Below, one piece after another: positions 1 to 64,000 of a stretch of 64,000 nt of DNA. The stretch comes from Lachnospiraceae bacterium (lineage in GTDB: Bacteria > Bacillota > Clostridia > Lachnospirales > Lachnospiraceae). Location: assembly GCA_015056945.1 (NCBI GenBank), contig SVFH01000002.1, positions 1 through 64,000 on the forward strand, read 5' to 3'. The stretch's first letter is position 1. Every line of letters begins with the position of its first letter. Below the pieces are notes generated by a model. It saw nothing but the letters and a program-made list of their open reading frames with translations, made no database searches and had not been told where the DNA came from. The position numbers were made by a program, and so were the translations under genes.

Positions 1-33
1 TCACACATTTTTATTTTTATTTTACAAGATTCG

Positions 34-81
34 GAAAAAAATCAAGAACAGCAGCAACATTCAAACCTACCTGTTGCTGCC
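34..81 (-). terminator. Rho-independent terminator of the isomerase-ligase gene
   Basis: Read on the minus strand just after the stop at 94, an 8-bp stem GCAGCAAC/GTTGCTGC (51-58 with 73-80) is followed within about ten bases by a run of seven T. This is a normal intrinsic terminator layout. Confidence 0.8.
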
Positions 82-93
82 GTTTCTATCTTC

Positions 94-2625
94 TTACGCC
101 GTTTCAATACTGTCTGCTTTCTTCAGATTATATTTCTCTACCGCTGCCTCACGCATCTTATATTTGAGAATCTTTCCTGCAGCATTCATCGGGAAGCCGT
201 CCACGATATCCACATATTTAGGCACTTTATGTTTTGCCATGTGGGAGCGGACATAATCCTTGATTTCTGCCTCTGTAAGGGTTTCGTTTTCCTTCGGAAT
301 GACGCATGCCATGATTTCTTCGCCGAGCTGTTCATCGGGTACACCGATAACCTGAACGTCTTTTACCTTATCATGGGTGTAGATGAATTCTTCGATTTCC
401 TTCGGATAAATATTCTCACCACCACGAATAATCATGTCTTTGAGACGCCCTGTGATTCTAAAGTTCCCTTCCGGTGTTCTGCAGGCAAGGTCGCCTGTAT
501 GGAGCCATCCGTCTTTATCAATTGCCGCTGCGGTTGCCTGCGGCATTTTGTAGTAACCTTTCATAATATTGTAGCCGCGTGCCACGAATTCACCGTTTTC
601 GCCATCCGGTAATTCTTCCCCTGTTTCGGGATCGATGATTTTACACTCGATGCCGGGAAGCGGACCACCTACGGTTGAAACACGAACTTCCAAGGAATCA
701 TCGGTACTGCTCATGGTACATCCGGGAGATGCTTCTGTCTGTCCGTATACGATGGTAATCTCTTTCATGTTCATTTTATCAACAACATCTCTCATGACGG
801 AAATCGGACAGGGACTTCCTGCCATAATACCGGTTCTCATGTATGAGAAGTCTGTCTTCGCGAAATCCTCATGCTCAAGCATTGCAATAAACATGGTCGG
901 AACACCATGGAAACAGGTAATTCTTTCCTGATTAATACATGCAAGGGCAGGCTTGGTTGAGAAATACGGCAACGGTGAAAGCGTTACACCATGTGTCATG
1001 GAAGCCGTCATTGCAAGTACCATACCGAAGCAGTGGAACATTGGCACCTGAATCATCATGCGGTCCGCTGTGGATAAATCCATACGGTCACCGATACATT
1101 TACCGTTATTTACTACATTGTAGTGTGTCAGCATAACACCTTTGGGGAAACCTGTTGTTCCGGAAGTGTACTGCATGTTGCAGACATCGTGCTTATCTAC
1201 GAGAGATGAGCGACGATATACTTCCTCGATAGGCACGTTGTCAGCAAGTGCAAGCGCATCTTCCCATGTAAGACAGCCGGGCTGTCTGGAAGATACATTT
1301 ATTATGTGTCGCAAAAACGGAAGACGCTTGCAATGTAATGCCTTGCCGGGTACGTTATTAGCAAGTTCCGGACAAAGTTCCTGCATAATCTGCGCATAAT
1401 TGGAATCTCTGTAGCCGTCGATCATAATCAACGTATGTGTATCTGAGTTACGAAGCAGATATTCCGCCTCGTGGATTTTGTAAGCGGTATTCATTGTAAC
1501 AAGAACCGCGCCGATACGGCAGCATGCCCAAAATGCAATATACCACTGAGGCACGTTGGTTGCCCAGATTGCAACGTGTGTACCAGATTTCACACCGAGT
1601 GCGATTAAGGAACGGGCAAATTCATCCACATCATCGCGGAACTCAGAATAGGTTCTGGTATAGTCAAGGGTTGTATAACGAAACGCGTACTGGTCCGGGA
1701 ATTCCTGCACCATACGGTCAAGTACCTGCGGGAAGGTTTTATCTATAATCTCTTCTTTTTTCCAGACAAATTTACCGTCGCCTCTTTTATTGAAATAGAG
1801 GGACTGGCCTGCCACAACCGCCTCCTGCTCGTAGCGGCTCATGTAATTCATGAAATGCGGGAATACAAGACCGGGGTCTGAGAGTTCCTCCAACCAGGAC
1901 GGAATCCACTCAAAGGAGATAAAACCGTCAAAATTCACGGAACGAAGTGCACGCATCAATTCCTCGAGGGGAAGGGTTCCTTCACCCATCAGGCAATATG
2001 CCGGTTCGCCATTCTCAATTTCGGAATCCTTTACATGCACATGCTTCACATATGCACCAAGGTTCTGAATGGTCTGCTCCGGTGTCTCATTGCCGTAACG
2101 TACCGTATGGTGAATATCCCAAAGTGCTGCAACGTTATCACGCGCGAAAACATTAAGCACGTCGCGCAGACGGTTTGTATCCGTATACGGTCCTACCGTT
2201 TCAATCAAAAGTGAAATTCCGGCGTTATCTGCTTCACGATACGTTCTTCTGATACACTCAATCACCGCATGGTCATTGGCATCTTTATCGGTGGAAGTTT
2301 TACCCGCACGAAGACGGATATTGGGGCATTTGAGAATCTTTGCAAGCGCAATGTATTCCTCAATTTCTGCCACGCTGTCTTCGATTTTACTTTCGTCTGA
2401 TACATCGCAGGTCGTATCCAGACAAGGGATTACCAACTGCATCTGCGCCAGCTTGTGCGCTGTTTCCACGATATTCTCCGTATTAAAAGGACGGTTTTTG
2501 CCGGAGAACACCTCTCTTTTGATATCATGAATCTCGATACCGGCAAACTGTAAATCTTTCGCTGTTACATAGAAGTCTGTCCAGTCAAAATCATCCCAAC
2601 CGTTTGTACTAAATGCTAATTTCAT
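94..2625 (-). CDS. Fusion: sugar-isomerase/epimerase-type TIM barrel + AMP-forming acyl-CoA ligase
   Basis: About 843 residues. The first ~270 look like a xylose-isomerase-type TIM barrel (AP-endonuclease 2 superfamily): TVGPYTDT, ALWDIHHT, KHVHVKDS and FEWIPSW supply the usual Glu/Asp/His metal positions. From ~300 to the end is a full acyl-adenylate/CoA ligase: P-loop YTSGTTGFPKG, YGQTEASPG, GWLHTGDLA, GRLKDMIIRGGENIYPKE and a C-terminal PMNAAGKILK with the catalytic Lys. The ATG at 2625 is preferred over 2643 because GGAG lies just upstream of it. It follows the LeuA-like gene by 39 bases, so both are probably one T-box-controlled transcript. Both halves look intact. The substrate is unknown; medium-chain or aromatic acid ligases are the nearest by motif. 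The fusion call is firm, the function is not. Confidence 0.85.
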   Translation of the reverse strand: MKLAFSTNGWDDFDWTDFYVTAKDLQFAGIEIHDIKREVFSGKNRPFNTENIVETAHKLAQMQLVIPCLDTTCDVSDESKIEDSVAEIEEYIALAKILKCPNIRLRAGKTSTDKDANDHAVIECIRRTYREADNAGISLLIETVGPYTDTNRLRDVLNVFARDNVAALWDIHHTVRYGNETPEQTIQNLGAYVKHVHVKDSEIENGEPAYCLMGEGTLPLEELMRALRSVNFDGFISFEWIPSWLEELSDPGLVFPHFMNYMSRYEQEAVVAGQSLYFNKRGDGKFVWKKEEIIDKTFPQVLDRMVQEFPDQYAFRYTTLDYTRTYSEFRDDVDEFARSLIALGVKSGTHVAIWATNVPQWYIAFWACCRIGAVLVTMNTAYKIHEAEYLLRNSDTHTLIMIDGYRDSNYAQIMQELCPELANNVPGKALHCKRLPFLRHIINVSSRQPGCLTWEDALALADNVPIEEVYRRSSLVDKHDVCNMQYTSGTTGFPKGVMLTHYNVVNNGKCIGDRMDLSTADRMMIQVPMFHCFGMVLAMTASMTHGVTLSPLPYFSTKPALACINQERITCFHGVPTMFIAMLEHEDFAKTDFSYMRTGIMAGSPCPISVMRDVVDKMNMKEITIVYGQTEASPGCTMSSTDDSLEVRVSTVGGPLPGIECKIIDPETGEELPDGENGEFVARGYNIMKGYYKMPQATAAAIDKDGWLHTGDLACRTPEGNFRITGRLKDMIIRGGENIYPKEIEEFIYTHDKVKDVQVIGVPDEQLGEEIMACVIPKENETLTEAEIKDYVRSHMAKHKVPKYVDIVDGFPMNAAGKILKYKMREAAVEKYNLKKADSIETA

Positions 2626-2664
2626 GCTTTTTCTCCATTTCAAATATTCTGTCTTACTCTAAGA

Positions 2665-4083
2665 TTAATTGTTCTGGTTCTCTTCGTATACAATCTTGTT
2701 AATCGCATTGATGTATGCGCGGATACTTGCACCGATAATGTCGGTGGAAATACCGTTACCGGAGAACAACTTGTCATTGGCACGCAGCTTCACAAGTGCG
2801 GAACCAACTGCCTCACTACCTTCCGTCACGGACTGAATCTGGAAATCATCCAGATCATAGTGATGACCGATAACCATCTCAATTGCAAGCAGTGCTGCTT
2901 CGATAGGGCCGTCACCGGAGCTTAATCCCTTCAAAAGGGTTCCGTTCTTATCCAACGTCACCTGCGCCATCGGAGTGATGATGTTACCGCTGTTGATAAC
3001 GAAATCCACAAGCTGATATGTGGGCGGAACCTGTAATGCTGCGGAAGCGATGATTGCTTCTAATTCCTTCACGCCGACTCTCTTTTTCTCGGATACACGC
3101 TTGAATTCTTTATATACCTTCGCGTTGTCATCATCGGAAAGCTCATAGCCCAATGACTTCACCGTTTTAATCACTGTTGAAATATCTGCATCTGCTGCCA
3201 GTTCAACTTCCTCATGCTTCTCGATTCCGGTTGTCTCGGAGAACGGAGATTTAATCGTTTTCTTCGTTCCGCCAAGCCATGACATCTGACGAAGTGCGGT
3301 TGCAAGTTCCGCCTGGGAAATTGCACATTTCGCCTGAAGAGAATCGCCTCTTAAGGTAAAAGTATGAACAACTGTATCAAGTGTCGGTGCACTATGTCCC
3401 AACATCGTTGTCTTCAACTGGTCAATCTCTTTCACAACTGCAAAAGCATTTGCATTTGCAACGCTTAATTCATCAGAGCAGGTAACGGATACCTTCACGC
3501 CATCAATACCTTTTACCTTACTCTTCACTTCACTGATAAAAGAAGCAAACTCTTCCGGAAGCATTACGCCCGCGGTATCACATAAGTTAATGATGGTCGC
3601 ACCGTTCTCAATTGCTTTCTCACATGCTGTTACCAGGAATTCCATCTCACTTCTGGTCGCATCCTGCGCACTGAATTCCACCTCTGCGCAAAGGCTTTTT
3701 GCATATGCTACCGATTCTGCAATTGCCTCTAACATCTTCGCAGGCTTCTTACCGCTTACAAATTCCATCTGAATGGGAGAAGTCGGAACCACAATCTGAA
3801 TGCGGGGCTTCGCTGCAGCATTGATAGTTTCCCACGCCTTATCTATTTCAGCTTTATCCGTTGTTGTACATACGGATAAAACGCTGTCTTTTATTACGGA
3901 AGCCAATGACTTCGCAACAAGTGCGTCTGTTTTGTTCGCGCTTACATTCGGAAGCTCAACCACTGCCACTTTACGCTTTTCGAGCTGTTTGGCAACCTCC
4001 ATCTTTTCCTTAAAACTCATTGTAAATTCTGCTTTCTCAGCAGATTCTCTAATGGTTAAATCTGCAATTTCAATCATTTTCAT
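2665..4083 (-). CDS. Isopropylmalate synthase-like protein, metal ligands lost
   Basis: 472 residues with the layout of 2-isopropylmalate/homocitrate synthases: an HMGL-like TIM barrel (1-~270), a linker, and a C-terminal LeuA allosteric/dimerisation domain (~330-460). Recognisable blocks are VEFSAQDATRS (135-145) and NLCDTAG. The first catalytic motif DTTLRDGE is reduced to DLTIRES (D8, R12 kept). The metal-binding HxH of SVHCHNDLG is replaced by SVTCSDELS, so both histidines are missing (T201, S203). The family Gly-Glu-rich GIGERAGN loop is also changed (MLGHSAPT). The fold is retained but ordinary LeuA chemistry is doubtful. It may be a pseudoenzyme, a regulator, or an enzyme with altered chemistry. 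The ATG at 4083 has GGAGG ten bases upstream. The T-box leader at 4237-4525 precedes it. Confidence 0.8.
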   Translation of the reverse strand: MKMIEIADLTIRESAEKAEFTMSFKEKMEVAKQLEKRKVAVVELPNVSANKTDALVAKSLASVIKDSVLSVCTTTDKAEIDKAWETINAAAKPRIQIVVPTSPIQMEFVSGKKPAKMLEAIAESVAYAKSLCAEVEFSAQDATRSEMEFLVTACEKAIENGATIINLCDTAGVMLPEEFASFISEVKSKVKGIDGVKVSVTCSDELSVANANAFAVVKEIDQLKTTMLGHSAPTLDTVVHTFTLRGDSLQAKCAISQAELATALRQMSWLGGTKKTIKSPFSETTGIEKHEEVELAADADISTVIKTVKSLGYELSDDDNAKVYKEFKRVSEKKRVGVKELEAIIASAALQVPPTYQLVDFVINSGNIITPMAQVTLDKNGTLLKGLSSGDGPIEAALLAIEMVIGHHYDLDDFQIQSVTEGSEAVGSALVKLRANDKLFSGNGISTDIIGASIRAYINAINKIVYEENQNN

Positions 4084-4108
4084 TTCTCATAATCCTCCAT
4101 AAAAATAT

Positions 4109-4236
4109 CGAATGTGAGCGGCACATTCTCCGCGCGTGAGCGCGGTTGCGACAGCAACATCTTCCTTGCCGCGAACTGCGCATCCTTAGCGGAGCTTTTT
4201 TTATTTCATAGGAGAATTCCCATGAAATAAAAAAAT
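4109..4236. repeat. Dispersed three-hairpin element, copy A
   Basis: Divergent copy of the element also seen at 29829, 37240, 42288 and 61031. Hairpin 1 is GAATGTG/CACATTC here instead of GAGTCCGC/GCGGACTC, yet still pairs. Hairpin 2 carries GTTGC-GACA-GCAAC. The block CATCCTTAGCGGAGC is shared, and the last hairpin (TTTCAT.../...ATGAAA) is flanked by T and A runs. This copy sits inside the leader of the LeuA-like gene, downstream of the T-box terminator. Confidence 0.75.
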
Positions 4237-4525
4237 CCCTAAAGCATGGTTCTCATGCTTTAGGGACGATAATTATCTTTACCGCGGTACCACCCTCGTT
4301 ACTGCCTTACGCAGTCTCTCAATACAAATACCATCATATTTGCAGCCTTGGTAACGGGGCTTGCCGGAATTCCTTACTTACCTTCAACCGGGTTCGAGAA
4401 TTCTGCTCGGGAGTGAGACTGGCAATCATTCTTCCTGTATCGGCTCGCATCAACCGCCGACTTTCTGAAACATCCGAATGCGCCATAATTCCTTCATCGC
4501 ATTTGTCTATTTTATAACTGTTTTT
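4237..4525 (-). promoter_or_regulatory. T-box leader, probably leucine
   Basis: On the minus strand the conserved antiterminator motif AGGGTGGTACCGCGG (4284-4298) is followed by a strong terminator, CCCTAAAGCATG pairing with CATGCTTTAGGG and a T run (about 4230-4265). Upstream is a stem-I-like region including CAGAAAGTCGGCGGTTGATG. A CTC triplet at 4415-4417, just before ACTCCCGAGCAG, is the best specifier candidate and would read leucine; the UGGU sequence fits a tRNA with an A discriminator. The T-box call is firm, the amino acid is inferred. It controls the LeuA-like and isomerase-ligase genes. Confidence 0.9.
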
Positions 4526-4526
4526 T

Positions 4527-4556
4527 ATAATAATCGCATTGGAACTGTTTTGTCAA
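4527..4556 (-). promoter_or_regulatory. Sigma-A-type promoter of the T-box transcript
   Basis: TTGACA (4551-4556 on the minus strand) and TATTAT (4527-4532) are 18 bases apart, immediately upstream of the T-box stem I. Confidence 0.7.
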
Positions 4557-4577
4557 GGGTTTTTTTGAAAGTTTCAA

Positions 4578-5858
4578 TCATTTTAGATTCTTTTGAATCA
4601 TTTCTGCGGTTTGCTCTTTTACCTTAGCCTGTTCCGCATAAGATAACCACTTTTCTATTTTCTCACCTACATCTTCAATTATCTTAGTTGAGCGCATTTT
4701 ACTGATATTCATTCTTTTTCCGCAATCCAGCAAATCCTGCTTCGTTATGTTTTCTACTTTTCCGTTAATGCTCATCTGATGTTTACTCAACCAATAATTA
4801 GTCGGGTCATATGCATACGTAATATCATACGCAGGCGATAATGCCCAATCTCCCTTCATATTCATAAGAAAAGATGTGTTTTTCACATGATCATCCTGAT
4901 TCTTGGCCAATACATTAAAAACCATCCTTCTGTAAAATTGTTCTATTTCTCTTTGTCCCATACCAAGCCTGTAAATTATATCTCCAACTTGTTCGTAGGC
5001 ATACGCTCCCGGTAAATTATAATCAAAATGTGCTAATGCACCTAATGTCTGCATATGAATTTTTTTACCATTTGGAGATTGTCTGTCAAAACGTTTCGTC
5101 ATAAAATGCTGATAACCACCATCCTCAAACAGTCGACATTCACTCATTTCTATGCCGGCAGCTTTTGCCATTAGATAATACGCATATTCAATATTTGTAT
5201 AACCGGGGCCATCCTCTTTATCACCATGATCCTTATTATTTCTCACACCATCAAATTTAATCAGCCAATAGTCATATCCCAATCCCGCCTCTATCTGACC
5301 GGATCTGATATCCTTTGTTTCTTCATTCCATGCAACAATTGCTTTTGCCCTTGCCCCGCCTGCAGATGTACCAATCTTAATAATCTGCCGCATCACACAA
5401 TCATTTTCGCGAATGTGTACTGACTCTTTCTCTGTTAAAATATCCGATGCCAATTTGACCAGCGCGTCTAACTGAATTGTGCTATCCGCAATATCACTAT
5501 ATCCTTTTGCCGGAATATACTCCAAAGCGCCCATCCCTCGCTTTCCCACGTAACACAGACGCTCTACAGCCGTAAATTGTTCAAGTGTTTTTCCTTGTTC
5601 AATCAAATATCTTTCAATCAATTTTGTTCCGTAACGATCCGGTAATGAATCCGCAAGCAATCCGGGTAACCCGTGAAAAGATTCCTTACTCAAAGCAGGA
5701 AATGAATACATTCTTCGGGCAAGCGGCATCATAAGTGGTGACACCTCTATTCCACTTTGCAAAAACTCGTCCGTATAACTGAATTTGGGTATATCTGTTA
5801 CATCTTCCTGCATTACGACACCAATCCGGCTTCCCCACATATATACCTCTGCAACCAT
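4578..5858 (-). CDS. hipA: HipA-family Ser/Thr kinase toxin
   Basis: 426 residues, the normal length for HipA. The N-terminal HipA subdomain (~1-105) contains PGLLADSLPDRYG. The kinase core follows: a Gly-rich GTSAGGARAKA loop, LIKFDG with the ATP-binding Lys, and MTKRFDR. The catalytic loop is NVLAKNQDDHVKN, and SPAYDITY fills the metal-binding DFG-equivalent role. All catalytic residues are present, so it is probably active. HipA kinases phosphorylate translation factors such as glutamyl-tRNA synthetase and cause dormancy; the target here cannot be told. It begins inside the hipB stop codon (TAATG), so the pair is translationally coupled. Confidence 0.92.
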   Translation of the reverse strand: MVAEVYMWGSRIGVVMQEDVTDIPKFSYTDEFLQSGIEVSPLMMPLARRMYSFPALSKESFHGLPGLLADSLPDRYGTKLIERYLIEQGKTLEQFTAVERLCYVGKRGMGALEYIPAKGYSDIADSTIQLDALVKLASDILTEKESVHIRENDCVMRQIIKIGTSAGGARAKAIVAWNEETKDIRSGQIEAGLGYDYWLIKFDGVRNNKDHGDKEDGPGYTNIEYAYYLMAKAAGIEMSECRLFEDGGYQHFMTKRFDRQSPNGKKIHMQTLGALAHFDYNLPGAYAYEQVGDIIYRLGMGQREIEQFYRRMVFNVLAKNQDDHVKNTSFLMNMKGDWALSPAYDITYAYDPTNYWLSKHQMSINGKVENITKQDLLDCGKRMNISKMRSTKIIEDVGEKIEKWLSYAEQAKVKEQTAEMIQKNLK

Positions 5859-6205
5859 TATTCATCCTCTCCCCATTTCCAAGTCCGTTTATTATCATTC
5901 GTTCTCTTGACAGATGAAGCGCGTTGTCTTTTCTTTCCAAAATCATACAAATGTGTCGGCAATACAATTTGTTCCGGTACAAGAATATCCATATTTTGTA
6001 ACACATCCATGGCTCTTAAAAGATTGATCAGATTCTCAATACGAACATTTTCGCCATTTTCGATGCGTTCCATTGTTTTTGCTGATATTCCTGCCCGCTC
6101 CGCCATTTCTTTTTGTGTATATGACATGGAAATTCTGGTATCTTTCAGACGTTGGCCCAATTCTTTTAACACCTGTTCATTACTTTCTGTACCGAAAATT
6201 TTCAT
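5858..6205 (-). CDS. hipB: HipB-like XRE antitoxin
   Basis: 115 residues with a helix-turn-helix of the XRE/Cro type at about 14-70 (LGQRLKDTRISMSYTQKEMAERAGISAKTMERIENG), followed by a basic tail rich in Lys, Arg and Trp. It precedes and overlaps hipA by one base, the standard antitoxin-first order. It should neutralise HipA and repress the shared promoter, which lies in a perfect palindrome at 6265-6298. The ribosome site is weak (GGTGG). Confidence 0.9.
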   Translation of the reverse strand: MKIFGTESNEQVLKELGQRLKDTRISMSYTQKEMAERAGISAKTMERIENGENVRIENLINLLRAMDVLQNMDILVPEQIVLPTHLYDFGKKRQRASSVKRTNDNKRTWKWGEDE

Positions 6206-6229
6206 ATCGCAACCACCACTTTTCCTTTT

Positions 6230-6298
6230 AATTCGTCTTATGTGTACGTTATTATAACATTTAACGGCTCAATTCGTCAAGTGAGACGAATTGAGCCG
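6230..6298 (-). promoter_or_regulatory. hipBA promoter with palindromic operator
   Basis: Minus-strand promoter TTGACG (6275-6280), 18-base spacer, TATAAT (6251-6256). The -35 box lies inside a perfect 14-bp inverted repeat CGGCTCAATTCGTC/GACGAATTGAGCCG (6265-6278 and 6285-6298, 6-base loop). A third AATTCGTCT half site is at 6230-6238, between the -10 box and hipB. The arrangement suits cooperative HipB binding. The same palindrome could also end transcripts arriving from the 6323 gene. Confidence 0.7.
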
Positions 6299-6322
6299 CC
6301 ATAACAAACATCGCTATTGTTG

Positions 6323-6892
6323 TTATTTCCTTGCAAACAAATATGTCAGAACCAGAAACGCCGCCACGCAAAGCTTCGTCATCGTGTAATGGCTGAACGC
6401 CCCACGAAGTTCAGCCACACGGTCTGTGTTAAAAACGATGTACGGATCTTCACCGGTCAGAATGTAAACTTTCTGTGCCACGGGATCCATCGTTGTAATA
6501 TCATTCTTGGAAACAATTGCTGCTTTGCTGAAAAAAGCAGATGCGTCATAGCTTTTTTGCACCAGACCGCCGCTGGAAAGTTCCACACGTGTTATCATAA
6601 ATTCGCCGGTAGTTGTCGGCAAATCAAGACGGATATCACTTAACGTTTCACTCACTTCCGGACCCAGAATAAGATCGGCCACGCCCTCTTCAATCGGCGC
6701 AGTCACAACAAGTTCTCCGTCAATTACGGGATGGTCTTCCGTTGCGTAGTATAAGCTACACTCACCACCACCTTTTTCAAAATATATCTTCAGATGAAGT
6801 TTCCCGGTTGTCTGCGGCACTGCTACCCAAACCAACAAAAGGAGAACTGCTATCACTTCAATACAAATACGGATTACTTTTTTCTTTTTCAT
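6323..6892 (-). CDS. Unknown membrane-anchored protein
   Basis: 189 residues, not recognised. A Lys-rich start and an N-terminal hydrophobic helix (~7-27, IRICIEVIAVLLLLVWVAV) are followed by a beta-rich outer segment (~30-160), a second helix near the C-terminus (~168-186, LCVAAFLVLTYLFA) and a basic end (ARK). The topology suggests an extracytoplasmic domain held by two anchors. It is divergent from the polytopic membrane protein at 7047, with a 155-base gap that must hold both promoters. Confidence 0.6.
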   Translation of the reverse strand: MKKKKVIRICIEVIAVLLLLVWVAVPQTTGKLHLKIYFEKGGGECSLYYATEDHPVIDGELVVTAPIEEGVADLILGPEVSETLSDIRLDLPTTTGEFMITRVELSSGGLVQKSYDASAFFSKAAIVSKNDITTMDPVAQKVYILTGEDPYIVFNTDRVAELRGAFSHYTMTKLCVAAFLVLTYLFARK

Positions 6893-7046
6893 AAAAAATG
6901 CTTCTGCCCTTTCTTTTTACTTCCAAATGAGCTATTATTAAAAGCAAGGTTTCACTACCCTCTCGGGCAGTTCTTACCTATTGAAAGTATAGAGGTTTCT
7001 ACCTCTGTTTTCAAGTCCTAATTCTTGAATCTAAAGAAAGGAAAGC

Positions 7047-8342
7047 GTGAAGGCGGCATCTTCCAATCCCTTCTGCGCGGCTTTTACCATGAATCATTCG
7101 GAACCAAAAAATATCCCTAACATGTGGGCTCCTTTTTATGCGGTTTTACTTTCGGTACTTACCTATTATTCCGTATTGAAAGAATTTGCAAACGAAATGT
7201 CCGACTACTGCGGACACGTATATTCCTATATTCCGCTTTTACAGGGCGACAAGCTTGCGGAAGGCTGGATGTCCATTCCCTACTTTCTCTGGCATGCATT
7301 TGTAATTATTCTTCATAAAATAATCGAAGTTCCCATCGAACCGGCTTCAGCTATTGTCAGTTGCGGGTTCGCGTGCTTTTCATTCTTTGTGCTTTTTTAC
7401 ATGATTGAACGCTACTGTGCAGCCAAAGCGGTTCGTGTTACACCTTTTGCCGCAGCTACGGTTGCTTTCGCTCTCTGCGTCATCCAGCGAATCATTCTTC
7501 CCTGGGCGGACATCGGCGGAGCGTTTTCCATTAACCCGTTCCACAATCCGACGCAGATGTGTGTGAAACCATTAAGTCTGCTTTGTTTTGCTTTCACTTA
7601 TGATATTTTCGAAAAATTAAATAATTCTTCTTATGAGGGTACTTTTATCTCCATGAAAAAAGGACTGCTTCGCGGATACATTGCGCTTGCGGTTGCGTTG
7701 TTCTTCTCCGGTATGGCGAAGCCGACTTTTGCGGAAATGTTTATTCCGACCGTCGGACTCCTAATGCTCTTTGAGTGGGGATGCCGCGTGGTTCGAAAGA
7801 ATACGACCGCGAAAGCTTATTTCATTGAACTTTGTAAAATGTTCCTTGTGGCGGTGCCGACCATCTGCTATATTTTGCTGCAGTTCTTCGCATACTTTGT
7901 CTGGGGCGGCAGCTACGGCATGGATGAAAGTCACATGATTATTACGCGCTGGATGGAAGTTTGGAAGCTCTTCTCGGAAAATATTCCGCTCTCCATCGTT
8001 CTTTCACTAGGCTTCCCGCTTCTCATTGTGATGATGGATATCCGTTTCTTCCTAAAAGATAACCTCGGCAGAATTGCGTTGGTTGGCTTCATCGTAAGCC
8101 TTCTTGAAGCCGGATTCCTTACGGAAGAAAGCAAGATGACACACGGCGATTTCCTCTGGCCGATGATGTCCGGCATGCTCTTACTTTGGGTGGCTGCCAC
8201 ATTACGGTTCATCGTGATGAACCATTCCGCGCCACAGTTTAAATGTGAGTGGCTGAATCGTACGCTTGTCGGTCTTGGATGGTTTGTATTCTATTTGTTT
8301 GGATTTGCCGGAGTTGTTTCGGTGTTTGGAAGGATACTATAA
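7047..8342 (+). CDS. Polytopic membrane protein of unknown function
   Basis: 431 residues with about nine to ten hydrophobic helices spread along the whole length and no soluble domain. The general look (long luminal loops with D/E near the first helices, many aromatic residues) recalls GT-C-type membrane proteins of Lachnospiraceae, but no family signature is secure. Start: a GTG at 7047 has AAAGGAAAG directly upstream; an ATG at 7089 is the alternative. A structured terminator follows the stop. Confidence 0.65.
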   Translation: MKAASSNPFCAAFTMNHSEPKNIPNMWAPFYAVLLSVLTYYSVLKEFANEMSDYCGHVYSYIPLLQGDKLAEGWMSIPYFLWHAFVIILHKIIEVPIEPASAIVSCGFACFSFFVLFYMIERYCAAKAVRVTPFAAATVAFALCVIQRIILPWADIGGAFSINPFHNPTQMCVKPLSLLCFAFTYDIFEKLNNSSYEGTFISMKKGLLRGYIALAVALFFSGMAKPTFAEMFIPTVGLLMLFEWGCRVVRKNTTAKAYFIELCKMFLVAVPTICYILLQFFAYFVWGGSYGMDESHMIITRWMEVWKLFSENIPLSIVLSLGFPLLIVMMDIRFFLKDNLGRIALVGFIVSLLEAGFLTEESKMTHGDFLWPMMSGMLLLWVAATLRFIVMNHSAPQFKCEWLNRTLVGLGWFVFYLFGFAGVVSVFGRIL

Positions 8343-8358
8343 TTTCATAAGAATTCTG

Positions 8359-8446
8359 ACTCCCCCTGCTTTGAGGTGACCCCAATCATCAGACCTGAGT
8401 TCTAACGATTGGGAGGTTATTTCACTCGGTCGGGGGAGTTTTTTAT
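8359..8446 (+). terminator. Branched terminator
   Basis: ACTCCCCC (8359-8366) pairs with GGGGGAGT (8433-8440), directly followed by TTTTT. Between the arms is an imperfect inverted repeat, TGAGGTGACCCCAATC against the complement of GATTGGGAGGTTATTTCA, giving a multi-arm structure. It ends the 7047 gene. The inner repeat resembles IS3-type end sequences and could be a transposon scar. Confidence 0.65.
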
Positions 8447-8532
8447 GCAGAAGTTCTCTTCATCTCCGGTTGTTTCTCTGACAAGATCCCATTATCATTG
8501 CCCGGGATTCTTTTTTCCGGACTGGCTCGGTA

Positions 8533-8730
8533 TACCTTTTTTCTTGTTTTCTTACTTTCGGGGAGACTTCCGATGGGGCGTCGTGTACCTTTTTTCTTGT
8601 TTTTCTGCTTTAGGGGAGACTTCCGATGGGGCGCCATGTACCTTTTTTCTTGTTTTCTTTCTTTCGGGGAGACTTTCGATGGGGCTCCGTGTACCTTTTT
8701 TCTTGTTTTTCTGCTTTCGGGGAGACTGCC
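8533..8730. repeat. 53-bp tandem repeat, about 3.8 copies
   Basis: Units start at 8533, 8586, 8639 and 8692, each beginning TACCTTTTTTCTTG and carrying GGGGAGACTT and GATGGGGC. Because 53 is not a multiple of three, no reading frame is conserved. The gap 8343-9052 holds no supported gene: terminator, this array, then the palindrome at 8779. Confidence 0.85.
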
Positions 8731-8778
8731 TGCCTGCCGAGGATACCTCAAAGCAGGAAATGATAATTAAAGGGATAC

Positions 8779-8936
8779 TTGCGCGTAGCAATGAGCCTTG
8801 CCTCCAGCTCGTAAGCGAGCTTTCTCGCTGTCGCGGCATTCGCCGTATTGTCCACTGTCTAAATCAGCTCTTACGTGTACAAGTACACGACGCGCTGAAT
8901 TAGACAGTGGACAGCATGGCTCATTGCTTCGCGCAA
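8779..8936. repeat. Nested long palindrome
   Basis: Three nested inverted repeats share one centre. The outer arms are 8779-8797 and 8918-8936 (GCAATGAGCC/GGCTCATTGC, with GCGCG/CGCGC beyond). The middle arms are 8849-8868 and 8894-8913 (TGTCCACTGTCTAA/TTAGACAGTGGACA). The apical hairpin is CGTGTAC-AA-GTACACG (8874-8889). No ORF. It may be a non-autonomous mobile repeat or structured RNA. Confidence 0.75.
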
Positions 8937-9052
8937 AATTTGGGCAATGTTTCATATGAAATGAGTAGTTGGCAGGCGGTTGGTTTGTTATACTGGTTGC
9001 AGAAGTTATTTTGGGAAAATTTCATTTTAAGAGTATGAGGAGGTTTCAATTC

Positions 9053-10234
9053 ATGAATAATTTTCAGTTTTACAGTTCAACAGAATTTGTTTTTGGTAAA
9101 GACCAGGAAAGTAAAGCAGGTGCGCTTGTTAAGAAGCACGGCGGTTCCCGCGTTCTGATTCATTTCGGTGGCGGCAGCGTTATCAAATCCGGTCTTCTTG
9201 ATCGTGTAAAAAAGTCTCTCGACGAGAGCGGCATCTTCTATCTTGAGCTCGGCGGTGTTAAACCGAATCCCCGTGACACACTTGTATATGAAGGTATCAA
9301 AATTTGTCGTGAGAATAACATTGATTTCATTCTTGCGGTTGGCGGCGGTTCTACCATCGACAGTGCGAAGAGTATTGCAATGGGTGTTCCCTATGACGGA
9401 GATTTCTGGGATTTCTACTGCGGCAAGGCACAGATTCAGGCAGCATTGAAAGTAGCAACCATCCTTACCATTGCAGCTGCAGGTTCCGAAGGAAGCCCCG
9501 ATGCAGTTATCACACAGGAATCCACAGGTTTGAAGCGTGGCGCAGGCTCCGACTTAATCCGTCCGGCATTCTCTATTTTAAATCCGGCATTGACCTGTAC
9601 ACTTCCCGCATATCAGACCGCTTGCGGTGCAACAGATATCATCGCTCACGTTTTTGAGCGTTATTTCACAAACACAACAGAAGTTGAGATTACAGACAGA
9701 CTTTGCGAAGCAGTAATCTCCACAATGATTAAAGAAACGCCGCGCGTTATCGCAGACCCGAACAATTACGATGCCCGCGCAAACATCATGTGGGCAGGCT
9801 GTGTGGCACACACCAACATCGTCGGCGTAGGTCGCGAACAGGATTGGAACAGCCACGGCATTGAACACGAGTTGTCCGGTTTATACGACGTTGCACACGG
9901 CGCAGGCCTTGCGGTAATCATGCCGGCTTGGATGGAATTTGTTATGAGCCACAACGTAATGCGTTTTGCACAGATGGCAACCAGAATTTTCGGCCTTCCC
10001 ATGAACTTCGAAAATCCCGAAGCTACTGCGAAAGAAGGAATCCGCGCATTCCGTCGTTTCCTTCGTGAAATCGGCATGCCGATTAATTTTGAAGAACTTG
10101 GTGCGAAAGAGGAAGATATTCCTGTTCTCGTAGAAAAATTTGGTTTGAACGGCGGCAAAACAGGCGGTTTCGTTGCACTTTCTTCCGAAGACATCGCAAG
10201 CATCTACAAGATTGCGGCACATGCAAGCTTATAA
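9053..10234 (+). CDS. Iron-containing alcohol dehydrogenase, butanol/YqhD-type
   Basis: 393 residues from the ATG at 9053, which has AGGAGG ten bases upstream; the longer upstream reading frame has no ribosome site. Group III metal-dependent alcohol dehydrogenase: NAD(P)-binding GGGS motifs (FGGGSVIKSG, AVGGGSTIDSAKSIA), then the metal-binding His/Asp positions (ATDIIAHVFERY, HGIEHELSGLYDVAHGAGLAVIMP). The N-terminus (NNFQFYSSTEFVFGK) is typical of BdhA/YqhD enzymes that reduce short aldehydes with NADPH. It could serve fermentation or detoxify sugar-derived aldehydes. Two SDR-type genes follow on the same strand. Confidence 0.9.
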   Translation: MNNFQFYSSTEFVFGKDQESKAGALVKKHGGSRVLIHFGGGSVIKSGLLDRVKKSLDESGIFYLELGGVKPNPRDTLVYEGIKICRENNIDFILAVGGGSTIDSAKSIAMGVPYDGDFWDFYCGKAQIQAALKVATILTIAAAGSEGSPDAVITQESTGLKRGAGSDLIRPAFSILNPALTCTLPAYQTACGATDIIAHVFERYFTNTTEVEITDRLCEAVISTMIKETPRVIADPNNYDARANIMWAGCVAHTNIVGVGREQDWNSHGIEHELSGLYDVAHGAGLAVIMPAWMEFVMSHNVMRFAQMATRIFGLPMNFENPEATAKEGIRAFRRFLREIGMPINFEELGAKEEDIPVLVEKFGLNGGKTGGFVALSSEDIASIYKIAAHASL

Positions 10235-10343
10235 ACCGACATAACACTACGTTTGTGCCATCATATGATTTTATCAATCCTAATTTTTTTCAGGAACTTA
10301 TAGAACACATTCAAAGAAGATTTATACAGAAGGGGTAACACAC

Positions 10344-11363
10344 ATGAAAGCTTTATTTATTGGGGGAACCGGTACCATCAGCATGGCGATTACCAAATCA
10401 CTTGCTTCAAATCCGGACTGGGAGTTATATCTTTTGAACCGTGGCAACAGAAGCGATGAGCTTCCTGCAAACATTCAGATTTTACAGGCAGATATCAATG
10501 ATGAAACCAAAGTTGCTGATTTAATCAAAGATTTGCATTTTGACTGCGTCTGTGATTTTATCGGCTTTGTGCCGGCGCAGTTGGAGCGCGACTATCGCCT
10601 GTTTAAAGGTAAAACCGACCAGTTTATATATATCAGCTCCGCTTCCGCTTATCAGAAACCGTTGGCAAGTCCCTATATTACAGAGGGCACACCGCTGGCG
10701 AATCCTTACTGGCAGTATTCAAGAGATAAAATCGCCTGCGAGGATTATCTGATGAAGCTCTACCGTGAAGAAGGCTTCCCGGTTACGATTATCCGTCCCA
10801 GCCACACCTACGATGACAGAAGCGTTCCCTTGGGCGTTCACGGTTCCAAAGGCAGCTGGCAGGTGGTAAAAAGAATGTTGGAGGGCAAACCCGTTATCAT
10901 TCACGGCGACGGAACAACCCTTTGGACCATGACAAGTAACCGCGATTTTGCCAAAGCGTTCATCGGATTGATGGGCAATGCACATGCTCTTGGTGAAGTA
11001 TTCCAGATTACGTCAGACGAATCCCTGACATGGAATCAGATCTATGAATCCATCGCCAAAGCGTTAGGCGTAGAACTTCATGCTTACTACGTTCCTTCCG
11101 ATTTCCTCGCTGCAACCAGCGATTACGATTTCGAAGGCGGCCTGATTGGTGACAAGGCGAATACGGTTATTTTTGATAATACCAAGTTAAAAAGAGCCGT
11201 GCCCGATTTCGTCGCAACCGTCCGTTTTGATACAGGCGTACGCGAAACCCTTGCAAACGTACTCGCACATCCCGAATTACAGGTAGAAGATCCCGAATTT
11301 GATGCATATTGCGATAATGTGATTGCTAAATTTGAGGAAATCAAGAAGGCGTTACAATCATAA
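10344..11363 (+). CDS. NAD-dependent epimerase/dehydratase-type SDR
   Basis: 339 residues. An N-terminal Rossmann motif FIGGTGTISMAI (6-17) replaces the classic GxxGxxG, as in atypical/RNA-binding-like extended SDRs. FIYISSASAYQK and YSRDKIACEDYL supply an S/Y-xxx-K-like active site, and IIRPSHTYDDRS the substrate side. Family members act on nucleotide sugars or are catalytically atypical; the substrate here is unknown. Ribosome site AAGGGG eight bases before the ATG. It is followed by another SDR 32 bases downstream, so the two are probably co-transcribed. Confidence 0.85.
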   Translation: MKALFIGGTGTISMAITKSLASNPDWELYLLNRGNRSDELPANIQILQADINDETKVADLIKDLHFDCVCDFIGFVPAQLERDYRLFKGKTDQFIYISSASAYQKPLASPYITEGTPLANPYWQYSRDKIACEDYLMKLYREEGFPVTIIRPSHTYDDRSVPLGVHGSKGSWQVVKRMLEGKPVIIHGDGTTLWTMTSNRDFAKAFIGLMGNAHALGEVFQITSDESLTWNQIYESIAKALGVELHAYYVPSDFLAATSDYDFEGGLIGDKANTVIFDNTKLKRAVPDFVATVRFDTGVRETLANVLAHPELQVEDPEFDAYCDNVIAKFEEIKKALQS

Positions 11364-11395
11364 AAACAGATTACAGAAAGACCGAGGTAAAAAAA

Positions 11396-12139
11396 ATGGT
11401 CGATGTCAGAAATAAATGGGCATTGGTTACAGGTGCCTCCCGCGGAATCGGAGCCCTCGCCGCCCTTGCACTTGCGAAACGCGGTTGTAACTTAATGTTG
11501 CACAGCCGTTCCCTCGCACATTTTGATTCTTTACGTTCCAAACTGGCTGAATATCCGGTAGAAGTACTCTTTTACGAGGCTGAGTTATCAGATTTGGATG
11601 CCGTATCCGCAATGCTTACCGCAATTGATGAAAGCGGCCATCCCGTGGATATCGTTCTAAACAATGCCGGTTTGCAGATTGCTTACCGTACGGATTATCT
11701 GACCACGCCGGCAGGTGATTATACACACAGCTTTCTGGTGAATACCATCGCACCGATGATGATCTGCTATCATTTCATTCCGAAAATGCAGGCAAACGGA
11801 TTCGGACGTATTGTGAATACCACCAGCGGTATTGCGCTTGACCCGCAGCAGGCCGGCTATTCTGCCAGCAAAGCGGCTCTTGATAAGGTAACCATTGATG
11901 TAGGCTCCAAGCTCGAAGGCAGCAATGTCATCATCAGTCTGGCTGACCCCGGCTGGTGTCGTACGGACCTTGGCGGTCCCAATGCTCCGGGCGCACCGGA
12001 ATCCGCCCTTCCCGGCGTTATTGTTGGCGCGTTCGTTGATGACGGACACAGCGGACGCCTTTTTGCAGCATCTGATTTCTACGAAATGACCCTTGAAGAA
12101 GCGGTTGCCAAGGCAGAATCCATACCCGCTAAGTATTAG
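11396..12139 (+). CDS. Classical short-chain dehydrogenase/reductase
   Basis: 247 residues. Cofactor motif TGASRGIG (near 14-21), NNAG, and the catalytic set Ser (NTTSGIA), then YSASK for Tyr-x-x-x-Lys, with PGWCRTDLGG after it. This is a complete, probably active NAD(P)-dependent oxidoreductase of unknown substrate. GAGGT lies seven bases before the ATG. Its last four bases overlap the end of the convergent MATE gene. Confidence 0.9.
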   Translation: MVDVRNKWALVTGASRGIGALAALALAKRGCNLMLHSRSLAHFDSLRSKLAEYPVEVLFYEAELSDLDAVSAMLTAIDESGHPVDIVLNNAGLQIAYRTDYLTTPAGDYTHSFLVNTIAPMMICYHFIPKMQANGFGRIVNTTSGIALDPQQAGYSASKAALDKVTIDVGSKLEGSNVIISLADPGWCRTDLGGPNAPGAPESALPGVIVGAFVDDGHSGRLFAASDFYEMTLEEAVAKAESIPAKY

Positions 12140-13500
12140 GTCATATCTGCTTTCCCTTTCTTCTGTATTCTACGTAGTATGAAAAACCAGATAATGCAGA
12201 GTACAATTTGTAAACAGGTCGACATCGGTGTTGCCAGACCGATTCTAAAAAGAGACACCGGCACAATCCGGCTCATCAACCACGAAACGGGAAGTCGCAC
12301 ACCGATTCCGCCGACAATTCCCTGTACCATAACAAAAGCGGTACTGCCGCATCCGTTAAAATAACCGATAAAGCAGAACAAAAACGCCGTCAGCATACAA
12401 TCAATCGCATAGGCTTTCAGATATTCTGCTGCCGCAAGAATGACGGGCGCATCTTTGGAAAAGACCGATGCAAGCAAGTCTCCTCTCCAAAACGTCACTA
12501 TGCCGATTACAATGCCGACAGCCAGGGAAGAAGCAATCCCGCACCAGAGTGCCTTGCGCGCACGCTCCGCTTTACCGGCGCCGATATTCTGTGCAACAAA
12601 GGCTGACATGGACTGCATATAGGCTGAAGGCACAAGCATCAGAAATGCACATACCTTCTCGGCAACACCAAGACCTGCAGACATGGTAAGCCCCAATTCA
12701 TTTACGATGGCAAGAATTGCGAGGAACGAAATACTGACCAGCAAATCCTGTAACGCAATCGGAACGCCGAGTTTCAGAATCCGGCCGATTGCCTCGGCAT
12801 ACGGTCTGATGTATTTCAAGCGAAATTGAAACGGCAGTTCTCTCTTTCGGATAATAAACACGGAGAGTATCACGCTAATCATCTGTGCAAGAACTGTCGC
12901 AAGCGCTGCTCCCGCTGCCCCCATTGAAAAAACAGCCACAAAAATCAAGTCTCCGACGATATTCAGCACACAGGAAATCGCCACTGCAATCAAAGGCATC
13001 TTGGAATCACCGATTCCGCGAAAAATACTTCCCAGCAAATTGTATGCAACAATAAACAACATTCCTGCAGAACATATCATCAGATACGTTACCGTCTCCT
13101 CAAATGCCTCCTCCGGTGCATGCATCAGCTTCGCCATTGCCGGGGACGCAACCATCATAACAACGGTAACCATAACGGAGATTACACCAAATAACCAGAT
13201 ACCGGCTCCGATGATTTTACCTGCTTCCTCTTTCTCTCCTGCCCCGATTCTGGACGCAACATAGACCGTAAGTCCCATTGCCATACCGACGATTACAATC
13301 GTCACCGTCTGCATAATCTGGCTTCCGGTCGATACGGCAGACACGTAGACCTCCGCCATTGCTCCGCCAAACTGTCCTACCACAAGTAAATCCACTGCCC
13401 CATACATTGCCTGCAGCAGCAACGCAAGTAAAACCGGCAGTGAAAACTTCACAAGCGGTGCGAATATTTTCCCTTCCGTAAAATTCTGTTCTTTTTTCAT
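12136..13500 (-). CDS. MATE-family efflux transporter
   Basis: 454 residues with twelve predicted membrane helices in two similar halves. The N-terminal FTEGKIFAPLVKFSLPVLLALLLQ and the VDLLVVGQFGG motif are typical of the NorM/DinF branch of MATE exporters, which expel cationic drugs or metabolites by Na+ or H+ exchange. The internal MSAGLGVAEKV matches the repeated motif of the second half. Monocistronic; it converges on the SDR gene with a 4-base overlap. Substrate not predictable. Confidence 0.92.
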   Translation of the reverse strand: MKKEQNFTEGKIFAPLVKFSLPVLLALLLQAMYGAVDLLVVGQFGGAMAEVYVSAVSTGSQIMQTVTIVIVGMAMGLTVYVASRIGAGEKEEAGKIIGAGIWLFGVISVMVTVVMMVASPAMAKLMHAPEEAFEETVTYLMICSAGMLFIVAYNLLGSIFRGIGDSKMPLIAVAISCVLNIVGDLIFVAVFSMGAAGAALATVLAQMISVILSVFIIRKRELPFQFRLKYIRPYAEAIGRILKLGVPIALQDLLVSISFLAILAIVNELGLTMSAGLGVAEKVCAFLMLVPSAYMQSMSAFVAQNIGAGKAERARKALWCGIASSLAVGIVIGIVTFWRGDLLASVFSKDAPVILAAAEYLKAYAIDCMLTAFLFCFIGYFNGCGSTAFVMVQGIVGGIGVRLPVSWLMSRIVPVSLFRIGLATPMSTCLQIVLCIIWFFILRRIQKKGKADMT

Positions 13501-13572
13501 CCTGCTTTCCTCTTATTCGTTCCTGTTTTTCATAAAATATATATAACTTTTACAAGATTCTTTTATAACGAT

Positions 13573-13620
13573 AAAAACGTTGGACAGACGCCTGTGCAAA
13601 GACCGCCTCTATCCAACGTT
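13573..13620 (-). terminator. Terminator of the GH115 operon
   Basis: On the minus strand AACGTTGGA pairs with TCCAACGTT (13612-13620 with 13576-13584) and is followed by TTTTTAT. It closes the long minus-strand xylan/glucuronate unit. Confidence 0.8.
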
Positions 13621-13670
13621 ACATATTCTAGTGAAACCTGCATAAAAAGTCAATACGAATTCCGTATCCC

Positions 13671-16553
13671 TTACGCATTCGGTCCCAGATAAGATTGGGG
13701 CACACCTTCCCCCGGCGCACAAAGTACCATACGCTGCAGCATAACGCCGGCATCTACCGCCGCAACATGGATACGGTTCTTTCCTTTTACCAGAGAAAGG
13801 GACACTTGACATTCCCTGATATTGTCAAGGACATTCTTGTTCCACTGCGGATTATGACAGTTCCCGGCGTCAAACCCTTCCGGAAGTGTCGTAATCACCT
13901 GCATCTTGCCTTCCGTTCCGATTGCGATACGCTGTGCGTCTCCCGGATACAACGGATTACTCGGAGAGATATAGAGCGTGCAGGAATAGCTTCCCTCCTG
14001 CGATGCTTTCACCTCATAAATCAGTTCGGGCGCCTGATGGGCACAGGCTTCCTGTGGCGTGAAGGACTTCGTTACGGGGAATACTTTCACCGTATCTTTG
14101 ACACGGCCATAAGAGGTCAGCAACTGATACGCTGCACCAACTGCCTCTGTCTTCTCAATATAGTCTCCGGCCTCCAGCACAAGATATGTACCGATTCCCG
14201 TAATCTGATCCGTCACATGTCCTACCAGCTTCGGAGCCACGCGTTCAAACACCAGCTGTATGCGCTCGCCGCCACCGAATTCCAGCGCAATCTCTCCTGC
14301 GATACCGTGAAGTCCCGCCTGATAAGAAACGGTAATTCTTGTCTGCATGGTATAGCTGCCGGCAGTCACATCCGCCGTCACATCACCTGATGCCTTGAGT
14401 GTATAAGTCATCTTCTCTGCCGTCGTTGCAAGCAACTCAATGTAACAGCTTCCCATTCCGCACGGAATCCGGTATTTACGTACAATCGGTTCCTTCGCCT
14501 GCGCACCGCTTTCAAGTACGGTAATCACATCTTCTCCCTGCATCCTGACTGCAGGTCTCTTTACCCCCGTCTCTTCTACACGTATACACTGCGGGAAACT
14601 CCAGCCCTCATCGTTCCAATTGACGAAACCGACATGGTTTGAGGACATCATATGATTCCATTTCCCGTTCAGAAGGCTATGGTACTCCTCTATCAAAGAC
14701 GCATCTTTTTCAATCCTTTGTTTTACAAATTCCGCATAATTATTCGCAAAGCGCATGCCCGCCTTTGCATAAAAGGCATTCAGACCGGCTTCATTCTGCA
14801 TCAATAAAAGATTCGCCGATGCCACAGCAGGATAATAAAGAAGCTCAATAAAAGCAGGTAGCATTTCTTCCTTGCAACACGCCCGCAGCGCATCACATTT
14901 AGCAATTAACTCCTCTGCCCTGCGACACATTCTTTCATTCTCGTCAAAATGTACGGGATGATACACCTCTTTGTGCAAAGCTTCCGGACGTCTCATGCCG
15001 TTGATTCTTGTGTATTCCTCAAGAACTTCGGCCGCCATGTCAAGTGCGCTATCCTCTTGCAATACGCACACTTCAAGTTCCTCCCCTGACGGCTTATCAA
15101 AGGCATTTCCAAAAACACTTTTCACAAAGTTTCTCGTATAGCCTTTCGTTTCATTTGCTGCATTCGTTCCGAAACGTTCAAAATCATACGCTAAGTCCAT
15201 AAAGAACGTCAACGGGAATTCCTGCGGTTTCAAATCACCCACATTGACAATCCAGATGTTTCGTACACCGAATTCATAAGCCTCTGACATCTGCTCCCAA
15301 ACTTTCGCGATCGGCGTGGAATTTACCCACTCATAAGAAATCGGGCCGCCATGGTAGTCAAAATGATAATACATACCGAATCCTGCTTTATGCCCGCGCA
15401 TTCTAAGGTCAGGAAGCGTACGCATATTTCCGTAGTTATCCTCACACAGCATCAGCATGATATCCGAAAGACCGTCCCAGTCTTTTAACCCGGGTGTTGT
15501 CTCATCTCCGTAGTAATAGGCTTCGACCTCTTTATAGAGTGCAAGCATCATGGGCACCTGACTTAAGTCCTCATTGACATACTTACGAATGAGCTTCTTT
15601 TGCTCCGTGATAATGTCTTTTAACAAATCAATGTTCTGTGCAAGCGTGGCATCCTCGCCAAGCATGGAACTGTCGCGTTCCCCACGCATGCCGACGGTAA
15701 TGATGCCCTCATATTTACCGCTTCTTTTGAGCCCGTCTTCCCAGTATCGAAGCAGACCCTCACGATTCGTGTAGTAATTCCAGTCCTGTCCGTAGACGGA
15801 ATCCGGTCCTTTGACCTTATCCCACTCCTCACTCGCACGCAGGCAAGGCTCGTGATGGGAATTGCCGATTACAATGCCGTAGAGGTCGGCGAGCTTGGCA
15901 TTCAGAAGCCCGGGACCGTCCAGCGGGAAGGAAGATACCCACATCGCCGGCCACAGGTAATTGCCGTTTAAACGAAGTAAAAGTTCAAATACCTTATCAT
16001 ACATCTCTGCCGTAAAACCGCCAAACTTCTCGATGGTCCAGTTGCCGAACGAAGGAAACTCGTCGTTGATAAAAAAGCCTCGGTATTTCACAGACGGCTC
16101 CTTGCTCGTCACAAGCCGGGACGGACTTATCTCAATCTCATCCCTGTGTGCAGGAACGACATCTGCCCAATAATGCCAGGGCGAAACGCCGATTGCTTTA
16201 GACAACGCAAACAGTCCGTAGATGGTGCCGCGTTTATCGCTTCCTGCAATGACCAAAAGCTCCTTTCCGTCCCTTTCCACAATCGCCATTCGATATACTT
16301 CGTAACGTCCGTCAAGGTCCGAGGTTACAAGAAGCCCTTCCTTCTCCAACGTCTTAAGTAAGGGGGAGTGACCAAGTGTTGCCACAAACACACCCTGAAG
16401 CGCCTCACCTTCCCTGTATTCCATTTGTTCAGGCATAATGCCCGTCACGCTGCGGAAATCCTCACGAACTTTTTCTGCAATCTTTCTTACCCCTTCATAA
16501 GCTTCTTTCTCGAGATAAAAGGGGACTGCCTTGTTATTATGTACTAATTTCAT
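13671..16553 (-). CDS. GH115 family alpha-glucuronidase
   Basis: 960 residues, normal for GH115. These enzymes remove (4-O-methyl-)glucuronic acid from internal and terminal xylose units of glucuronoxylan. Family blocks seen: GSDKRGTIYGLFALSKAIGV, SPWHYWADV, KYRGFFINDE, NYLWPAMW, IGNSHHEPC, GMRGERD, HYHFDYHGGP and VGDLKPQE. The C-terminal ~300 residues form beta-rich domains, as in known members. No signal peptide is seen, so it acts inside the cell on imported oligosaccharides. It is the last gene of the locus, after UxuB. Having both GH115 and GH67 in one locus suggests two kinds of uronosyl linkage position are handled. Confidence 0.92.
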   Translation of the reverse strand: MKLVHNNKAVPFYLEKEAYEGVRKIAEKVREDFRSVTGIMPEQMEYREGEALQGVFVATLGHSPLLKTLEKEGLLVTSDLDGRYEVYRMAIVERDGKELLVIAGSDKRGTIYGLFALSKAIGVSPWHYWADVVPAHRDEIEISPSRLVTSKEPSVKYRGFFINDEFPSFGNWTIEKFGGFTAEMYDKVFELLLRLNGNYLWPAMWVSSFPLDGPGLLNAKLADLYGIVIGNSHHEPCLRASEEWDKVKGPDSVYGQDWNYYTNREGLLRYWEDGLKRSGKYEGIITVGMRGERDSSMLGEDATLAQNIDLLKDIITEQKKLIRKYVNEDLSQVPMMLALYKEVEAYYYGDETTPGLKDWDGLSDIMLMLCEDNYGNMRTLPDLRMRGHKAGFGMYYHFDYHGGPISYEWVNSTPIAKVWEQMSEAYEFGVRNIWIVNVGDLKPQEFPLTFFMDLAYDFERFGTNAANETKGYTRNFVKSVFGNAFDKPSGEELEVCVLQEDSALDMAAEVLEEYTRINGMRRPEALHKEVYHPVHFDENERMCRRAEELIAKCDALRACCKEEMLPAFIELLYYPAVASANLLLMQNEAGLNAFYAKAGMRFANNYAEFVKQRIEKDASLIEEYHSLLNGKWNHMMSSNHVGFVNWNDEGWSFPQCIRVEETGVKRPAVRMQGEDVITVLESGAQAKEPIVRKYRIPCGMGSCYIELLATTAEKMTYTLKASGDVTADVTAGSYTMQTRITVSYQAGLHGIAGEIALEFGGGERIQLVFERVAPKLVGHVTDQITGIGTYLVLEAGDYIEKTEAVGAAYQLLTSYGRVKDTVKVFPVTKSFTPQEACAHQAPELIYEVKASQEGSYSCTLYISPSNPLYPGDAQRIAIGTEGKMQVITTLPEGFDAGNCHNPQWNKNVLDNIRECQVSLSLVKGKNRIHVAAVDAGVMLQRMVLCAPGEGVPQSYLGPNA

Positions 16554-16596
16554 ATCCTGTCCTTCCGTATGGAGTTTTTTTCACTTAATATTACTT

Positions 16597-16644
16597 GTGG
16601 CTCAAATAGGGTATGTGCGTATACACATGCTCTACCTGAGCCAC
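16597..16644 (-). terminator. Intercistronic hairpin between uxuB and GH115
   Basis: GTGGCTCA (16597-16604) pairs with TGAGCCAC (16637-16644), with further pairing inside (GTGCGTATACAC). No T run follows, so it may moderate or process the transcript rather than stop it. Confidence 0.5.
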
Positions 16645-16674
16645 TGCTTTCTGTCCTGTTTCTGATTCAACTGC

Positions 16675-18303
16675 TTATGATACCTGCTGCGCATATTTGT
16701 GCAGGGTCGCACGCACCGCTCCCGGTCCGGCAAGCAGCTCTTTGAATATATCTTCTATTGTGTCCGCAAGTCCGGCTTTACAAAGATCGGTTGCAAAAAT
16801 CGTTTCATTGGCAAGAATCTCTTTTAACTCACCGTGGTAAGTGGAAGCATCATCGAATGCAATCCCGGATAGCTTCGCTGTCAGTTCCGCAAGCATAGGA
16901 TCGGCGCTAAGCTCCATCTTCTCGCCGGCATCATTCACGCCGAGCAGATAGCGGAACCACCCTGCAATCGCAAGCGGAATAAAGGTCAGAGACTTCACGT
17001 CCTTATCGGGTGCTGCCAGATAGGATTTGATGGTTTCCCCGAAACGGATGGGAATTTTCATACTGGTATCCGTCGCAATTCGCTGCGGCATATCCGGAAT
17101 ATAGAGGTTAGGAAGACGCTCTTTCATAACCTCGTCAATAAAATCCTTCGGATGAATAATCTGCGGATCCGTCACAACCGGAAGGCCCTCCACATAACCA
17201 ATCTGCTCTACCAACGTATAGATGTCCTTATCCTGCATTTCCTTCGCAATATGGTCATATCCGAGAAGACAACCGTAAACAGCCATTGCAGTATGCAAAG
17301 GATTCAGGCAGGTTGTTACCTTCATCTTTTCTGTTTTATTCACGGTATCGCGGTCCGTCAGGTACACACCTGCTTTCTCAAGCGCCGGGCGACCGTTCGG
17401 GAAGCGGTCCTCCATTACCAGATACTGCGGTATTTCTGCATTCACAAAAGCCGCAATATAGGTATTTCTGTTCGTAATCACGGGTTTCATATCCGCAATC
17501 CCTAAGTTCTCAAGCATATCCTCGATTTCTTTCGCGGGACGCGGTGTGATCTTATCAATCATGCTCCAAGGGAAAGATACGCGGGACTCATCACCGATAT
17601 ACGCTAAGAATTCCTCACTGACCAAACCGTTGTCTTTCCATGCGCATGCAATCTCTGTAACGGAAGTCTTTAACTTCTCACCGTTGTGACTGCAGTTATC
17701 CATGCTGCAAAGAGCGATTGGCTGCGCACCTTTTTGGAATCTTTCCCATAAAAGTGCGGTCACAACGCTCATGGCATGGTGCGGTTTCTGCGGGCCTGCC
17801 GTCATATCCTGCTTCACAATCTCAAGCAGATTGCCTTCCATATCGCGCAGGGCATATCCCTTCTCAGTAATCGTAAAACTTACCATCTGTAAGCTTGGCG
17901 CCGCAATAATCGCCATCAGTCTCTGACGCTCGTTTGCATCGTTGAAATCCCCTTTCACCGCCTCTGCAAGGGAAGCCACAACTTCCATGCTCGTATTTCC
18001 GTCTGCCTTCAGGCCGACATTAAGCACGAGATTATCGTAGGGCTTATATATTTTATCAATCATATCGTAATCAAACGTATCTGCCGCAATGATGCCGCTT
18101 TCTGCCAGCCCTTCATTCAACAGTCTCTGCTGAAGTACGGCAATAAATCCTCTGAAAATATTGCCGGCGCCAAAATGCAACCAGACCGGATTCGCCTTCG
18201 TGTTCTCACGCATTTTATCAATGTCATATTCGGGCAGTTTAATGCCTTTCTCTGCCCACGCCTCGCGATTCGCAAGACTTTCTAAATTCAACTTTAACAT
18301 CAT
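16675..18303 (-). CDS. uxuB: D-mannonate oxidoreductase (fructuronate reductase)
   Basis: About 542 residues of the polyol-specific long-chain dehydrogenase family. It reduces D-fructuronate to D-mannonate with NADH, the second step of glucuronate breakdown. Seen: FGAGNIFRGF (NAD-binding), SMDNCSHNGEKL, FPWSMIDKITPRP and the catalytic-type TCLNPLHTAMA (Lys/Asn/His). Start at 18303 or the next codon: GAGG lies just upstream, while the longer upstream frame crosses an untranslated-looking spacer. Flanked by the kinase-aldolase fusion upstream and GH115 downstream. Mannitol or altronate dehydrogenase is possible by sequence alone, but uxuA next door favours UxuB. Confidence 0.9.
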   Translation of the reverse strand: MMLKLNLESLANREAWAEKGIKLPEYDIDKMRENTKANPVWLHFGAGNIFRGFIAVLQQRLLNEGLAESGIIAADTFDYDMIDKIYKPYDNLVLNVGLKADGNTSMEVVASLAEAVKGDFNDANERQRLMAIIAAPSLQMVSFTITEKGYALRDMEGNLLEIVKQDMTAGPQKPHHAMSVVTALLWERFQKGAQPIALCSMDNCSHNGEKLKTSVTEIACAWKDNGLVSEEFLAYIGDESRVSFPWSMIDKITPRPAKEIEDMLENLGIADMKPVITNRNTYIAAFVNAEIPQYLVMEDRFPNGRPALEKAGVYLTDRDTVNKTEKMKVTTCLNPLHTAMAVYGCLLGYDHIAKEMQDKDIYTLVEQIGYVEGLPVVTDPQIIHPKDFIDEVMKERLPNLYIPDMPQRIATDTSMKIPIRFGETIKSYLAAPDKDVKSLTFIPLAIAGWFRYLLGVNDAGEKMELSADPMLAELTAKLSGIAFDDASTYHGELKEILANETIFATDLCKAGLADTIEDIFKELLAGPGAVRATLHKYAQQVS

Positions 18304-18593
18304 TATTTCCTCATTTATTGAAATTCTACATAGAAAATTTACCTTGGATATTTCCTTCTCCTTGGCCTGCCGGGGAGTATCTATGGAGAGAAACTTGCTC
18401 GCCGGAGCCACCCATCGACGCACGGCAGCACTTTCTTCTGCTTTCCGGGGGAACCGTTTTGAATGCGTCGGTACTTAATGAGCAAACATGCGAATTTAGT
18501 ACCGTTACGTATTCAACGAGCGAAAGCGCGTTCCTTCGGAATCAGATGAAAGGGGCAGACGTGCGGACCATGAAAGAATACCGCGGCGCAGCA
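18304..18593 (-). other. 290-base spacer inside the operon
   Basis: No supported gene. It contains GCCGGGGAGTATCTAT (18369-18384), which closely matches the core of the 82-bp array at 28.9-29.8 kb, and a hairpin CGGTACT/AGTACCG around 18468-18503. The spacer may host internal regulation or be a repeat insertion. Confidence 0.5.
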
Positions 18594-20303
18594 CTAGCGC
18601 TGCACGCGTCCGGAAGCGTCACCGCCGGCAAGCTTCTTTACTTCATCCACGCTGACCATATTGTAATCGCCTTCCACTGCGTGCTTTAAGCAGCTTGCAG
18701 CAACCGCGAATTCAATGGTATCAGCAGGTGCATATGCATGAGCCATTGCATAAATCAGTCCGGCACCGAAGGAATCTCCGCCACCTACACGGTCTACAAT
18801 ATGCACCGGATATTTTTTACTGAAATAGAACTCTTGCGTATCATAGAGCATTGCTGCCCAGTTATTGTCATTGGCTGATAAGGATTCACGCAATGTGATT
18901 GCCACATAAGAGAACCCGAAACGAGCTGCGAGCTGACGCGCAACATCCTTGTAGCCCTCATGGCTTAACGTACCACCTGTAATATCCGTATTGCTTGCTT
19001 TAATGCCGAAGACATCTGATGCATCCTCTTCGTTAGCAATGCATACATCCACATATTTACAAAGGCGTCCCATTACTTCGCCGGCTTTCTCTTTGGACCA
19101 GAGTTTATTTCTGTAATTCAAATCACAGCTAATTACAATACCGCGCTCTTTTGCCGCAATGCAGGCTTCTTCACAGATAGCCGCCAATTCATCCGAAAGT
19201 GCCGGTGTAATACCGGTAAAATGAAACCAGCCTGCGCCTTCAAAAATAGCATCCCAGTTAAAATCCGTTTTGGACGCTGTTGCAATTGCAGAACCAGCTC
19301 TGTCGTAGATGACCTTGGAAGGTCTCTGGCTTGCGCCTTTCTCCAGATAATAGATTCCGACTCTGTCTCCGCCGCGTGTAATCATGGACGTATCCACGCC
19401 GAATTTACGCAGGGAATTTACTGCCATCTGGCCAATTTCATGCTTCGGAAGCTTGGATACGAAAGCGGCATCCATGCCGTAATTTGCAAGGGAAACCGCC
19501 ACATTGGCTTCTCCGCCGCCAAAGGTTGCCTGGAATGTGTCCGCCTGGAGGAAACGATAATATCCTTCCGGCGCAAGGCGAAGCATCAATTCCCCGAATG
19601 TAATGACACGTTTGTCCGCAAGAGACGGACTTCCGATGAGGCATGATTTACTGTTTGGTACCGGTTCCGCCGCTTTGCCGCTAAGCTTTGTCACTACCTT
19701 TTTGGTCAATGCGGTAATAGTCTCCCAGTCGCCTTCTTTTACTGCTTTACCGGGTACCATGAAACTGCCGCCGCAGGCAATTACGTTCTTCAATGCATAA
19801 TAGTCATTCATATTCGCATCCGAAATACCGCCTGTAGGCATGAAGGTTACTTTATTATAAGGTGCGGAAAGTGCCTTAAGCATTTTCACACCGCCGTTTG
19901 CCTCTGCCGGGAAAAATTTCACGCATGTAAGGCCTAAGCTCAATGCCTTCTCAATATCTGAAGGTGTTGCACACCCCGGAAGAATCGGAACATTCTTCGA
20001 CAGACAGTACTGTACCACCTCGGGATTCAAACCCGGGCTTACAATAAACTCTGCGCCTGCCGCAAGTGCTGCATCTACCTGTTCTTTGGTTAATACGGTT
20101 CCTGCACCTACAAACATCTCAGGGCAGGCTTTTTTCATTTCCATGATGCATTTGTCCGCATCGGGAAAACGAAACGTCACTTCCGCGCAGGGAAGTCCGC
20201 CTTCTGTTAACGCACGCGCCAAAGGCACAGCATCTTCCACGCGCTCCAATGCGATGACAGGCACCATTTTCACATTTTTAATCTTTTCCAAAATTGTCTG
20301 CAT
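18594..20303 (-). CDS. eda-kdgK: Fusion: KDPG aldolase + KDG kinase
   Basis: 569 residues. Residues 1-~210 are a KDPG/KHG aldolase: VGAGTVLT, IVSPGLNPEV, LPGCATPSDI and the Schiff-base Lys in CVKFFPAEANGG. After a ~25-residue linker, ~230-569 is a PfkB-type 2-keto-3-deoxygluconate kinase: TFGELMLRLAP, FGGGEANVAVSLA and the C-terminal GGGDSFGAG signature with the catalytic Asp. Both active sites are present. The protein would take KDG from UxuA to KDPG and cleave it to pyruvate and glyceraldehyde-3-phosphate in one polypeptide. In most bacteria these are separate genes. It sits between uxuA and uxuB. Confidence 0.93.
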   Translation of the reverse strand: MQTILEKIKNVKMVPVIALERVEDAVPLARALTEGGLPCAEVTFRFPDADKCIMEMKKACPEMFVGAGTVLTKEQVDAALAAGAEFIVSPGLNPEVVQYCLSKNVPILPGCATPSDIEKALSLGLTCVKFFPAEANGGVKMLKALSAPYNKVTFMPTGGISDANMNDYYALKNVIACGGSFMVPGKAVKEGDWETITALTKKVVTKLSGKAAEPVPNSKSCLIGSPSLADKRVITFGELMLRLAPEGYYRFLQADTFQATFGGGEANVAVSLANYGMDAAFVSKLPKHEIGQMAVNSLRKFGVDTSMITRGGDRVGIYYLEKGASQRPSKVIYDRAGSAIATASKTDFNWDAIFEGAGWFHFTGITPALSDELAAICEEACIAAKERGIVISCDLNYRNKLWSKEKAGEVMGRLCKYVDVCIANEEDASDVFGIKASNTDITGGTLSHEGYKDVARQLAARFGFSYVAITLRESLSANDNNWAAMLYDTQEFYFSKKYPVHIVDRVGGGDSFGAGLIYAMAHAYAPADTIEFAVAASCLKHAVEGDYNMVSVDEVKKLAGGDASGRVQR

Positions 20304-20326
20304 AAAGCCTTAAACCTCAATTCCTT

Positions 20327-21394
20327 TTATTGATTTGATTTCACAATGGCTTCCCAAAGGCCGTTTAAATAGCTTGCGCCGAGCGCACGGTCATAGAGAC
20401 CGTAACCGGGCATTGCCACCTCATCCCAGATCATTCTTCCGTGATCGGGGCGCAACGGGCCATCAAAGCCGATATCATAAAGTGCTTTCATAATTGCATA
20501 CATATCGAAATCACCATCTTCCGATAAGTGTGCTGATTCCTCGAAATTCGTATCAGAATGGAACTTCAGATTGCGCACATGGGCAAAATGAATTCTTCCC
20601 TTCATCGCATGAATGGAATCCACAAGGTCATTCTCGCGATTGGTTCCGTAAGAACCGGTGCAGAAAGTCACACCGTTATGCGGGTTGTCCACAGCCTTGA
20701 GCATCTTTAAGATTTTATCCTTGCTGGTGATAATGCGGGAAAGGCCGTATACGCTCCATGCCGGATCGTCCGGATGAATTGCCATATTGATGTCATACTT
20801 ATCGCAGACCGGCATAATCGCTTTCAGGAAATACACAAGATTATTGAAAAGCTTCTCCTCATCAATGTCTTTGTACATTTCAAAAAGTCTGCGTACATCC
20901 GCCATACGCTCCGGCTCCCACCCCGGAAGTATGTAACCGTTGCAATCCTCTTTCAGGGATTCAAAAATATTATCGGGATTGATTCTGTCGATAGCATCCT
21001 GTGTATATGCCATTACCGTGGAACCGTCCGCACGCATACGTGCAAGCTCTGTTCTGGTCCAGTCAAAAACAGGCATGAAATTATAGCAAACCATGTGGAT
21101 GTCTGCTTCACCCAGACGTTCCAACGTCTTAATATAGTTATCGATACACTCATCGCGGTTCGCAGCGCCGACTTTAATGGCATCACAGACATTTACGCTT
21201 TCGATACCGGAGATTTTTAATCCTGCATCTTCTACTTCTTTTTTTAATTTCAAGATAGCGTCCTTCTCCCATGCTTCTCCCGGTACGGAATCATAAAGGG
21301 TTGTGATGACTCCCTTCACACCTGCAATCTGGCGAATCTGCTTCAATGTTACGGAATCATGGCCGGTGCCAAACCATCTGAATGTCATTTCCAT
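20327..21394 (-). CDS. uxuA: Mannonate dehydratase
   Basis: 355 residues, full length for UxuA, which dehydrates D-mannonate to 2-keto-3-deoxygluconate. Family motifs: FRWFGTGHDSVTLKQIRQI at the start, YNFMPVFDWTRT, AIHPDDPAWSVYGLSRI, FCTGSYG, HFAHVRN and RPDHGRMIWDE; the Cys and His residues among these bind the metal. Between GH2 (34 bases upstream) and the kinase-aldolase (23 bases downstream), so one transcript. Confidence 0.95.
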   Translation of the reverse strand: MEMTFRWFGTGHDSVTLKQIRQIAGVKGVITTLYDSVPGEAWEKDAILKLKKEVEDAGLKISGIESVNVCDAIKVGAANRDECIDNYIKTLERLGEADIHMVCYNFMPVFDWTRTELARMRADGSTVMAYTQDAIDRINPDNIFESLKEDCNGYILPGWEPERMADVRRLFEMYKDIDEEKLFNNLVYFLKAIMPVCDKYDINMAIHPDDPAWSVYGLSRIITSKDKILKMLKAVDNPHNGVTFCTGSYGTNRENDLVDSIHAMKGRIHFAHVRNLKFHSDTNFEESAHLSEDGDFDMYAIMKALYDIGFDGPLRPDHGRMIWDEVAMPGYGLYDRALGASYLNGLWEAIVKSNQ

Positions 21395-21427
21395 AATTCT
21401 TTTTTACCTCTCTCTTTCCGAACGTCT

Positions 21428-24400
21428 TCATTCGCAATATTCCGGAAAAGCAAACCACTTCAAATCCATGTTGCTGCCCGGTAAAAACAAAAGAGTCAAC
21501 GTTCCTTTTCCTCTTATTGGTTTTATTTCATTATCGATAACATTATACTCTTTGCTATATTTTATTTCAATTGTATCACGGATACTTTCGTACTTTGTTT
21601 CAAATAAAAGTACCATTGTATTCTGCGCATGATTTCCCCTGATACACAAGCGGATTTTTTTTGCCCCTTCTCCGCTAAAATCAAGGTTTTCGAACACAAT
21701 TGAAACATTGTTTCCGATTCCTGTGATTTCATCCTCTTTCACCTGATAACTGTCACCGTAAATTCTGTTATTATTCTTTGCAGGAATCGGCTTTTTTAAA
21801 CATGAAAAATGTTCAAATACAAAGCCTTTGATATGTGCTTTGCGCTGTAATTCAATGCTAAAGTCCGTCACACCGCACAGTTTCCCATCCAACAGAAAGG
21901 TTTCTTCCTGATACCGGTTCCAAATAGATTTACGTTCATAAATCCGTTCACCTAAAAATCTGCTTTCCGCTCCGTACGGAACACCTTCCCAAAACCGAAG
22001 TACAAGCGGTCTGCTTTCCAGTTCAAAAATGGGAATCTTCACACAGTCTGCGCCTTCATCCGTGAAGTCCAGATTCTGATATACGACATAGCTGTTTTCT
22101 TCCCTCGGACTTGCGAAACCTTTCTCGTTTCCCATTCCGATGTTTCCGGAACTTTCGTCGTAATCCAAGCCCTGTATAAAAGCAAACGGTGAGCGGTTTT
22201 TCTCACCAAAGCCCTGCAAAGTAAGCTCAAGTTGCGAAATCACACGGTAAACCGTCTTTTCACTTTCTTTTTTACCTCCGAGCAATCCGCCGTTAGCGGA
22301 GAGTGCCTGAATCCGCACAGTTCCGTCTCCAAGCCCTTTTACTCTGACTTTGTCCGCATTGTCCGAAAGAATCTCTATTTCGGCAATCCGGCTTTCTACA
22401 CCGTTCTCGCGGGTAATCCGCCAGATAATATCCTTAAAAGATGCGCTCGCAGGCCTGATGATTGCTTGTATCTCCAATGTACTTTGCTGCGGTGTCAGAA
22501 CACATTCGCGCTCAGGAATCAGCTCTATCTTGCGAATCGGCTTCTCTCCCGGAACCTCCGTAACATGTATCGTAATGAATCCGGCAGTCTGACGGAACCG
22601 TAGCAATGCCATCAGTTTCCCTGAAAACAGCCGTCTCTCATGTGATTGATAGGACGTGAAATCCGTGCTGTCACCGTTATCAAGCGCAAGCAATGTTGCG
22701 GGCCCCTCTACCTCCACATGCACATAATCCGTGGCATTCTCAACGACAATTCCGTTTTGGTCCACCGCCTGAATCGTTACAAAACACAACTCTCCCATTT
22801 CCGGTTTCCACTCAAACGCATTCGGCGTAGCCATGAAAGAAACCGTATCGCCAAACGACTGCTGCGTCATTTCTGCGGCAACCGAACCGTTTGCATCATA
22901 TCCGACCGCGCGTAACACGCCGGGCGCATATTTCAGCTTACGGTGCGCCAAAAAAGTGTCTCCGTTTTGATGGTCAATCCTCTGTTTTCCGCAAGAAATA
23001 TCATTCCAAAACAACTCCACCCATTCCAGATTCGATGCAATAAGGACATCTATTTCCTGTCCCGGATTAAAGTCCCAATACGGATACAGATGCACAAACG
23101 GCTCCTTTGCGGCATCCGTCCATGCTGCTTTATACGTATAAAAGGAATCCTTCGGAAATCCTGCCGTATCCACCTGACCGAAATAGCAGTTTTTGGTATG
23201 ATACGGGGTCGGTTCCCCAAGATAATCTATACCGGACCAGATGAACTGTCCGAGACTATACTCCGTGTCACGTTCCCTGCACAATACGGCCGAAGGATTT
23301 ATAGCGCCCCAGCTCGTCGTACTGTTTCCGAGTGATGAACACTGCATATCATCTTCTGATAAAAGCGGTGTGCTTAAAGGGAAATGATATATTCCCCTGC
23401 TCTGTACGCACGAGGCCGTCTCACTTCCGTAGATAACACGCTTCGGATATTTACGATGATGCGCATCGTAAAGTTTTTCTCCATAATTGTAACCGACAAT
23501 ACCGACGGCGTCTGCGCATTTCTGCGCCGGTTCCCAAAGCAGATAATTTGAACCGAATGTTATTTCTGCATTTCCAAAAGGGTCATGCTTCTTAACCTCT
23601 TCCATCAGCTTCAACGTCCATTCGTATCCCTTTTCTCCGGCATGAATATCATAGATTTCATTACCGATAGACCACAGAATAACGCTCGGATGATTGCGGT
23701 CTCTTTTAATCCAGCTTGCAACATCCGTTTCCATACGGTCTGCAAAAAACAGACTGTAATCAAATTTATTTTTAGGAAGCTCCCAGACATCAAATGCCTC
23801 ATTTACAACCATAAGTCCCAAAGAATCACAAAGTGAAAGGACCTCCGGTGCCGGCGGATTATGTGCCGTCCGGATGGCGTTCGCTCCCATTTCTTTCATA
23901 AGCATCAATTGACGCTTGGCCGCATCCTTGTGAAATGCAGTGCCTAAGCATCCCAAATCATGGTGCAGACATACACCTTTTAGTTTCTCTTTATGCCCGT
24001 TTACAATCAGTCCCCTGTCCGGGTCAAATTCAACGGTCCGATATCCGATTTGTAAACATTCCCAATCTGTCTCAATGTCATCTTGATAAAGCGTTAATGT
24101 CAATGTGTATAATTGCGGCATCTCCGGTGACCAAAGAAGCGGATTACGTACGGGAAACGCAAACAGAAAGCAACCGTCCTTTCCGATTTCTTTCACTGTT
24201 CCTTCTGCAACCATCTCCTGTATGTCCGTTGATGTTAACTTCCAACCGATACCGATTCGTTTCGAACCCTCTTTTGATTGGATTCGACCGGAAACTGTTG
24301 TTTTCCAGAATTCTTCTGCCTCTTTTACATTGTTGACATAGCACTCCTGCGGAAGGAAATGTGTTGCCTCTTTCTGAATCAGCCACACATTCCGATAAAT

Positions 24401-24799
24401 TCCTGCACCGGTATACCAGCGTGAATTCGGCAGACAATAATTGCATACAACGACGATTTCATTTACCCCTTTTTTAATGAAACCGGACAATGGCACAATA
24501 AAAGAAGTATACCCGTTTTGCCACGTACATGCGCATCGGCCGTTAATAAAAATGTGACAATCCTGAGTCACTCCCTCAAAATACAGATATAAAATCTGTT
24601 CGATACAATTTACGTCAAACTCTCTATAATAATAGCCATGACTGCTCTTTTCATACAAATCCGTATCCGCTACAATCCAGTCATGCGGAAGTGTTATTTT
24701 TTGCGTAAAATCACTTTTTTCCGGAAGATTCAATTCCTCCAGGGGACCATTACGCATTATAAAATACCAGTTTTTATCAAAAGAATGATAAGATTTCAT
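21428..24799 (-). CDS. GH2 family glycoside hydrolase with C-terminal beta domains
   Basis: 1123 residues. Order: sugar-binding jelly roll (~1-165; LPHDWIV, GVTQDCHIFING), Ig-like (~165-265), TIM barrel (~265-570) and several C-terminal Ig/CBM-like beta domains (~590-1123). The acid/base Glu lies in LWSIGNEIYD and the nucleophile Glu in YGSETASC; RTAHNPPAPE is also typical. Family activity ranges over beta-galactosidase, beta-glucuronidase and others. The context suggests an exo-enzyme on xylan side chains, but the sugar cannot be called. No signal peptide. It lies between the ABC importer and uxuA. Confidence 0.9.
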   Translation of the reverse strand: MKSYHSFDKNWYFIMRNGPLEELNLPEKSDFTQKITLPHDWIVADTDLYEKSSHGYYYREFDVNCIEQILYLYFEGVTQDCHIFINGRCACTWQNGYTSFIVPLSGFIKKGVNEIVVVCNYCLPNSRWYTGAGIYRNVWLIQKEATHFLPQECYVNNVKEAEEFWKTTVSGRIQSKEGSKRIGIGWKLTSTDIQEMVAEGTVKEIGKDGCFLFAFPVRNPLLWSPEMPQLYTLTLTLYQDDIETDWECLQIGYRTVEFDPDRGLIVNGHKEKLKGVCLHHDLGCLGTAFHKDAAKRQLMLMKEMGANAIRTAHNPPAPEVLSLCDSLGLMVVNEAFDVWELPKNKFDYSLFFADRMETDVASWIKRDRNHPSVILWSIGNEIYDIHAGEKGYEWTLKLMEEVKKHDPFGNAEITFGSNYLLWEPAQKCADAVGIVGYNYGEKLYDAHHRKYPKRVIYGSETASCVQSRGIYHFPLSTPLLSEDDMQCSSLGNSTTSWGAINPSAVLCRERDTEYSLGQFIWSGIDYLGEPTPYHTKNCYFGQVDTAGFPKDSFYTYKAAWTDAAKEPFVHLYPYWDFNPGQEIDVLIASNLEWVELFWNDISCGKQRIDHQNGDTFLAHRKLKYAPGVLRAVGYDANGSVAAEMTQQSFGDTVSFMATPNAFEWKPEMGELCFVTIQAVDQNGIVVENATDYVHVEVEGPATLLALDNGDSTDFTSYQSHERRLFSGKLMALLRFRQTAGFITIHVTEVPGEKPIRKIELIPERECVLTPQQSTLEIQAIIRPASASFKDIIWRITRENGVESRIAEIEILSDNADKVRVKGLGDGTVRIQALSANGGLLGGKKESEKTVYRVISQLELTLQGFGEKNRSPFAFIQGLDYDESSGNIGMGNEKGFASPREENSYVVYQNLDFTDEGADCVKIPIFELESRPLVLRFWEGVPYGAESRFLGERIYERKSIWNRYQEETFLLDGKLCGVTDFSIELQRKAHIKGFVFEHFSCLKKPIPAKNNNRIYGDSYQVKEDEITGIGNNVSIVFENLDFSGEGAKKIRLCIRGNHAQNTMVLLFETKYESIRDTIEIKYSKEYNVIDNEIKPIRGKGTLTLLFLPGSNMDLKWFAFPEYCE

Positions 24800-24836
24800 T
24801 TTACCCTCTTTTATAAATGCCGCTCATTGAGAGACA

Positions 24837-24862
24837 AAAGGGGCTTCGTATGAAACCCCTTT
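24837..24862 (-). terminator. Hairpin after the solute-binding protein gene
   Basis: AAAGGGG (24837-24843) pairs with CCCCTTT (24856-24862) just after the 24886 stop; few T follow on the minus strand. It may cap the abundant importer mRNA while allowing read-through into GH2. Confidence 0.6.
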
Positions 24863-24885
24863 CGCCATACAACTTTTTTATGTTT

Positions 24886-26616
24886 TTATCTGGAATGAAT
24901 GTCGTTGTAAAGATCTACTACAGACTGGCTGTTGGAAGCTTCACAATCTTTGATGTAAGCATCCCAATCAGCGTTGATGTCTTTTTTGCCTGTTACAAAG
25001 TTCAATGTCCATGCATTGATTTTATCCTTTAACGGAGTCATCCAAAGGTTCAACTGCTCGTTCTCATCAGGAGTAGAAGCAAGAGGCGGGTTGATGGATC
25101 TCAAACCACGATAGTTGGAAACTCTGTCACAGAAATCCTGTGTTTCCGGTGTGAAGTTATCTGTCATCTGTGCAACAGTGTGACCGTACCAGAAGTTACC
25201 GCCTGCATAACCATACTCAAGACGCATATCCTTGTTGTCTTCTGTATCATCAGGAGTAGGATCGCCGTAGCCGAGACCGCCGCAGAACCAACCGTCGATA
25301 AGCTGTTTCTTGCCGTCTACAACTTCGTATGTCTCACCTTCAATACCCCATTTGATAAGGTCATAAGCCTGATCTGAGTACCATAACCAGTCAACGAAAC
25401 GAAGCATTTTGATGAATTCTTCTTCACCAAGTTCTTCATAAGCTTTGGTTGTAATCATAACACCATTTTCAAGTCTTGTATTTTCAGCCATTGTTGCATT
25501 GCTTCCCTGAGGAATAACGCAAAGGTATGTTTCGTATGCACCATCGCCGAGCGCTTCCTGTAAACCGGAATTGAAAGCAGCAATCTGTCCACGGTTTGTA
25601 CTGATGATAGCAGTTTCGCCACGGAAGAATTTGTTTGTAGCTGTAGAGTCATCCTGTGTAAATGTTTCAGGATCAAGGATTCCGCCTGCAACAAACTTGT
25701 TTGCCATTGTTACGAATTCCTTATAGTCTTCTGTTGTAGAAGATAAGTACCAGGAATTGCTTGCTTCATCATACATCATGCAGTCACCTACTGCCCAGCC
25801 GGAAGCTACACCGTATGTGTAACCCATAAGTTTCAAAAGGTTACCACCGGACTGCTGTCCTGATTCAGCACCACACCATAAGTCAGACCAGATGTAGTCG
25901 CTTTCTGTACACATACCTTCTGCTACCATGTATGCTTTTACTTTCACAAGTGCATCATATAAATCATCCCATGTCCAATCCTTTTCGATTGCAGGAACAT
26001 CAACGCCTGCTGCTTCAAAAAGGTCTTTTCTGATCATGAATGTGTAGTCCTGAAGCGGTTTCTCAAGCATACCGGGAAGACGATAGTAGTTTCCGTCGTT
26101 ACGTGTAATGGTTGCAAGGTCTGCTTCCATATCATATGTTTCAACAAAGTTTGTGAAATTAGGCATGAACTGTGTCCACTTGGAAACGGGAACAACTGCG
26201 CCACCGTCTACATACTTGGACTCATCATATATCTTCGGGATAATGTAAGGTGCATCACCTGCGGATACGCTCAATGCAATCTTATTGTCATAATCACCGG
26301 AGTCAATTGCCGTAATTTCAAGCTCAACATTTGTTAACTCTTTGATTTTGGCAAAAACACCGTCTGTTTTCCACTGGTCTGTCATAGGATACCAGGATGC
26401 ATCACTAAATGCCATGGAATACTTCACGGGTTCATCTGAATAGAAGGTATCACCAAAGGTGTAACCTAAATCTTCTGCTTCTTCAGAAGCTTCAGCGCTG
26501 CTTACGGCTTCGCTGGTCGGTGCAGGTTCAGATGAGGTTCCTGCATCGGATGTACATGCTGCTGCAGAGAAAAGCATCACTGCAGAAAGCATTGTGCACA
26601 ATAACTTTTTCTTCAT
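24886..26616 (-). CDS. ABC transporter oligosaccharide-binding lipoprotein
   Basis: 576 residues from the ATG at 26616 (GGAGG upstream). Lipoprotein signal: MKKKLLCTMLSAVMLF followed by the lipobox SAAAC. A spacer rich in Ser, Glu and Ala leads to a family-1 extracellular solute-binding domain of the long LplA/YtcQ kind (~550 residues). It sits first-binding in the importer with the two permeases upstream. YtcQ/LplB/YtcP-type systems include the aldotetraouronate importer AguEFG of Geobacillus, which matches this locus, so the likely cargo is (methyl)glucuronoxylo-oligosaccharides (inference from context). No ATPase gene is present; a shared MsmK-like ATPase elsewhere would be needed. Confidence 0.9.
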   Translation of the reverse strand: MKKKLLCTMLSAVMLFSAAACTSDAGTSSEPAPTSEAVSSAEASEEAEDLGYTFGDTFYSDEPVKYSMAFSDASWYPMTDQWKTDGVFAKIKELTNVELEITAIDSGDYDNKIALSVSAGDAPYIIPKIYDESKYVDGGAVVPVSKWTQFMPNFTNFVETYDMEADLATITRNDGNYYRLPGMLEKPLQDYTFMIRKDLFEAAGVDVPAIEKDWTWDDLYDALVKVKAYMVAEGMCTESDYIWSDLWCGAESGQQSGGNLLKLMGYTYGVASGWAVGDCMMYDEASNSWYLSSTTEDYKEFVTMANKFVAGGILDPETFTQDDSTATNKFFRGETAIISTNRGQIAAFNSGLQEALGDGAYETYLCVIPQGSNATMAENTRLENGVMITTKAYEELGEEEFIKMLRFVDWLWYSDQAYDLIKWGIEGETYEVVDGKKQLIDGWFCGGLGYGDPTPDDTEDNKDMRLEYGYAGGNFWYGHTVAQMTDNFTPETQDFCDRVSNYRGLRSINPPLASTPDENEQLNLWMTPLKDKINAWTLNFVTGKKDINADWDAYIKDCEASNSQSVVDLYNDIHSR

Positions 26617-26687
26617 TTCTAAAAATCCTCCATTTTTTCTTTTTATATCATCCTTCCCTATGAAGGAAAATATCACTTTTATACGTT

Positions 26688-27635
26688 TTAGCCCTTAACA
26701 CCACCGAGCATCATACCCTGAACGAAATACTTCTGGATGAACGGGTAGACGCAAATAATGGGAACCGCCATCAGTACCATGGAACAGGACTTGATATTTG
26801 CAGCAATCTGCATACTGTCCGATGAAACCGCACCGGGGTCTGCTGACGTGGATGCGCCGATAATGATCTGGCGCAGATAGTATGCAACCGGCCATTTGTC
26901 GCGGTCATCAAGATACAGAAACGCATTAAACCAGTTACTCCAGTAGCCTGCCATGTAAAACAATGTCATGGTCGCAATAATGGGCTTGGAAAGCGGGATA
27001 ACAATACGGAAAAATACACCAAATTTGGAAAGTCCGTCGATTTCTCCCGCTTCTTCAAGCTCGTGAGGAAGGCTTGTGAAGAAGGATCGCATTAAGAGTA
27101 CATAATACGTACCAATCAAGCCGGGTAAAATAAATGATACAGGATTGTTTCTCAATCCAAGCTCTGTCATCAAAATGTAGTTCGGAATCATACCGCCGCC
27201 AAAATACATCGTAAAAATAATGAACGGTGTAAAAAACTTATTCAGTCTCAAATGTGACTTGGAAAGGGGGTACGCAAGCAAAGCAGTGAAAAACACCGAT
27301 GCGAAAGTACCAAACACAGAGTATAAAACTGTATTCAGGTAGTACCTCTGGAAATCACCTTTTTCCAATACAGACTTATATGTAACCAGATTGAAGTCAA
27401 CCGGGAAAATTGTAACCAATCCTTTTACAATCGCAGCTTCTGAGGAGAAAGACTGCGCCACCAGGTAAAGGAACGGATACAGGGTTGCAGCACAAATAAT
27501 AATCATAAGAATTGTGTTAAAAACCTTGAAGACTTTGTACTGCCAGGATTCTTTTACACGCAGGCTTTTTGCTGTCTGCTTGGTCGAATCCGTCTGTTGT
27601 TTGCTTTTATCAAAAACAATTTCTTCGTTAGCCAT
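26688..27635 (-). CDS. Carbohydrate ABC permease, YtcP/LplC-type
   Basis: 315 residues with six membrane helices and the MalG-type EAA loop (EEAGEIDGLSKFGVFFRIVIPLSKP) that docks the ATPase. The end FVQGMMLGGVKG is typical of the YtcP/LplC branch. GGAGG lies 12 bases before the ATG. It follows the partner permease by 25 bases and precedes the binding-protein gene. Confidence 0.93.
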   Translation of the reverse strand: MANEEIVFDKSKQQTDSTKQTAKSLRVKESWQYKVFKVFNTILMIIICAATLYPFLYLVAQSFSSEAAIVKGLVTIFPVDFNLVTYKSVLEKGDFQRYYLNTVLYSVFGTFASVFFTALLAYPLSKSHLRLNKFFTPFIIFTMYFGGGMIPNYILMTELGLRNNPVSFILPGLIGTYYVLLMRSFFTSLPHELEEAGEIDGLSKFGVFFRIVIPLSKPIIATMTLFYMAGYWSNWFNAFLYLDDRDKWPVAYYLRQIIIGASTSADPGAVSSDSMQIAANIKSCSMVLMAVPIICVYPFIQKYFVQGMMLGGVKG

Positions 27636-27660
27636 AACTGCTCATATCCTCCTTCTATTC

Positions 27661-28701
27661 TTACCACAATCCGTTGCCGGCAGTTTTCTTTGAAATCCAG
27701 TTTGCCAGAGTCAGTAACACCAGGTTGATCAAACCTTCAAACAGACCGATTGCCGTTGCATAACTGTAATTACCGGAGTTAACACCCATTCGATATACGA
27801 GTGTGGATACAATATCAGAAGTCTCATATGTCATCGGGTTATAAAGAAGGAAAACTTTCTCAAATGCGCCTGAAGAGCCAACCAGACCGCCGATATCAAG
27901 AATCAACAATGTTGTGATGGTCGGTAAAATACAGGGAATTGTTACATGAAGCACTCTCTGGAAACGGTTTGCGCCGTCCACGGTTGCCGCCTCATAAAGC
28001 TCAGGGCTGATACCTGCAATTGCTGCAAGATAAAGGATACTTCCCCAGCCAAGTCCCTGCCAGATTCCGGATACAACGAAAATCGTCGGGAACCATTCCG
28101 GAAGCGCAATAAATTCAATTGCCTGCTGACCGATATTCTGTAAAAATGAGTTAATCGGGCCGCTTGTAGAAAGAAGTTCACGAATCATACCCGCAACAAT
28201 AACCATTGAAATAAAGTGTGGCAGATACGATACCGTCTGCACAAATTTTTTCCACGGGAGCCATTTGATTTCATTCAACAGCAAAGCAAAAATCAAAGTC
28301 AGCGGGAAACGTACCACCAAATATGCGATATTCAAAACCAGTGTATTCTTAAATGCACTCCAGAACGCAGGATCATTCAAGAACATCTTAAAATATTTAA
28401 AACCGGACCATTCCGCACCGAAGATACTTCCGCCGGCTTGGAACTTACGGAATGCGATAACATTACCAAACATCGGAATGTAACGAAAAATAACATAATA
28501 GATGACCGGCAGAACAAAGAATGCATATAACGGCCATTCCTTTTTCAAATGTTTCAAAAGTCCTGCCCAGAACTTTCCTTTCTTTTCTTCTTTACTCTGA
28601 TAGCGGGAAGGGTCTTCTGTTGCAATCACACTGTTATCCGGATTGTTTGTTACAACAGCTTCTTCATTGCTTCCGCTCTGCGCTAAATTCTCAGATTCCA
28701 T
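27661..28701 (-). CDS. Carbohydrate ABC permease, LplB-type
   Basis: 346 residues: a cytoplasmic N-terminal tail (~1-50, polar), then six helices with WPLYAFFVLPVIYYVIF as the first, and the EAA loop (YEAATVDGANRFQRVLHVTIP). GGAGGTAACG precedes the ATG. First gene of the importer operon; its promoter overlaps the CTTGTATACAAG palindrome. Confidence 0.93.
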   Translation of the reverse strand: MESENLAQSGSNEEAVVTNNPDNSVIATEDPSRYQSKEEKKGKFWAGLLKHLKKEWPLYAFFVLPVIYYVIFRYIPMFGNVIAFRKFQAGGSIFGAEWSGFKYFKMFLNDPAFWSAFKNTLVLNIAYLVVRFPLTLIFALLLNEIKWLPWKKFVQTVSYLPHFISMVIVAGMIRELLSTSGPINSFLQNIGQQAIEFIALPEWFPTIFVVSGIWQGLGWGSILYLAAIAGISPELYEAATVDGANRFQRVLHVTIPCILPTITTLLILDIGGLVGSSGAFEKVFLLYNPMTYETSDIVSTLVYRMGVNSGNYSYATAIGLFEGLINLVLLTLANWISKKTAGNGLW

Positions 28702-28735
28702 CGTTACCTCCTAAATCACTTCATTTTAGTTTTCT

Positions 28736-28753
28736 ATTATACTTGTATACAAG
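28736..28753 (-). promoter_or_regulatory. ABC operon -10 box with GntR-type operator
   Basis: TATAAT on the minus strand (28736-28741) lies directly next to a perfect 12-bp palindrome CTTGTATACAAG (28742-28753), i.e. inside the spacer where a repressor would block polymerase. The core TTGTATACAA fits FadR-type GntR sites, and such a regulator is encoded at 30387. Confidence 0.6.
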
Positions 28754-28882
28754 CATAATAATATATTTTTCTTGTGATTTCCATTAACATATTTACTTAA
28801 ATACAAAAAATTTTTTGTTAATTTTTACTAAATTTCTTTATTTCATATTCTTTAAACAGTGCTGATGGAGGAGCCGGGGTAT

Positions 28883-28963
28883 CGCCGGGGTATCGCGCGC
28901 CGGGAGTATCGCCGGGGTATCGCGCGCCGGGAGTATCGCTGGGGTGTCGCACGCCGGGAGTAT
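28883..28963. repeat. 27-bp tandem repeat, 3 copies
   Basis: Three units of CGCCGGGGTATCGCGCGCC plus GGGAGTAT at 28883, 28910 and 28937. The unit ends with the GGGAGTAT core of the 82-bp array, into which it runs directly. Confidence 0.8.
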
Positions 28964-29830
28964 CTATTTGAAATTTTCTTCTATTTAGAGCCTGTTTGCG
29001 CCGGCGATTTTGATTTACTTCTGCTTTCCCTCGCGCCGGGAGTATCTATTTCATATTTTCTTCTATTTAGAGCCTGTTTCCGCCAGCGATTTGGGTTTAC
29101 TTCTTCTTTCTCGCGCGCCGGGAGTATCTATTTCATATTTTCTTCTATCTAGAGCCCATTTTCCCCGGCGGATTTGGTTTACTTCTTCTTTCCTGCGCGC
29201 CGGGAGTATCTATTTCATATTTTCTTCTATTTAGAGCCTGTTTCCGTCAGCGGGGTTGGTTTACTTCTTCTTTCCCGCGCGCCGGGAGTATCTATTTGAA
29301 ATTTTCTTCTATTTAGAGCCTGTTTTCCCCGGCGGATTTGGTTTACTTCTGCTTTCTCGCACGCTGGGAGTATCTATTTGAAATTTTCTTCTATTTAGAG
29401 CCTGTTTTCCCCAGCGTTTTTGATTTACTTCTTCTTTCCCGCGCGCCGGGAGTATCTATTTCATATTTTCTTCTATTTAGAGCCTGTTTTCCCCGGCGGA
29501 TTTGGTTTACTTCTGCTTTCCCGCGCGCCGGGAGTATCTATTTCAAATTTTCTTCTATTTAGAGCCTGTTTTCCCCGGCGGATTTGGTTTACTTCTGCTT
29601 TCCCGCGCGCCGGGAGTATCTATTTCATATTTTCTTCTATTTAGAGCCCCTTTTCCCCGGCGGGGTTGGTTTACTTCTTCTTTCCCGCGCGCCGGGAGTA
29701 TCTATTTCATATTTTCTTCTATTTAGAGCCTGTTTCCGCCGGCGATTTTGGTTTACTTCTTCTTTCCCGCGCGCCGGGAGTATCTATTTGAAATTTTCTT
29801 CTATTTAGAGCCCATTTCCCCCGGCGGTTC
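28958..29830. repeat. 82-bp minisatellite, about 10.7 copies
   Basis: The landmark GAGTATCTATTT recurs every 82 bases exactly from 28958 to 29778 (eleven occurrences). Each unit has a GC-rich block CGCGCGCCGGGAG, an AT-rich block ending CTATTTAGAGCC, and CCCCGGCG that can pair with CGCCGGGG-like bases on either side. 82 is not a multiple of three, so open frames there are accidental. Units differ by a few substitutions, and some neighbouring units are near identical. No gene is supported in 28702-30386. Confidence 0.95.
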
Positions 29831-29961
29831 CTATGCAAGAACAAAGAGTCCGCAAACAGACTCTCGCGCCGAGCGCGGTTGCAATAGCAACATCTTCCTT
29901 ACGCGCGAGTGTGCATCCTTAGCGGAGCTTTTTATTGCATAGGAATTTCCTATGCAATAAA
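29829..29961. repeat. Dispersed three-hairpin element, copy B
   Basis: Same order as copy D at 61031: leading CTATGCAAGAACAAAGAGTC, hairpin 1 (GAGTC/GACTC with one arm mutated), GTTGC-AATA-GCAAC, CGCGCGAGTGTGCATCC, AGCGGAGC, a T run, and a closing hairpin TTGCATAGGAA/TTCCTATGCAA followed by an A run. It abuts the 82-bp array. Confidence 0.85.
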
Positions 29962-30052
29962 AAAGAGCGTCGCTCCATAAGATGATTTCCAAAAGAAATA
30001 TCTTATGTCATAACACTCCTTGATGTATCCCTTTATTCAATTCTTATAAAAA

Positions 30053-30392
30053 ATATCCCGGATATAGCTTCCTAATTTCTCATTTAATCCCCGGGAAATA
30101 ACTTCTTAATTTCTTACTTATCCCCCGGGATATAGCTTCCTAATTTCTCATTTAATCCCCCGGGATATAGCTTCTTAATTTCCTACTTAATCCCCGGGAA
30201 ATAACTTCTTAATTTCTTACTTATCCCCCGGGAAATAACTTCTTAATTTCCTACTTAACCCCAGTAAATAGTTTCTTAATTTTCTACTTAATCCCCCCGG
30301 GATATAACTTCTTAATTTCTTACTTACCCCCCGGGATATAGCTTCTTAATTTTCTACTTAACCCCCGGAAATAACTTCTTAATTTCCTACTT
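30053..30392. repeat. 34-bp tandem array derived from the end of the GntR gene
   Basis: Ten units of 33-36 bases, each with CTTCTTAATTTC or a close variant (TAATTT/TAATT at 30073, 30107, 30141, 30176, 30210, 30244, 30277, 30313, 30347, 30380). The eleventh and most divergent copy is the genuine 3' end of the GntR coding sequence (30390-30424). Read in the gene's frame, the first units after the stop give EIKKLFPGVK* and KIKKLYPGG*, echoing the true C-terminus EIKKAYPEYFK. Confidence 0.85.
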
Positions 30393-31076
30393 GAAATATT
30401 CCGGATATGCTTTCTTAATTTCTTCTTTATCCAAATCGTAGCGGCTCAAATGCTTTCTGGTCTGCGCCTGCGCCTCCTCTACGTTACGGTTACGAATAGC
30501 CTCCATAATCAAGCGGTGGTCGTTCACAATCTTAGTATCTTTCACAGTAACAAGCGAAAGTGCACGTGCGCGGTCATAATGCATCATCATGCTGGCTTTC
30601 ATTTTATATGTTCTTTCTTTGTTCGCCATCACATAAATCATGCGGTGAAAGGTATCGTCCAGTTCAAGAATCTTCTCCGGCATATAATTCTCAAGATAGA
30701 ATTCCTGCAATTTCACATTCGCTTCAAGATTTAAGATATCCTCCTCTGTTGCAATGTGGCAGGCAATTTCAATTACCGATAAATCGAGAACTTCGCGGAT
30801 GAAACGCGCTTCTTCAACCAAATCAGGATCGATTAGCGATACGAAACTACCCTTCTGCGGAATTGTTTCCACCACAAGAGAACGGTTCAAATCAATCAGT
30901 GCTTCGCGAAGGGGCGTTCTGCTGATTCCCATCTCTTTCGCCAGTTCATTTTCGCTCAAAACGGTTCCGGGCTTTAATTCCATACTTACAATATTCTTTG
31001 TAAGAAATCTTGATGCATAATCTCTTGCTGATTCTCCCGGAATCTTTTCCAAATTAATCATTCCGCTACTCTCCAT
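30387..31076 (-). CDS. FadR-type GntR regulator of the uronate locus
   Basis: 229 residues. The N-terminal winged helix (~15-80) contains LKPGTVLSENELAKEMGISRTPLREALIDL, the classic GntR signature. The C-terminal all-helical FCD domain (~95-220) has the metal/ligand His and Asp pattern (EVLDLSVIEIACHIA, LDDTFHRMIY, DHRLIMEAIRNR). FCD regulators of this kind (UxuR, ExuR, LldR) bind small acids; here a hexuronate or aldouronate is likely. GAGG precedes the ATG by five bases. Probable operators lie at 28742 and 35071. The stop codon falls within the first unit of the 34-bp array. Confidence 0.9.
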   Translation of the reverse strand: MESSGMINLEKIPGESARDYASRFLTKNIVSMELKPGTVLSENELAKEMGISRTPLREALIDLNRSLVVETIPQKGSFVSLIDPDLVEEARFIREVLDLSVIEIACHIATEEDILNLEANVKLQEFYLENYMPEKILELDDTFHRMIYVMANKERTYKMKASMMMHYDRARALSLVTVKDTKIVNDHRLIMEAIRNRNVEEAQAQTRKHLSRYDLDKEEIKKAYPEYFK

Positions 31077-31210
31077 TCTGTCCTCTCTGCATGCACTCTT
31101 TCCCTAAAAGAATTTGTCCGCACATTCCTCACACACGGGCAATGTCCGGAAGCAACATTATTCTTTGCCCAAAACCTGCATACTCCTTTATCATACCTTG
31201 CCTGTCATGC

Positions 31211-31237
31211 AAAAAGCAATCTTTTTCTGCTTTTTTT
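31211..31237 (-). terminator. Terminator of the esterase gene
   Basis: On the minus strand AAAAAGCA pairs with TGCTTTTT, about 20 bases after the stop at 31256. A/T-flanked stem, moderate strength. Confidence 0.5.
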
Positions 31238-31255
31238 AGATTTTATTCACATTTT

Positions 31256-32881
31256 TCAGTCAAAAGTACACCATTGCTCATAAAAGCGCTTCGCAACTTC
31301 CTTCTTATTCTGGGGATGTAATTCGTTATACTGGCCCAAATCATGAAGCACTGCCATTCTTGTCTTGGGCAACTCCAATGCTTTCGTCTGCGCACGCTGC
31401 ATACGAATCCACGCATCGCAGCCACCGCCGCCCTCGCCCTCAAAATCAGGCAACTGTGCGTACACATACGGCAATTCTTCGCCAAGCACACTTCTCCACT
31501 CCTCAATCATGGCACGATGCAGGAATACATAGTCCTCGGCCAGCTCGCAATTGGATTCTCCCTGATAAAAGAGGATGCCGGCAAAACGGTTGTAGCGAAC
31601 CGGATAAATCATACTATTGTACAAAGCGGTCGGTTTCCATGCAAAGAAGGTACCGCCGGCAAGCGGTTCTTCCACGGTTCCGATTCTTGCATACCACTTG
31701 CCTTCCAATGAGATTTCCTCCTCGCCGAGCTTAAGGCAATACGGCATATCCGTCTTAAAACCGCCGATATTGGCATCCATCGTCAAACGGATGGTAATGA
31801 CATTGCGACCGGGCTTTAACACATTCTTATCAAGTGCATAACGACGCGGCGGATAACGGTATTCCGTTCTTCCGACAAGAACGCCGTTGATATAGGTCAT
31901 ATCAGAATCCACAAGGGTTCCGAGTCTTAATTCTACAGATTGATTACAGAAATGCGCAGGCACCTCCACCGTACGCTGTAACCAGATAACTCCGCACATT
32001 TTACCAAAAATATGATCATTCCACATACCGGGCACATGGATGACATCCGCCTCGTGAAGTACCTTTTCATCCCACTCAGACTGCTCCCACGCACCGGCAA
32101 GTCCCATGTCATGACGGTCGCGTGTCGCAAGCCAAGCTTCGGCTCTTGCCGTCTCTGCCTCCTGCACACTGCGCACATATTCCGGGTCTTTATCACGGGC
32201 AATCTGCTCCTCATAGCACCATTTACAGCTGCCGTTGTTGTCACACATACATTTACGGAAATCTCCGCGTCTGACTGCTGCTGCACGCATTTTAATCGCT
32301 TCTTTCACAAGTGTTTCTTCACTGATAAAAGCTTCAATGTGCGCACCGCCGATGGCTGCATGCACCAGCCCTACGGGTACGCCGTCTTCCTGCTGTTTCA
32401 TTTCTGCAAAGTAAAAGCCCACTGCGCTAAACTCCATAACGCTCTCCGGTGTCACGGCAATCCATTCGCCTTCCGTAAGGAAATCTCGGGGTCCTTCAAA
32501 ACACTCCACCTTCGGAAGCTGGAACATTCTGATTTGCGGATAGTTAACCCCTGTAACCTCAGCGCGATACAAATCAAGCGTTCTTTTCACGGGAAGCTCC
32601 ATGTTGGACTGTCCGCTGATTAAGAACACATCTCCTGCCCAAAGGTCGGTGTATTCTGCCGCATCTCCGTCAGAAGCACTCATTGAAAGTGTATACGGAC
32701 CGCCTGCCGCAAATGGAGGAAAAGTAACCGTAAACGTGCCGTTTTCATCCGCTGTTCCCTCGCTTTTTTTCCCTGCCAATTCAGCAGTGATTACCGTGCC
32801 GCCTGCTGCCGCACCGTAAATCACCAGTTCTTTGTCCCTTTGAAAAATCATTCCGTTTGAAAAAATAGAAGATACTTTCAT
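31256..32881 (-). CDS. Carbohydrate O-acetylesterase (sialate O-acetylesterase-like, SGNH)
   Basis: 541 residues. Nucleophile motif SGQSNMEL (~90-97); the second block LFYQGESNC and the C-terminal GQYNELHPQNK supply the Asp/His positions. A lectin-like beta domain (~265-370) is inserted. The family (DUF303/SASA) removes O-acetyl groups from sugars. Next to GH67 it most likely deacetylates imported glucuronoxylo-oligosaccharides, not sialic acid, as no sialic acid genes are nearby. Odd: a Cys-rich insertion KCMCDNNGSCKWC (~210-225) that could bind a metal. No signal peptide. It follows GH67 by 50 bases. Confidence 0.85.
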   Translation of the reverse strand: MKVSSIFSNGMIFQRDKELVIYGAAAGGTVITAELAGKKSEGTADENGTFTVTFPPFAAGGPYTLSMSASDGDAAEYTDLWAGDVFLISGQSNMELPVKRTLDLYRAEVTGVNYPQIRMFQLPKVECFEGPRDFLTEGEWIAVTPESVMEFSAVGFYFAEMKQQEDGVPVGLVHAAIGGAHIEAFISEETLVKEAIKMRAAAVRRGDFRKCMCDNNGSCKWCYEEQIARDKDPEYVRSVQEAETARAEAWLATRDRHDMGLAGAWEQSEWDEKVLHEADVIHVPGMWNDHIFGKMCGVIWLQRTVEVPAHFCNQSVELRLGTLVDSDMTYINGVLVGRTEYRYPPRRYALDKNVLKPGRNVITIRLTMDANIGGFKTDMPYCLKLGEEEISLEGKWYARIGTVEEPLAGGTFFAWKPTALYNSMIYPVRYNRFAGILFYQGESNCELAEDYVFLHRAMIEEWRSVLGEELPYVYAQLPDFEGEGGGGCDAWIRMQRAQTKALELPKTRMAVLHDLGQYNELHPQNKKEVAKRFYEQWCTFD

Positions 32882-32931
32882 TCCTGTTCTCTCCTTGTCT
32901 GCCCATTTTTTGTAAATTATGTATTATCAAA

Positions 32932-35037
32932 TCAATACAACGCTCTTCCCTTTGCGTCCGCGATGCCTGTTTTACGATAAAAGTAGCTGTTGATGACATC
33001 ACGCCATTCTTTGGAGTGCGCTGCCTGACGGTTTAAACGTTCCAGAACGCGCTCATATTTGCTCGGGCTAAGAATCCCTTCTAACTTCTTCCAGTCCGCA
33101 AGCATCTCTTCTGCCTCATCGGCGCCTTCAAAATGTGTATCATAGATATGCTGCAGAATGGTTTTACCACTCTTTAACCGATACGCATACGGCATGTGAT
33201 GGAAGAATAAAAGCAACTCCTCCGGTGTTGTTTCCACAGCATCATACATGGACGCATTCGGCTCATTGTACTGTCCGGTGTAACCGGTACCGCGCATCGT
33301 TCTGTCCACACCGATTCCTTCATGGTCTGCGCGGTGGTATGTTCCCCAGCGAGAATACTCGTAGCCGTCCACGTCAGGTCCGTAGTGATAATGCGGCACA
33401 ACCATCCAGCCAATACCCAATGGGGACGTATACTTCTCATATACCGGCCAGGAGCGCATCAGGATGGAACGTACCGTTTCCACAATCACATCTCCCGATT
33501 TCTTTGCATAGCCTGTTTCTCCAATCTGTCCGATATAGAATAAGTGAATCCACTCCTCGGCAATTTCCTCTGCGCTTAACGAGGTGTCAAATGCAAGGCG
33601 TCCGAAGCCGTAAAGATTTGCGCCGGCTAAGTCATGTCCGGTCCAGTTATAATCATTTCCCGTATTACAAACTGCCGCCATTCCGCAGTTGCTCTGCAAA
33701 AGGGCCCGTCCGCTTACGAGGTCTTCCACCGTGGCATTCTCCGCTCCCGGTGTCCTAAGGCCGGTCTGAAATGCCAGCACTTCCTTAAACCACGGAATCA
33801 GATAGCAGACATGAACCTGCTGTCCGGTATATTCCTGCGCAATCTGTACTTCCAGCATCTGATTTGTTTTCTCCAATCCGCCAAAAAGCGGTGAAACCGG
33901 CTCACGCACCTGGAAATCCATGGGGCCGTTTTTAATCTGTAAGATAACATTCGCAGCAAATTCTCCGTCCAGATTTTTGAAATAATCATACCCTGCGCGG
34001 GCACGGTCTGTCGTACGGTCTCTCCAGTCCTGCTGGCAGTTGTAGACAAAACAGCGCCAGATAATCAAGCCGCCGTGGGGCGCAATCGCCTCCGCAAGCA
34101 TATTTGCGCCGTCCGCCTGGGTCCGTCCGTAGGTAAAAGGACCGGGACGTCCTTCTGAATCAGCTTTTACCAGGAATCCTCCAAGGAGAGGCACATGCGC
34201 ATAGACTTCGTCGCATTTTTCCTTCCACCATGCACGGACAGCTTTATCAAGCGGATCCGCGCTTCCTAACACACCGGTTCCCGATTCGGCAGATGCCTCA
34301 CACTCCAGAGGCATTGCGTAATTAACACTTAAGAATAAAGAAATGCCGTATTGTGCAAACAATTCAGACAACGCACGGACACGCTCATAATACCGGGGCG
34401 CAATCAGATGGGTTGCTGCATCCTTCACATTCACATTATTTATGACTACCGCATTGATGCCCACCGATGCAACGGCTCTTGCATACATGCGTGTACGCTC
34501 GTTCACAAGCACTTCATTGTTCTCAAAGAAAAAGGACTCTCCGGAGTATCCGCGCTCAATCGAGCCGTCCATATTGTCCCAGTGGTTGAGCATACGAAGC
34601 GGATTGGACGGTCTTTGCACAACGCATAAACGCTCGTCACATTTCCCGCGACGCAGATGCGAAAGAAAAGCAAACATACCATAAAGCAGTCCTTTATACG
34701 CAGATGCAAAGATACAGTACCCCTCTTTGGAAGAATATATATAGTAGCCTTCCTCGCCAAGCGCTTCCTGTTGCTTACCGCTTACGTCCGTAAAAGGAGC
34801 CTCCTTACCAATCATAAAAGTCACACAGCCCGTCTCCGGCACTTCCTCGCACACCTGCAATGCTTCCCCGAACATTCCGTTCACGGCAAGCTGCATCTCC
34901 GCAAGGATACTTTCCGCAATCACATGCTCCAAAGATACATTCTGAAACCTTATGTTCTTCACACAAGACACCAGTTCACGCTCTTTTGCGGTGCTTATTT
35001 CATTTTTTTCGTAATTTAACCATAATTTGTTGAACAT
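32932..35037 (-). CDS. aguA: GH67 alpha-glucuronidase
   Basis: 701 residues, full length. It cleaves (4-O-methyl-)glucuronic acid from the non-reducing terminal xylose of short xylo-oligosaccharides. Family hallmarks: LNHWDNMDGSIERGY, GINAVVINNVN, GGFLVKADSEGRPGPFTYGR, ADGANMLAEA, WRCFVYN, and KNGPMDFQVREP with the catalytic Asp and Glu. The C-terminal domain has GTGYTGQYNEP. No signal peptide, consistent with intracellular action after import. Divergent from the YesL gene, with the shared region holding a likely GntR operator. Confidence 0.96.
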   Translation of the reverse strand: MFNKLWLNYEKNEISTAKERELVSCVKNIRFQNVSLEHVIAESILAEMQLAVNGMFGEALQVCEEVPETGCVTFMIGKEAPFTDVSGKQQEALGEEGYYIYSSKEGYCIFASAYKGLLYGMFAFLSHLRRGKCDERLCVVQRPSNPLRMLNHWDNMDGSIERGYSGESFFFENNEVLVNERTRMYARAVASVGINAVVINNVNVKDAATHLIAPRYYERVRALSELFAQYGISLFLSVNYAMPLECEASAESGTGVLGSADPLDKAVRAWWKEKCDEVYAHVPLLGGFLVKADSEGRPGPFTYGRTQADGANMLAEAIAPHGGLIIWRCFVYNCQQDWRDRTTDRARAGYDYFKNLDGEFAANVILQIKNGPMDFQVREPVSPLFGGLEKTNQMLEVQIAQEYTGQQVHVCYLIPWFKEVLAFQTGLRTPGAENATVEDLVSGRALLQSNCGMAAVCNTGNDYNWTGHDLAGANLYGFGRLAFDTSLSAEEIAEEWIHLFYIGQIGETGYAKKSGDVIVETVRSILMRSWPVYEKYTSPLGIGWMVVPHYHYGPDVDGYEYSRWGTYHRADHEGIGVDRTMRGTGYTGQYNEPNASMYDAVETTPEELLLFFHHMPYAYRLKSGKTILQHIYDTHFEGADEAEEMLADWKKLEGILSPSKYERVLERLNRQAAHSKEWRDVINSYFYRKTGIADAKGRALY

Positions 35038-35063
35038 TACATATTCCCTCTTTTATATTTATG

Positions 35064-35082
35064 TTGTATACTTGTATATCAG
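35064..35082 (-). promoter_or_regulatory. Candidate GntR operator before GH67
   Basis: Two overlapping near-matches to the ABC-operon palindrome: TTGTATACTT (35064-35073) and CTTGTATATCAG (35071-35082, ten of twelve matching). They lie in the 132-base divergent region between GH67 and yesL. Confidence 0.5.
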
Positions 35083-35169
35083 TAATACTATTTTACGAAA
35101 TTTCACGTTATTTGTCTATTCTTTCTATATGAAAAAAAGAATGTTTTTTACAAAAAGGAGAAATACTAT

Positions 35170-35850
35170 ATGAATATCTTTCATTTCGACGGCAAATTAT
35201 ACCGCTTTCTTGTAAAGTTCTGGAATATTATCTGGATTGGAATTCTTTGGATTATTTTTTCCATTCCTGTTTTTACAATCGGGGCATCCTCAAGTGCGGC
35301 ATATTATGCTATGATGAAAGCAGTACGAAAAGGTCTCGAACGGCCGACGCATGAATTCTTCAAATCCTTTAAAGAAAATTTCAAACAGGGAAGTATTCTT
35401 ACCGTTATTTACGGAATCATCGGTGCGCTTTTCGTCTTTGCATTTTTATTTTACTATCATCAGCCCGGTGAGATTGCGCTTGGCATGCGTTGGCTTTTTC
35501 TTGTATTGCTCCTTATCTATGTCAGTGCTGCAACACTTTGTTTCATCTGGCTTTCACGCTTCGTAATTACAACAGGCCGTGCCGTCACGTATCCGATGAT
35601 GCTGGCCGTCCTGCATCCGAAGCAAACCTTTGGTCTGGTTGTATTCTGGCTTGCATCCGCAGTCATTCTCTACTGGACATATAACACACCTGCCTTCCTG
35701 TTTCTGCTGCTCTTCCTGCCGGGCTTTAAATGCTACGCAGATACTTTTGTTGCAGAATCACTGCTTGAGAAATATGAACCCATCGCAGAAGGAACGGGTG
35801 AAAAAGCAGAAGAAAGTGAGGAAAAAAATGAAACCCTTTATGAATCCTGA
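35170..35850 (+). CDS. YesL-type DUF624 membrane protein
   Basis: 226 residues with four to five membrane helices, opening NIFHFDGKLYRFLVKFWNIIWIGILWIIFSIP as typical for YesL/DUF624, and MMKAVRKG after the second helix. DUF624 proteins are regularly found in polysaccharide-uptake loci of Firmicutes; their role is not established. The acidic tail (~205-226) runs over the start of uxaC. AAGGAG lies upstream of the ATG. Confidence 0.85.
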   Translation: MNIFHFDGKLYRFLVKFWNIIWIGILWIIFSIPVFTIGASSSAAYYAMMKAVRKGLERPTHEFFKSFKENFKQGSILTVIYGIIGALFVFAFLFYYHQPGEIALGMRWLFLVLLLIYVSAATLCFIWLSRFVITTGRAVTYPMMLAVLHPKQTFGLVVFWLASAVILYWTYNTPAFLFLLLFLPGFKCYADTFVAESLLEKYEPIAEGTGEKAEESEEKNETLYES

Positions 35851-37237
35851 TTTTTTATTATCTACCGAAACGGCACGATATCTCTATCACGAATATGCTG
35901 CTCCTACGCCGATTCTTGACTACCACTGTCACATTGATCCGGCAGATATCGCAAACGATGTCCGCTTCGACAATCTGACGCAGTTATGGCTTGGAGGCGA
36001 TCACTACAAATGGCGTTACATGCGTTCCTGCGGTGTAGAAGAGAAATATATCACAGGAGATGCAAGCGATAAAGAGAAGTTCCTCAAATGGGCCGAAGTG
36101 TTGGGCTACGCCATCGGCAATCCGCTCTACCACTGGAGTCATCTGGAACTGCAACGCTATTTTGGTATTACAACTCCTTTAAACCGAAATACCGCAGAAG
36201 AAATCTGGGAAGCAGCCAATGCTAAATTGCAGGAGTCAGACATGAGTGCGCGCGGCATCATTAAGCAGTCCGGTGTCACGCTTCTTTGTACAACGGATGA
36301 TCCCATAGATTCCCTGGAATATCATCGTGCAATTGCCGGTGACAGCTCTTTTGACGTCAAAGTATTACCGGCCTTCCGTCCGGACAATGCCATGAATATC
36401 GAAAAAGAATCCTACTTATTCTATATTACCGAATTAGAGCATGTTTGCCAATGCAAAATCACTACTTTTTCAGACTTAAAAGAGGCTCTTCGCAAACGCA
36501 TGGACCATTTCGATGCAAATGGGTGCGTACTGGCTGACCACGGACTGGATTTCCTGATTTATGAACCGGGAGACGATGCCGAAATTGAACGTATCTTTGC
36601 AGCGCGCTTACGCGGAGAAATGCCTGATTTCACGGATGCAAACCGTTTCCATACCGCATTTCTTCTTTTTGTACACCGTGAATATGTGAAACGTAACTGG
36701 ACCTCACAGCTGCATTTTGGCTGTAAACGTGACAACAACACGCAAATGTTTGAACAAATCGGTGCCAATACCGGTTTCGACTGCATTCGCAACAACACCC
36801 CTTCCGGTGCGATTGCTGATTTATTAAATGCCCTTGCCTGCAAGGATGCATTGCCGCGCACCATCCTCTACAGCCTTGATCCGAATGACAATGCTGCCAT
36901 CGGTACCATCATCGGCTGTTTCCAGGATTCCTCGGCTGTTTCCAAGATCCAGCACGGTTCCGCCTGGTGGTTTAACGACCACCTCACCGGCATGCAGAGT
37001 CACCTGGCGAATCTCGCGTCTCTCGGTCACCTCGCCGGTTTTGTAGGAATGCTGACCGACTCAAGGAGCTTTTTATCTTATACACGCCATGAATACTTCC
37101 GCAGAATTCTCTGCGAATATATCGGCGGCCTTGTTGAAAACGGGGAATTCCCGGCAGACCGCGACACTTTGGGCGAAATTGTGAAGAATATCTCTTATTA
37201 TAATGCAGTCAGATATTTCCGCTTCCCGCTTTCCTAA
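35828..37237 (+). CDS. uxaC: Uronate isomerase
   Basis: 469 residues from the ATG at 35828 (GAGG upstream); longer frames run back through the DUF624 gene and are not expected to be translated. It isomerises D-glucuronate to D-fructuronate, the entry step for UxuB. Amidohydrolase-type metal site DYHCHIDP (HxH), then GVTLLCTTDDPID, VLADHGLD, HFGCKRDNN and the second metal-side motif MLTDSRSFLSYTRHEYFRRI. It overlaps the DUF624 gene by 23 bases in another frame, so it is coupled to it. It completes the glucuronate-to-KDPG route of the locus. Confidence 0.95.
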   Translation: MKPFMNPDFLLSTETARYLYHEYAAPTPILDYHCHIDPADIANDVRFDNLTQLWLGGDHYKWRYMRSCGVEEKYITGDASDKEKFLKWAEVLGYAIGNPLYHWSHLELQRYFGITTPLNRNTAEEIWEAANAKLQESDMSARGIIKQSGVTLLCTTDDPIDSLEYHRAIAGDSSFDVKVLPAFRPDNAMNIEKESYLFYITELEHVCQCKITTFSDLKEALRKRMDHFDANGCVLADHGLDFLIYEPGDDAEIERIFAARLRGEMPDFTDANRFHTAFLLFVHREYVKRNWTSQLHFGCKRDNNTQMFEQIGANTGFDCIRNNTPSGAIADLLNALACKDALPRTILYSLDPNDNAAIGTIIGCFQDSSAVSKIQHGSAWWFNDHLTGMQSHLANLASLGHLAGFVGMLTDSRSFLSYTRHEYFRRILCEYIGGLVENGEFPADRDTLGEIVKNISYYNAVRYFRFPLS

Positions 37238-37239
37238 TA

Positions 37240-37303
37240 AAGAGTCCGCAAGCGGACTCTCCCGCCGAGCGCGGTTGCTCGGCAACATCTTCTTTGACAG
37301 AGG
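37240..37303. repeat. Dispersed three-hairpin element, copy E (truncated)
   Basis: Hairpin 1 GAGTCCGC/GCGGACTC is perfect and GTTGC-TCG-GCAAC follows, then the copy stops after CATCTTCTTTG; the CATCCTTAGCGGAGC block and last hairpin are missing. It lies between uxaC and the 37357 gene. Confidence 0.8.
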
Positions 37304-37356
37304 TCTGCCGTTGTATTCCCTCATATGAAGAGACACAACTAACAGGAGAACTACTT

Positions 37357-38064
37357 ATGAAACATACAGAGAAACATCCGCTTGCCGCAGAGCGCCGCAA
37401 ACACTTGAAAGAAGCAGCCGCCCTGCCGCTTGGCAAAAGAATTACATATTACCTTAATTACTTCAAGGGATGGCTCATTGGTATTCCGCTCGCACTTATT
37501 CTTTCTTTCGTTTTTGTCAAAGCTTTTTTCTTTGGACCGGAAAGCGTGCTCTACGGCTATTTTGTCAATGCCCCGGGCACAATGCATGTTGAAGAGGATG
37601 TTTTTTTAGAAGATTTTATTTCTTATGCAGGAGTAGACAGTCCAAAAGAAAAAGTCTATTTTAACTCCACCTTTTCCTTAGAGAACGCAGAGCCGGCAGA
37701 GCTTTCAAAGCTCCTGTCCGCCCTGACACTGGGAGAAATAGACTTCTTTATCTGTGAAGAAACTGCCTATGAAGAACTAGCCCTTGGAGGACTTTTAACA
37801 GATTTGGATGCCTGGCTGACGCCGGAAGAAAAGGCCCTTTACAATGACAGACTTGTCCGCTTCATAACTGCGGACAGGGATTCCTCCGTCGAACCTTCCC
37901 TCTGCGAAGGAAAGCTCGTTGCAATCGACGTTACTGACAGCCTGCGTCTGCAGGAGTCAGGTGCTTATGAAGGTGCGGCACGCATTTATTTCTGCATCGC
38001 CGTAAATGCACCTCATAAAGAAAACACCCTTCATTTCTTAGAATGGATTCTGCAGAATCCTTAA
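37357..38064 (+). CDS. Single-pass membrane protein of unknown function
   Basis: 235 residues, not recognised. A basic N-terminus (KHTEKHPLAAERRKHLKEAA) precedes one hydrophobic helix (~38-58, WLIGIPLALILSFVFVKAFFF) and an outer acidic alpha/beta domain. The latter has binding-protein-like phrases (DFFICEETAYEELALGGLLTDLDAWL) seen in some solute-binding folds. The ATG at 37357 has GGAG upstream. It may be a truncated sensor or accessory of the yesL-uxaC transcript. It overlaps the convergent 38061 gene by four bases. Confidence 0.65.
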   Translation: MKHTEKHPLAAERRKHLKEAAALPLGKRITYYLNYFKGWLIGIPLALILSFVFVKAFFFGPESVLYGYFVNAPGTMHVEEDVFLEDFISYAGVDSPKEKVYFNSTFSLENAEPAELSKLLSALTLGEIDFFICEETAYEELALGGLLTDLDAWLTPEEKALYNDRLVRFITADRDSSVEPSLCEGKLVAIDVTDSLRLQESGAYEGAARIYFCIAVNAPHKENTLHFLEWILQNP

Positions 38065-38552
38065 TCTTCCGGTACAATCGGCAAGAGAAGCTTTTTATAC
38101 GCAATGCCAAAGCATGCGCCCATAATTAGCAGGCTGTTTGAAATAGTATGCAAAAAGGCTATGAACGCGCGTCCGTTCGAAATTCCGGAATACGTTACAA
38201 GCACCTCGGTGCCACCGAAGCGAGCCAATAAAGAGGAAGTCAGGGAATTAATCATCCCGCTTCCGATTCCCATGATTCCGCAAAACAGAACGAGGGCAAG
38301 AATCTCAGGCCAAATTACTTTTTCGTTTGTTTCTAAGCCTACCAAAAGTGCTATAATAATGACCAATTTAAACAATCCCGGAATAATCGCTTTCACACCT
38401 TCTATCAATATTGAAAGCACTAAACCATCCGTGGTATATTGGGCCGTACCGTTTAATCCAATCATAAGTATACCTGTCGGAATCAATAAAATACCAAATA
38501 TCAATTCCAGACCCATTGCCCAAATCAATAGAATCTTTGCTGCTCTTTTCAT
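38061..38552 (-). CDS. Small four-helix membrane protein, unknown
   Basis: 163 residues from the ATG at 38552 (GGAG seven bases upstream; the ATG at 38558 is too close to it). Four hydrophobic helices and little else. Not recognised; general resemblance to DUF2975-type membrane proteins is weak. Confidence 0.6.
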   Translation of the reverse strand: MKRAAKILLIWAMGLELIFGILLIPTGILMIGLNGTAQYTTDGLVLSILIEGVKAIIPGLFKLVIIIALLVGLETNEKVIWPEILALVLFCGIMGIGSGMINSLTSSLLARFGGTEVLVTYSGISNGRAFIAFLHTISNSLLIMGACFGIAYKKLLLPIVPED

Positions 38553-38680
38553 ATGCATTCTCCTTTTCCATTTGATGATGAAACCTCTGTGCGAGTCGTA
38601 TTTTTACACGATTCTCTTCCTTTTTTCTGATATTACTATATCAATTCAATCTGCGAAAATCAATTTTTTTAAAAAAAGTA

Positions 38681-38729
38681 TTGACACAACTGTTACATCT
38701 GTATATAATGCGTATATACAGTTATAACA
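38681..38729 (+). promoter_or_regulatory. Promoter and operator of the YtrA-type operon
   Basis: TTGACA (38681-38686), 17 bases, TATAAT (38704-38709). Overlapping it is a long palindrome: TGTTA-N3-CTGTATATA-N5-TATATACAG-N3-TAACA (38691-38729), with both arms perfect. This is a strong candidate for autorepression by the GntR protein encoded next. Confidence 0.85.
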
Positions 38730-38740
38730 GAGGTGATCAC

Positions 38741-39118
38741 GTGAACATACTAATTGATAACAAAAGCGGTTCTCCGATTTATGATCAGATTTATACACAG
38801 ATTAAGAATCAGATTATAAACGGTACACTGCAAGAAAATGAAATGCTTCCCTCAATCAGAGGGTTGGCGAAAGATTTGCGCATCAGTTTCATCACTACGA
38901 AACGTGCTTATGACGAACTGGAGCGGGACGGTTTCATCTACACCGTACAGGCAAAAGGCTCTTACGTTGCACCGCGCAATCTTGAACTGCTCCGCGAAGA
39001 AAATCTTAAAAGAATCGAGGAGCATATTGATGAAATTCTGCAGCTTGCAGCCTCCTGTAATCTAACAGGAGAGGATATCATTTCGATGATTCGTTTCAAT
39101 TTGGAGGAGAATGAATGA
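38741..39118 (+). CDS. GntR regulator, YtrA subfamily
   Basis: 125 residues from a GTG at 38741, preceded by AGGTGATCAC; the longer frame starts upstream of the promoter and is excluded. Winged helix (~8-75: SPIYDQIYTQIKNQIINGTL, LPSIRGLAKDLRISFITTKRAYDELERDG) with the short helical tail that marks the YtrA group. Such regulators repress ABC exporters in their own operon, often answering to cell-wall antibiotics. Its stop overlaps the ABC ATPase start (ATGA). Confidence 0.92.
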   Translation: MNILIDNKSGSPIYDQIYTQIKNQIINGTLQENEMLPSIRGLAKDLRISFITTKRAYDELERDGFIYTVQAKGSYVAPRNLELLREENLKRIEEHIDEILQLAASCNLTGEDIISMIRFNLEENE

Positions 39119-39957
39119 ACGCACTTGAAATTAAAAACTTAACCAAAAAATATGACGGTTTTACACTGGATAATTTAAATCTTACTTTACCGAGCGGTTG
39201 TATCATGGGCCTGATTGGCGAGAACGGCGCAGGTAAAAGCACCACAATGAAGCTGTTGCTTAACATGATCAGAAAAGATAGCGGAAGCATTTCCATTCTT
39301 GGTCGAGACAACTTAGAAAACGAACGTCTTACCAAAGAAGAAATCGGCGTTGTACTTGATGAAGTCGGTCTTCCCGACTGTGTTACCACAAAAGATGTCG
39401 GCAAAATCATGAAGCACACCTTCCGTACCTGGAAACAGGAAGAATACGAACGACTGGTAAAAGAATTCAAATTGTCTGCAGATAAACAGTTCAAGGATTA
39501 CTCCCGTGGTATGAAGATGAAATTAGGACTTGCCATCGCGCTGTCCCATGACAGCAAGCTTTTAATCCTTGACGAAGCAACCAGCGGTCTTGACCCGGTA
39601 GCGCGCGATGAAGTCTTAGAGCTGCTCAGCGATTTTACCCGCGATGAAAATCATTCCATTTTGATTTCATCCCATATTGTAAGCGATTTAGAGAAATTAT
39701 GTGACTACATTGCCTTCATTCATCAGGGAAAACTTTTACTTTGTGAAGAGAAAGATTTGTTACTTGGTGAATACGGCATTGTACGTTGCGATGCCAAAGA
39801 ACTTGAGAATTTGGATCCCGATGCCATTCTGCAGAAAAGAGTGACGCCTTACGGCGCGCAGGCAATTGTGAAAAGAGAACTTGTGCCTTCCCATATGCAG
39901 GTCGGCCAGATTGATATTGAAGAATTATTTATATATATGATTAAGGAGGAACGTTAA
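39115..39957 (+). CDS. ABC transporter ATPase, YtrB-type
   Basis: 280 residues. Walker A GENGAGKSTT, signature YSRGMKMKLGLA (a variant of LSGGQ usual in this group), Walker B LLILDEATSGLDPVARDE and switch SSHIV. The C-terminal 60 residues are the extra domain found in YtrB-like proteins. Four-base overlap with the regulator and one-base gap to the permease. Confidence 0.93.
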   Translation: MNALEIKNLTKKYDGFTLDNLNLTLPSGCIMGLIGENGAGKSTTMKLLLNMIRKDSGSISILGRDNLENERLTKEEIGVVLDEVGLPDCVTTKDVGKIMKHTFRTWKQEEYERLVKEFKLSADKQFKDYSRGMKMKLGLAIALSHDSKLLILDEATSGLDPVARDEVLELLSDFTRDENHSILISSHIVSDLEKLCDYIAFIHQGKLLLCEEKDLLLGEYGIVRCDAKELENLDPDAILQKRVTPYGAQAIVKRELVPSHMQVGQIDIEELFIYMIKEER

Positions 39958-39958
39958 T

Positions 39959-40615
39959 ATGAAAGGACTTTTAATAAAAGATTGGTGCATGCTCATGAAG
40001 CATTGCCGTTTCCACCTGCTTATCATTTGCGTTTTCCTTTTGGCAGCTATTGTTTCCGGAGAGATGTTTTTCCTCTTTTACCCCTGTGTTCTCGCAGGTA
40101 TGTTTACAACTACATTACTTGCTTATGATGAGCAGAGCAAATGGATACAGTACAGTGCAACCTTCCCGTATAAAAGAAGTCAGATTGTCGGCGCCAAATA
40201 TTTACTTGGTTTCATTCTGATTGGCATTACATTGCTGCTTACCACCGGCGCCAACATCATTTTCCAGATGCGTAACGGCGGAGTCGACATTTCGTTACTC
40301 ACGGTCACATTAAGCACAACCATGCTTTTGGGCTTTGCGATGCCGGCAATTTCATTGCCTTTTATGTTTAAACTCGGTGTCCAGAAAGGACGTACCGCAT
40401 ATTTCATTACCATCGGTGTGATTTTTGGCGGAATTGCCTTAGCCTCTCTCTCTCTGAAAGAAGGAAACATTCCTGTATCGGTAGCAGAGACGCTTAACAC
40501 GGTATTATCACAGGCGCAATATATATTGTTCCCGCTTACCGTAATTATCGTCCTTTTACTCTACGTTTTATCTTACGTAATTGCAGCAAAATTATACGAA
40601 AAGAAAGAACTGTAA
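39959..40615 (+). CDS. ABC-2-type permease
   Basis: 218 residues with six membrane helices. After MKGLLIKDW the phrase YDEQSKWIQYSATFPYKRSQIVGAKYLL is typical of ABC-2 permeases paired with YtrA-type regulators in Clostridia. AAGGAGG precedes the ATG. Partner of the ATPase just upstream; export cargo unknown. Confidence 0.88.
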   Translation: MKGLLIKDWCMLMKHCRFHLLIICVFLLAAIVSGEMFFLFYPCVLAGMFTTTLLAYDEQSKWIQYSATFPYKRSQIVGAKYLLGFILIGITLLLTTGANIIFQMRNGGVDISLLTVTLSTTMLLGFAMPAISLPFMFKLGVQKGRTAYFITIGVIFGGIALASLSLKEGNIPVSVAETLNTVLSQAQYILFPLTVIIVLLLYVLSYVIAAKLYEKKEL

Positions 40616-40647
40616 GGATTTTCGTGCAAAGAAGCATATGCCAAACA

Positions 40648-40688
40648 CCGCGACAGTAAGTAATTGATACATTACTACACTGTCGCGG
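40648..40688. terminator. Hairpin between convergent genes
   Basis: CCGCGACAGT (40648-40657) pairs with ACTGTCGCGG (40679-40688), with further AGTAAT/ATTACT pairing inside. It lies between the ABC permease and the convergent 40725 gene and probably ends both transcripts, although T runs are short. Confidence 0.65.
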
Positions 40689-40724
40689 CATGGCGATTAT
40701 TTCACTCCCAAAGGAAGTTTCCTT

Positions 40725-41285
40725 TTACTTCTTCATAAATCTACGAATTTCAACAAGCAAACTGATAACAAAAATAACCTCAATAATTAACATTGTAACT
40801 GCAACGGAAAAAGCCGGAAAAATACACCCGACAATAAGTGAAATTAACGGTATTGCTATCGCAAAACTCCGATAGCTTAACGACTTATATAGCCATGAAT
40901 ACGGGAGTAAGTGCGCACCAAAAACCATTGCATACACCATTACCATTTTATCAGGAACTGCACGAAACACCCACATTACAATCAATAAGTACAAAAACTG
41001 GTTACAGGTAAACAGAAAGCCGACATTGCCGAGAGGATTGCTTTTATCAAAAATATCAACTTTCAATACTTTACCAATCAGCCAGGAAATCGGAAGCAGT
41101 GGGCACGAACAGCAAAACACAAATATATTCTCTTTCTCCTGCTCTAAATCCAACGCTACCACAATCAGTATCAATAACCATATCACAACCGAAGCACAGA
41201 TAAAAGGCAATCCCTTTTTCTGCTTTATCACGATATCATTTCTTAAAGATTCCAAATCTGTTTGATTTTCCTTAACATTATTCAT
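40725..41285 (-). CDS. DUF7010-like membrane protein
   Basis: 186 residues with about six helices after a polar start. NPLGNVGFLFTCNQFLYLLIVMW and KMVMVYAMVFGAHLLPYSWLYKS look like the DUF7010 group; function unknown. GGAG lies eight bases before the ATG. It overlaps the DUF3021-like gene by eight bases, so they are co-translated. Confidence 0.7.
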   Translation of the reverse strand: MNNVKENQTDLESLRNDIVIKQKKGLPFICASVVIWLLILIVVALDLEQEKENIFVFCCSCPLLPISWLIGKVLKVDIFDKSNPLGNVGFLFTCNQFLYLLIVMWVFRAVPDKMVMVYAMVFGAHLLPYSWLYKSLSYRSFAIAIPLISLIVGCIFPAFSVAVTMLIIEVIFVISLLVEIRRFMKK

Positions 41286-41739
41286 TTATAGTTCTCCGTT
41301 CCTGTTGATATTTTTGCAACGCTTGAGTATATAACTCACTCTTCTTTTTACGATAATTACCGTAAATCACAAGGCAAACAAAATATAACCCTAAGATAAT
41401 AGCGAAAAATAACAACCATTGATATGAATAACTTGTAACTACAAATATTCCTATGTTATAAAAAAACAATATTTCATAAAACGTTATCGCCAACATAAAA
41501 ATAGTCAGTCTTGCAGTAAAACCTAATTTCCTTATAAACAACCTGGTAAAAACCGCACAGAACACGAACACGCCTCCTACTGTCCAAATCATTGTTTTCG
41601 TAAGATTGGCAACGGAAATTGTATCAGCTCCGAATATCCACCTCACAATAAGTTCAAGTATCAGAAACCATGTTACCGCAAAGCACGTACCGTTTCTTAA
41701 CCATGTAAAAAATGTTTTAAGTTCTTTTTTCGTATTCAT
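41278..41739 (-). CDS. DUF3021-type membrane protein
   Basis: 153 residues from the ATG at 41739 (GGAG upstream). Four helices and a charged C-terminal tail (YRKKKSELYTQALQKYQQERR). Position right after a LytTR gene and the overall pattern fit DUF3021, which typically acts as the membrane partner, often inhibitory, of a LytTR regulator. Confidence 0.7.
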   Translation of the reverse strand: MNTKKELKTFFTWLRNGTCFAVTWFLILELIVRWIFGADTISVANLTKTMIWTVGGVFVFCAVFTRLFIRKLGFTARLTIFMLAITFYEILFFYNIGIFVVTSYSYQWLLFFAIILGLYFVCLVIYGNYRKKKSELYTQALQKYQQERRTINE

Positions 41740-41752
41740 AAATATCTGGCTC

Positions 41753-42187
41753 CTAAATAGATAAAAGTGTTTTGATTTGTTTCGCGTAACGGCGAGAAAT
41801 GAAAAGAATCTCACCATTTATCATTTCCGCAGTTATGGAACGATTAAGTTCCGGCTTCAATAATTTAATTTTATTGATGTTCACAAGTTGTGATTTTGAA
41901 GTGCGCACAAAATCCTTGTCAGATAAAATCCCTTCAAGTTCATAAAGCCTTTTCCTTATTTCAAGAACCTGTGTCTCGGTATAGAGAAAAGTTCGATTAT
42001 CAACGCTTTCAAAGTAGAATACCTCAAGTGGAGAAACAAGATAATGCTTATCATTATCAACAGCTTCAAGTTTTTCTTCAAAGGATTCGATATGCTTTTT
42101 CAATCTCATTACATGTGTGTCTGCCTTCGGGCATTTAATGATGATTTCAAAAATTTCATTTATATTTTCTATTATCCGGATATTCAT
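41753..42187 (-). CDS. LytTR-type DNA-binding regulator
   Basis: 144 residues from the ATG at 42187 (AGGAGG upstream). The C-terminal ~100 residues are a LytTR domain: VSPLEVFYFESVDNRTFLYTE, YELEGILSDKDFVRTSKSQLVNINKI and NGEILFISRRYAKQIK. No receiver domain, so control must come through the linked DUF3021 protein or the level of expression. First gene of a three-gene unit. Confidence 0.88.
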   Translation of the reverse strand: MNIRIIENINEIFEIIIKCPKADTHVMRLKKHIESFEEKLEAVDNDKHYLVSPLEVFYFESVDNRTFLYTETQVLEIRKRLYELEGILSDKDFVRTSKSQLVNINKIKLLKPELNRSITAEMINGEILFISRRYAKQIKTLLSI

Positions 42188-42287
42188 AATGTACCTCCTG
42201 TCATTGTCATTATAGCGAGAGAAGCTCAAATTTCCAAGTGAATTAACGTAAGCGGTACAGAGAAGAACGATAAGCGGTCATGTAGCG

Positions 42288-42412
42288 TTAGAACAGAGAG
42301 TCCGCTTGCGGACTCTCGCGCCTGGCGCGGTTGCGTCAGCTTCATCTTCCTTGCGCGCGAGTGTGTATTTTTAGCGGAGCTTTTTTCTTGCATAAGACTA
42401 TGCAAGAAAAAA
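42288..42412. repeat. Dispersed three-hairpin element, copy C
   Basis: Hairpin 1 GAGTCCGC-TT-GCGGACTC perfect. The middle hairpin is altered (GTTGC/GCTTC, mismatched). CGCGCGAGTGTG and AGCGGAGC are present, and the closing hairpin has changed arms (CTTGCATA/TATGCAAG) that still pair and keep the T/A flanks. It lies between the LytTR start and the ATPase end. Confidence 0.85.
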
Positions 42413-42441
42413 CCCTACAGTCACATAAGACTGTAGGGTTT
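42410..42441 (-). terminator. Terminator of the P-type ATPase
   Basis: AAACCCTACAGTC pairs with GACTGTAGGGTTT (13 bp, loop ACATAA/complement) just after the ATPase stop at 42447; a T run continues on the minus strand through repeat copy C. Confidence 0.85.
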
Positions 42442-42446
42442 AAACT

Positions 42447-45080
42447 TTATTTACTCTGCGGCTTAATCAAACCAACCAGTTTGCAGAATTCCATAACGAT
42501 GGTAGGAACAACAACAAGTCCTAACGCAATCAGGTAAAGCTTTAAAGGTAAAATCACTAGACCGAAAGCAATTCGCAACGGTGTGAACAATACCAGCGCA
42601 ACAAGGATTGCGGATACGAAAACAGCGCCATTTAACTTGCCGTTGCTAAACGGTCCGATTTTGAAGAGTGAACGATCGGAACGCATGTTGTACGCCTGCA
42701 ATACCTGTGAGAATGCGAGTACGATGAATGCCATTGTCTGGCCATATGCCAATGTTTCCTCGCCTGCGGGCGCGAATTTCTCTCCGAGATAGAAACCAAC
42801 AAGTGTCAGTGCTGCAAACATAGCACCCATTAATACGACACGGATACCGAGACCGTTTGCAAAAATACCTTCGTTCTTCGGCTTGGGTCTATGATCCATA
42901 ACGTCCTTCTCTACCGGTTCCATACCAAGCGCAATTGCAGGAAGAGAATCTGTTACAAGGTTAATCCAAAGCAACTGCATGGAAAGAAGCGGAGTTTTAT
43001 GCCAGAGAAGCATTGCACAGAATACCGTGATAACTTCACCGATATTGGTTCCAAGCAGGAATCCTACTACCTTTTTAATGTTTGCGTAAATTCCTCTACC
43101 TTCTTTTACCGCATCTACGATGGTTGCAAAATTATCATCTGTCAGGGTCATATCTGCAGCACCTTTCGCTACATCAGTACCGGTAATACCCATTGCACAA
43201 CCGATATCTGCCGCCTTCAATGCAGGCGCATCATTTACACCGTCACCGGTCATGGACACAACCTGATCTTTACGCTGCCATGCTTTCACAATACGGATTT
43301 TATTCTCCGGTGAAACACGTGCGTAAACAGATATTTTCTCTACCTGTGCATCCAGTTCACTGTCTGTCATTGCATCAAGCTGGGAACCTGTAATTGCAAG
43401 GTCTCCCTCTTCTAAAATACCTAATTCTTTAGCGATTGCGGATGCGGTAACAACATGGTCACCGGTAATCATGACGGGCTTAATACCTGCCTGACGACAA
43501 ACCGTAACAGCATCTTTGGCTTCCTCTCTGGGCGGGTCAATCATACCTACAAGACCCATGAAAGTAAGTCCGTTCTCTAACTCTGCCGAAGTCGGATTTT
43601 CGGGAATTGTTGTAATTTCTTTATATGCAATAGCGAGTACACGCAATGCATTCTCACTCATGGCTTCCGTTAATTCTTTGGCTTTTTCCATATTGCCTTT
43701 CACACAACGGGTTGCCATCATGTCGTACGCACCTTTGACGATAACGATATTTTTACCATCAATATTATTTACAACAGACATTAACTTTCTGTCAGAATCA
43801 AACGGAATCTCGGCAAGTCTGGGATACTTCTCATTTAATGCATCCTTGGTCATGCCTTTTTTATGTGCAGCATAAACAATAGAGGTTTCTGTCGGGTCAC
43901 CAATGTGCTGCTCTTCGCCGTTCTCATGGAACACAACGGAGCCGTCGCAGCAAAGGGTACCGTATAACAATAACTTCTTAATATCTTCGCCGTTTTCATC
44001 GGAAATCTTTTCTGTATCAGCCATACCGTCCACATATGCATGCACAAGTGTCATACGGTTCTGTGTTAAAGTACCTGTTTTATCCGAGCAGATAATGGAA
44101 GCACTTCCGAGCGTTTCCACGGCAGGAAGCTTACGGATCAATGCATTCTTCTTAACCATACGCTGTACACCGATGGAAAGTACGATGGTTACAATTGCGG
44201 GAAGACCTTCAGGAATCGCGGAAACCGCAAGGGATACGGAGGTCATAAAAATTTCAAGTACCGGAATATCATTCACAAGACCTACCACAAAAATGATCGC
44301 GCAGGCTGCAAGTGCCATGATACCAAGATATTTACCAAGCTGCGCAAGCTTATGCTGAAGCGGAGTCTGGCTGTCACCTTCCTCATCAAGGAGATTCGCA
44401 ATTTTACCCATTTCGGTATCCATACCGGTTGCGGTTACAACTGCAGTTGCAGTACCGTACGTAATGGAACAGCCTGAATATACCATATTATGACGGTCGC
44501 CAAGAGGTGCACCTTCTTTCACTTCTGCAAGATAATCCTTCTCAGAAGGCACGGACTCACCGGTCAATGCAGATTCCTCTGATTTCAAACCTGCACTAAG
44601 CAAAAGCTTCGCATCCGCAGGAACAAAATCTCCCGCTTCCATACGAATAATATCACCGGGAACAAGGTCTGCCGCATCAATTACCTTCTCCTCGCCGTCA
44701 CGGATGACTCTCGCATGCGGAGCAGACATATTCTTTAAAGCATCCAAAGCCTTCTCTGCCTTGCCCTCCTGATAAACACCCATGATGGCATTTAAAATAA
44801 CAATTAATAAAATAAGCGCGGGTTCAAAAAGCTCACCCCAGTTCTGTTCCAGGATAACAACCACAAATGAAACAATTGCAGCTGCAATCAGGATTAAAAT
44901 CATCGCGTCCTTAAACTGATCCAGGAAACGCTGAAGTGTTGTTTTCTTCTTCTTTTCACGCAGCTTATTAGCTCCGTATTTGCTTTGACGTGAAGTAACT
45001 TCTTCGGATGTAAGACCGATTTGCTTATCCGTCGCAAGCTCTTTCAAAAGTTCTTCATTATTTTGACTGTAGGGTACCAA
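42447..45080 (-). CDS. Calcium-type P-type ATPase
   Basis: About 877 residues of the P2A (SERCA/PMR1-like) class, exporting Ca2+ or related cations. Seen in order: cation-ATPase N domain (~10-70), TGES in ALTGESVPSEKD, the transmembrane AVSAIPEGLPAIVTIV, phosphorylation site CSDKTGTLTQNRM, KGAYDMMATRC in the nucleotide domain, TGDGVNDAPALK, then four to six C-terminal helices. Start: a TTG at 45080 sits eight bases after GGAGG; the ATG at 45128 lacks a ribosome site. VSAIPEGLPA with downstream NIGEV and NLVTDSLPA fits a single-site Ca2+/Mn2+ pump. It stands alone, with a strong terminator. Confidence 0.92.
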   Translation of the reverse strand: MVPYSQNNEELLKELATDKQIGLTSEEVTSRQSKYGANKLREKKKKTTLQRFLDQFKDAMILILIAAAIVSFVVVILEQNWGELFEPALILLIVILNAIMGVYQEGKAEKALDALKNMSAPHARVIRDGEEKVIDAADLVPGDIIRMEAGDFVPADAKLLLSAGLKSEESALTGESVPSEKDYLAEVKEGAPLGDRHNMVYSGCSITYGTATAVVTATGMDTEMGKIANLLDEEGDSQTPLQHKLAQLGKYLGIMALAACAIIFVVGLVNDIPVLEIFMTSVSLAVSAIPEGLPAIVTIVLSIGVQRMVKKNALIRKLPAVETLGSASIICSDKTGTLTQNRMTLVHAYVDGMADTEKISDENGEDIKKLLLYGTLCCDGSVVFHENGEEQHIGDPTETSIVYAAHKKGMTKDALNEKYPRLAEIPFDSDRKLMSVVNNIDGKNIVIVKGAYDMMATRCVKGNMEKAKELTEAMSENALRVLAIAYKEITTIPENPTSAELENGLTFMGLVGMIDPPREEAKDAVTVCRQAGIKPVMITGDHVVTASAIAKELGILEEGDLAITGSQLDAMTDSELDAQVEKISVYARVSPENKIRIVKAWQRKDQVVSMTGDGVNDAPALKAADIGCAMGITGTDVAKGAADMTLTDDNFATIVDAVKEGRGIYANIKKVVGFLLGTNIGEVITVFCAMLLWHKTPLLSMQLLWINLVTDSLPAIALGMEPVEKDVMDHRPKPKNEGIFANGLGIRVVLMGAMFAALTLVGFYLGEKFAPAGEETLAYGQTMAFIVLAFSQVLQAYNMRSDRSLFKIGPFSNGKLNGAVFVSAILVALVLFTPLRIAFGLVILPLKLYLIALGLVVVPTIVMEFCKLVGLIKPQSK

Positions 45081-45386
45081 AAGTATTTCCTCCTTTAAAA
45101 ACTTATCAACTACCAAATCACACGTCACTTGACGATTTTGACACAGTTACATTCAAAAATATAATCGAAACCAGCCAAAAAGTAAATATAAATATAGAAA
45201 AAATAGATAACCTTATTTCGTATTATTTGCTAATAATCCTTCTTTAAAACATAAAAAATGCCGATTAATACATATTTCACATTTCTGCTACAGATAAAAT
45301 ATAAGGTTAGGGATACCGCAATACACCTGTTGTATGCCTGAATATCTGAAATAACTTATTGGGAAATGTTGTGAATCAAAAAACTC

Positions 45387-45415
45387 TTGACAGTTATTGT
45401 TAATTGGATTATATT
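45387..45415 (+). promoter_or_regulatory. Promoter of the 45457 gene
   Basis: TTGACA (45387-45392), 17 bases, TATATT (45410-45415). The rest of the 45081-45456 gap is AT-rich and shows no other gene or clear repeat. Confidence 0.65.
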
Positions 45416-45456
45416 ATTGATATATTATTATTAATTTGAGAAGAAGAGGTTATGAA

Positions 45457-45819
45457 ATGTATATCAATAGATTAATCAGCCGACTGCAGGGAATCGGCGG
45501 TGCGCTCAGTGGCGCACTCATTGGAATGCTTAGTATTATTATCTTTTTTGAATTAGGCGTATTATCAGCTTGCTCGGGCTTCATACTAGCCATCAGTACA
45601 TACTATGGCTATGCTCTTTTTGCTCGCGAACAGAGTAAAATGGGAATCTCTTTTTGCCTTCTTTTAAATTTAGTCACTCCCATTCCGGCTATATTACTAC
45701 TCCACTCTTTCAGCCGGTCGGGAATGGATGTCATGATTCTCAAAATGATGGGAATTTATTGCTTCGCCATCTTAGGCTCTGTCGCGGCCCGGGCAAAAAG
45801 CATCGCCTCACTGAATTAA
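45457..45819 (+). CDS. Small hydrophobic membrane protein, unknown
   Basis: 120 residues from the ATG at 45457 (AGAGG seven bases upstream). Roughly four hydrophobic helices, Gly-rich start (LQGIGGALSGALIGML). Not recognised. It has its own promoter and is followed directly by tRNA-derived debris. Confidence 0.6.
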   Translation: MYINRLISRLQGIGGALSGALIGMLSIIIFFELGVLSACSGFILAISTYYGYALFAREQSKMGISFCLLLNLVTPIPAILLLHSFSRSGMDVMILKMMGIYCFAILGSVAARAKSIASLN

Positions 45820-45834
45820 ATCCGCTCCGGTCGG

Positions 45835-46125
45835 TGCTAAACGGGCGTCCGCTTCTATTGAGGTCGCAGGTTTCATTTCTATAACTTAAATATAGACAGG
45901 ATTTGAACCTGCGGTCTACGCTCCGCTCCGGTCGGCTCAAAACCGAGGTCCACCGGACCTCGTGCGGTCTACGCTCCGCTCCGGTCGGTGCTATACGAAC
46001 GTCCCCCGGACGTTCAGCACCCTCTGCGCCCGAACGAGCGCTCACTCCTATTGAGGTCGCAGGTTCAACTTCTATAAACAACACTGATACAAAAATCGAT
46101 GCGACAGGATGTTGAATAAATTTGC
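45835..46125. repeat. tRNA-derived fragments in both orientations
   Basis: Pieces resembling the 3' half of the tRNA at 46231 occur several times: GACAGGATTTGAACCTGCG (45896-45914, same orientation as the tRNA), GAGGTCGCAGGTT (45859 and 46053, opposite orientation) and CGATGCGACAGGATG (46098-46112). Between them, GGTCTACGCTCCGCTCCGG is present twice and CTCCGCTCCGGTCGG or close variants three times. No fragment can fold as a full tRNA. This explains the gene-free stretch 45820-46230. Confidence 0.65.
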
Positions 46126-46188
46126 CTTCGGCAAATTGCGACTCTGCGGCCTTATCGTCGAGCAGGTTCAAATTTTGGAGCAATAAGT

Positions 46189-46229
46189 GAAAAAGAAAGT
46201 CCCACCCAAAGGGTGGAACTTTCTTTTTC
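46189..46229. terminator. Terminator after tRNA-Pro
   Basis: GAAAAAGAAAGT-CCCACCC pairs with GGGTGG-ACTTTCTTTTTC around an AAA loop, giving a near-perfect stem with T and A flanks; on the minus strand it follows the tRNA by a few bases. Confidence 0.8.
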
Positions 46230-46230
46230 A

Positions 46231-46304
46231 TCGATGCGACAGGATTTGAACCTGCGACCTCTGCGTCCCGAACGCAGCGCTCTACCAAGCTGAGCCACGC
46301 ATCG
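46231..46304 (-). tRNA. tRNA-Pro, anticodon CGG
   Basis: 74 bases including discriminator A. The acceptor stem is CGATGCG/CGCATCG, the D arm has AGCTTGGTA, the anticodon stem CTGCG/CGCAG holds the loop TTCGGGA (anticodon CGG, codon CCG), and the T arm contains GGTTCAAATCC. No encoded CCA. Confidence 0.95.
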
Positions 46305-46375
46305 TTATTTATGAGGCCAAATAAAGTGACCATTGATTATGATAGCGCATTTTGGCTCTGTTGTCAAATCATTTC

Positions 46376-46555
46376 TTATAAATTTTTCTTATCATGGCAG
46401 GTTCCCTGCATTGCGCAATTCGTACAGCTACAGCCACAGGAAGATTTGCCGTTTCTTTTATCTCTTATCAGTTTCACGATAATGGCAATCACCAGAACCG
46501 CCAAAATAATGGAAACAATAATAGATGCCGCATTTGCGGCAAGCCAGTTTAACAT
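46376..46555 (-). CDS. FeoB-associated Cys-rich membrane protein
   Basis: 59 residues: MLNWLAANAASII, one membrane helix (~11-28), a basic stretch (KLIRDKRNGK) and a Cys cluster SSCGCSCTNCAMQGTC (five to six Cys). This is the layout of the FeoB-associated Cys-rich family thought to help Fe(II) uptake. No feoB is in the window. The ATG lies inside the end of the dus gene (7-base overlap) with AGGAG seven bases upstream. Confidence 0.88.
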   Translation of the reverse strand: MLNWLAANAASIIVSIILAVLVIAIIVKLIRDKRNGKSSCGCSCTNCAMQGTCHDKKNL

Positions 46556-47526
46556 TGAAATACTCCTTTGATTTCCTTCAAATCATGTGTGAAAACCTCA
46601 CGGACAGCTTCTTTATAAGCCTCCGGTTTCGAGGATTTTTGCACTGCACGGATTGCTTTATCAGCATCTGCGAAATTTCTGCCAAGATAGAACCACAGCT
46701 CTTTCATTTTATAGAAGACATCTTTCTCGGCACCTAAGTCGGCAAGATACCCTTCATATAAGGCATCGTGGTAAGTGCGAAGCTCTTCCTTGCGAATTTT
46801 GGTGCCTGTTTTTATCTCACGCACCAGTCCCGGATTGGCAACCACACCACGCCCGAGCATCACGCGGGAAAGCTTGGGGAAACGCTCTTTTAAGAATCGA
46901 TAATCCTCTACATTCCAGATATCCCCGTTGTAGCAAACCGGCGCTTTACAGCTTTCCATTGCCTCTTCAAACACATCAAGATGCGGAATTCCGTTATAGA
47001 ATTCGCTCCGGACACGCGGGTGAATGATAACCTCCTGCAACGGAAAAGAATTGTATATTTCTAAGATATGCTTAAATTCCGATATATCTTCCATTCCGAG
47101 TCTGGTTTTCACGGAAACGCGAAATTGTTCATTCGCAGACAGCGCATCATTTGCCGCAAAAAAATCCGAAAGAAACTGCTCCAGACGTTCCGGATCCGCA
47201 AGCAATCCGCTTCCTTTCCCTTTGGTGACTACGGTTGCCGCCGGACACCCTAAATTAATGTTCACTTCCTGATATCCGCGCTGTGCTAAAAAGCGACAGG
47301 TTTCCATCATCTGTCCGGCATCATTGGTAAGAATCTGCGGCACCAGATGAATGCCGACATTATGTTCCGGCGCAACGTCTTTACGCTCCCTTGTTTTCAG
47401 AATCTTTTTTTGCGTCGGCGTAATAAACGGCGCAAAGTAAGTATCCACCTCTCCGAACATAGACTCATATACATTTCGATACACAAAGCCCGTCACGGCC
47501 TCCATCGGCGCAAGATAAAACTGCAT
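46549..47526 (-). CDS. tRNA-dihydrouridine synthase
   Basis: 325 residues. FMN-dependent TIM-barrel reductase of tRNA uridines. Seen: LAPMEAVTGFVYRN at the start, NINLGCPAATVVTKGKGSGLL with the catalytic Cys, SVKTRLGM, IHPRVRSEFYNG, CYNGDIWNVEDYRF and MLGRGVVANPGLVREI. The C-terminal helical domain runs from ~240. It is the gene into which the Cys-rich protein gene is nested at the end. Confidence 0.93.
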   Translation of the reverse strand: MQFYLAPMEAVTGFVYRNVYESMFGEVDTYFAPFITPTQKKILKTRERKDVAPEHNVGIHLVPQILTNDAGQMMETCRFLAQRGYQEVNINLGCPAATVVTKGKGSGLLADPERLEQFLSDFFAANDALSANEQFRVSVKTRLGMEDISEFKHILEIYNSFPLQEVIIHPRVRSEFYNGIPHLDVFEEAMESCKAPVCYNGDIWNVEDYRFLKERFPKLSRVMLGRGVVANPGLVREIKTGTKIRKEELRTYHDALYEGYLADLGAEKDVFYKMKELWFYLGRNFADADKAIRAVQKSSKPEAYKEAVREVFTHDLKEIKGVFQC

Positions 47527-47581
47527 CCTTTTTCTCCTTTTTCCTGCCTGACGGCACTTTTATTTCGCTTTTACTATTTAC

Positions 47582-48532
47582 TCAGACCTTCTCTTCATAC
47601 GTCCGCAGGAAAACTTCCTTCTGTATAATGTAGAGGTCTGTCATATCATCGCAACGGATTGCCATATAATCACCCGGATTCCCGACAAAGTAATCCAACG
47701 AATCCTTACGTAAAATCTTTGTACGTCGGTCAAGCGCACGTGCCAGAATACCGTTTCCGGGTTTCGGATAACAAATATGCGCCAGCTCATCTATCGGACA
47801 ATACTCTCCGCTTTCCGTCAGCTCTACGGCCGGCATGAAATCGAAAAACGTGGAGAAAATGTCCAGCTTTTCATCACTTTCCTGATAAGAAGCATGGAAT
47901 TTGCTTCCCGCAATCTCATATACCTCGCCAAGACACCCAATCATAATATACAAATTATCATCCGAAGCGAAGCATACACCATCTTCACTTTCCAGCGACT
48001 TAATGCAAAGCGCCGTTCCGACAGGAGCAATGTCCGTTGTTCTCACATAAGCCCATCTTACCGCTTTTTTTTGATAGCAGGGAATGGTTCTTACAAGCGT
48101 CTCATGTCCGGCAACATACGAGGCAGATTCCACAATTTCCGTCTCAGTATAATAAGCAATCGCACGGCGCATAAAATAGGAGGCACAGGAATCATCTTCA
48201 TAATCCTCTAACTGTACCTGTAAAAGAACCGACGGCATTTTACCGACTGCTAACTCGCGGTCTCCCTTCATAACGCCATAACTTCCGAACAGAAAGTCCA
48301 TGAATTCTATCGCCTTAATCTGCGGTGTGTTGCTGAAACAATATATCTCTGTTCCGTCCACAACCTCACGGATATACAAAAGAATTTCCGCATCGGAATT
48401 CTGCAGGTGGGAACGATATAAGCCGGTATCCGGATTATCCGGTGAAAAACCGATTACAACCAGAATCGGTTGTGTTGCACAACGATACCACGCACCTTCT
48501 AAAGGTCCGTCGTAGCACAAAAACTCCTTCAT
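47582..48532 (-). CDS. Unknown soluble protein
   Basis: 316 residues, not recognised. No signal, no membrane helix, mixed alpha/beta, rather acidic. It repeats short phrases such as CYDG/CYPKPGNG, but no catalytic pattern stands out. GGGGAG lies before the ATG. It follows the cyclase by 81 bases on the same strand and may belong to that signalling group. Confidence 0.55.
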   Translation of the reverse strand: MKEFLCYDGPLEGAWYRCATQPILVVIGFSPDNPDTGLYRSHLQNSDAEILLYIREVVDGTEIYCFSNTPQIKAIEFMDFLFGSYGVMKGDRELAVGKMPSVLLQVQLEDYEDDSCASYFMRRAIAYYTETEIVESASYVAGHETLVRTIPCYQKKAVRWAYVRTTDIAPVGTALCIKSLESEDGVCFASDDNLYIMIGCLGEVYEIAGSKFHASYQESDEKLDIFSTFFDFMPAVELTESGEYCPIDELAHICYPKPGNGILARALDRRTKILRKDSLDYFVGNPGDYMAIRCDDMTDLYIIQKEVFLRTYEEKV

Positions 48533-48613
48533 CTCCCCACCTCCTTTCAGCTTTGAACAAATGCATCCTCATACTTTTATCCCTAAATATCCCATGTCCC
48601 TCCCTCGGACCAA

Positions 48614-50074
48614 TCAGAGATATTCCATAAAATGCTCTGAAATATATGTAAAACAGATTTCAACCTGCTCATCAGAGTAGGTTATTATTTTACCATAAGC
48701 ATTCGAATCACGCAAAACAATTTCAACATCCATATGCGCGGAAAGCGGTTGTTTGCTTTCTGCGAGTAAACGTAAAAGAATGGTGGTATTGTTATAACAT
48801 ACAATTTCTGCCTTGGCAGCAAGCTCCACCGTACATTTTTCACGCATCAGGTATAATAAAACCTGCGTTTCCGCCGATTCCGGCACCTGCATTTCACCGG
48901 GTTTGGGCCGGTACAGCGTCAGTTCATAATCGCCGGACATTCCTACCACGGAACAAATCGGGATTTTAACCTTAATCCCTTTCATGGATATATAAAAGGT
49001 GTCCTCCGACTCTATTTCATTGGCAATATCCGTCAGGGTCTGCTTGGAAACAAGCACCTGCCCGCCCAAACTGAAATTTTCTATACGGGAACACAGATTT
49101 ACAGCCTGTCCGATTACATTATATCGCATCATATATTCCGAACCGATATTCCCGATAAAAACTTCTCCCTTATGAATACCGATTCCCATACTGATTTCAG
49201 GATACCCTTTTTGACAGTTTTCGCTGTTCACCTTTACCATGGCATTCTGCATACTGATTGCTGCTGCAATCGCCTGTTTTTCCGAGTGCAATGTTTCAAT
49301 CGGCGCACCAAATACCGCAAGAATCGCATCACCGATAAACTCAATGACCGTTCCCTGATAAGCGGTAATAATCTTCGTCATTTCCTCCAGAAAACGATCA
49401 AGAATATCCACAACCATCTCTGCACTCAAACGGTCAGACAGAGAAGTAAATCCTCGCAAATCCGCCAATAAAACCGTCACGGTACGCTTTTCTCCGCCAA
49501 GGGTTGCACCTTCCGGCCTGTCCAGAATCACTTCTACGACTTCTTCCGGAAAATACTTCCCGAAAATATGATATAAAAAATCATTGCGCACCTTGAGTTT
49601 TTCATTTAAGAGGCGAATTTCTTTTGCGGCTTTTAATTCCATGGACTGTTGCAAAACCATCTTTTCGTAACTTCTTGCCATTTCATGCTGCTCAGCCATT
49701 TTCTCAATTCGCACAAGAGAATTGTCCGAAAAAGGATAACGCAAAATACCGGATGCGCCGAGACCGTAACAGATGCTGTCTTTTTCTCTCGTCTTTTCAT
49801 CCGTTATATAAAAAACGGGCACGGTTGCCAGTGCCCTATTTTTTTGTAGCAATCGCATACACGAAAAATCATGTTCTGCATCGGTATTATATTCAATTAA
49901 AATCAAGGAAGGTGCTTCATGTCCGGCTTGCATGTCAAGTCGTCTTGCGCCCTCCTGCAGTGCCTCCTCGGAAAAGAAACAATACACTTTTAATGCACCG
50001 TTCTGATTCATCTGGCGCTGCGTTTCAATTAACACCGGCCTGCTGTTGCAGACAAGCCATACACTTCGTTTCAT
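48614..50074 (-). CDS. Receiver-like + class III nucleotidyl cyclase protein
   Basis: 486 residues from the ATG at 50074 (GGAGG upstream, five bases after the TIR gene stop). Residues 1-~125 resemble a response-regulator fold without the usual acidic pocket. ~130-165 is a coiled linker; ~195-375 is a class III cyclase domain. Metal Asp residues D205 (LLADLRGF) and D249 (FIGDAIL) and the transition-state pair N326/R330 are kept. The purine-choosing Lys of adenylate cyclases is E245 and the Asp/Thr is N319, so ATP is an unlikely substrate. The last ~100 residues are a beta-rich, PilZ-like domain (tentative). Confidence 0.85.
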   Translation of the reverse strand: MKRSVWLVCNSRPVLIETQRQMNQNGALKVYCFFSEEALQEGARRLDMQAGHEAPSLILIEYNTDAEHDFSCMRLLQKNRALATVPVFYITDEKTREKDSICYGLGASGILRYPFSDNSLVRIEKMAEQHEMARSYEKMVLQQSMELKAAKEIRLLNEKLKVRNDFLYHIFGKYFPEEVVEVILDRPEGATLGGEKRTVTVLLADLRGFTSLSDRLSAEMVVDILDRFLEEMTKIITAYQGTVIEFIGDAILAVFGAPIETLHSEKQAIAAAISMQNAMVKVNSENCQKGYPEISMGIGIHKGEVFIGNIGSEYMMRYNVIGQAVNLCSRIENFSLGGQVLVSKQTLTDIANEIESEDTFYISMKGIKVKIPICSVVGMSGDYELTLYRPKPGEMQVPESAETQVLLYLMREKCTVELAAKAEIVCYNNTTILLRLLAESKQPLSAHMDVEIVLRDSNAYGKIITYSDEQVEICFTYISEHFMEYL

Positions 50075-50078
50075 GCTC

Positions 50079-50951
50079 TCAGAATCCTCCCTGATGCTTT
50101 GGCGATGCCATACAATATCGGTTATTTCCGTCATTTTTACCGGGCTTAATCCCCTTTTCCTTGCAGGAATCACACAGACAACCGGTCCTGATTGCAATAC
50201 CGCACCCCTCACAAATCAGAAATACCTTTGATTTCGAAGGAATCTCGAAACGTTCATCACGTAAAAAATATTCTATCGTCTTACGCGGCACCCCTGTCAC
50301 ATCCGAAACCTGCGTAATAGTTCTCGGTCCCGCAATACTTAAATAATTACGGATGGTCTGATAAGAGTCATAGTGAATATTGCCGCATCTTACACATTGA
50401 TAAGTTCCGCGATAAATTTCCTCTAAGCCGCTGCCGCAACGTTCACACTCTACCGGTACCTGATTCGGTAAAAGTGTATTGGACCTTCTGATGCCGTCCT
50501 TATTCTCCTCCAATTGCTGATTATAATACGGATCAATCTTTGGCATCTTTTCAGCAGCCACGATTTCACGTATTCTACGTACCAGCATAAAAAGGGAATC
50601 TTTCGATTCCTCCCAGTACGGAAGGAGCTGAACGTTATTTAAATAAAAGTGGAACGTCTCATTTAACGGTGTAGGAGTAAGCTGCACGGGAATAATAATT
50701 TTGCGATGGTTAATCGCACAATCCAATTCTTTCTCCACCCACATAGACTCTTGTGAATGTCTGGATAACAGCAGCAAAAAGATACTGCATGACTGAATCG
50801 CTTTCGGAATTTCTCTCGCATAATTACTTCCGGGCGGAATCATCTCAGGCGCTTTAAAGTATGTCAGCTTCTCCTCCTCCAGAAATTTAATTATATCTGC
50901 TACATCCGAGTAATCTTTCGAACTATAACTGACAAAAATTAAATTCTTCAT
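50079..50951 (-). CDS. TIR domain protein with YvyF-like zinc-ribbon/HTH tail
   Basis: 290 residues. TIR domain ~1-132: FVSYSSKD, the PPG loop, SRHSQESMWVEKEL with W71 and the likely NADase Glu (E75). Then CERC/CVRC (C169, C172, C186, C189), a helix-turn-helix-like stretch (~196-236, TITQVSDVTGVPRKTIEYFL) and a second Cys set (C247, C250, C258, C260, C263). The order zinc ribbon-HTH-zinc ribbon matches the YvyF flagellar family (TIGR03826). Directly upstream of the cyclase, same transcript. It may sense a nucleotide and act on NAD or DNA; function unproven. Confidence 0.88.
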   Translation of the reverse strand: MKNLIFVSYSSKDYSDVADIIKFLEEEKLTYFKAPEMIPPGSNYAREIPKAIQSCSIFLLLLSRHSQESMWVEKELDCAINHRKIIIPVQLTPTPLNETFHFYLNNVQLLPYWEESKDSLFMLVRRIREIVAAEKMPKIDPYYNQQLEENKDGIRRSNTLLPNQVPVECERCGSGLEEIYRGTYQCVRCGNIHYDSYQTIRNYLSIAGPRTITQVSDVTGVPRKTIEYFLRDERFEIPSKSKVFLICEGCGIAIRTGCLCDSCKEKGIKPGKNDGNNRYCMASPKHQGGF

Positions 50952-50982
50952 CCCAACTCTCCTTTTACACTATATCTATCCC

Positions 50983-51029
50983 ATGAAAGATTACAACCGG
51001 CCGCAAAACGGCCGGTTGTAATCTTTCAT
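50983..51029 (-). promoter_or_regulatory. Perfect 21-bp hairpin in the TIR leader
   Basis: ATGAAAGATTACAACCGGCC plus one G (50983-51003) pairs perfectly with 51009-51029 around a CAAAA loop. No T run follows on either strand, so it is not a standard terminator. It lies between the riboswitch-like element and the TIR start and could be an expression platform or RNA-processing site. Confidence 0.6.
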
Positions 51030-51064
51030 ACATGCTTTCTTCTGCAAAAAGCATACTTTAGAAT

Positions 51065-51135
51065 GCAACTGGCTGGCGTATCTTTAAGATTTAGCCCCTT
51101 TAGCTTTGCGACACTGTCTTTCGGCAGCTGTGCCC
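51065..51135 (-). promoter_or_regulatory. Possible c-di-GMP-I (GEMM)-like riboswitch
   Basis: The minus strand reads GGGCACAGCTGCCGAAAGAC, then AGTGTCGCAAAGC, GGGGCTAAA, and GATACGCCAGCCAGTTGC. GCACAG, the GAAA-capped stem, CGCAAAGC, GGNCTAA and the closing GCC..GTTGC follow the order of GEMM-I aptamers. The usual GGCAAACC segment is missing, so this may be a variant or a chance resemblance. It lies 110 bases upstream of the TIR gene. Confidence 0.5.
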
Positions 51136-51204
51136 AATATGTATTTCACTACATGTAACTAAGCTTCCCTAATCCGACACTGTTCCTATATGGATTGCAA
51201 TGGC

Positions 51205-51918
51205 TTAATGAAATCTTGCCTCTGCAATAGATTCAATATTTGCTGCCATATCACGGTTCAATGCCGACTGTTTGTCAATCTCTTTGTTGATAGACTCAAT
51301 ATCCTCTGTTACAACAGCAATCTGCGCAAATACTTCTTTGAGCATCTGCTGTGAATCCTGTACACCCTGATTACCGTTCTCCAAAGTCTGTGTTGCCTTT
51401 TCCATCGCTTTCTCGAGATCTTCAATCTCTGCCATAAGCTCATCAACATATTTCACAACATCATCTGCAGATGCGGTTGTGTTTGCGGAAAGATTCTTAA
51501 TCTGATTTGCAACCACTGCAAAGCTTCTTCCTGCTTCACCCGCTCTGGCTGCTTCGATGGAAGCATTTAAGGCAAGCAAACCGCTTTTCTTTGCAATGTG
51601 CTTTACCATATCAATGATTTCGCTGATTTTTTCTGCTTTCTCACGGAACACGGAAATCTGTTCATTTACCTTTCCGATTTGTTCCACACAACGCGCTACG
51701 GCTACACCACTATCTTCCATCGCGGCCATTCCTTTGTCGGAAGATAACTTTGCGGTACGTGTACTGTCCTGAATATGACCAACCGCATTTTGCACATTTC
51801 GGATTGCAGACCCCATCTCCTGATTCGGCACACGTAACTGTTTTACCTCAGCAAGCTTAATCTCTAACCTCTTATCAATATCACCTTTTGACGCGTTTCC
51901 ATTCTCATATAAAGCCAT
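51205..51918 (-). CDS. Soluble chemoreceptor signalling domain
   Basis: 237 residues, mostly coiled coil. The hairpin tip [21 protein letters not shown] and [15 protein letters not shown] match methyl-accepting chemotaxis proteins. There is no membrane helix and no sensor domain; the start is polar ([17 protein letters not shown]). It could be a cytoplasmic receptor or decoy. No cheA or cheW in the window. GGAGG upstream. Confidence 0.85.
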
Positions 51919-52178
51919 ATTTCTGCCCTCCTGCTTCCATGATGAATTTCTTAAGAGCGCTCCTTTTTACCCGGAACAAATCTTTTATATCCATCATCTT
52001 TTTACGCCATTATCAATTTTAGAGGATAATGCGCTATTCTTGCAAAAATGATAGCATATTTTTAGAAAAAATGGAACCTTTTAATTAAATTTTCTGTTAT
52101 TTTGTGATAATTTTGTATAGTTTGCACAATATTATCTCTTTATTTCTTCAAAGAGAAAAAGAAAAGTGTTATTTTTTC
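51919..52178. other. Intergenic, no feature seen
   Basis: AT-rich stretch between the chemoreceptor-like gene and the lipoprotein gene. It must hold the chemoreceptor promoter, but no box is clear enough to call. Confidence 0.4.
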
Positions 52179-53486
52179 CTACATGAACCACAAAATCTCA
52201 TTGTCAACACGGATTTGCATCCATACGAAGCCCTCATTCTCAACTTCTTCAAAAAAATCTGCCTTCCATGTTTTATTACTAAATTTCAGTTCTACCGAAT
52301 GATTCTCCACATACTTCCATGTGAATTCTTCCTCGGTTCCGTACATATCAATTGTTCCGGTTCCGTCATCAAAAAATTCGATTACAACATAATCATTCTC
52401 TTCTCCCGTGAAAAACGCAAGCTTTCCGGTCGTGGCATTCTGTCTGAAATTGGCATCCCAATAGGTACCCTCTAATCCGTACTCTTCCGGAAAAACAAGA
52501 TTGAAATTCTCAGGACTCAAATCCATGAAACCTTCATCACCTTCATACTCATTCTCGAAATCTTCATCATACTCAGGGTCGTACTCAGGGTCCGGATAGT
52601 TTTCAATATCTTCACTAAAGACGCACGCTTCATCAGCATACATGGTGTCTGAGAACATCACGCCTTCTGTCTCTTTCTGACCAAACGTACAACTGTAAAA
52701 TTCAACCCATGAATTCTCTCCATCATCATAGTACGGAATACCAAGAGAGCCGGTCAGTGTACAGTCTGAGAAAATAAAACCTCCTTCTGCCTCGGAAATA
52801 TTGAATGCTCCATAGCTACAGTCACGTAAAACAGTATACGTAATCATAAAATCTCCGGAACCCTCTTTAGCGCTGATACCGTAAACACCGCATCCGTACA
52901 AATCCATTGTATCAAGATAGACTTCATGACAGGATATAAAGTTTAGAACATCTCCCATGCAATCGCCCTGCTGCGTATGCCCGATTGTCATATTGGATAA
53001 ATTAATATTATTACAATTCACAAACTTCAGGCAATCCGCATAGCGTGGTTCAACTACAATTTCCGTATCTGCATATTGATCCGTTGCACCGGTAATCATT
53101 AATCCTTCTACATCCTGAATCACAAGCTGTGCTCCGTCTTCGCACTCCTCAATCTGTACATATTCATGTTCAGCATTAAAGCCTTCGCGGTCCTGCTCCC
53201 AGATTTCTTCAATATACTCTGTCAGATTCATATAGGAGGCATCTACTATAATCTCTGTTTCAGGTGCAATCGCTTCCACAAATTCTTCTGCCGTGGTAAC
53301 AACAATGCCTTCTTCTGTCTCCAACTCTTCTTCATCGTCCGAATCAAATGCCTCAATCTCTTCCGAAATTTCAATATCGGAATCCTCATCTTTCTCCTTC
53401 TTTAACCCGAAACATCCTGTCGCCGTCGACATTATCAATGTTGCAACCAAAGACAATCCTAACAGCTGATACAATTTCTTTTTCAT
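52179..53486 (-). CDS. Beta-helix lipoprotein, unknown
   Basis: 435 residues from the ATG at 53486 (GGGAG upstream). Lipoprotein signal MKKKLYQLLGLSLVATLIM with lipobox TATGC, an acidic linker (DSDDEEELETEE), then a right-handed parallel beta-helix (~110-250; repeats such as LKFVNCNNINLSNMTIG, VLRDCSYGAFNISEAEGGFIF). An acidic spacer (PDPEYDPEYDEDFENEYEGD) leads to a C-terminal beta domain. No pectinase catalytic pattern is evident; a cell-surface binding role is possible. Confidence 0.8.
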   Translation of the reverse strand: MKKKLYQLLGLSLVATLIMSTATGCFGLKKEKDEDSDIEISEEIEAFDSDDEEELETEEGIVVTTAEEFVEAIAPETEIIVDASYMNLTEYIEEIWEQDREGFNAEHEYVQIEECEDGAQLVIQDVEGLMITGATDQYADTEIVVEPRYADCLKFVNCNNINLSNMTIGHTQQGDCMGDVLNFISCHEVYLDTMDLYGCGVYGISAKEGSGDFMITYTVLRDCSYGAFNISEAEGGFIFSDCTLTGSLGIPYYDDGENSWVEFYSCTFGQKETEGVMFSDTMYADEACVFSEDIENYPDPEYDPEYDEDFENEYEGDEGFMDLSPENFNLVFPEEYGLEGTYWDANFRQNATTGKLAFFTGEENDYVVIEFFDDGTGTIDMYGTEEEFTWKYVENHSVELKFSNKTWKADFFEEVENEGFVWMQIRVDNEILWFM

Positions 53487-53613
53487 TTGACTCCCTCTTT
53501 CATACAAAAAATTTTAGCAGATCAAAACCTACTTTCATAGTATCTCACATTCACCTTCACTTGTCACTATTTTTCTCGCGCAGGAATCACAGTACCTGCT
53601 TTCAAGACACAAT

Positions 53614-53641
53614 AAAAGCAGGTACCGGAGTACCTGCTTTT
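53614..53641. terminator. Perfect 12-bp hairpin terminator
   Basis: AAAAGCAGGTAC-CGGA-GTACCTGCTTTT. It ends the FliD-like gene (stop at 53655) on the minus strand. Confidence 0.85.
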
Positions 53642-53654
53642 ATGAAAGTTACTG

Positions 53655-54380
53655 TTAAATTTCTGCGTCGACCTTGGTGGCTTCACGGTCTGCCAACACA
53701 TTGGAATACGTTCCTTTGCTGTTATATGTTCCGGCAACACGCGCTGCCGCGCTGCCGATTGCGCCGGCCTTAGATGCCACTTTGTCCGCAAACGAGCCGT
53801 AACCGGAAAAGATTGTTTTTAACGTGATGATATTTGCCTTCTTTAAAGCATCCTCATCCAGACTTAACTTGTTATCATTGCCAATGGAAATTCCTACGCC
53901 TGACAGAAGCCTTTCCATTGTATCAGTCATGCCCGTCATCCACGCCGCATTTTTCAATACATCCTTGGTATCGGAATCGCCTGCCATAGAAATTACTGCA
54001 TTATAATCAGTTACAAACGTTTTTACCGCTTTGGTAATTGCTTCCCAATCATAATCTTCCTTCTCTGTTTCCATGCCGGTAGCCTCATCCTTTGTTACCG
54101 TCTTTTTCTTTTCCCAAAGAGAAGCACTGCCAAGGACTGCTGCCGATTGTTTCAATGAATCTGCTGCCGCCTTCATCTGGGAAGACTTCTTTGTTGCATC
54201 CTCACCTGCTACAGTATCATTCTCTTCCTGTTTGGCATAATAAGCTTTCACAAGCTTCCCGTAGGAGCCGTTCTTAATCATCGCGTAATCGGTAAGATTG
54301 ATGCCGTCCGTGGCATTGGGAAACAAATAAGAATAATCTGTTTTTGTATTGTAGTTACCAAAAAAATTCATATCCGCCAT
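53655..54380 (-). CDS. FliD-C-terminus-like orphan protein
   Basis: 241 residues from the ATG at 54380 (GGGAGG upstream). The second half follows the C-terminal core of flagellar cap protein FliD: FVTDYNAVISMAGD, MTGMTDTMERLLSGVGISIG, NKLSLDEDALKKA and FSGYGSFADKVASKAG. The first ~85 residues are unrelated and start with NFFGNYNTKTDYSYLF. No flagellar genes are near. Common as a stand-alone protein in Lachnospiraceae; it may have a secreted structural role, or be a descendant of FliD. Confidence 0.8.
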   Translation of the reverse strand: MADMNFFGNYNTKTDYSYLFPNATDGINLTDYAMIKNGSYGKLVKAYYAKQEENDTVAGEDATKKSSQMKAAADSLKQSAAVLGSASLWEKKKTVTKDEATGMETEKEDYDWEAITKAVKTFVTDYNAVISMAGDSDTKDVLKNAAWMTGMTDTMERLLSGVGISIGNDNKLSLDEDALKKANIITLKTIFSGYGSFADKVASKAGAIGSAAARVAGTYNSKGTYSNVLADREATKVDAEI

Positions 54381-54482
54381 TGTAACACCTCCCATTGAAA
54401 TCCGTTTCAAAAAATGGCCGAACTTATCCTGTTACTATGTTTTTCGGCACTTTGCAGACAATACTTAAGTGCCGGCGGGAAC

Positions 54483-54641
54483 TTATGCTTCCTCGCTGAA
54501 AGATTCTTTTCCCACAGAGCATAAAGGACAAGCAAAATCCTCCGGTAAATCTTCAAACTTGGTTCCGGGAGCGATTCCCATGCTTTCATCTCCTACTTCT
54601 TCATCGTATACCCATCCGCATACATCACATACATACTTCAT
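54483..54641 (-). CDS. Rubredoxin
   Basis: 52 residues with two CxxC knuckles, YVCDVCGWVYDEE and FACPLCSVGKE, and the usual PGTKFEDLPEDF between them. Mononuclear iron electron carrier, used by anaerobes for oxygen or peroxide defence. AGGAGG is eight bases before the ATG. Confidence 0.96.
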   Translation of the reverse strand: MKYVCDVCGWVYDEEVGDESMGIAPGTKFEDLPEDFACPLCSVGKESFSEEA

Positions 54642-54670
54642 GTTATTTGCCTCCTTGTAAATTATTCTCC

Positions 54671-54698
54671 GGGTGTCATCTCACTTGAAATGACACCC
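54671..54698. terminator. Hairpin between surface protein and rubredoxin genes
   Basis: GGGTGTCAT (54671-54679) pairs with ATGACACCC (54690-54698). No T run, so it is a weak terminator or processing hairpin after the 54722 stop. Confidence 0.5.
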
Positions 54699-54721
54699 TT
54701 CCATTATAGTATACACCAAAA

Positions 54722-57700
54722 TCAGTAATTATAAAACTCCGTATTTTTTACGGTTTTGGCTGTAATGCTGAATTTAACCGTTTTGATGCCTCCGTAATTG
54801 CCGACACCGCGTAACACAACCGTTGCCTTACCTTTTTTTACATTGTTTGCATAGCTTACGATTTCATAATCGCTCGGGCTTAATTTCACACCTTTTACGG
54901 TGATGTTTATCTGGTCTTTGCCCGGTTCTACCGCTTTGCCGGTATACGCCTGCGGGCTTACCTTTACTGTTGCCTTGGAGATATCTGCCTTCACGACACG
55001 ATATTTTCCATATGCCGTAACAGAAGTGTAATTTCCTTTTCCGGTTACTTCCACGCGGATAACACAGCCTAACGGAAGAACATCTCCTTTTTCAAGAACA
55101 CTTCCTTCTGTACGGAGCGTTCCGTCAGCAAGAACCGTATCTTCATCGTAAACGTAGTTTATGTTTTTCTCGTAATCAACACCTGCTTTTAATAGCTTTC
55201 CGTCCAAATCATATATCTTCGGAACAGAGATAAAAGCACCTTTCTTTGTTGTCACAGCCTTGTCTGCCGAGCGGATTTCCATCCGTGCAAAATTCTGTTT
55301 GACAATCTGATACTGAAGACTGATGCTGCTCTTAAAGCTTCCTTTTCCTTTGATAATCATTACAGGTACCTTGGCAGAACCGGAACCGTCATGCAGCGCC
55401 TTGTTATTCTTGTAGGAAACCGTGTAATCCCTGCCTTCCGTAAGAAGCTTTCCGTCAAATTTAACAACCGGCTGCGTCTTTGCTCCGCCCTTCGCATACG
55501 GTACCTCTTCCTGATAAGATACCGTGAACGTTCCGTTTGCATTTGCCTTAATATCATACGGTGTAATCTTAAAAGTCTTCTTCAATGTACCCGTATATTT
55601 GCCAATACCGGTAAAGAGAACGGTAGCCGTGCCGACCTTCTTATTATTCATATACTTTACTGTGTAATCCTTATTCTCCACAAGGATTTCCAAAGGCTGA
55701 CCTTTCGCACTATAAGTCAGTTTCACGCTATCCTGTTTCAGAACCTTGCCGGTATACGGCACAGACGTTGCGAAATCCTGCAGTTTCGCTTTGGATAAAG
55801 CATGGCCGGTAATCTTAAACGTAACAGTCTTGACACCTGCATAATGAATGCCGTCACCGATGATGCGTACACTTGCAGTACCTACCTCAACATTATTTCT
55901 GTACAAAACAGTATACTGCGAAGCATCCACAACTGTTTTACCGTCTTTGACTTCCACGCTCGGTGTAATTGCCGCACCCGTATAAGGCTGTGCCGGAATT
56001 GCTGTTACCTTCAGCTTGCTCGCCTGTTTTACCTGGCTGATTGTCAACATGCTCTTTAAACTTCCGCAGTAATTTCCGGTACCTTCTACGATAATTTCGT
56101 AAGTTCCGACCTCTTTATATGCATCCGCACTCACATCGTTATATTGTAAGATAAAATCTTTTTTCACCTTCAGTTTCGTACTGTTAAAGTACACTGTCGG
56201 AACCGGCTTTTGTATCTTTCCGTTATAAGGAACAGAAACATTTTCTGCAAAAAATGCAGGAGAATCTTCAATATTCATCGGTGCAATCGTGAAATTCTTC
56301 ACAATTTTATCTTTATAATTTCCTTTTCCTGTTACGATTACGGCGGGAGCTTTCTTCGCATCGGCTTTGGCTGCAAGTTTGTTATTCTTATAGGATACGG
56401 TGTAATCCGTGCCCGCATCCAACATCTTTTTACCATGGTATACATTCAAATCAAACACAACCGCACTGCCGTCATACACAACATCTTCCACACCTGCAAC
56501 CCAGAGTCCTTCCGGAATCATGCCGTTCTCAGGAACATCTTCGGGCAGAACCTCTCCCAAATCCTTGGAATCGTCTCTTACGGTATAATGAAACGTTGCA
56601 ACCGGGCTGTCCTTCAAACCTTCTTTTACCGCAAAGGCAAGAATCAAAACATTCTTATTTACAACAATTGCGTCTGTATAGACTGTACTGTTTCTTGTCG
56701 GGGTTGTTCCGTCAAGCGTATAGTAAATCGTTGCATCCAACGTTTCTGTTGAAAGTCTGACTTTGGTTCCCTTTTCTACTTCACTGCCATCGGCAACGTT
56801 GGCAGAAGGAGCCAAAACGCCCATCTTTTCTTTCCAATTAGCATAAAGTACGAGATCTCCCAAATCAGTACCGGTCGGAATGCCCTCTATTTTACTCTCT
56901 TCTGCGAAAGCTGCATCCCTGTACCAGCCTAAGAAGGAACAATCGTCTTTAACCGGTGCGTGCAGTACCAAATCCGGATAAAAAGGATTGTATGCAGCGG
57001 GATTTGTTTCGAGAAGCGTACCGCCGTGTAATTCGTAGCGGATGGTGTAGTCTTTTTTCACGGTAATCATACAGGTTGCCTTCTTGGTTGCATCCTTTAC
57101 GCTGGTTGCGGTAATCACTGCACTACCCGCTTTCACACCTGTAATTTTGCCGTCTTTTACGCTTGCAATTTCATCATCTGAGCTTGTCCAAATAACATCC
57201 TGTGCTACGGAATCATCACTCATAACAGGTGAAACCGTTGCTTCGAGCGAGAGTTCTTCATATGCGAAAATCTCTGCTTCTTTATGATTCAACGTAACTT
57301 CTTTGACCGCGCCGTACGCATATTGTATCTCAACCTCAGGAGAATAAGCGCTCTCTACGCCATCATATTCAGCCGTTACCACATACAAATAGGTGCCTGC
57401 CGCGGTAATGGGATCCTGATAAGTTGTTTCGGTCGTATTTCCTAATTTGGTATAGTTACTTTCTGTCTTTTTTTTGCGATATACATTATAGCTGTCCGCT
57501 TTCGCAATTTCATTCCAGCGAATCGTAATTCCCTCTTTGGTCGCTTGGGATTCACTGATTTGCGGACTTTCAAAGGCAAGCCACTTCGCATACAAGGTAA
57601 AATTACCGAAATCACTTCCCGTCGGAATCTTCTCCATACGGGTATTTTCTGCAAAATCCTTATCTCTGTACCAGCCGACAAAGCTGTAACCTGTTTTCTC

Positions 57701-59827
57701 AGGACTGTATAACACAAGATCCGGATAGAAAGGATTATAGTCGGTCGGATTTGCATCTTTTAATGTACCGCCGTTTAACTCGTAGCTGATTTTATAATCA
57801 TTTTTGACGGTAACACTGCAGGTTGCCTTCTTGGTTGCATCCTTTACACTGGTTGCAGTAATAACCGCCGTACCGGGCTTTATTCCCATGATTTGACCAT
57901 TATTCACAGTTACGATTGTTTCATCCGAACTTGACCAGCTGACTGATGTATCAATAGTATCCCCTTTCAAAACAGGAAATACACTTGCTGTCAGCGTTGT
58001 ATCCTCATAGCGGAACAGAAGAAGCGATGAAAAATCTAACACGACTTCCCGGATTCCGCCGGTTTCATAAGTTACCACAACCGGTTCGGAAAGCTTACTT
58101 TCAATGCCTCCTATTTCTGCACTTACCGCAAACGAATATTTACCGTTTCCGGTAGGTTTAAACTGATAAGCTGTTTCGGCAGTTGTTCCTATTTCCCTAA
58201 ATTCAGCTCCTTCTTTTACTTTGCAATAAACATGATAACGTTCTGCATTCTCCACACCGCTCCATGTAATGCCGACGGAACCAACGGAAATATCAGACCC
58301 CGTAATGGCAGGTGAGGAATAATTGAAAATATAACGCAGACAGGCTTTTGCACCTTCCAGGCTTTTCGCAGTGACTTCTGCGTAACGCACTTTATTGTTG
58401 CCGTCTATCAGAGCGACCACCGGAAATGTAAGAGTGCCTCCCGTGTGACCACCCTTTCTTGCATAGACCCACAGAGCAGAACTGCCGACATCGCCTTCTG
58501 CACCATATGCATATGTAATATCCGCACAGTCCAGCTCTTCTTCCAATGACTGAATGGTTTCCATCGTTTGGTCTATATCAATCATTATCACGCGGATACT
58601 TTTATTGGAAGGAAGCCCTGAGGCTTTGAGCAGATTCAAATAATTTCTCGTATTATAGCAGGTGGCACGTCCTATCACCAGAATCGTACACTCTCCCGCA
58701 TTGGCGGTTGTAGATACACTGCCGCCGGTTGTTGTCGTGAACTGATATTCCGGATTATTCTGCTCCGGATAGGTATTTTCTTCACCGCCTATGTCGCTTT
58801 TACCATATGACAGCGCCGCCATCGGATACTTCAAATGAAACTCTGTCGTATTATATTCTTCATCTCTGACATGATTTCCGAAATCTGCCTGGGATAAAAG
58901 ATACCATTCTCTTCCGCCGGGTGTTGCCATATTACCGTTTTCATCCACGGTATATCCGTCCCAAGTGGAATCAATGTTATAAAATAATCCGTCTATTTCC
59001 ACGATATTCCAGCCGTGCGCACCGCCTGAATAACCGGTTATCACACGTGCCGGTATGCCATTCTCTTTCATCATGCGGTATGTCAGTGTAGAATATCCCT
59101 GGCACACACAGGTGCCGTCAATCAGACCACCGTATGCAGACCACGCAATCGGATATGCGGATATGCCATCCTCCAAATGCGCATAGTCGTACGTAATATG
59201 ATTCGTAACATAGTCATAAATCTTACCTATTTTAGCCTCTCTGCCTAACGAATCAAGTTCCAGACTCTCATATACTTCTTCCAGTTTCTCTGTTACCGCG
59301 ACTTCCTGTTCAGGAGTCGTCAGATAACTAAAAAGAAACTGATAGGAAACCGTATTCTTATTAGCATTCGAACTATAGCCGATTTGACCGCCCCGATAAT
59401 GAAACTTAATATAATCTCCTTCATATCCCAATGATTCGGCATCATCTTCCATCGATTCATCTAAAATAGCATACAACTCGTTCCACGGGTTTGTCGGAAT
59501 TGTTTCATATTGTACGGTAACAACCACCTCTTCTTCCCGCGCTACCAGTCCTGCCGTCAGGGCATCAACTGCTTCCTCCCGGCTCAATGCCTCGGAGGTT
59601 GCGTTGACAAATGTATCTGATACGGAAACAGATTCCGCCCATGCAGCAATTTCCTCCTCTGTAATCCAGTCTGCATAGAGCGGATTTACCATAATATCAG
59701 TAAAAGTCTCTGCCGCTCCGTCTTGTGCCGACACATCTGCTTCAGTCGCAAGAACCGGAAGTTCAATGCTTCCTGCAAACAGACACGTGCAAAGCAACAT
59801 CACCAAAAATATCTTTAGCTTTCTCAT
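54722..59827 (-). CDS. Giant secreted protein: transglutaminase-like, thioredoxin-like and Ig/InlB repeats
   Basis: 1701 residues. Signal peptide (1-~28). A transglutaminase-like domain (~205-310) keeps the triad: Cys in GTCVCQGYS, His in GAHGWNIV, Asp in YNIDSTWD. Next (~375-500) is a thioredoxin-like fold with a single Cys (GRATCYNTR) and cis-Pro (TFPVVALID). Then come two rounds of Fn3-like, BIG2-like (TSVKDATKKATCSVTVK) and InlB-type repeats (YELNGGTL...GWYRD), a chitobiase-like segment (YYTLDGTTPTRNSTVY), and six or more MBG/Ig-like repeats (DYTVSYKNNK). No LPXTG sorting signal. Probably a wall-associated or released adhesin/crosslinker. Confidence 0.88.
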   Translation of the reverse strand: MRKLKIFLVMLLCTCLFAGSIELPVLATEADVSAQDGAAETFTDIMVNPLYADWITEEEIAAWAESVSVSDTFVNATSEALSREEAVDALTAGLVAREEEVVVTVQYETIPTNPWNELYAILDESMEDDAESLGYEGDYIKFHYRGGQIGYSSNANKNTVSYQFLFSYLTTPEQEVAVTEKLEEVYESLELDSLGREAKIGKIYDYVTNHITYDYAHLEDGISAYPIAWSAYGGLIDGTCVCQGYSTLTYRMMKENGIPARVITGYSGGAHGWNIVEIDGLFYNIDSTWDGYTVDENGNMATPGGREWYLLSQADFGNHVRDEEYNTTEFHLKYPMAALSYGKSDIGGEENTYPEQNNPEYQFTTTTGGSVSTTANAGECTILVIGRATCYNTRNYLNLLKASGLPSNKSIRVIMIDIDQTMETIQSLEEELDCADITYAYGAEGDVGSSALWVYARKGGHTGGTLTFPVVALIDGNNKVRYAEVTAKSLEGAKACLRYIFNYSSPAITGSDISVGSVGITWSGVENAERYHVYCKVKEGAEFREIGTTAETAYQFKPTGNGKYSFAVSAEIGGIESKLSEPVVVTYETGGIREVVLDFSSLLLFRYEDTTLTASVFPVLKGDTIDTSVSWSSSDETIVTVNNGQIMGIKPGTAVITATSVKDATKKATCSVTVKNDYKISYELNGGTLKDANPTDYNPFYPDLVLYSPEKTGYSFVGWYRDKDFAENTRMEKIPTGSDFGNFTLYAKWLAFESPQISESQATKEGITIRWNEIAKADSYNVYRKKKTESNYTKLGNTTETTYQDPITAAGTYLYVVTAEYDGVESAYSPEVEIQYAYGAVKEVTLNHKEAEIFAYEELSLEATVSPVMSDDSVAQDVIWTSSDDEIASVKDGKITGVKAGSAVITATSVKDATKKATCMITVKKDYTIRYELHGGTLLETNPAAYNPFYPDLVLHAPVKDDCSFLGWYRDAAFAEESKIEGIPTGTDLGDLVLYANWKEKMGVLAPSANVADGSEVEKGTKVRLSTETLDATIYYTLDGTTPTRNSTVYTDAIVVNKNVLILAFAVKEGLKDSPVATFHYTVRDDSKDLGEVLPEDVPENGMIPEGLWVAGVEDVVYDGSAVVFDLNVYHGKKMLDAGTDYTVSYKNNKLAAKADAKKAPAVIVTGKGNYKDKIVKNFTIAPMNIEDSPAFFAENVSVPYNGKIQKPVPTVYFNSTKLKVKKDFILQYNDVSADAYKEVGTYEIIVEGTGNYCGSLKSMLTISQVKQASKLKVTAIPAQPYTGAAITPSVEVKDGKTVVDASQYTVLYRNNVEVGTASVRIIGDGIHYAGVKTVTFKITGHALSKAKLQDFATSVPYTGKVLKQDSVKLTYSAKGQPLEILVENKDYTVKYMNNKKVGTATVLFTGIGKYTGTLKKTFKITPYDIKANANGTFTVSYQEEVPYAKGGAKTQPVVKFDGKLLTEGRDYTVSYKNNKALHDGSGSAKVPVMIIKGKGSFKSSISLQYQIVKQNFARMEIRSADKAVTTKKGAFISVPKIYDLDGKLLKAGVDYEKNINYVYDEDTVLADGTLRTEGSVLEKGDVLPLGCVIRVEVTGKGNYTSVTAYGKYRVVKADISKATVKVSPQAYTGKAVEPGKDQINITVKGVKLSPSDYEIVSYANNVKKGKATVVLRGVGNYGGIKTVKFSITAKTVKNTEFYNY

Positions 59828-60152
59828 ACAGTACCTTTCATCCTGTCCGGATGCTTCCTTTCTCCCGTGATTAAAGGGCTTTGTAATCCTTCTCCTATAG
59901 GCACCCTTCTCGCTTAGTGCTATAAAATAAGTATCATTATTATCTCACTTTTTGGATAATTTGCAATATGTTTTCTGAAAAAGCCTCTGTCTTTTTGTAT
60001 AATTTCAATATTTTTCTCACAAAAAACATGCTACAATGTATTTTAGGATTCAAATATCAAAAATCCGTAACGAAATCCTTGCAAACATCCCAAGAACTAT
60101 CAAATTAAAATCCTTTTTTTCGTTTATCATGATAACAGAAAGGAGCGGAAAA
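59828..60152. other. Divergent intergenic region
   Basis: AT-rich, about 325 bases between the surface-protein start and the AraC gene. The minus-strand leader has a small hairpin CATCC-GGACA-GGATG near the ribosome site; no riboswitch could be assigned. Confidence 0.4.
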
Positions 60153-61031
60153 ATGCGTAATGTCGAAGCAGTACAACAGATGATAGACTGGATGGAAGAA
60201 AATTTCGAGAACAATCCATCTCTCCCTGCGCTTTCGCAAGCAGTCGGCTACTCGCCCTGGTACTGTTCCTGTATGTTTCACGACATAGTCGGAATGACCT
60301 TAAAATCCTATATGACCAAAAGGCGATTATCTCGTATTGCAGAAGAAATCCGGGATACCGATGAGAGAATTCTTGATATCGCCGTCAAATACGGCTTCTC
60401 ATCACAGGAAGCGCTGACCAGAGTTTTTAAGACAGAGTTTGCTTGCACTCCTGCTACCTATCGGCGCCAAAAAAGACCGATTCCGATGACCGTGCACAAA
60501 CACGTTCTTTTCCCAAATTACGATGAAAAGAGGATAACAACAATGGAAAAAACCAGACTTGGTGTTCGCGTAGAACATATTCCCGCCCATAAATATCTGG
60601 GTATCCGGGAAGAAAAAGCAGAGAACTATGGTGAATTCTGGAAATATCACGACTGTGATGCAGTTTGCGGATTCGTTACCAGCATGGAAAAATCGGCGCA
60701 TCCGATTGTTACACCGCACACTGCTGGGTGGATTATGAAAGACGGTAAAAAAATATACTTTTACGGTACCGGTGTCCCTCTGGACTATGCCGGAGAAATT
60801 CCGGCAGGATTTGAATTATATGAAATTCCTGCCAGCGATTACCTCGTATTCTCCTACCCGTGCTTTGATTTTATGTCGGAGAATGCGGAAGTGATGAACG
60901 CCGTGGAAGAGTTGGCTTTCGGTTATGATCCTTCCGAAAAAGGGTATCGCTGGAACGAAGAAGCCTGCCCGATTTATCAAAGACACTGTCCCGAGAAATT
61001 CGGTTATGAGATTGTAAGACCTGTAAGGTAG
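60153..61031 (+). CDS. AraC-family regulator with GyrI-like effector domain
   Basis: 292 residues from the ATG at 60153 (AGGAG seven bases upstream). The two AraC helix-turn-helix motifs are N-terminal (~5-105: LPALSQAVGYSPWYCSCMFHDIVGMTL, ILDIAVKYGFSSQEALTRVFK). The C-terminal ~160 residues are a GyrI/effector-binding domain (RVEHIPAHKYLGIRE, FYGTGVPLDYAG, FELYEIPASDYLVF). Rob/SoxS-like layout: such proteins sense drugs or small molecules. Divergent from the giant surface protein. Repeat copy D follows directly. Confidence 0.92.
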   Translation: MRNVEAVQQMIDWMEENFENNPSLPALSQAVGYSPWYCSCMFHDIVGMTLKSYMTKRRLSRIAEEIRDTDERILDIAVKYGFSSQEALTRVFKTEFACTPATYRRQKRPIPMTVHKHVLFPNYDEKRITTMEKTRLGVRVEHIPAHKYLGIREEKAENYGEFWKYHDCDAVCGFVTSMEKSAHPIVTPHTAGWIMKDGKKIYFYGTGVPLDYAGEIPAGFELYEIPASDYLVFSYPCFDFMSENAEVMNAVEELAFGYDPSEKGYRWNEEACPIYQRHCPEKFGYEIVRPVR

Positions 61032-61172
61032 GAATTTTCTATGCTAGAACAAAGAGTCCGCGAGCGGACTCTCGCGCCGAGCGCGGTTGCGACAGCAACA
61101 TCTTCCTTACGCGCGAGTGTGCATCCTTAGCGGAGCTTTTTTATTGCATAGGAATTTCCTATGCAATAAAAA
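61031..61172. repeat. Dispersed three-hairpin element, copy D (best copy)
   Basis: Most complete copy: GAGTCCGC-GA-GCGGACTC, then TCGCGC...GCGCGA enclosing GTTGC-GACA-GCAAC, CATCTTCCTTACGCGCGAG, CATCCTTAGCGGAGC, T run, TTGCATAGGAA/TTCCTATGCAA, A run. It lies between convergent AraC and CPBP genes and can end transcripts in both directions. Confidence 0.9.
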
Positions 61173-61214
61173 ACGAAAGGCGGAAACATCAACTGTTCCC
61201 GCCCTTTATTATTG

Positions 61215-62090
61215 TTATTTCTTTGTTTTGATCAGCATCACCGCGGCAACCACAATCATCGGAATCATTGCGATGATTCCAAGCGGTGCCGGTCCCAAAA
61301 GCATCTGATCCGCATCTTCCGCACGCATCAAAAGAAGCGGAAGCGTTCCCGCGCCGTTAATCGCACCATGACCGATGGACGGAATCCAGATGCATTCCGT
61401 CTTCTCATACAGAACATCCAGAAAAATCCCTCCTGCCGTCGTAAAGAGGCAAAAGAGTGCCATTCCGAGAAACGGAGCGCCGAGATAATCCTTGCCGTAC
61501 TCATAGCCTGCCAGAATCATGACGGGCCAGTGCCATGCGCCCCAGAGAATACCGCCGAGAATCATACCCTTGGCACGGCCAAGCTTTTCTTTTAACACAG
61601 GATACATCACACCTCGCCAGCCGACCTCTTCACCAAGTGCCAGCAAACCGTTAAAAAGCGGTAGATAAAGCACACACTGTACTGCACTGATTACCAGCAA
61701 AAGAGGAATCGTAAGACCGGCCGCCTGCATTTCAGCCATAGCTTCCGCGCCGTTTTGCGTTGCCATGTATGAGCCGCTCCAATCCAGTCTGTCCGGAAAA
61801 ATAACAAAATAAAGCACTGCTCCAAGAAACGTAAGCACTATCGGGCCGAACCATGTAATGAGAATCCAGCCCCATTTCCCTTTGAACTTCGGTAACCACC
61901 CCATTCCTTTGAGCGGAATGCGGGCAATCAGCACCGAAAGAAATGGGACATACATACATAACATTATCATGCCCTGAAATACCAAAACATTTCCTGCATT
62001 GGCAAAAATACTCGCAACAATCTGAATGATCCATGCAATTCCGAATGCCGCAATCATATAGATGGTAAATTGTTTTTTACTTACTTTCAT
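61215..62090 (-). CDS. CPBP-family intramembrane metalloprotease
   Basis: 291 residues with seven to eight helices. Catalytic motif ALGEEVGWRGVMYP (EExxxR), GAWHWPVM with the metal His, and SIGHGAINGAG. The family cleaves prenylated or membrane peptides, and some confer bacteriocin immunity. It overlaps the end of the MerR gene by 14 bases, so they form one unit. Confidence 0.92.
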   Translation of the reverse strand: MKVSKKQFTIYMIAAFGIAWIIQIVASIFANAGNVLVFQGMIMLCMYVPFLSVLIARIPLKGMGWLPKFKGKWGWILITWFGPIVLTFLGAVLYFVIFPDRLDWSGSYMATQNGAEAMAEMQAAGLTIPLLLVISAVQCVLYLPLFNGLLALGEEVGWRGVMYPVLKEKLGRAKGMILGGILWGAWHWPVMILAGYEYGKDYLGAPFLGMALFCLFTTAGGIFLDVLYEKTECIWIPSIGHGAINGAGTLPLLLMRAEDADQMLLGPAPLGIIAMIPMIVVAAVMLIKTKK

Positions 62091-62820
62091 TTGTATCCTC
62101 TCCTTCCGTTGTATAGGTCTCTACACAGAAGCCTTTGTGGCCGCATGCCGTGCATGTAAGCTTCCTTGTTGTCGGTGTATGCGCCGCAAACATCATTTGC
62201 CCAAACTTCGGTTTGAACACCGTGTGACACTGCGGGCAGATGTAATCCACCTTCTTAAAATAGTAAACAACCCCCCATGCACAGGCCGCAATCACAATTG
62301 CCATTCCTATGATAAAAGGCCACCAGATGCCCGTTTGTAATGCCAGAATAAAACTACCCACTTCAATAATATCTGCCAGAATACCTACAATAATCATAAT
62401 TACCCTGACTTTGGTTAATTGCTTTTTTGTTTTCATAAGATAAGCAATGTCCCCTATGGATTCAACCGAGAAATGTTCCACTTTTTTAAGTCCTTCGGAC
62501 AACGCTTCCAGCTTACCGAGTCTTTCTTCACGTTCATGAAGTTCTTCCTGCAGTTGTTTCTTTTGCTGTTCCAGAATAAGGGAAATGACACTCTCCGGGT
62601 CCTCTTCGCGCATCAGTTCTCCGATGCTGTTAATCGGCAAATCCAGTTCACGCAAAAAGCATATAATTTTTAACTTTCGAAGGTCCTCTTCACTGTAAAG
62701 TCTTCTGCCGCCTTCGCTCAATTCGCTCGGTACAAGAATCCCTCTTGTATCATAATACTGCACCGTGCGTACTGTTATGTCGCAAAGCTTTGCCATTTCT
62801 CCGGTTGTGTATTTGGACAT
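62077..62820 (-). CDS. MerR-family regulator with zinc-ribbon membrane tail
   Basis: 247 residues. MerR winged helix ~1-70 (YTTGEMAKLCDITVRTVQYYDTRGILVPSE, GRRLYSEEDL), coiled coil ~75-120, then two hydrophobic helices (~143-188) and a C-terminal zinc ribbon (CPQCHTVFKPKFG, CTACGHKGFC). A membrane-attached MerR is uncommon. Translationally coupled to the CPBP protease, probably repressing or activating it in response to membrane stress or a peptide. Confidence 0.9.
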   Translation of the reverse strand: MSKYTTGEMAKLCDITVRTVQYYDTRGILVPSELSEGGRRLYSEEDLRKLKIICFLRELDLPINSIGELMREEDPESVISLILEQQKKQLQEELHEREERLGKLEALSEGLKKVEHFSVESIGDIAYLMKTKKQLTKVRVIMIIVGILADIIEVGSFILALQTGIWWPFIIGMAIVIAACAWGVVYYFKKVDYICPQCHTVFKPKFGQMMFAAHTPTTRKLTCTACGHKGFCVETYTTEGEDTNESK

Positions 62821-62862
62821 CGCTCCTGCCTCCTTTCAACGCCTATTTTAGGACGTTACGCT

Positions 62863-62885
62863 GCGTCACAAGCAATAGGTGACGC
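62863..62885 (-). promoter_or_regulatory. Candidate MerR operator
   Basis: GCGTCAC (62863-62869) and GTGACGC (62879-62885) form an inverted repeat with nine bases between, about 45 bases upstream of the MerR start. The dyad fits the spacer-type sites used by MerR proteins. Confidence 0.55.
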
Positions 62886-63038
62886 AAGGGGATTTTTTAT
62901 TTTTTTATTGAATTTCTATGAAAGGCGTATCACCGCCACCGTTACAAAGATACCAAAAGACTCGTTTTCTGTAAAGAGAACATACGGCCTTTTATGCATG
63001 GTGCCTTACACATTATAAAAGGAGTGTCCCGTCACCGC

Positions 63039-64000
63039 CTAATCTTCTTCATAGCTGATGATATCCTGCGTATATTTTCTTCCCATATCATGACGGATTT
63101 TGCGATGCTCCACGGATTCAAAAATAATGGAGAAATCATAATCCTCCGGATACAGCTCGCTTGCGGCCACGTGAAGTTTTACACGCTTTCTGTTAATCCA
63201 TATCTTTTTGCCTTTGACCTGCACGCGAAGAACGCCTTTATCATTTACCTTTTCACATACAATGCCTATTTTACGATCCGGATAAATCATCACACTGTCA
63301 CCGATGTTATATTCCTGTAAAAGTTCTGTTTTCTGTGCCGATACCTTGCGCTTACGGATGGAACCGGTTGCTTTTTTGCGTACCTTATTTCCGTTCTGTG
63401 AAGAGAACGCCTCTGCCGTTTCTTTGCCGTATGCCGCCTCGATTGCCACTTTTAACATGTACTCGGGCATACCGAGCCTGTCAGCGATATAAAAAGCACA
63501 ACTCTCGCCCGCTTCTCCGATAATCATCTGATAGGTCGGCTCTAAACTGTCCTTATTAAACGTCATCCTTGCATTTATGATGCCCTCTGTTTTCTCCGCA
63601 TAGTCTTTGACTTCCGGATAATGTGTGGTCACGATAAAGTTGCAGCCGCTTTTACGAAGTTCTTCAAGAATTGCTACCGCAATTCCCATTCCTTCCGCAG
63701 GGTCCGTACCGGAACCGAGCTCATCCATAATGACAAGGCTGTCTTTATTTACTTCCGAAAGCACTTCCAGAACATTCTTGATATGTGCGGAAAATGTGGA
63801 CAAATTCTCCGAAAGATTCTGTCCGTCACCGATATCACAGAGGTAATTGCTGTTCATGCAGATCTCTGCTTCTTCGCTTGTGACGTGAAGGCCGCACTGT
63901 GCCATCAGGCAATTAAGCATGATCGTTTTCATGGCAACGGTTTTGCCTCCCGTATTCGGTCCTGTGATGACGATACCCCTAGTATCCTTTCCCATCTCAA
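63039..64000 (-). CDS. MutS-family ATPase, C-terminal part (cut by window edge)
   Basis: At least 318 residues; the N-terminal part lies beyond the window. Walker A GPNTGGKT, Walker B LVIMDELGSGTDP and TTHYPEVKDYA are typical of the MutS2/MutS ATPase core. After it come a coiled, Lys-rich stretch (~205-235) and a beta domain (~240-318). There is no Smr nuclease domain at the end, unlike typical MutS2. Confidence 0.88.
   Translation of the reverse strand, partial: EMGKDTRGIVITGPNTGGKTVAMKTIMLNCLMAQCGLHVTSEEAEICMNSNYLCDIGDGQNLSENLSTFSAHIKNVLEVLSEVNKDSLVIMDELGSGTDPAEGMGIAVAILEELRKSGCNFIVTTHYPEVKDYAEKTEGIINARMTFNKDSLEPTYQMIIGEAGESCAFYIADRLGMPEYMLKVAIEAAYGKETAEAFSSQNGNKVRKKATGSIRKRKVSAQKTELLQEYNIGDSVMIYPDRKIGIVCEKVNDKGVLRVQVKGKKIWINRKRVKLHVAASELYPEDYDFSIIFESVEHRKIRHDMGRKYTQDIISYEED

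Follow-up and report, generated by a model that had tools for sequence, protein, structure and literature searches.

The window analysed here is a stretch of 64,000 nucleotides from a Lachnospiraceae bacterium (GCA_015056945.1, contig SVFH01000002.1, positions 1 to 64,000), and on its minus strand lie three genes which, judged from their arrangement, are an operon: gene 1 for a TIR-YvyF protein is followed by gene 2 for a pseudo-receiver cyclase and then by gene 3 for a DHHA1-derived protein, and this order was the same in all 11 loci found (Table 1). In the window there are 4 bases between the TIR stop and the cyclase start and 81 bases between the cyclase and gene 3, and in all 11 loci the three genes share a strand, the gaps ranging from -41 to 81 nt. 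The original prediction had described a pair of TIR and cyclase genes at 48614..51135. Both of these genes are real but the pair makes up only two thirds of the operon, and the unit extends beyond 48614, since the third gene at 47582-48532, a degenerate DHHA1 protein that had been overlooked when only the pair was considered, belongs to it. Positions 50952-51135 are leader and intergenic sequence. The GC content of the three genes is 0.42-0.45 compared to 0.443 for the window (sd of 1-kb stretches 0.034), which is an ordinary composition.

Table 1. Positions of the operon genes, their predicted domains and adjoining features in the window
Feature	Position	Strand	Remarks
Gene 1, TIR-YvyF protein, 290 aa	50079..50951	-	conserved in 11 loci
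TIR domain (Pfam match), residues 5-95, with W71 and Glu75	50667..50939	-	TIR_2 9.2e-18
Zinc ribbon - HTH - zinc ribbon tail, residues 168-266	50154..50450	-	TIGR03826 59 bits, E 4.4e-16
Gene 2, receiver-like / class III cyclase / C-terminal beta-domain protein, 486 aa	48614..50074	-	
REC fold, residues 1-130, pseudo-receiver	49685..50074	-	acidic pair eroded
Class III catalytic domain, residues 191-375	48950..49504	-	PF00211 2e-28; Cya2 2w01 3.5e-43
C-terminal domain, residues 400-486	48617..48877	-	six strands and a helix (AlphaFold2 model)
Gene 3, degenerate DHHA1 protein, 316 aa	47582..48532	-	co-occurs in 11 loci
DHHA1-type fold, residues 5-133, GGGH lost	48134..48520	-	
C-terminal part, two PGDYG-like repeats, about residues 150-316	47585..48085	-	conserved with the C-termini of the DHH-DHHA1 paralogues
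Hairpin in gene 1 leader, 23-bp stem, 3-nt loop	50982..51030	-	-47.9 kcal/mol, z -8.6
Short soluble MCP signalling domain, upstream neighbour, not core	51205..51918	-	

The TIR domain of gene 1 was said earlier to have an intact W/Glu motif, and this was borne out, as W71 and E75 are invariant in 11/11 proteins. E75 aligns with the WxxxE of TIR-1/SARM1, the Glu of which we take to be catalytic. That the W/Glu site is invariant in all 11 proteins at a pairwise identity of 36-59% suggests that catalysis has been kept. The domain also scores against the ThsB-type TIR family PF08937 with 24.3 bits, the cut-off being 21.2, whereas TIR_2 scores 65. The YvyF-like tail was likewise recognised correctly, and the layout of zinc ribbon, HTH and zinc ribbon is complete in 8 of the 11 proteins, that of the window included. 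Cysteines C169, C172, C186 and C189 of the first ribbon are invariant in 11/11, the second ribbon has been lost in 3/11, and the HTH between them gave a weak MerR-type match (E 0.072). Like YvyF (TIGR03826), a protein of the flagellar region, the tail has a zinc ribbon - HTH - zinc ribbon structure that could be aligned over 99 residues, but unlike YvyF it is fused to a TIR domain and its 59 bits fall short of the curated cut-off of 124.15 bits, which no match in the 397 family genomes passes. A stand-alone YvyF-like gene, separate from the operon, is present in the same genome. A flagellar function deduced from the tail alone was weakened as a candidate when small YvyF-like proteins were seen to adjoin purine, pyrimidine and other genes (neighbours named by eye); with YvyF-like proteins known from such non-flagellar surroundings, a tail of this kind does not have to point to flagella.

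The class III residues of the cyclase had been called intact, and the metal-binding Asp205 and Asp249 and the transition-state residues N326 and R330 are indeed invariant in 11/11. The earlier description thus holds for the catalytic domain, and the N-terminal receiver fold and the C-terminal beta-rich domain went unmentioned in it. The acceptor site of the pseudo-receiver is a Glu in the window protein and an Asp in the other 10. In the AlphaFold2 model the ten-residue mean pLDDT of the C-terminal domain is 63-84. PilZ was suspected for this domain from the strand order only and was then rejected; the domain had no Pfam match, and among the 50 VIA matches listed none reaches the cyclase C-terminus. 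The non-canonical specificity proposed earlier can be sharpened, as the enzyme is predicted from its residues to be probably of the guanylyl type. The position of the selectivity Lys is a Glu (E245) in 11/11 cyclases, and the best two among 51 PDB sequences were the Cya2 chimera (6fht) and Cya2 (2w01), the identity to Cya2 being 39%. Synechocystis Cya2 therefore has the closest solved catalytic domain and shares the Glu at the selectivity site; it is described in the available part of PMC5995499 as a guanylyl cyclase of which the E488K variant is an adenylyl cyclase. The second selectivity residue is Asn319 in 11/11, which is unusual. It is Gly in Cya2, and it lies outside the C, S, T, H, A and G listed for guanylyl cyclases in the part of PMC4215837 that was available, which counts against cGMP. 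However, the same part of that source gives guanylyl cyclases a Glu together with a variable second residue, and because this second base-contact position varies in known enzymes we treated Asn319 as non-defining. Unlike Cya2, which carries a CHASE2 membrane sensor as far as the accessible text of PMC5995499 goes, the window cyclase has a pseudo-receiver instead, and a TIR and a DHHA1 protein are its partners in the operon.

When gene 3 was searched against Pfam no convincing family was obtained (PGDYG PF14083 weak, E 0.048), and a PDB search with its profile gave one match at chance level (E 0.33). By BLAST it is related to DHH paralogues. Like the DHH-DHHA1 phosphoesterases of the DhhP/GdpP kind it has a DHHA1-type fold, and it has the C-terminal extension in common with the paralogues of about 510 aa; unlike them it is without the DHH domain and the GGGH motif, so that enzyme activity is not expected. 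The DHH catalytic domain was absent in 10/10 short members, and Pfam DHH matched 6 of 16 proteins scanned, which equals the number of long members. GGGH was found in 0/10 short members compared to 6/6 DHH paralogues, and it is absent also in a fused copy in genome G044, where genes 2 and 3 form a single frame of 837 aa (L034/L074). Gene 3 thus derives from a DHH-DHHA1 phosphoesterase that lost both its DHH domain and GGGH, and it is apparently inactive. The fusion of cyclase and gene 3 in one genome implies direct contact of gene 3 with the cyclase. The YvyF-like tail had been proposed as a sensor or a DNA-binding output; as the part that reads the nucleotide or regulates, gene 3 is a candidate no weaker than the tail. 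With its GGGH degenerate, gene 3 may have ceased to bind nucleotides, and we counted this against the explanation preferred below.

The full-length DHH-type relatives of gene 3 were followed at 25 loci, namely the 21 best-scoring from the gene 3 family search and 4 others, with four of the genes cut by a contig end. At 13 of the 25 a TIR gene comes next downstream on the same strand, within 87 nt in 12 and at 420 nt in one. These TIR proteins are large and of a different kind from gene 1; the two that were scanned are about 1040 aa long and have TIR_2 and beta-propeller matches. In the available sequence a neighbour of this kind is missing from the remaining 12 loci, among them that of the window's own genome, a point against the explanation preferred below. 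The TIR partner of the DHH paralogues thus differs from that of the operon, and so does the cyclase. Still, the presence of TIR genes beside its relatives implies a link of gene 3 to TIR, and their recurrence in 13/25 loci makes the DHHA1 module a recurrent TIR partner. The DHHA1-PGDYG unit is thus found with TIR twice, once with a phosphoesterase domain and once without it in the cyclase operon.

The distribution of the operon was examined with queries from genes 1 and 3, on which the co-occurrence across genomes rests. With the TIR protein as query both TIR and tail were covered in 3 of 31 genus genomes (G000, G009 and G018), and a contig search with the same query gave two loci, L033 (G009) and L034 (G044). 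With gene 3 as query a match at 1e-6 was found in 67 of 397 family genomes and E was below 1e-60 in 9, which are the carriers of the short or fused form of gene 3. The TIR alignment query found TIR plus tail in the same 9 genomes. Together with G009 and G018 these 9 sample genomes give 11 operon loci in nine genera. A search of 368 order genomes revealed no carrier beyond the family, TIR plus tail being matched only in G000 and G217, both family members; since the TIR/tail profile searches of family and order scored up to 6 candidates in each genome, some carriers may have been missed. Four weaker gene 3 matches lie in short frames that all reach contig ends, two of them retaining GGGH, and no TIR-YvyF or cyclase frame was found beside them in the available sequence. 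The original prediction asked for co-occurrence of the pair, and TIR and cyclase lie side by side in 11/11 loci. Pairwise identity across these loci is 36-59% for TIR, 38-66% for the cyclase and 34-57% for the third protein. The distance matrices of genes 2 and 3 are correlated with r 0.907 (0/2000 permutations as high), those of TIR and cyclase with 0.39 (31/2000) and those of TIR and gene 3 with 0.49 (4/2000). The TIR distances thus fit those of genes 2 and 3 less well, and this was counted against reading the three genes as one module.

Upstream of the operon lie several kinds of signalling genes. A GAF-GGDEF gene is found directly upstream in 6/11 loci, 7-33 nt before the TIR gene, and its GGEEF is intact in 6/6. 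In the other loci the gene directly upstream is an MCP in the window, in G009 a potassium-type channel that comes after a longer, CZB-containing MCP, in G229 a 7TM hybrid kinase, in G154 an XRE-aminotransferase and in G018 a transporter-like gene (named by eye). A TIM-barrel gene occurs in the flank of 5/11 loci. In G241 a second TIR gene is located about 1 kb upstream of the operon. GAF-GGDEF was considered as a fourth obligatory part and rejected because full-length relatives (50-58% identity) occur elsewhere in 4 of the other 5 carriers and because such a gene is present in 4/4 same-genus genomes searched that are without the operon. FlhA is present in 11/11 carriers compared to 209/397 family genomes; the hypergeometric value is 0.003 for the nine sample carriers with kinship ignored, which makes this a weak link.

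The original prediction also pointed to cyclic-nucleotide defence, and a Pycsar-like anti-phage reading would say that infection triggers the cyclase, that the nucleotide activates TIR via gene 3 or the tail and that depletion of NAD+ then stops the cell. Like Pycsar (PycC + PycTIR) the operon has a class III nucleotide cyclase adjoining a TIR effector, which is Pycsar logic as laid out in the available part of PMC11224242. The best match between the cyclase and the PADLOC PycC models reaches 2.8e-22, the metal and transition-state residues of the cyclase are intact in 11/11, the patchy distribution (3/31 in the genus) also fits a defence gene, and G241 has its second TIR gene near the operon. 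Unlike Pycsar, however, the operon has a Zn-HTH-Zn tail in place of a cyclic-nucleotide-binding domain, an extra DHHA1-derived gene and a site of the guanylyl and not the pyrimidine type. No CNBD was found at E up to 1 in the three window proteins, as noted earlier, nor any PF10137 match in the window's proteins. The EaPycC-type residues are absent, with L/M203, E245 and I/L247 at the equivalent positions in 11/11; for this comparison F100, R142 and Q144 of EaPycC were placed by their spacing from the metal Asp 102 and 146, and it covers the cytidylate set only, the uridylate set of BcPycC being Y50, D94 and R97 (PMC11224242, available part). Membership in Pycsar was rejected on the absent CNBD and the absent cytidylate-cyclase residues. 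The surroundings do not favour defence either. The flanking list held frames of 100 aa or more, in the window those within about 42400-54500 other than 45436-45819 and 45740-46333, and 87 of its 88 proteins were searched (all except L068 11446-12000). At 1e-20 they reached 6 PADLOC families, mad3 with 2 members and DinG-type, WYL and three Mko models with 1 each; the ThsA model of Thoeris was not among these, and no clear defence gene and no defence island was seen. There was no full-length copy in the plasmid or phage collections, and signalling genes lie directly upstream in several loci. With no clear defence neighbours, no full-length plasmid or phage copy and an ordinary base composition, the defence half of the earlier reading is not supported, and we consider an anti-phage role unlikely, though with some weight left to it.

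Two further readings bear on the TIR protein and on the cyclase product. The TIR domain could be a non-enzymatic adaptor, in which case the cyclase complex would assemble the TIR-YvyF protein into a regulator that binds DNA or RNA. The HTH between the zinc ribbons and the signalling proteins among the upstream neighbours would suit such a regulator, but the W/Glu site, invariant in 11/11 proteins of 36-59% identity, speaks against it, as does a tail that is without its second ribbon in 3/11; we regard the adaptor as quite improbable. Alternatively, the cyclase could be adenylyl or relaxed in its specificity and the module a cAMP system. The Asn at the second selectivity position, which is Gly in Cya2, is consistent with this, as is the statement in the available text of PMC4215837 that specificity is not fully fixed by single residues. 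The Glu at the main site in 11/11 cyclases and Cya2 as the closest solved relative speak against it, and of a cAMP system we are decidedly doubtful.

The explanation we prefer, and hold tentatively as a plausible one somewhat short of probable, is that the operon is a chromosomal three-gene second-messenger (cGMP) module of flagellated Lachnospiraceae that gates a TIR output. The cyclase would make cGMP, controlled by its pseudo-receiver together with local inputs, for example GAF-GGDEF, a chemoreceptor or a hybrid kinase, and gene 3 would be a non-catalytic subunit that binds nucleotide or docks partners. The nucleotide state of this complex would control assembly of the TIR protein, and the assembled TIR domain would cleave NAD+ or make an NAD-derived signal, with the Zn-HTH-Zn tail bringing the protein to a partner or to nucleic acid. 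The output would probably be a behavioural switch of flagellated cells, in motility or stress state, and this is the weakest step. A more specific claim, which we put forward as unlikely but worth stating, is that this is a bacterial cGMP-to-TIR pathway without a CNBD, in which the cyclase and a stripped phosphoesterase acting as nucleotide sensor would gate a TIR enzyme that carries a flagellar-type zinc-HTH module, with the DHH-intact module partnering TIR-propeller proteins elsewhere. With its guanylyl-type cyclase, its TIR protein and its retired phosphoesterase, the conserved operon would offer a small and testable system, and in gene 3 a hydrolase would have turned into a regulatory subunit beside relatives whose intact hydrolase still adjoins a TIR gene. 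If the more specific claim is true, there would be a family of DHH/TIR circuits in these bacteria, and TIR chemistry would be tied to ordinary cell behaviour and not only to immunity.

No description of an operon of TIR, class III cyclase and DHHA1 was found in the literature covered, which takes in few subscription papers. Because the pair is conserved in 11/11 loci and this literature is without a description, the earlier proposal of an undescribed signalling module holds. The Xanthomonas pathway XC_0250/XC_0249 is comparable in that, according to the available part of PMC3770947, a class III cyclase making cGMP is tied to a GGDEF protein, and the operon likewise has its GAF-GGDEF gene upstream in 6/11 loci. 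The Xanthomonas GGDEF protein has a cNMP-binding domain in that account, whereas the one beside the operon has GAF and is no obligatory partner; neither TIR nor gene 3 has a counterpart in the pathway as summarised there. Finally, the hairpin in the gene 1 leader (Table 1) is the sole copy within the window.

When we examined 25 loci with full-length DHH-DHHA1 proteins that carry a PGDYG-like extension, 21 of them being the best-scoring relatives of the degenerate DHHA1 protein of the operon, a large TIR gene was found next after the gene of about 510 aa, on the same strand, in 13 (L047/L076, L048/L079, L049/L077, L050/L078, L052, L054/L116, L056, L058, L060, L061, L066, L067, and L119). Both of the large TIR proteins from such loci that were scanned (n = 2) gave beta-propeller matches. 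It is possible that these pairs constitute a second, separate DHH/TIR system. The genome of the window (G000) has a protein of this type of its own, whose gene adjoins a copper-type P-ATPase gene, named by eye, and has no TIR neighbour at that locus (L038).

The leader hairpin of the TIR gene has a folding energy of -47.9 kcal/mol (z -8.6), lacks a T-run, and occurs only once within the window. The MCP gene beside the operon encodes a protein without a CZB domain, whereas its longer counterpart in G009 has one. Separately, a tRNA-Pro (cgg) gene adjoins a tRNA-dihydrouridine-synthase gene in the window.

Among matches to the YvyF-like tail only, the top score was that of the Zn-HTH-Zn protein of G334, which is without a TIR domain and is preceded by a GAF-GGDEF gene whose site is degenerate (HDDEF). 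In several genomes (L101, L103, L106, and L107), a second class of YvyF-like proteins, of 150-180 aa, is encoded next to genes recognized by eye as purine genes, and so the YvyF-like domain is not solely flagellar.

Near GAF-GGDEF genes unlinked to the operon, a TIM-barrel-like gene, recognized by eye, was seen in two of the three loci inspected and none was seen in the third, L114. An additional TIR protein (TIR_2 + DUF6273) is encoded in G241 about 1 kb upstream of the TIR gene of the operon, and in G018 the operon is preceded, at a distance of about 4.5 kb, by a transposase-like frame, again recognized by eye.

Coordinates of the features in the window and in the loci of other genomes
Feature	Locus	Positions	Remark
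Leader hairpin, TIR gene	window	50982-51030	perfect 23-bp stem, 3-nt loop
Short soluble MCP signalling domain	window	51205-51918	237 aa
Longer MCP counterpart	L033 (G009)	5199-6629	
tRNA-Pro (cgg)	window	46231-46304	
tRNA-dihydrouridine synthase	window	46549-47526	
DHH-DHHA1, PGDYG-like extension	L038 (G000, contig 40)	6997-8517	506 aa
GAF-GGDEF, then Zn-HTH-Zn protein	L100 (G334)	4397-6029	173 aa (Zn-HTH-Zn); close to contig end
TIM-barrel-like, unlinked GAF-GGDEF	L113	4266-6303	
TIM-barrel-like, unlinked GAF-GGDEF	L115	4087-7819	
Additional TIR protein	L075 (G241)	1302-2720	472 aa
Transposase-like frame	L035 (G018)	3-932
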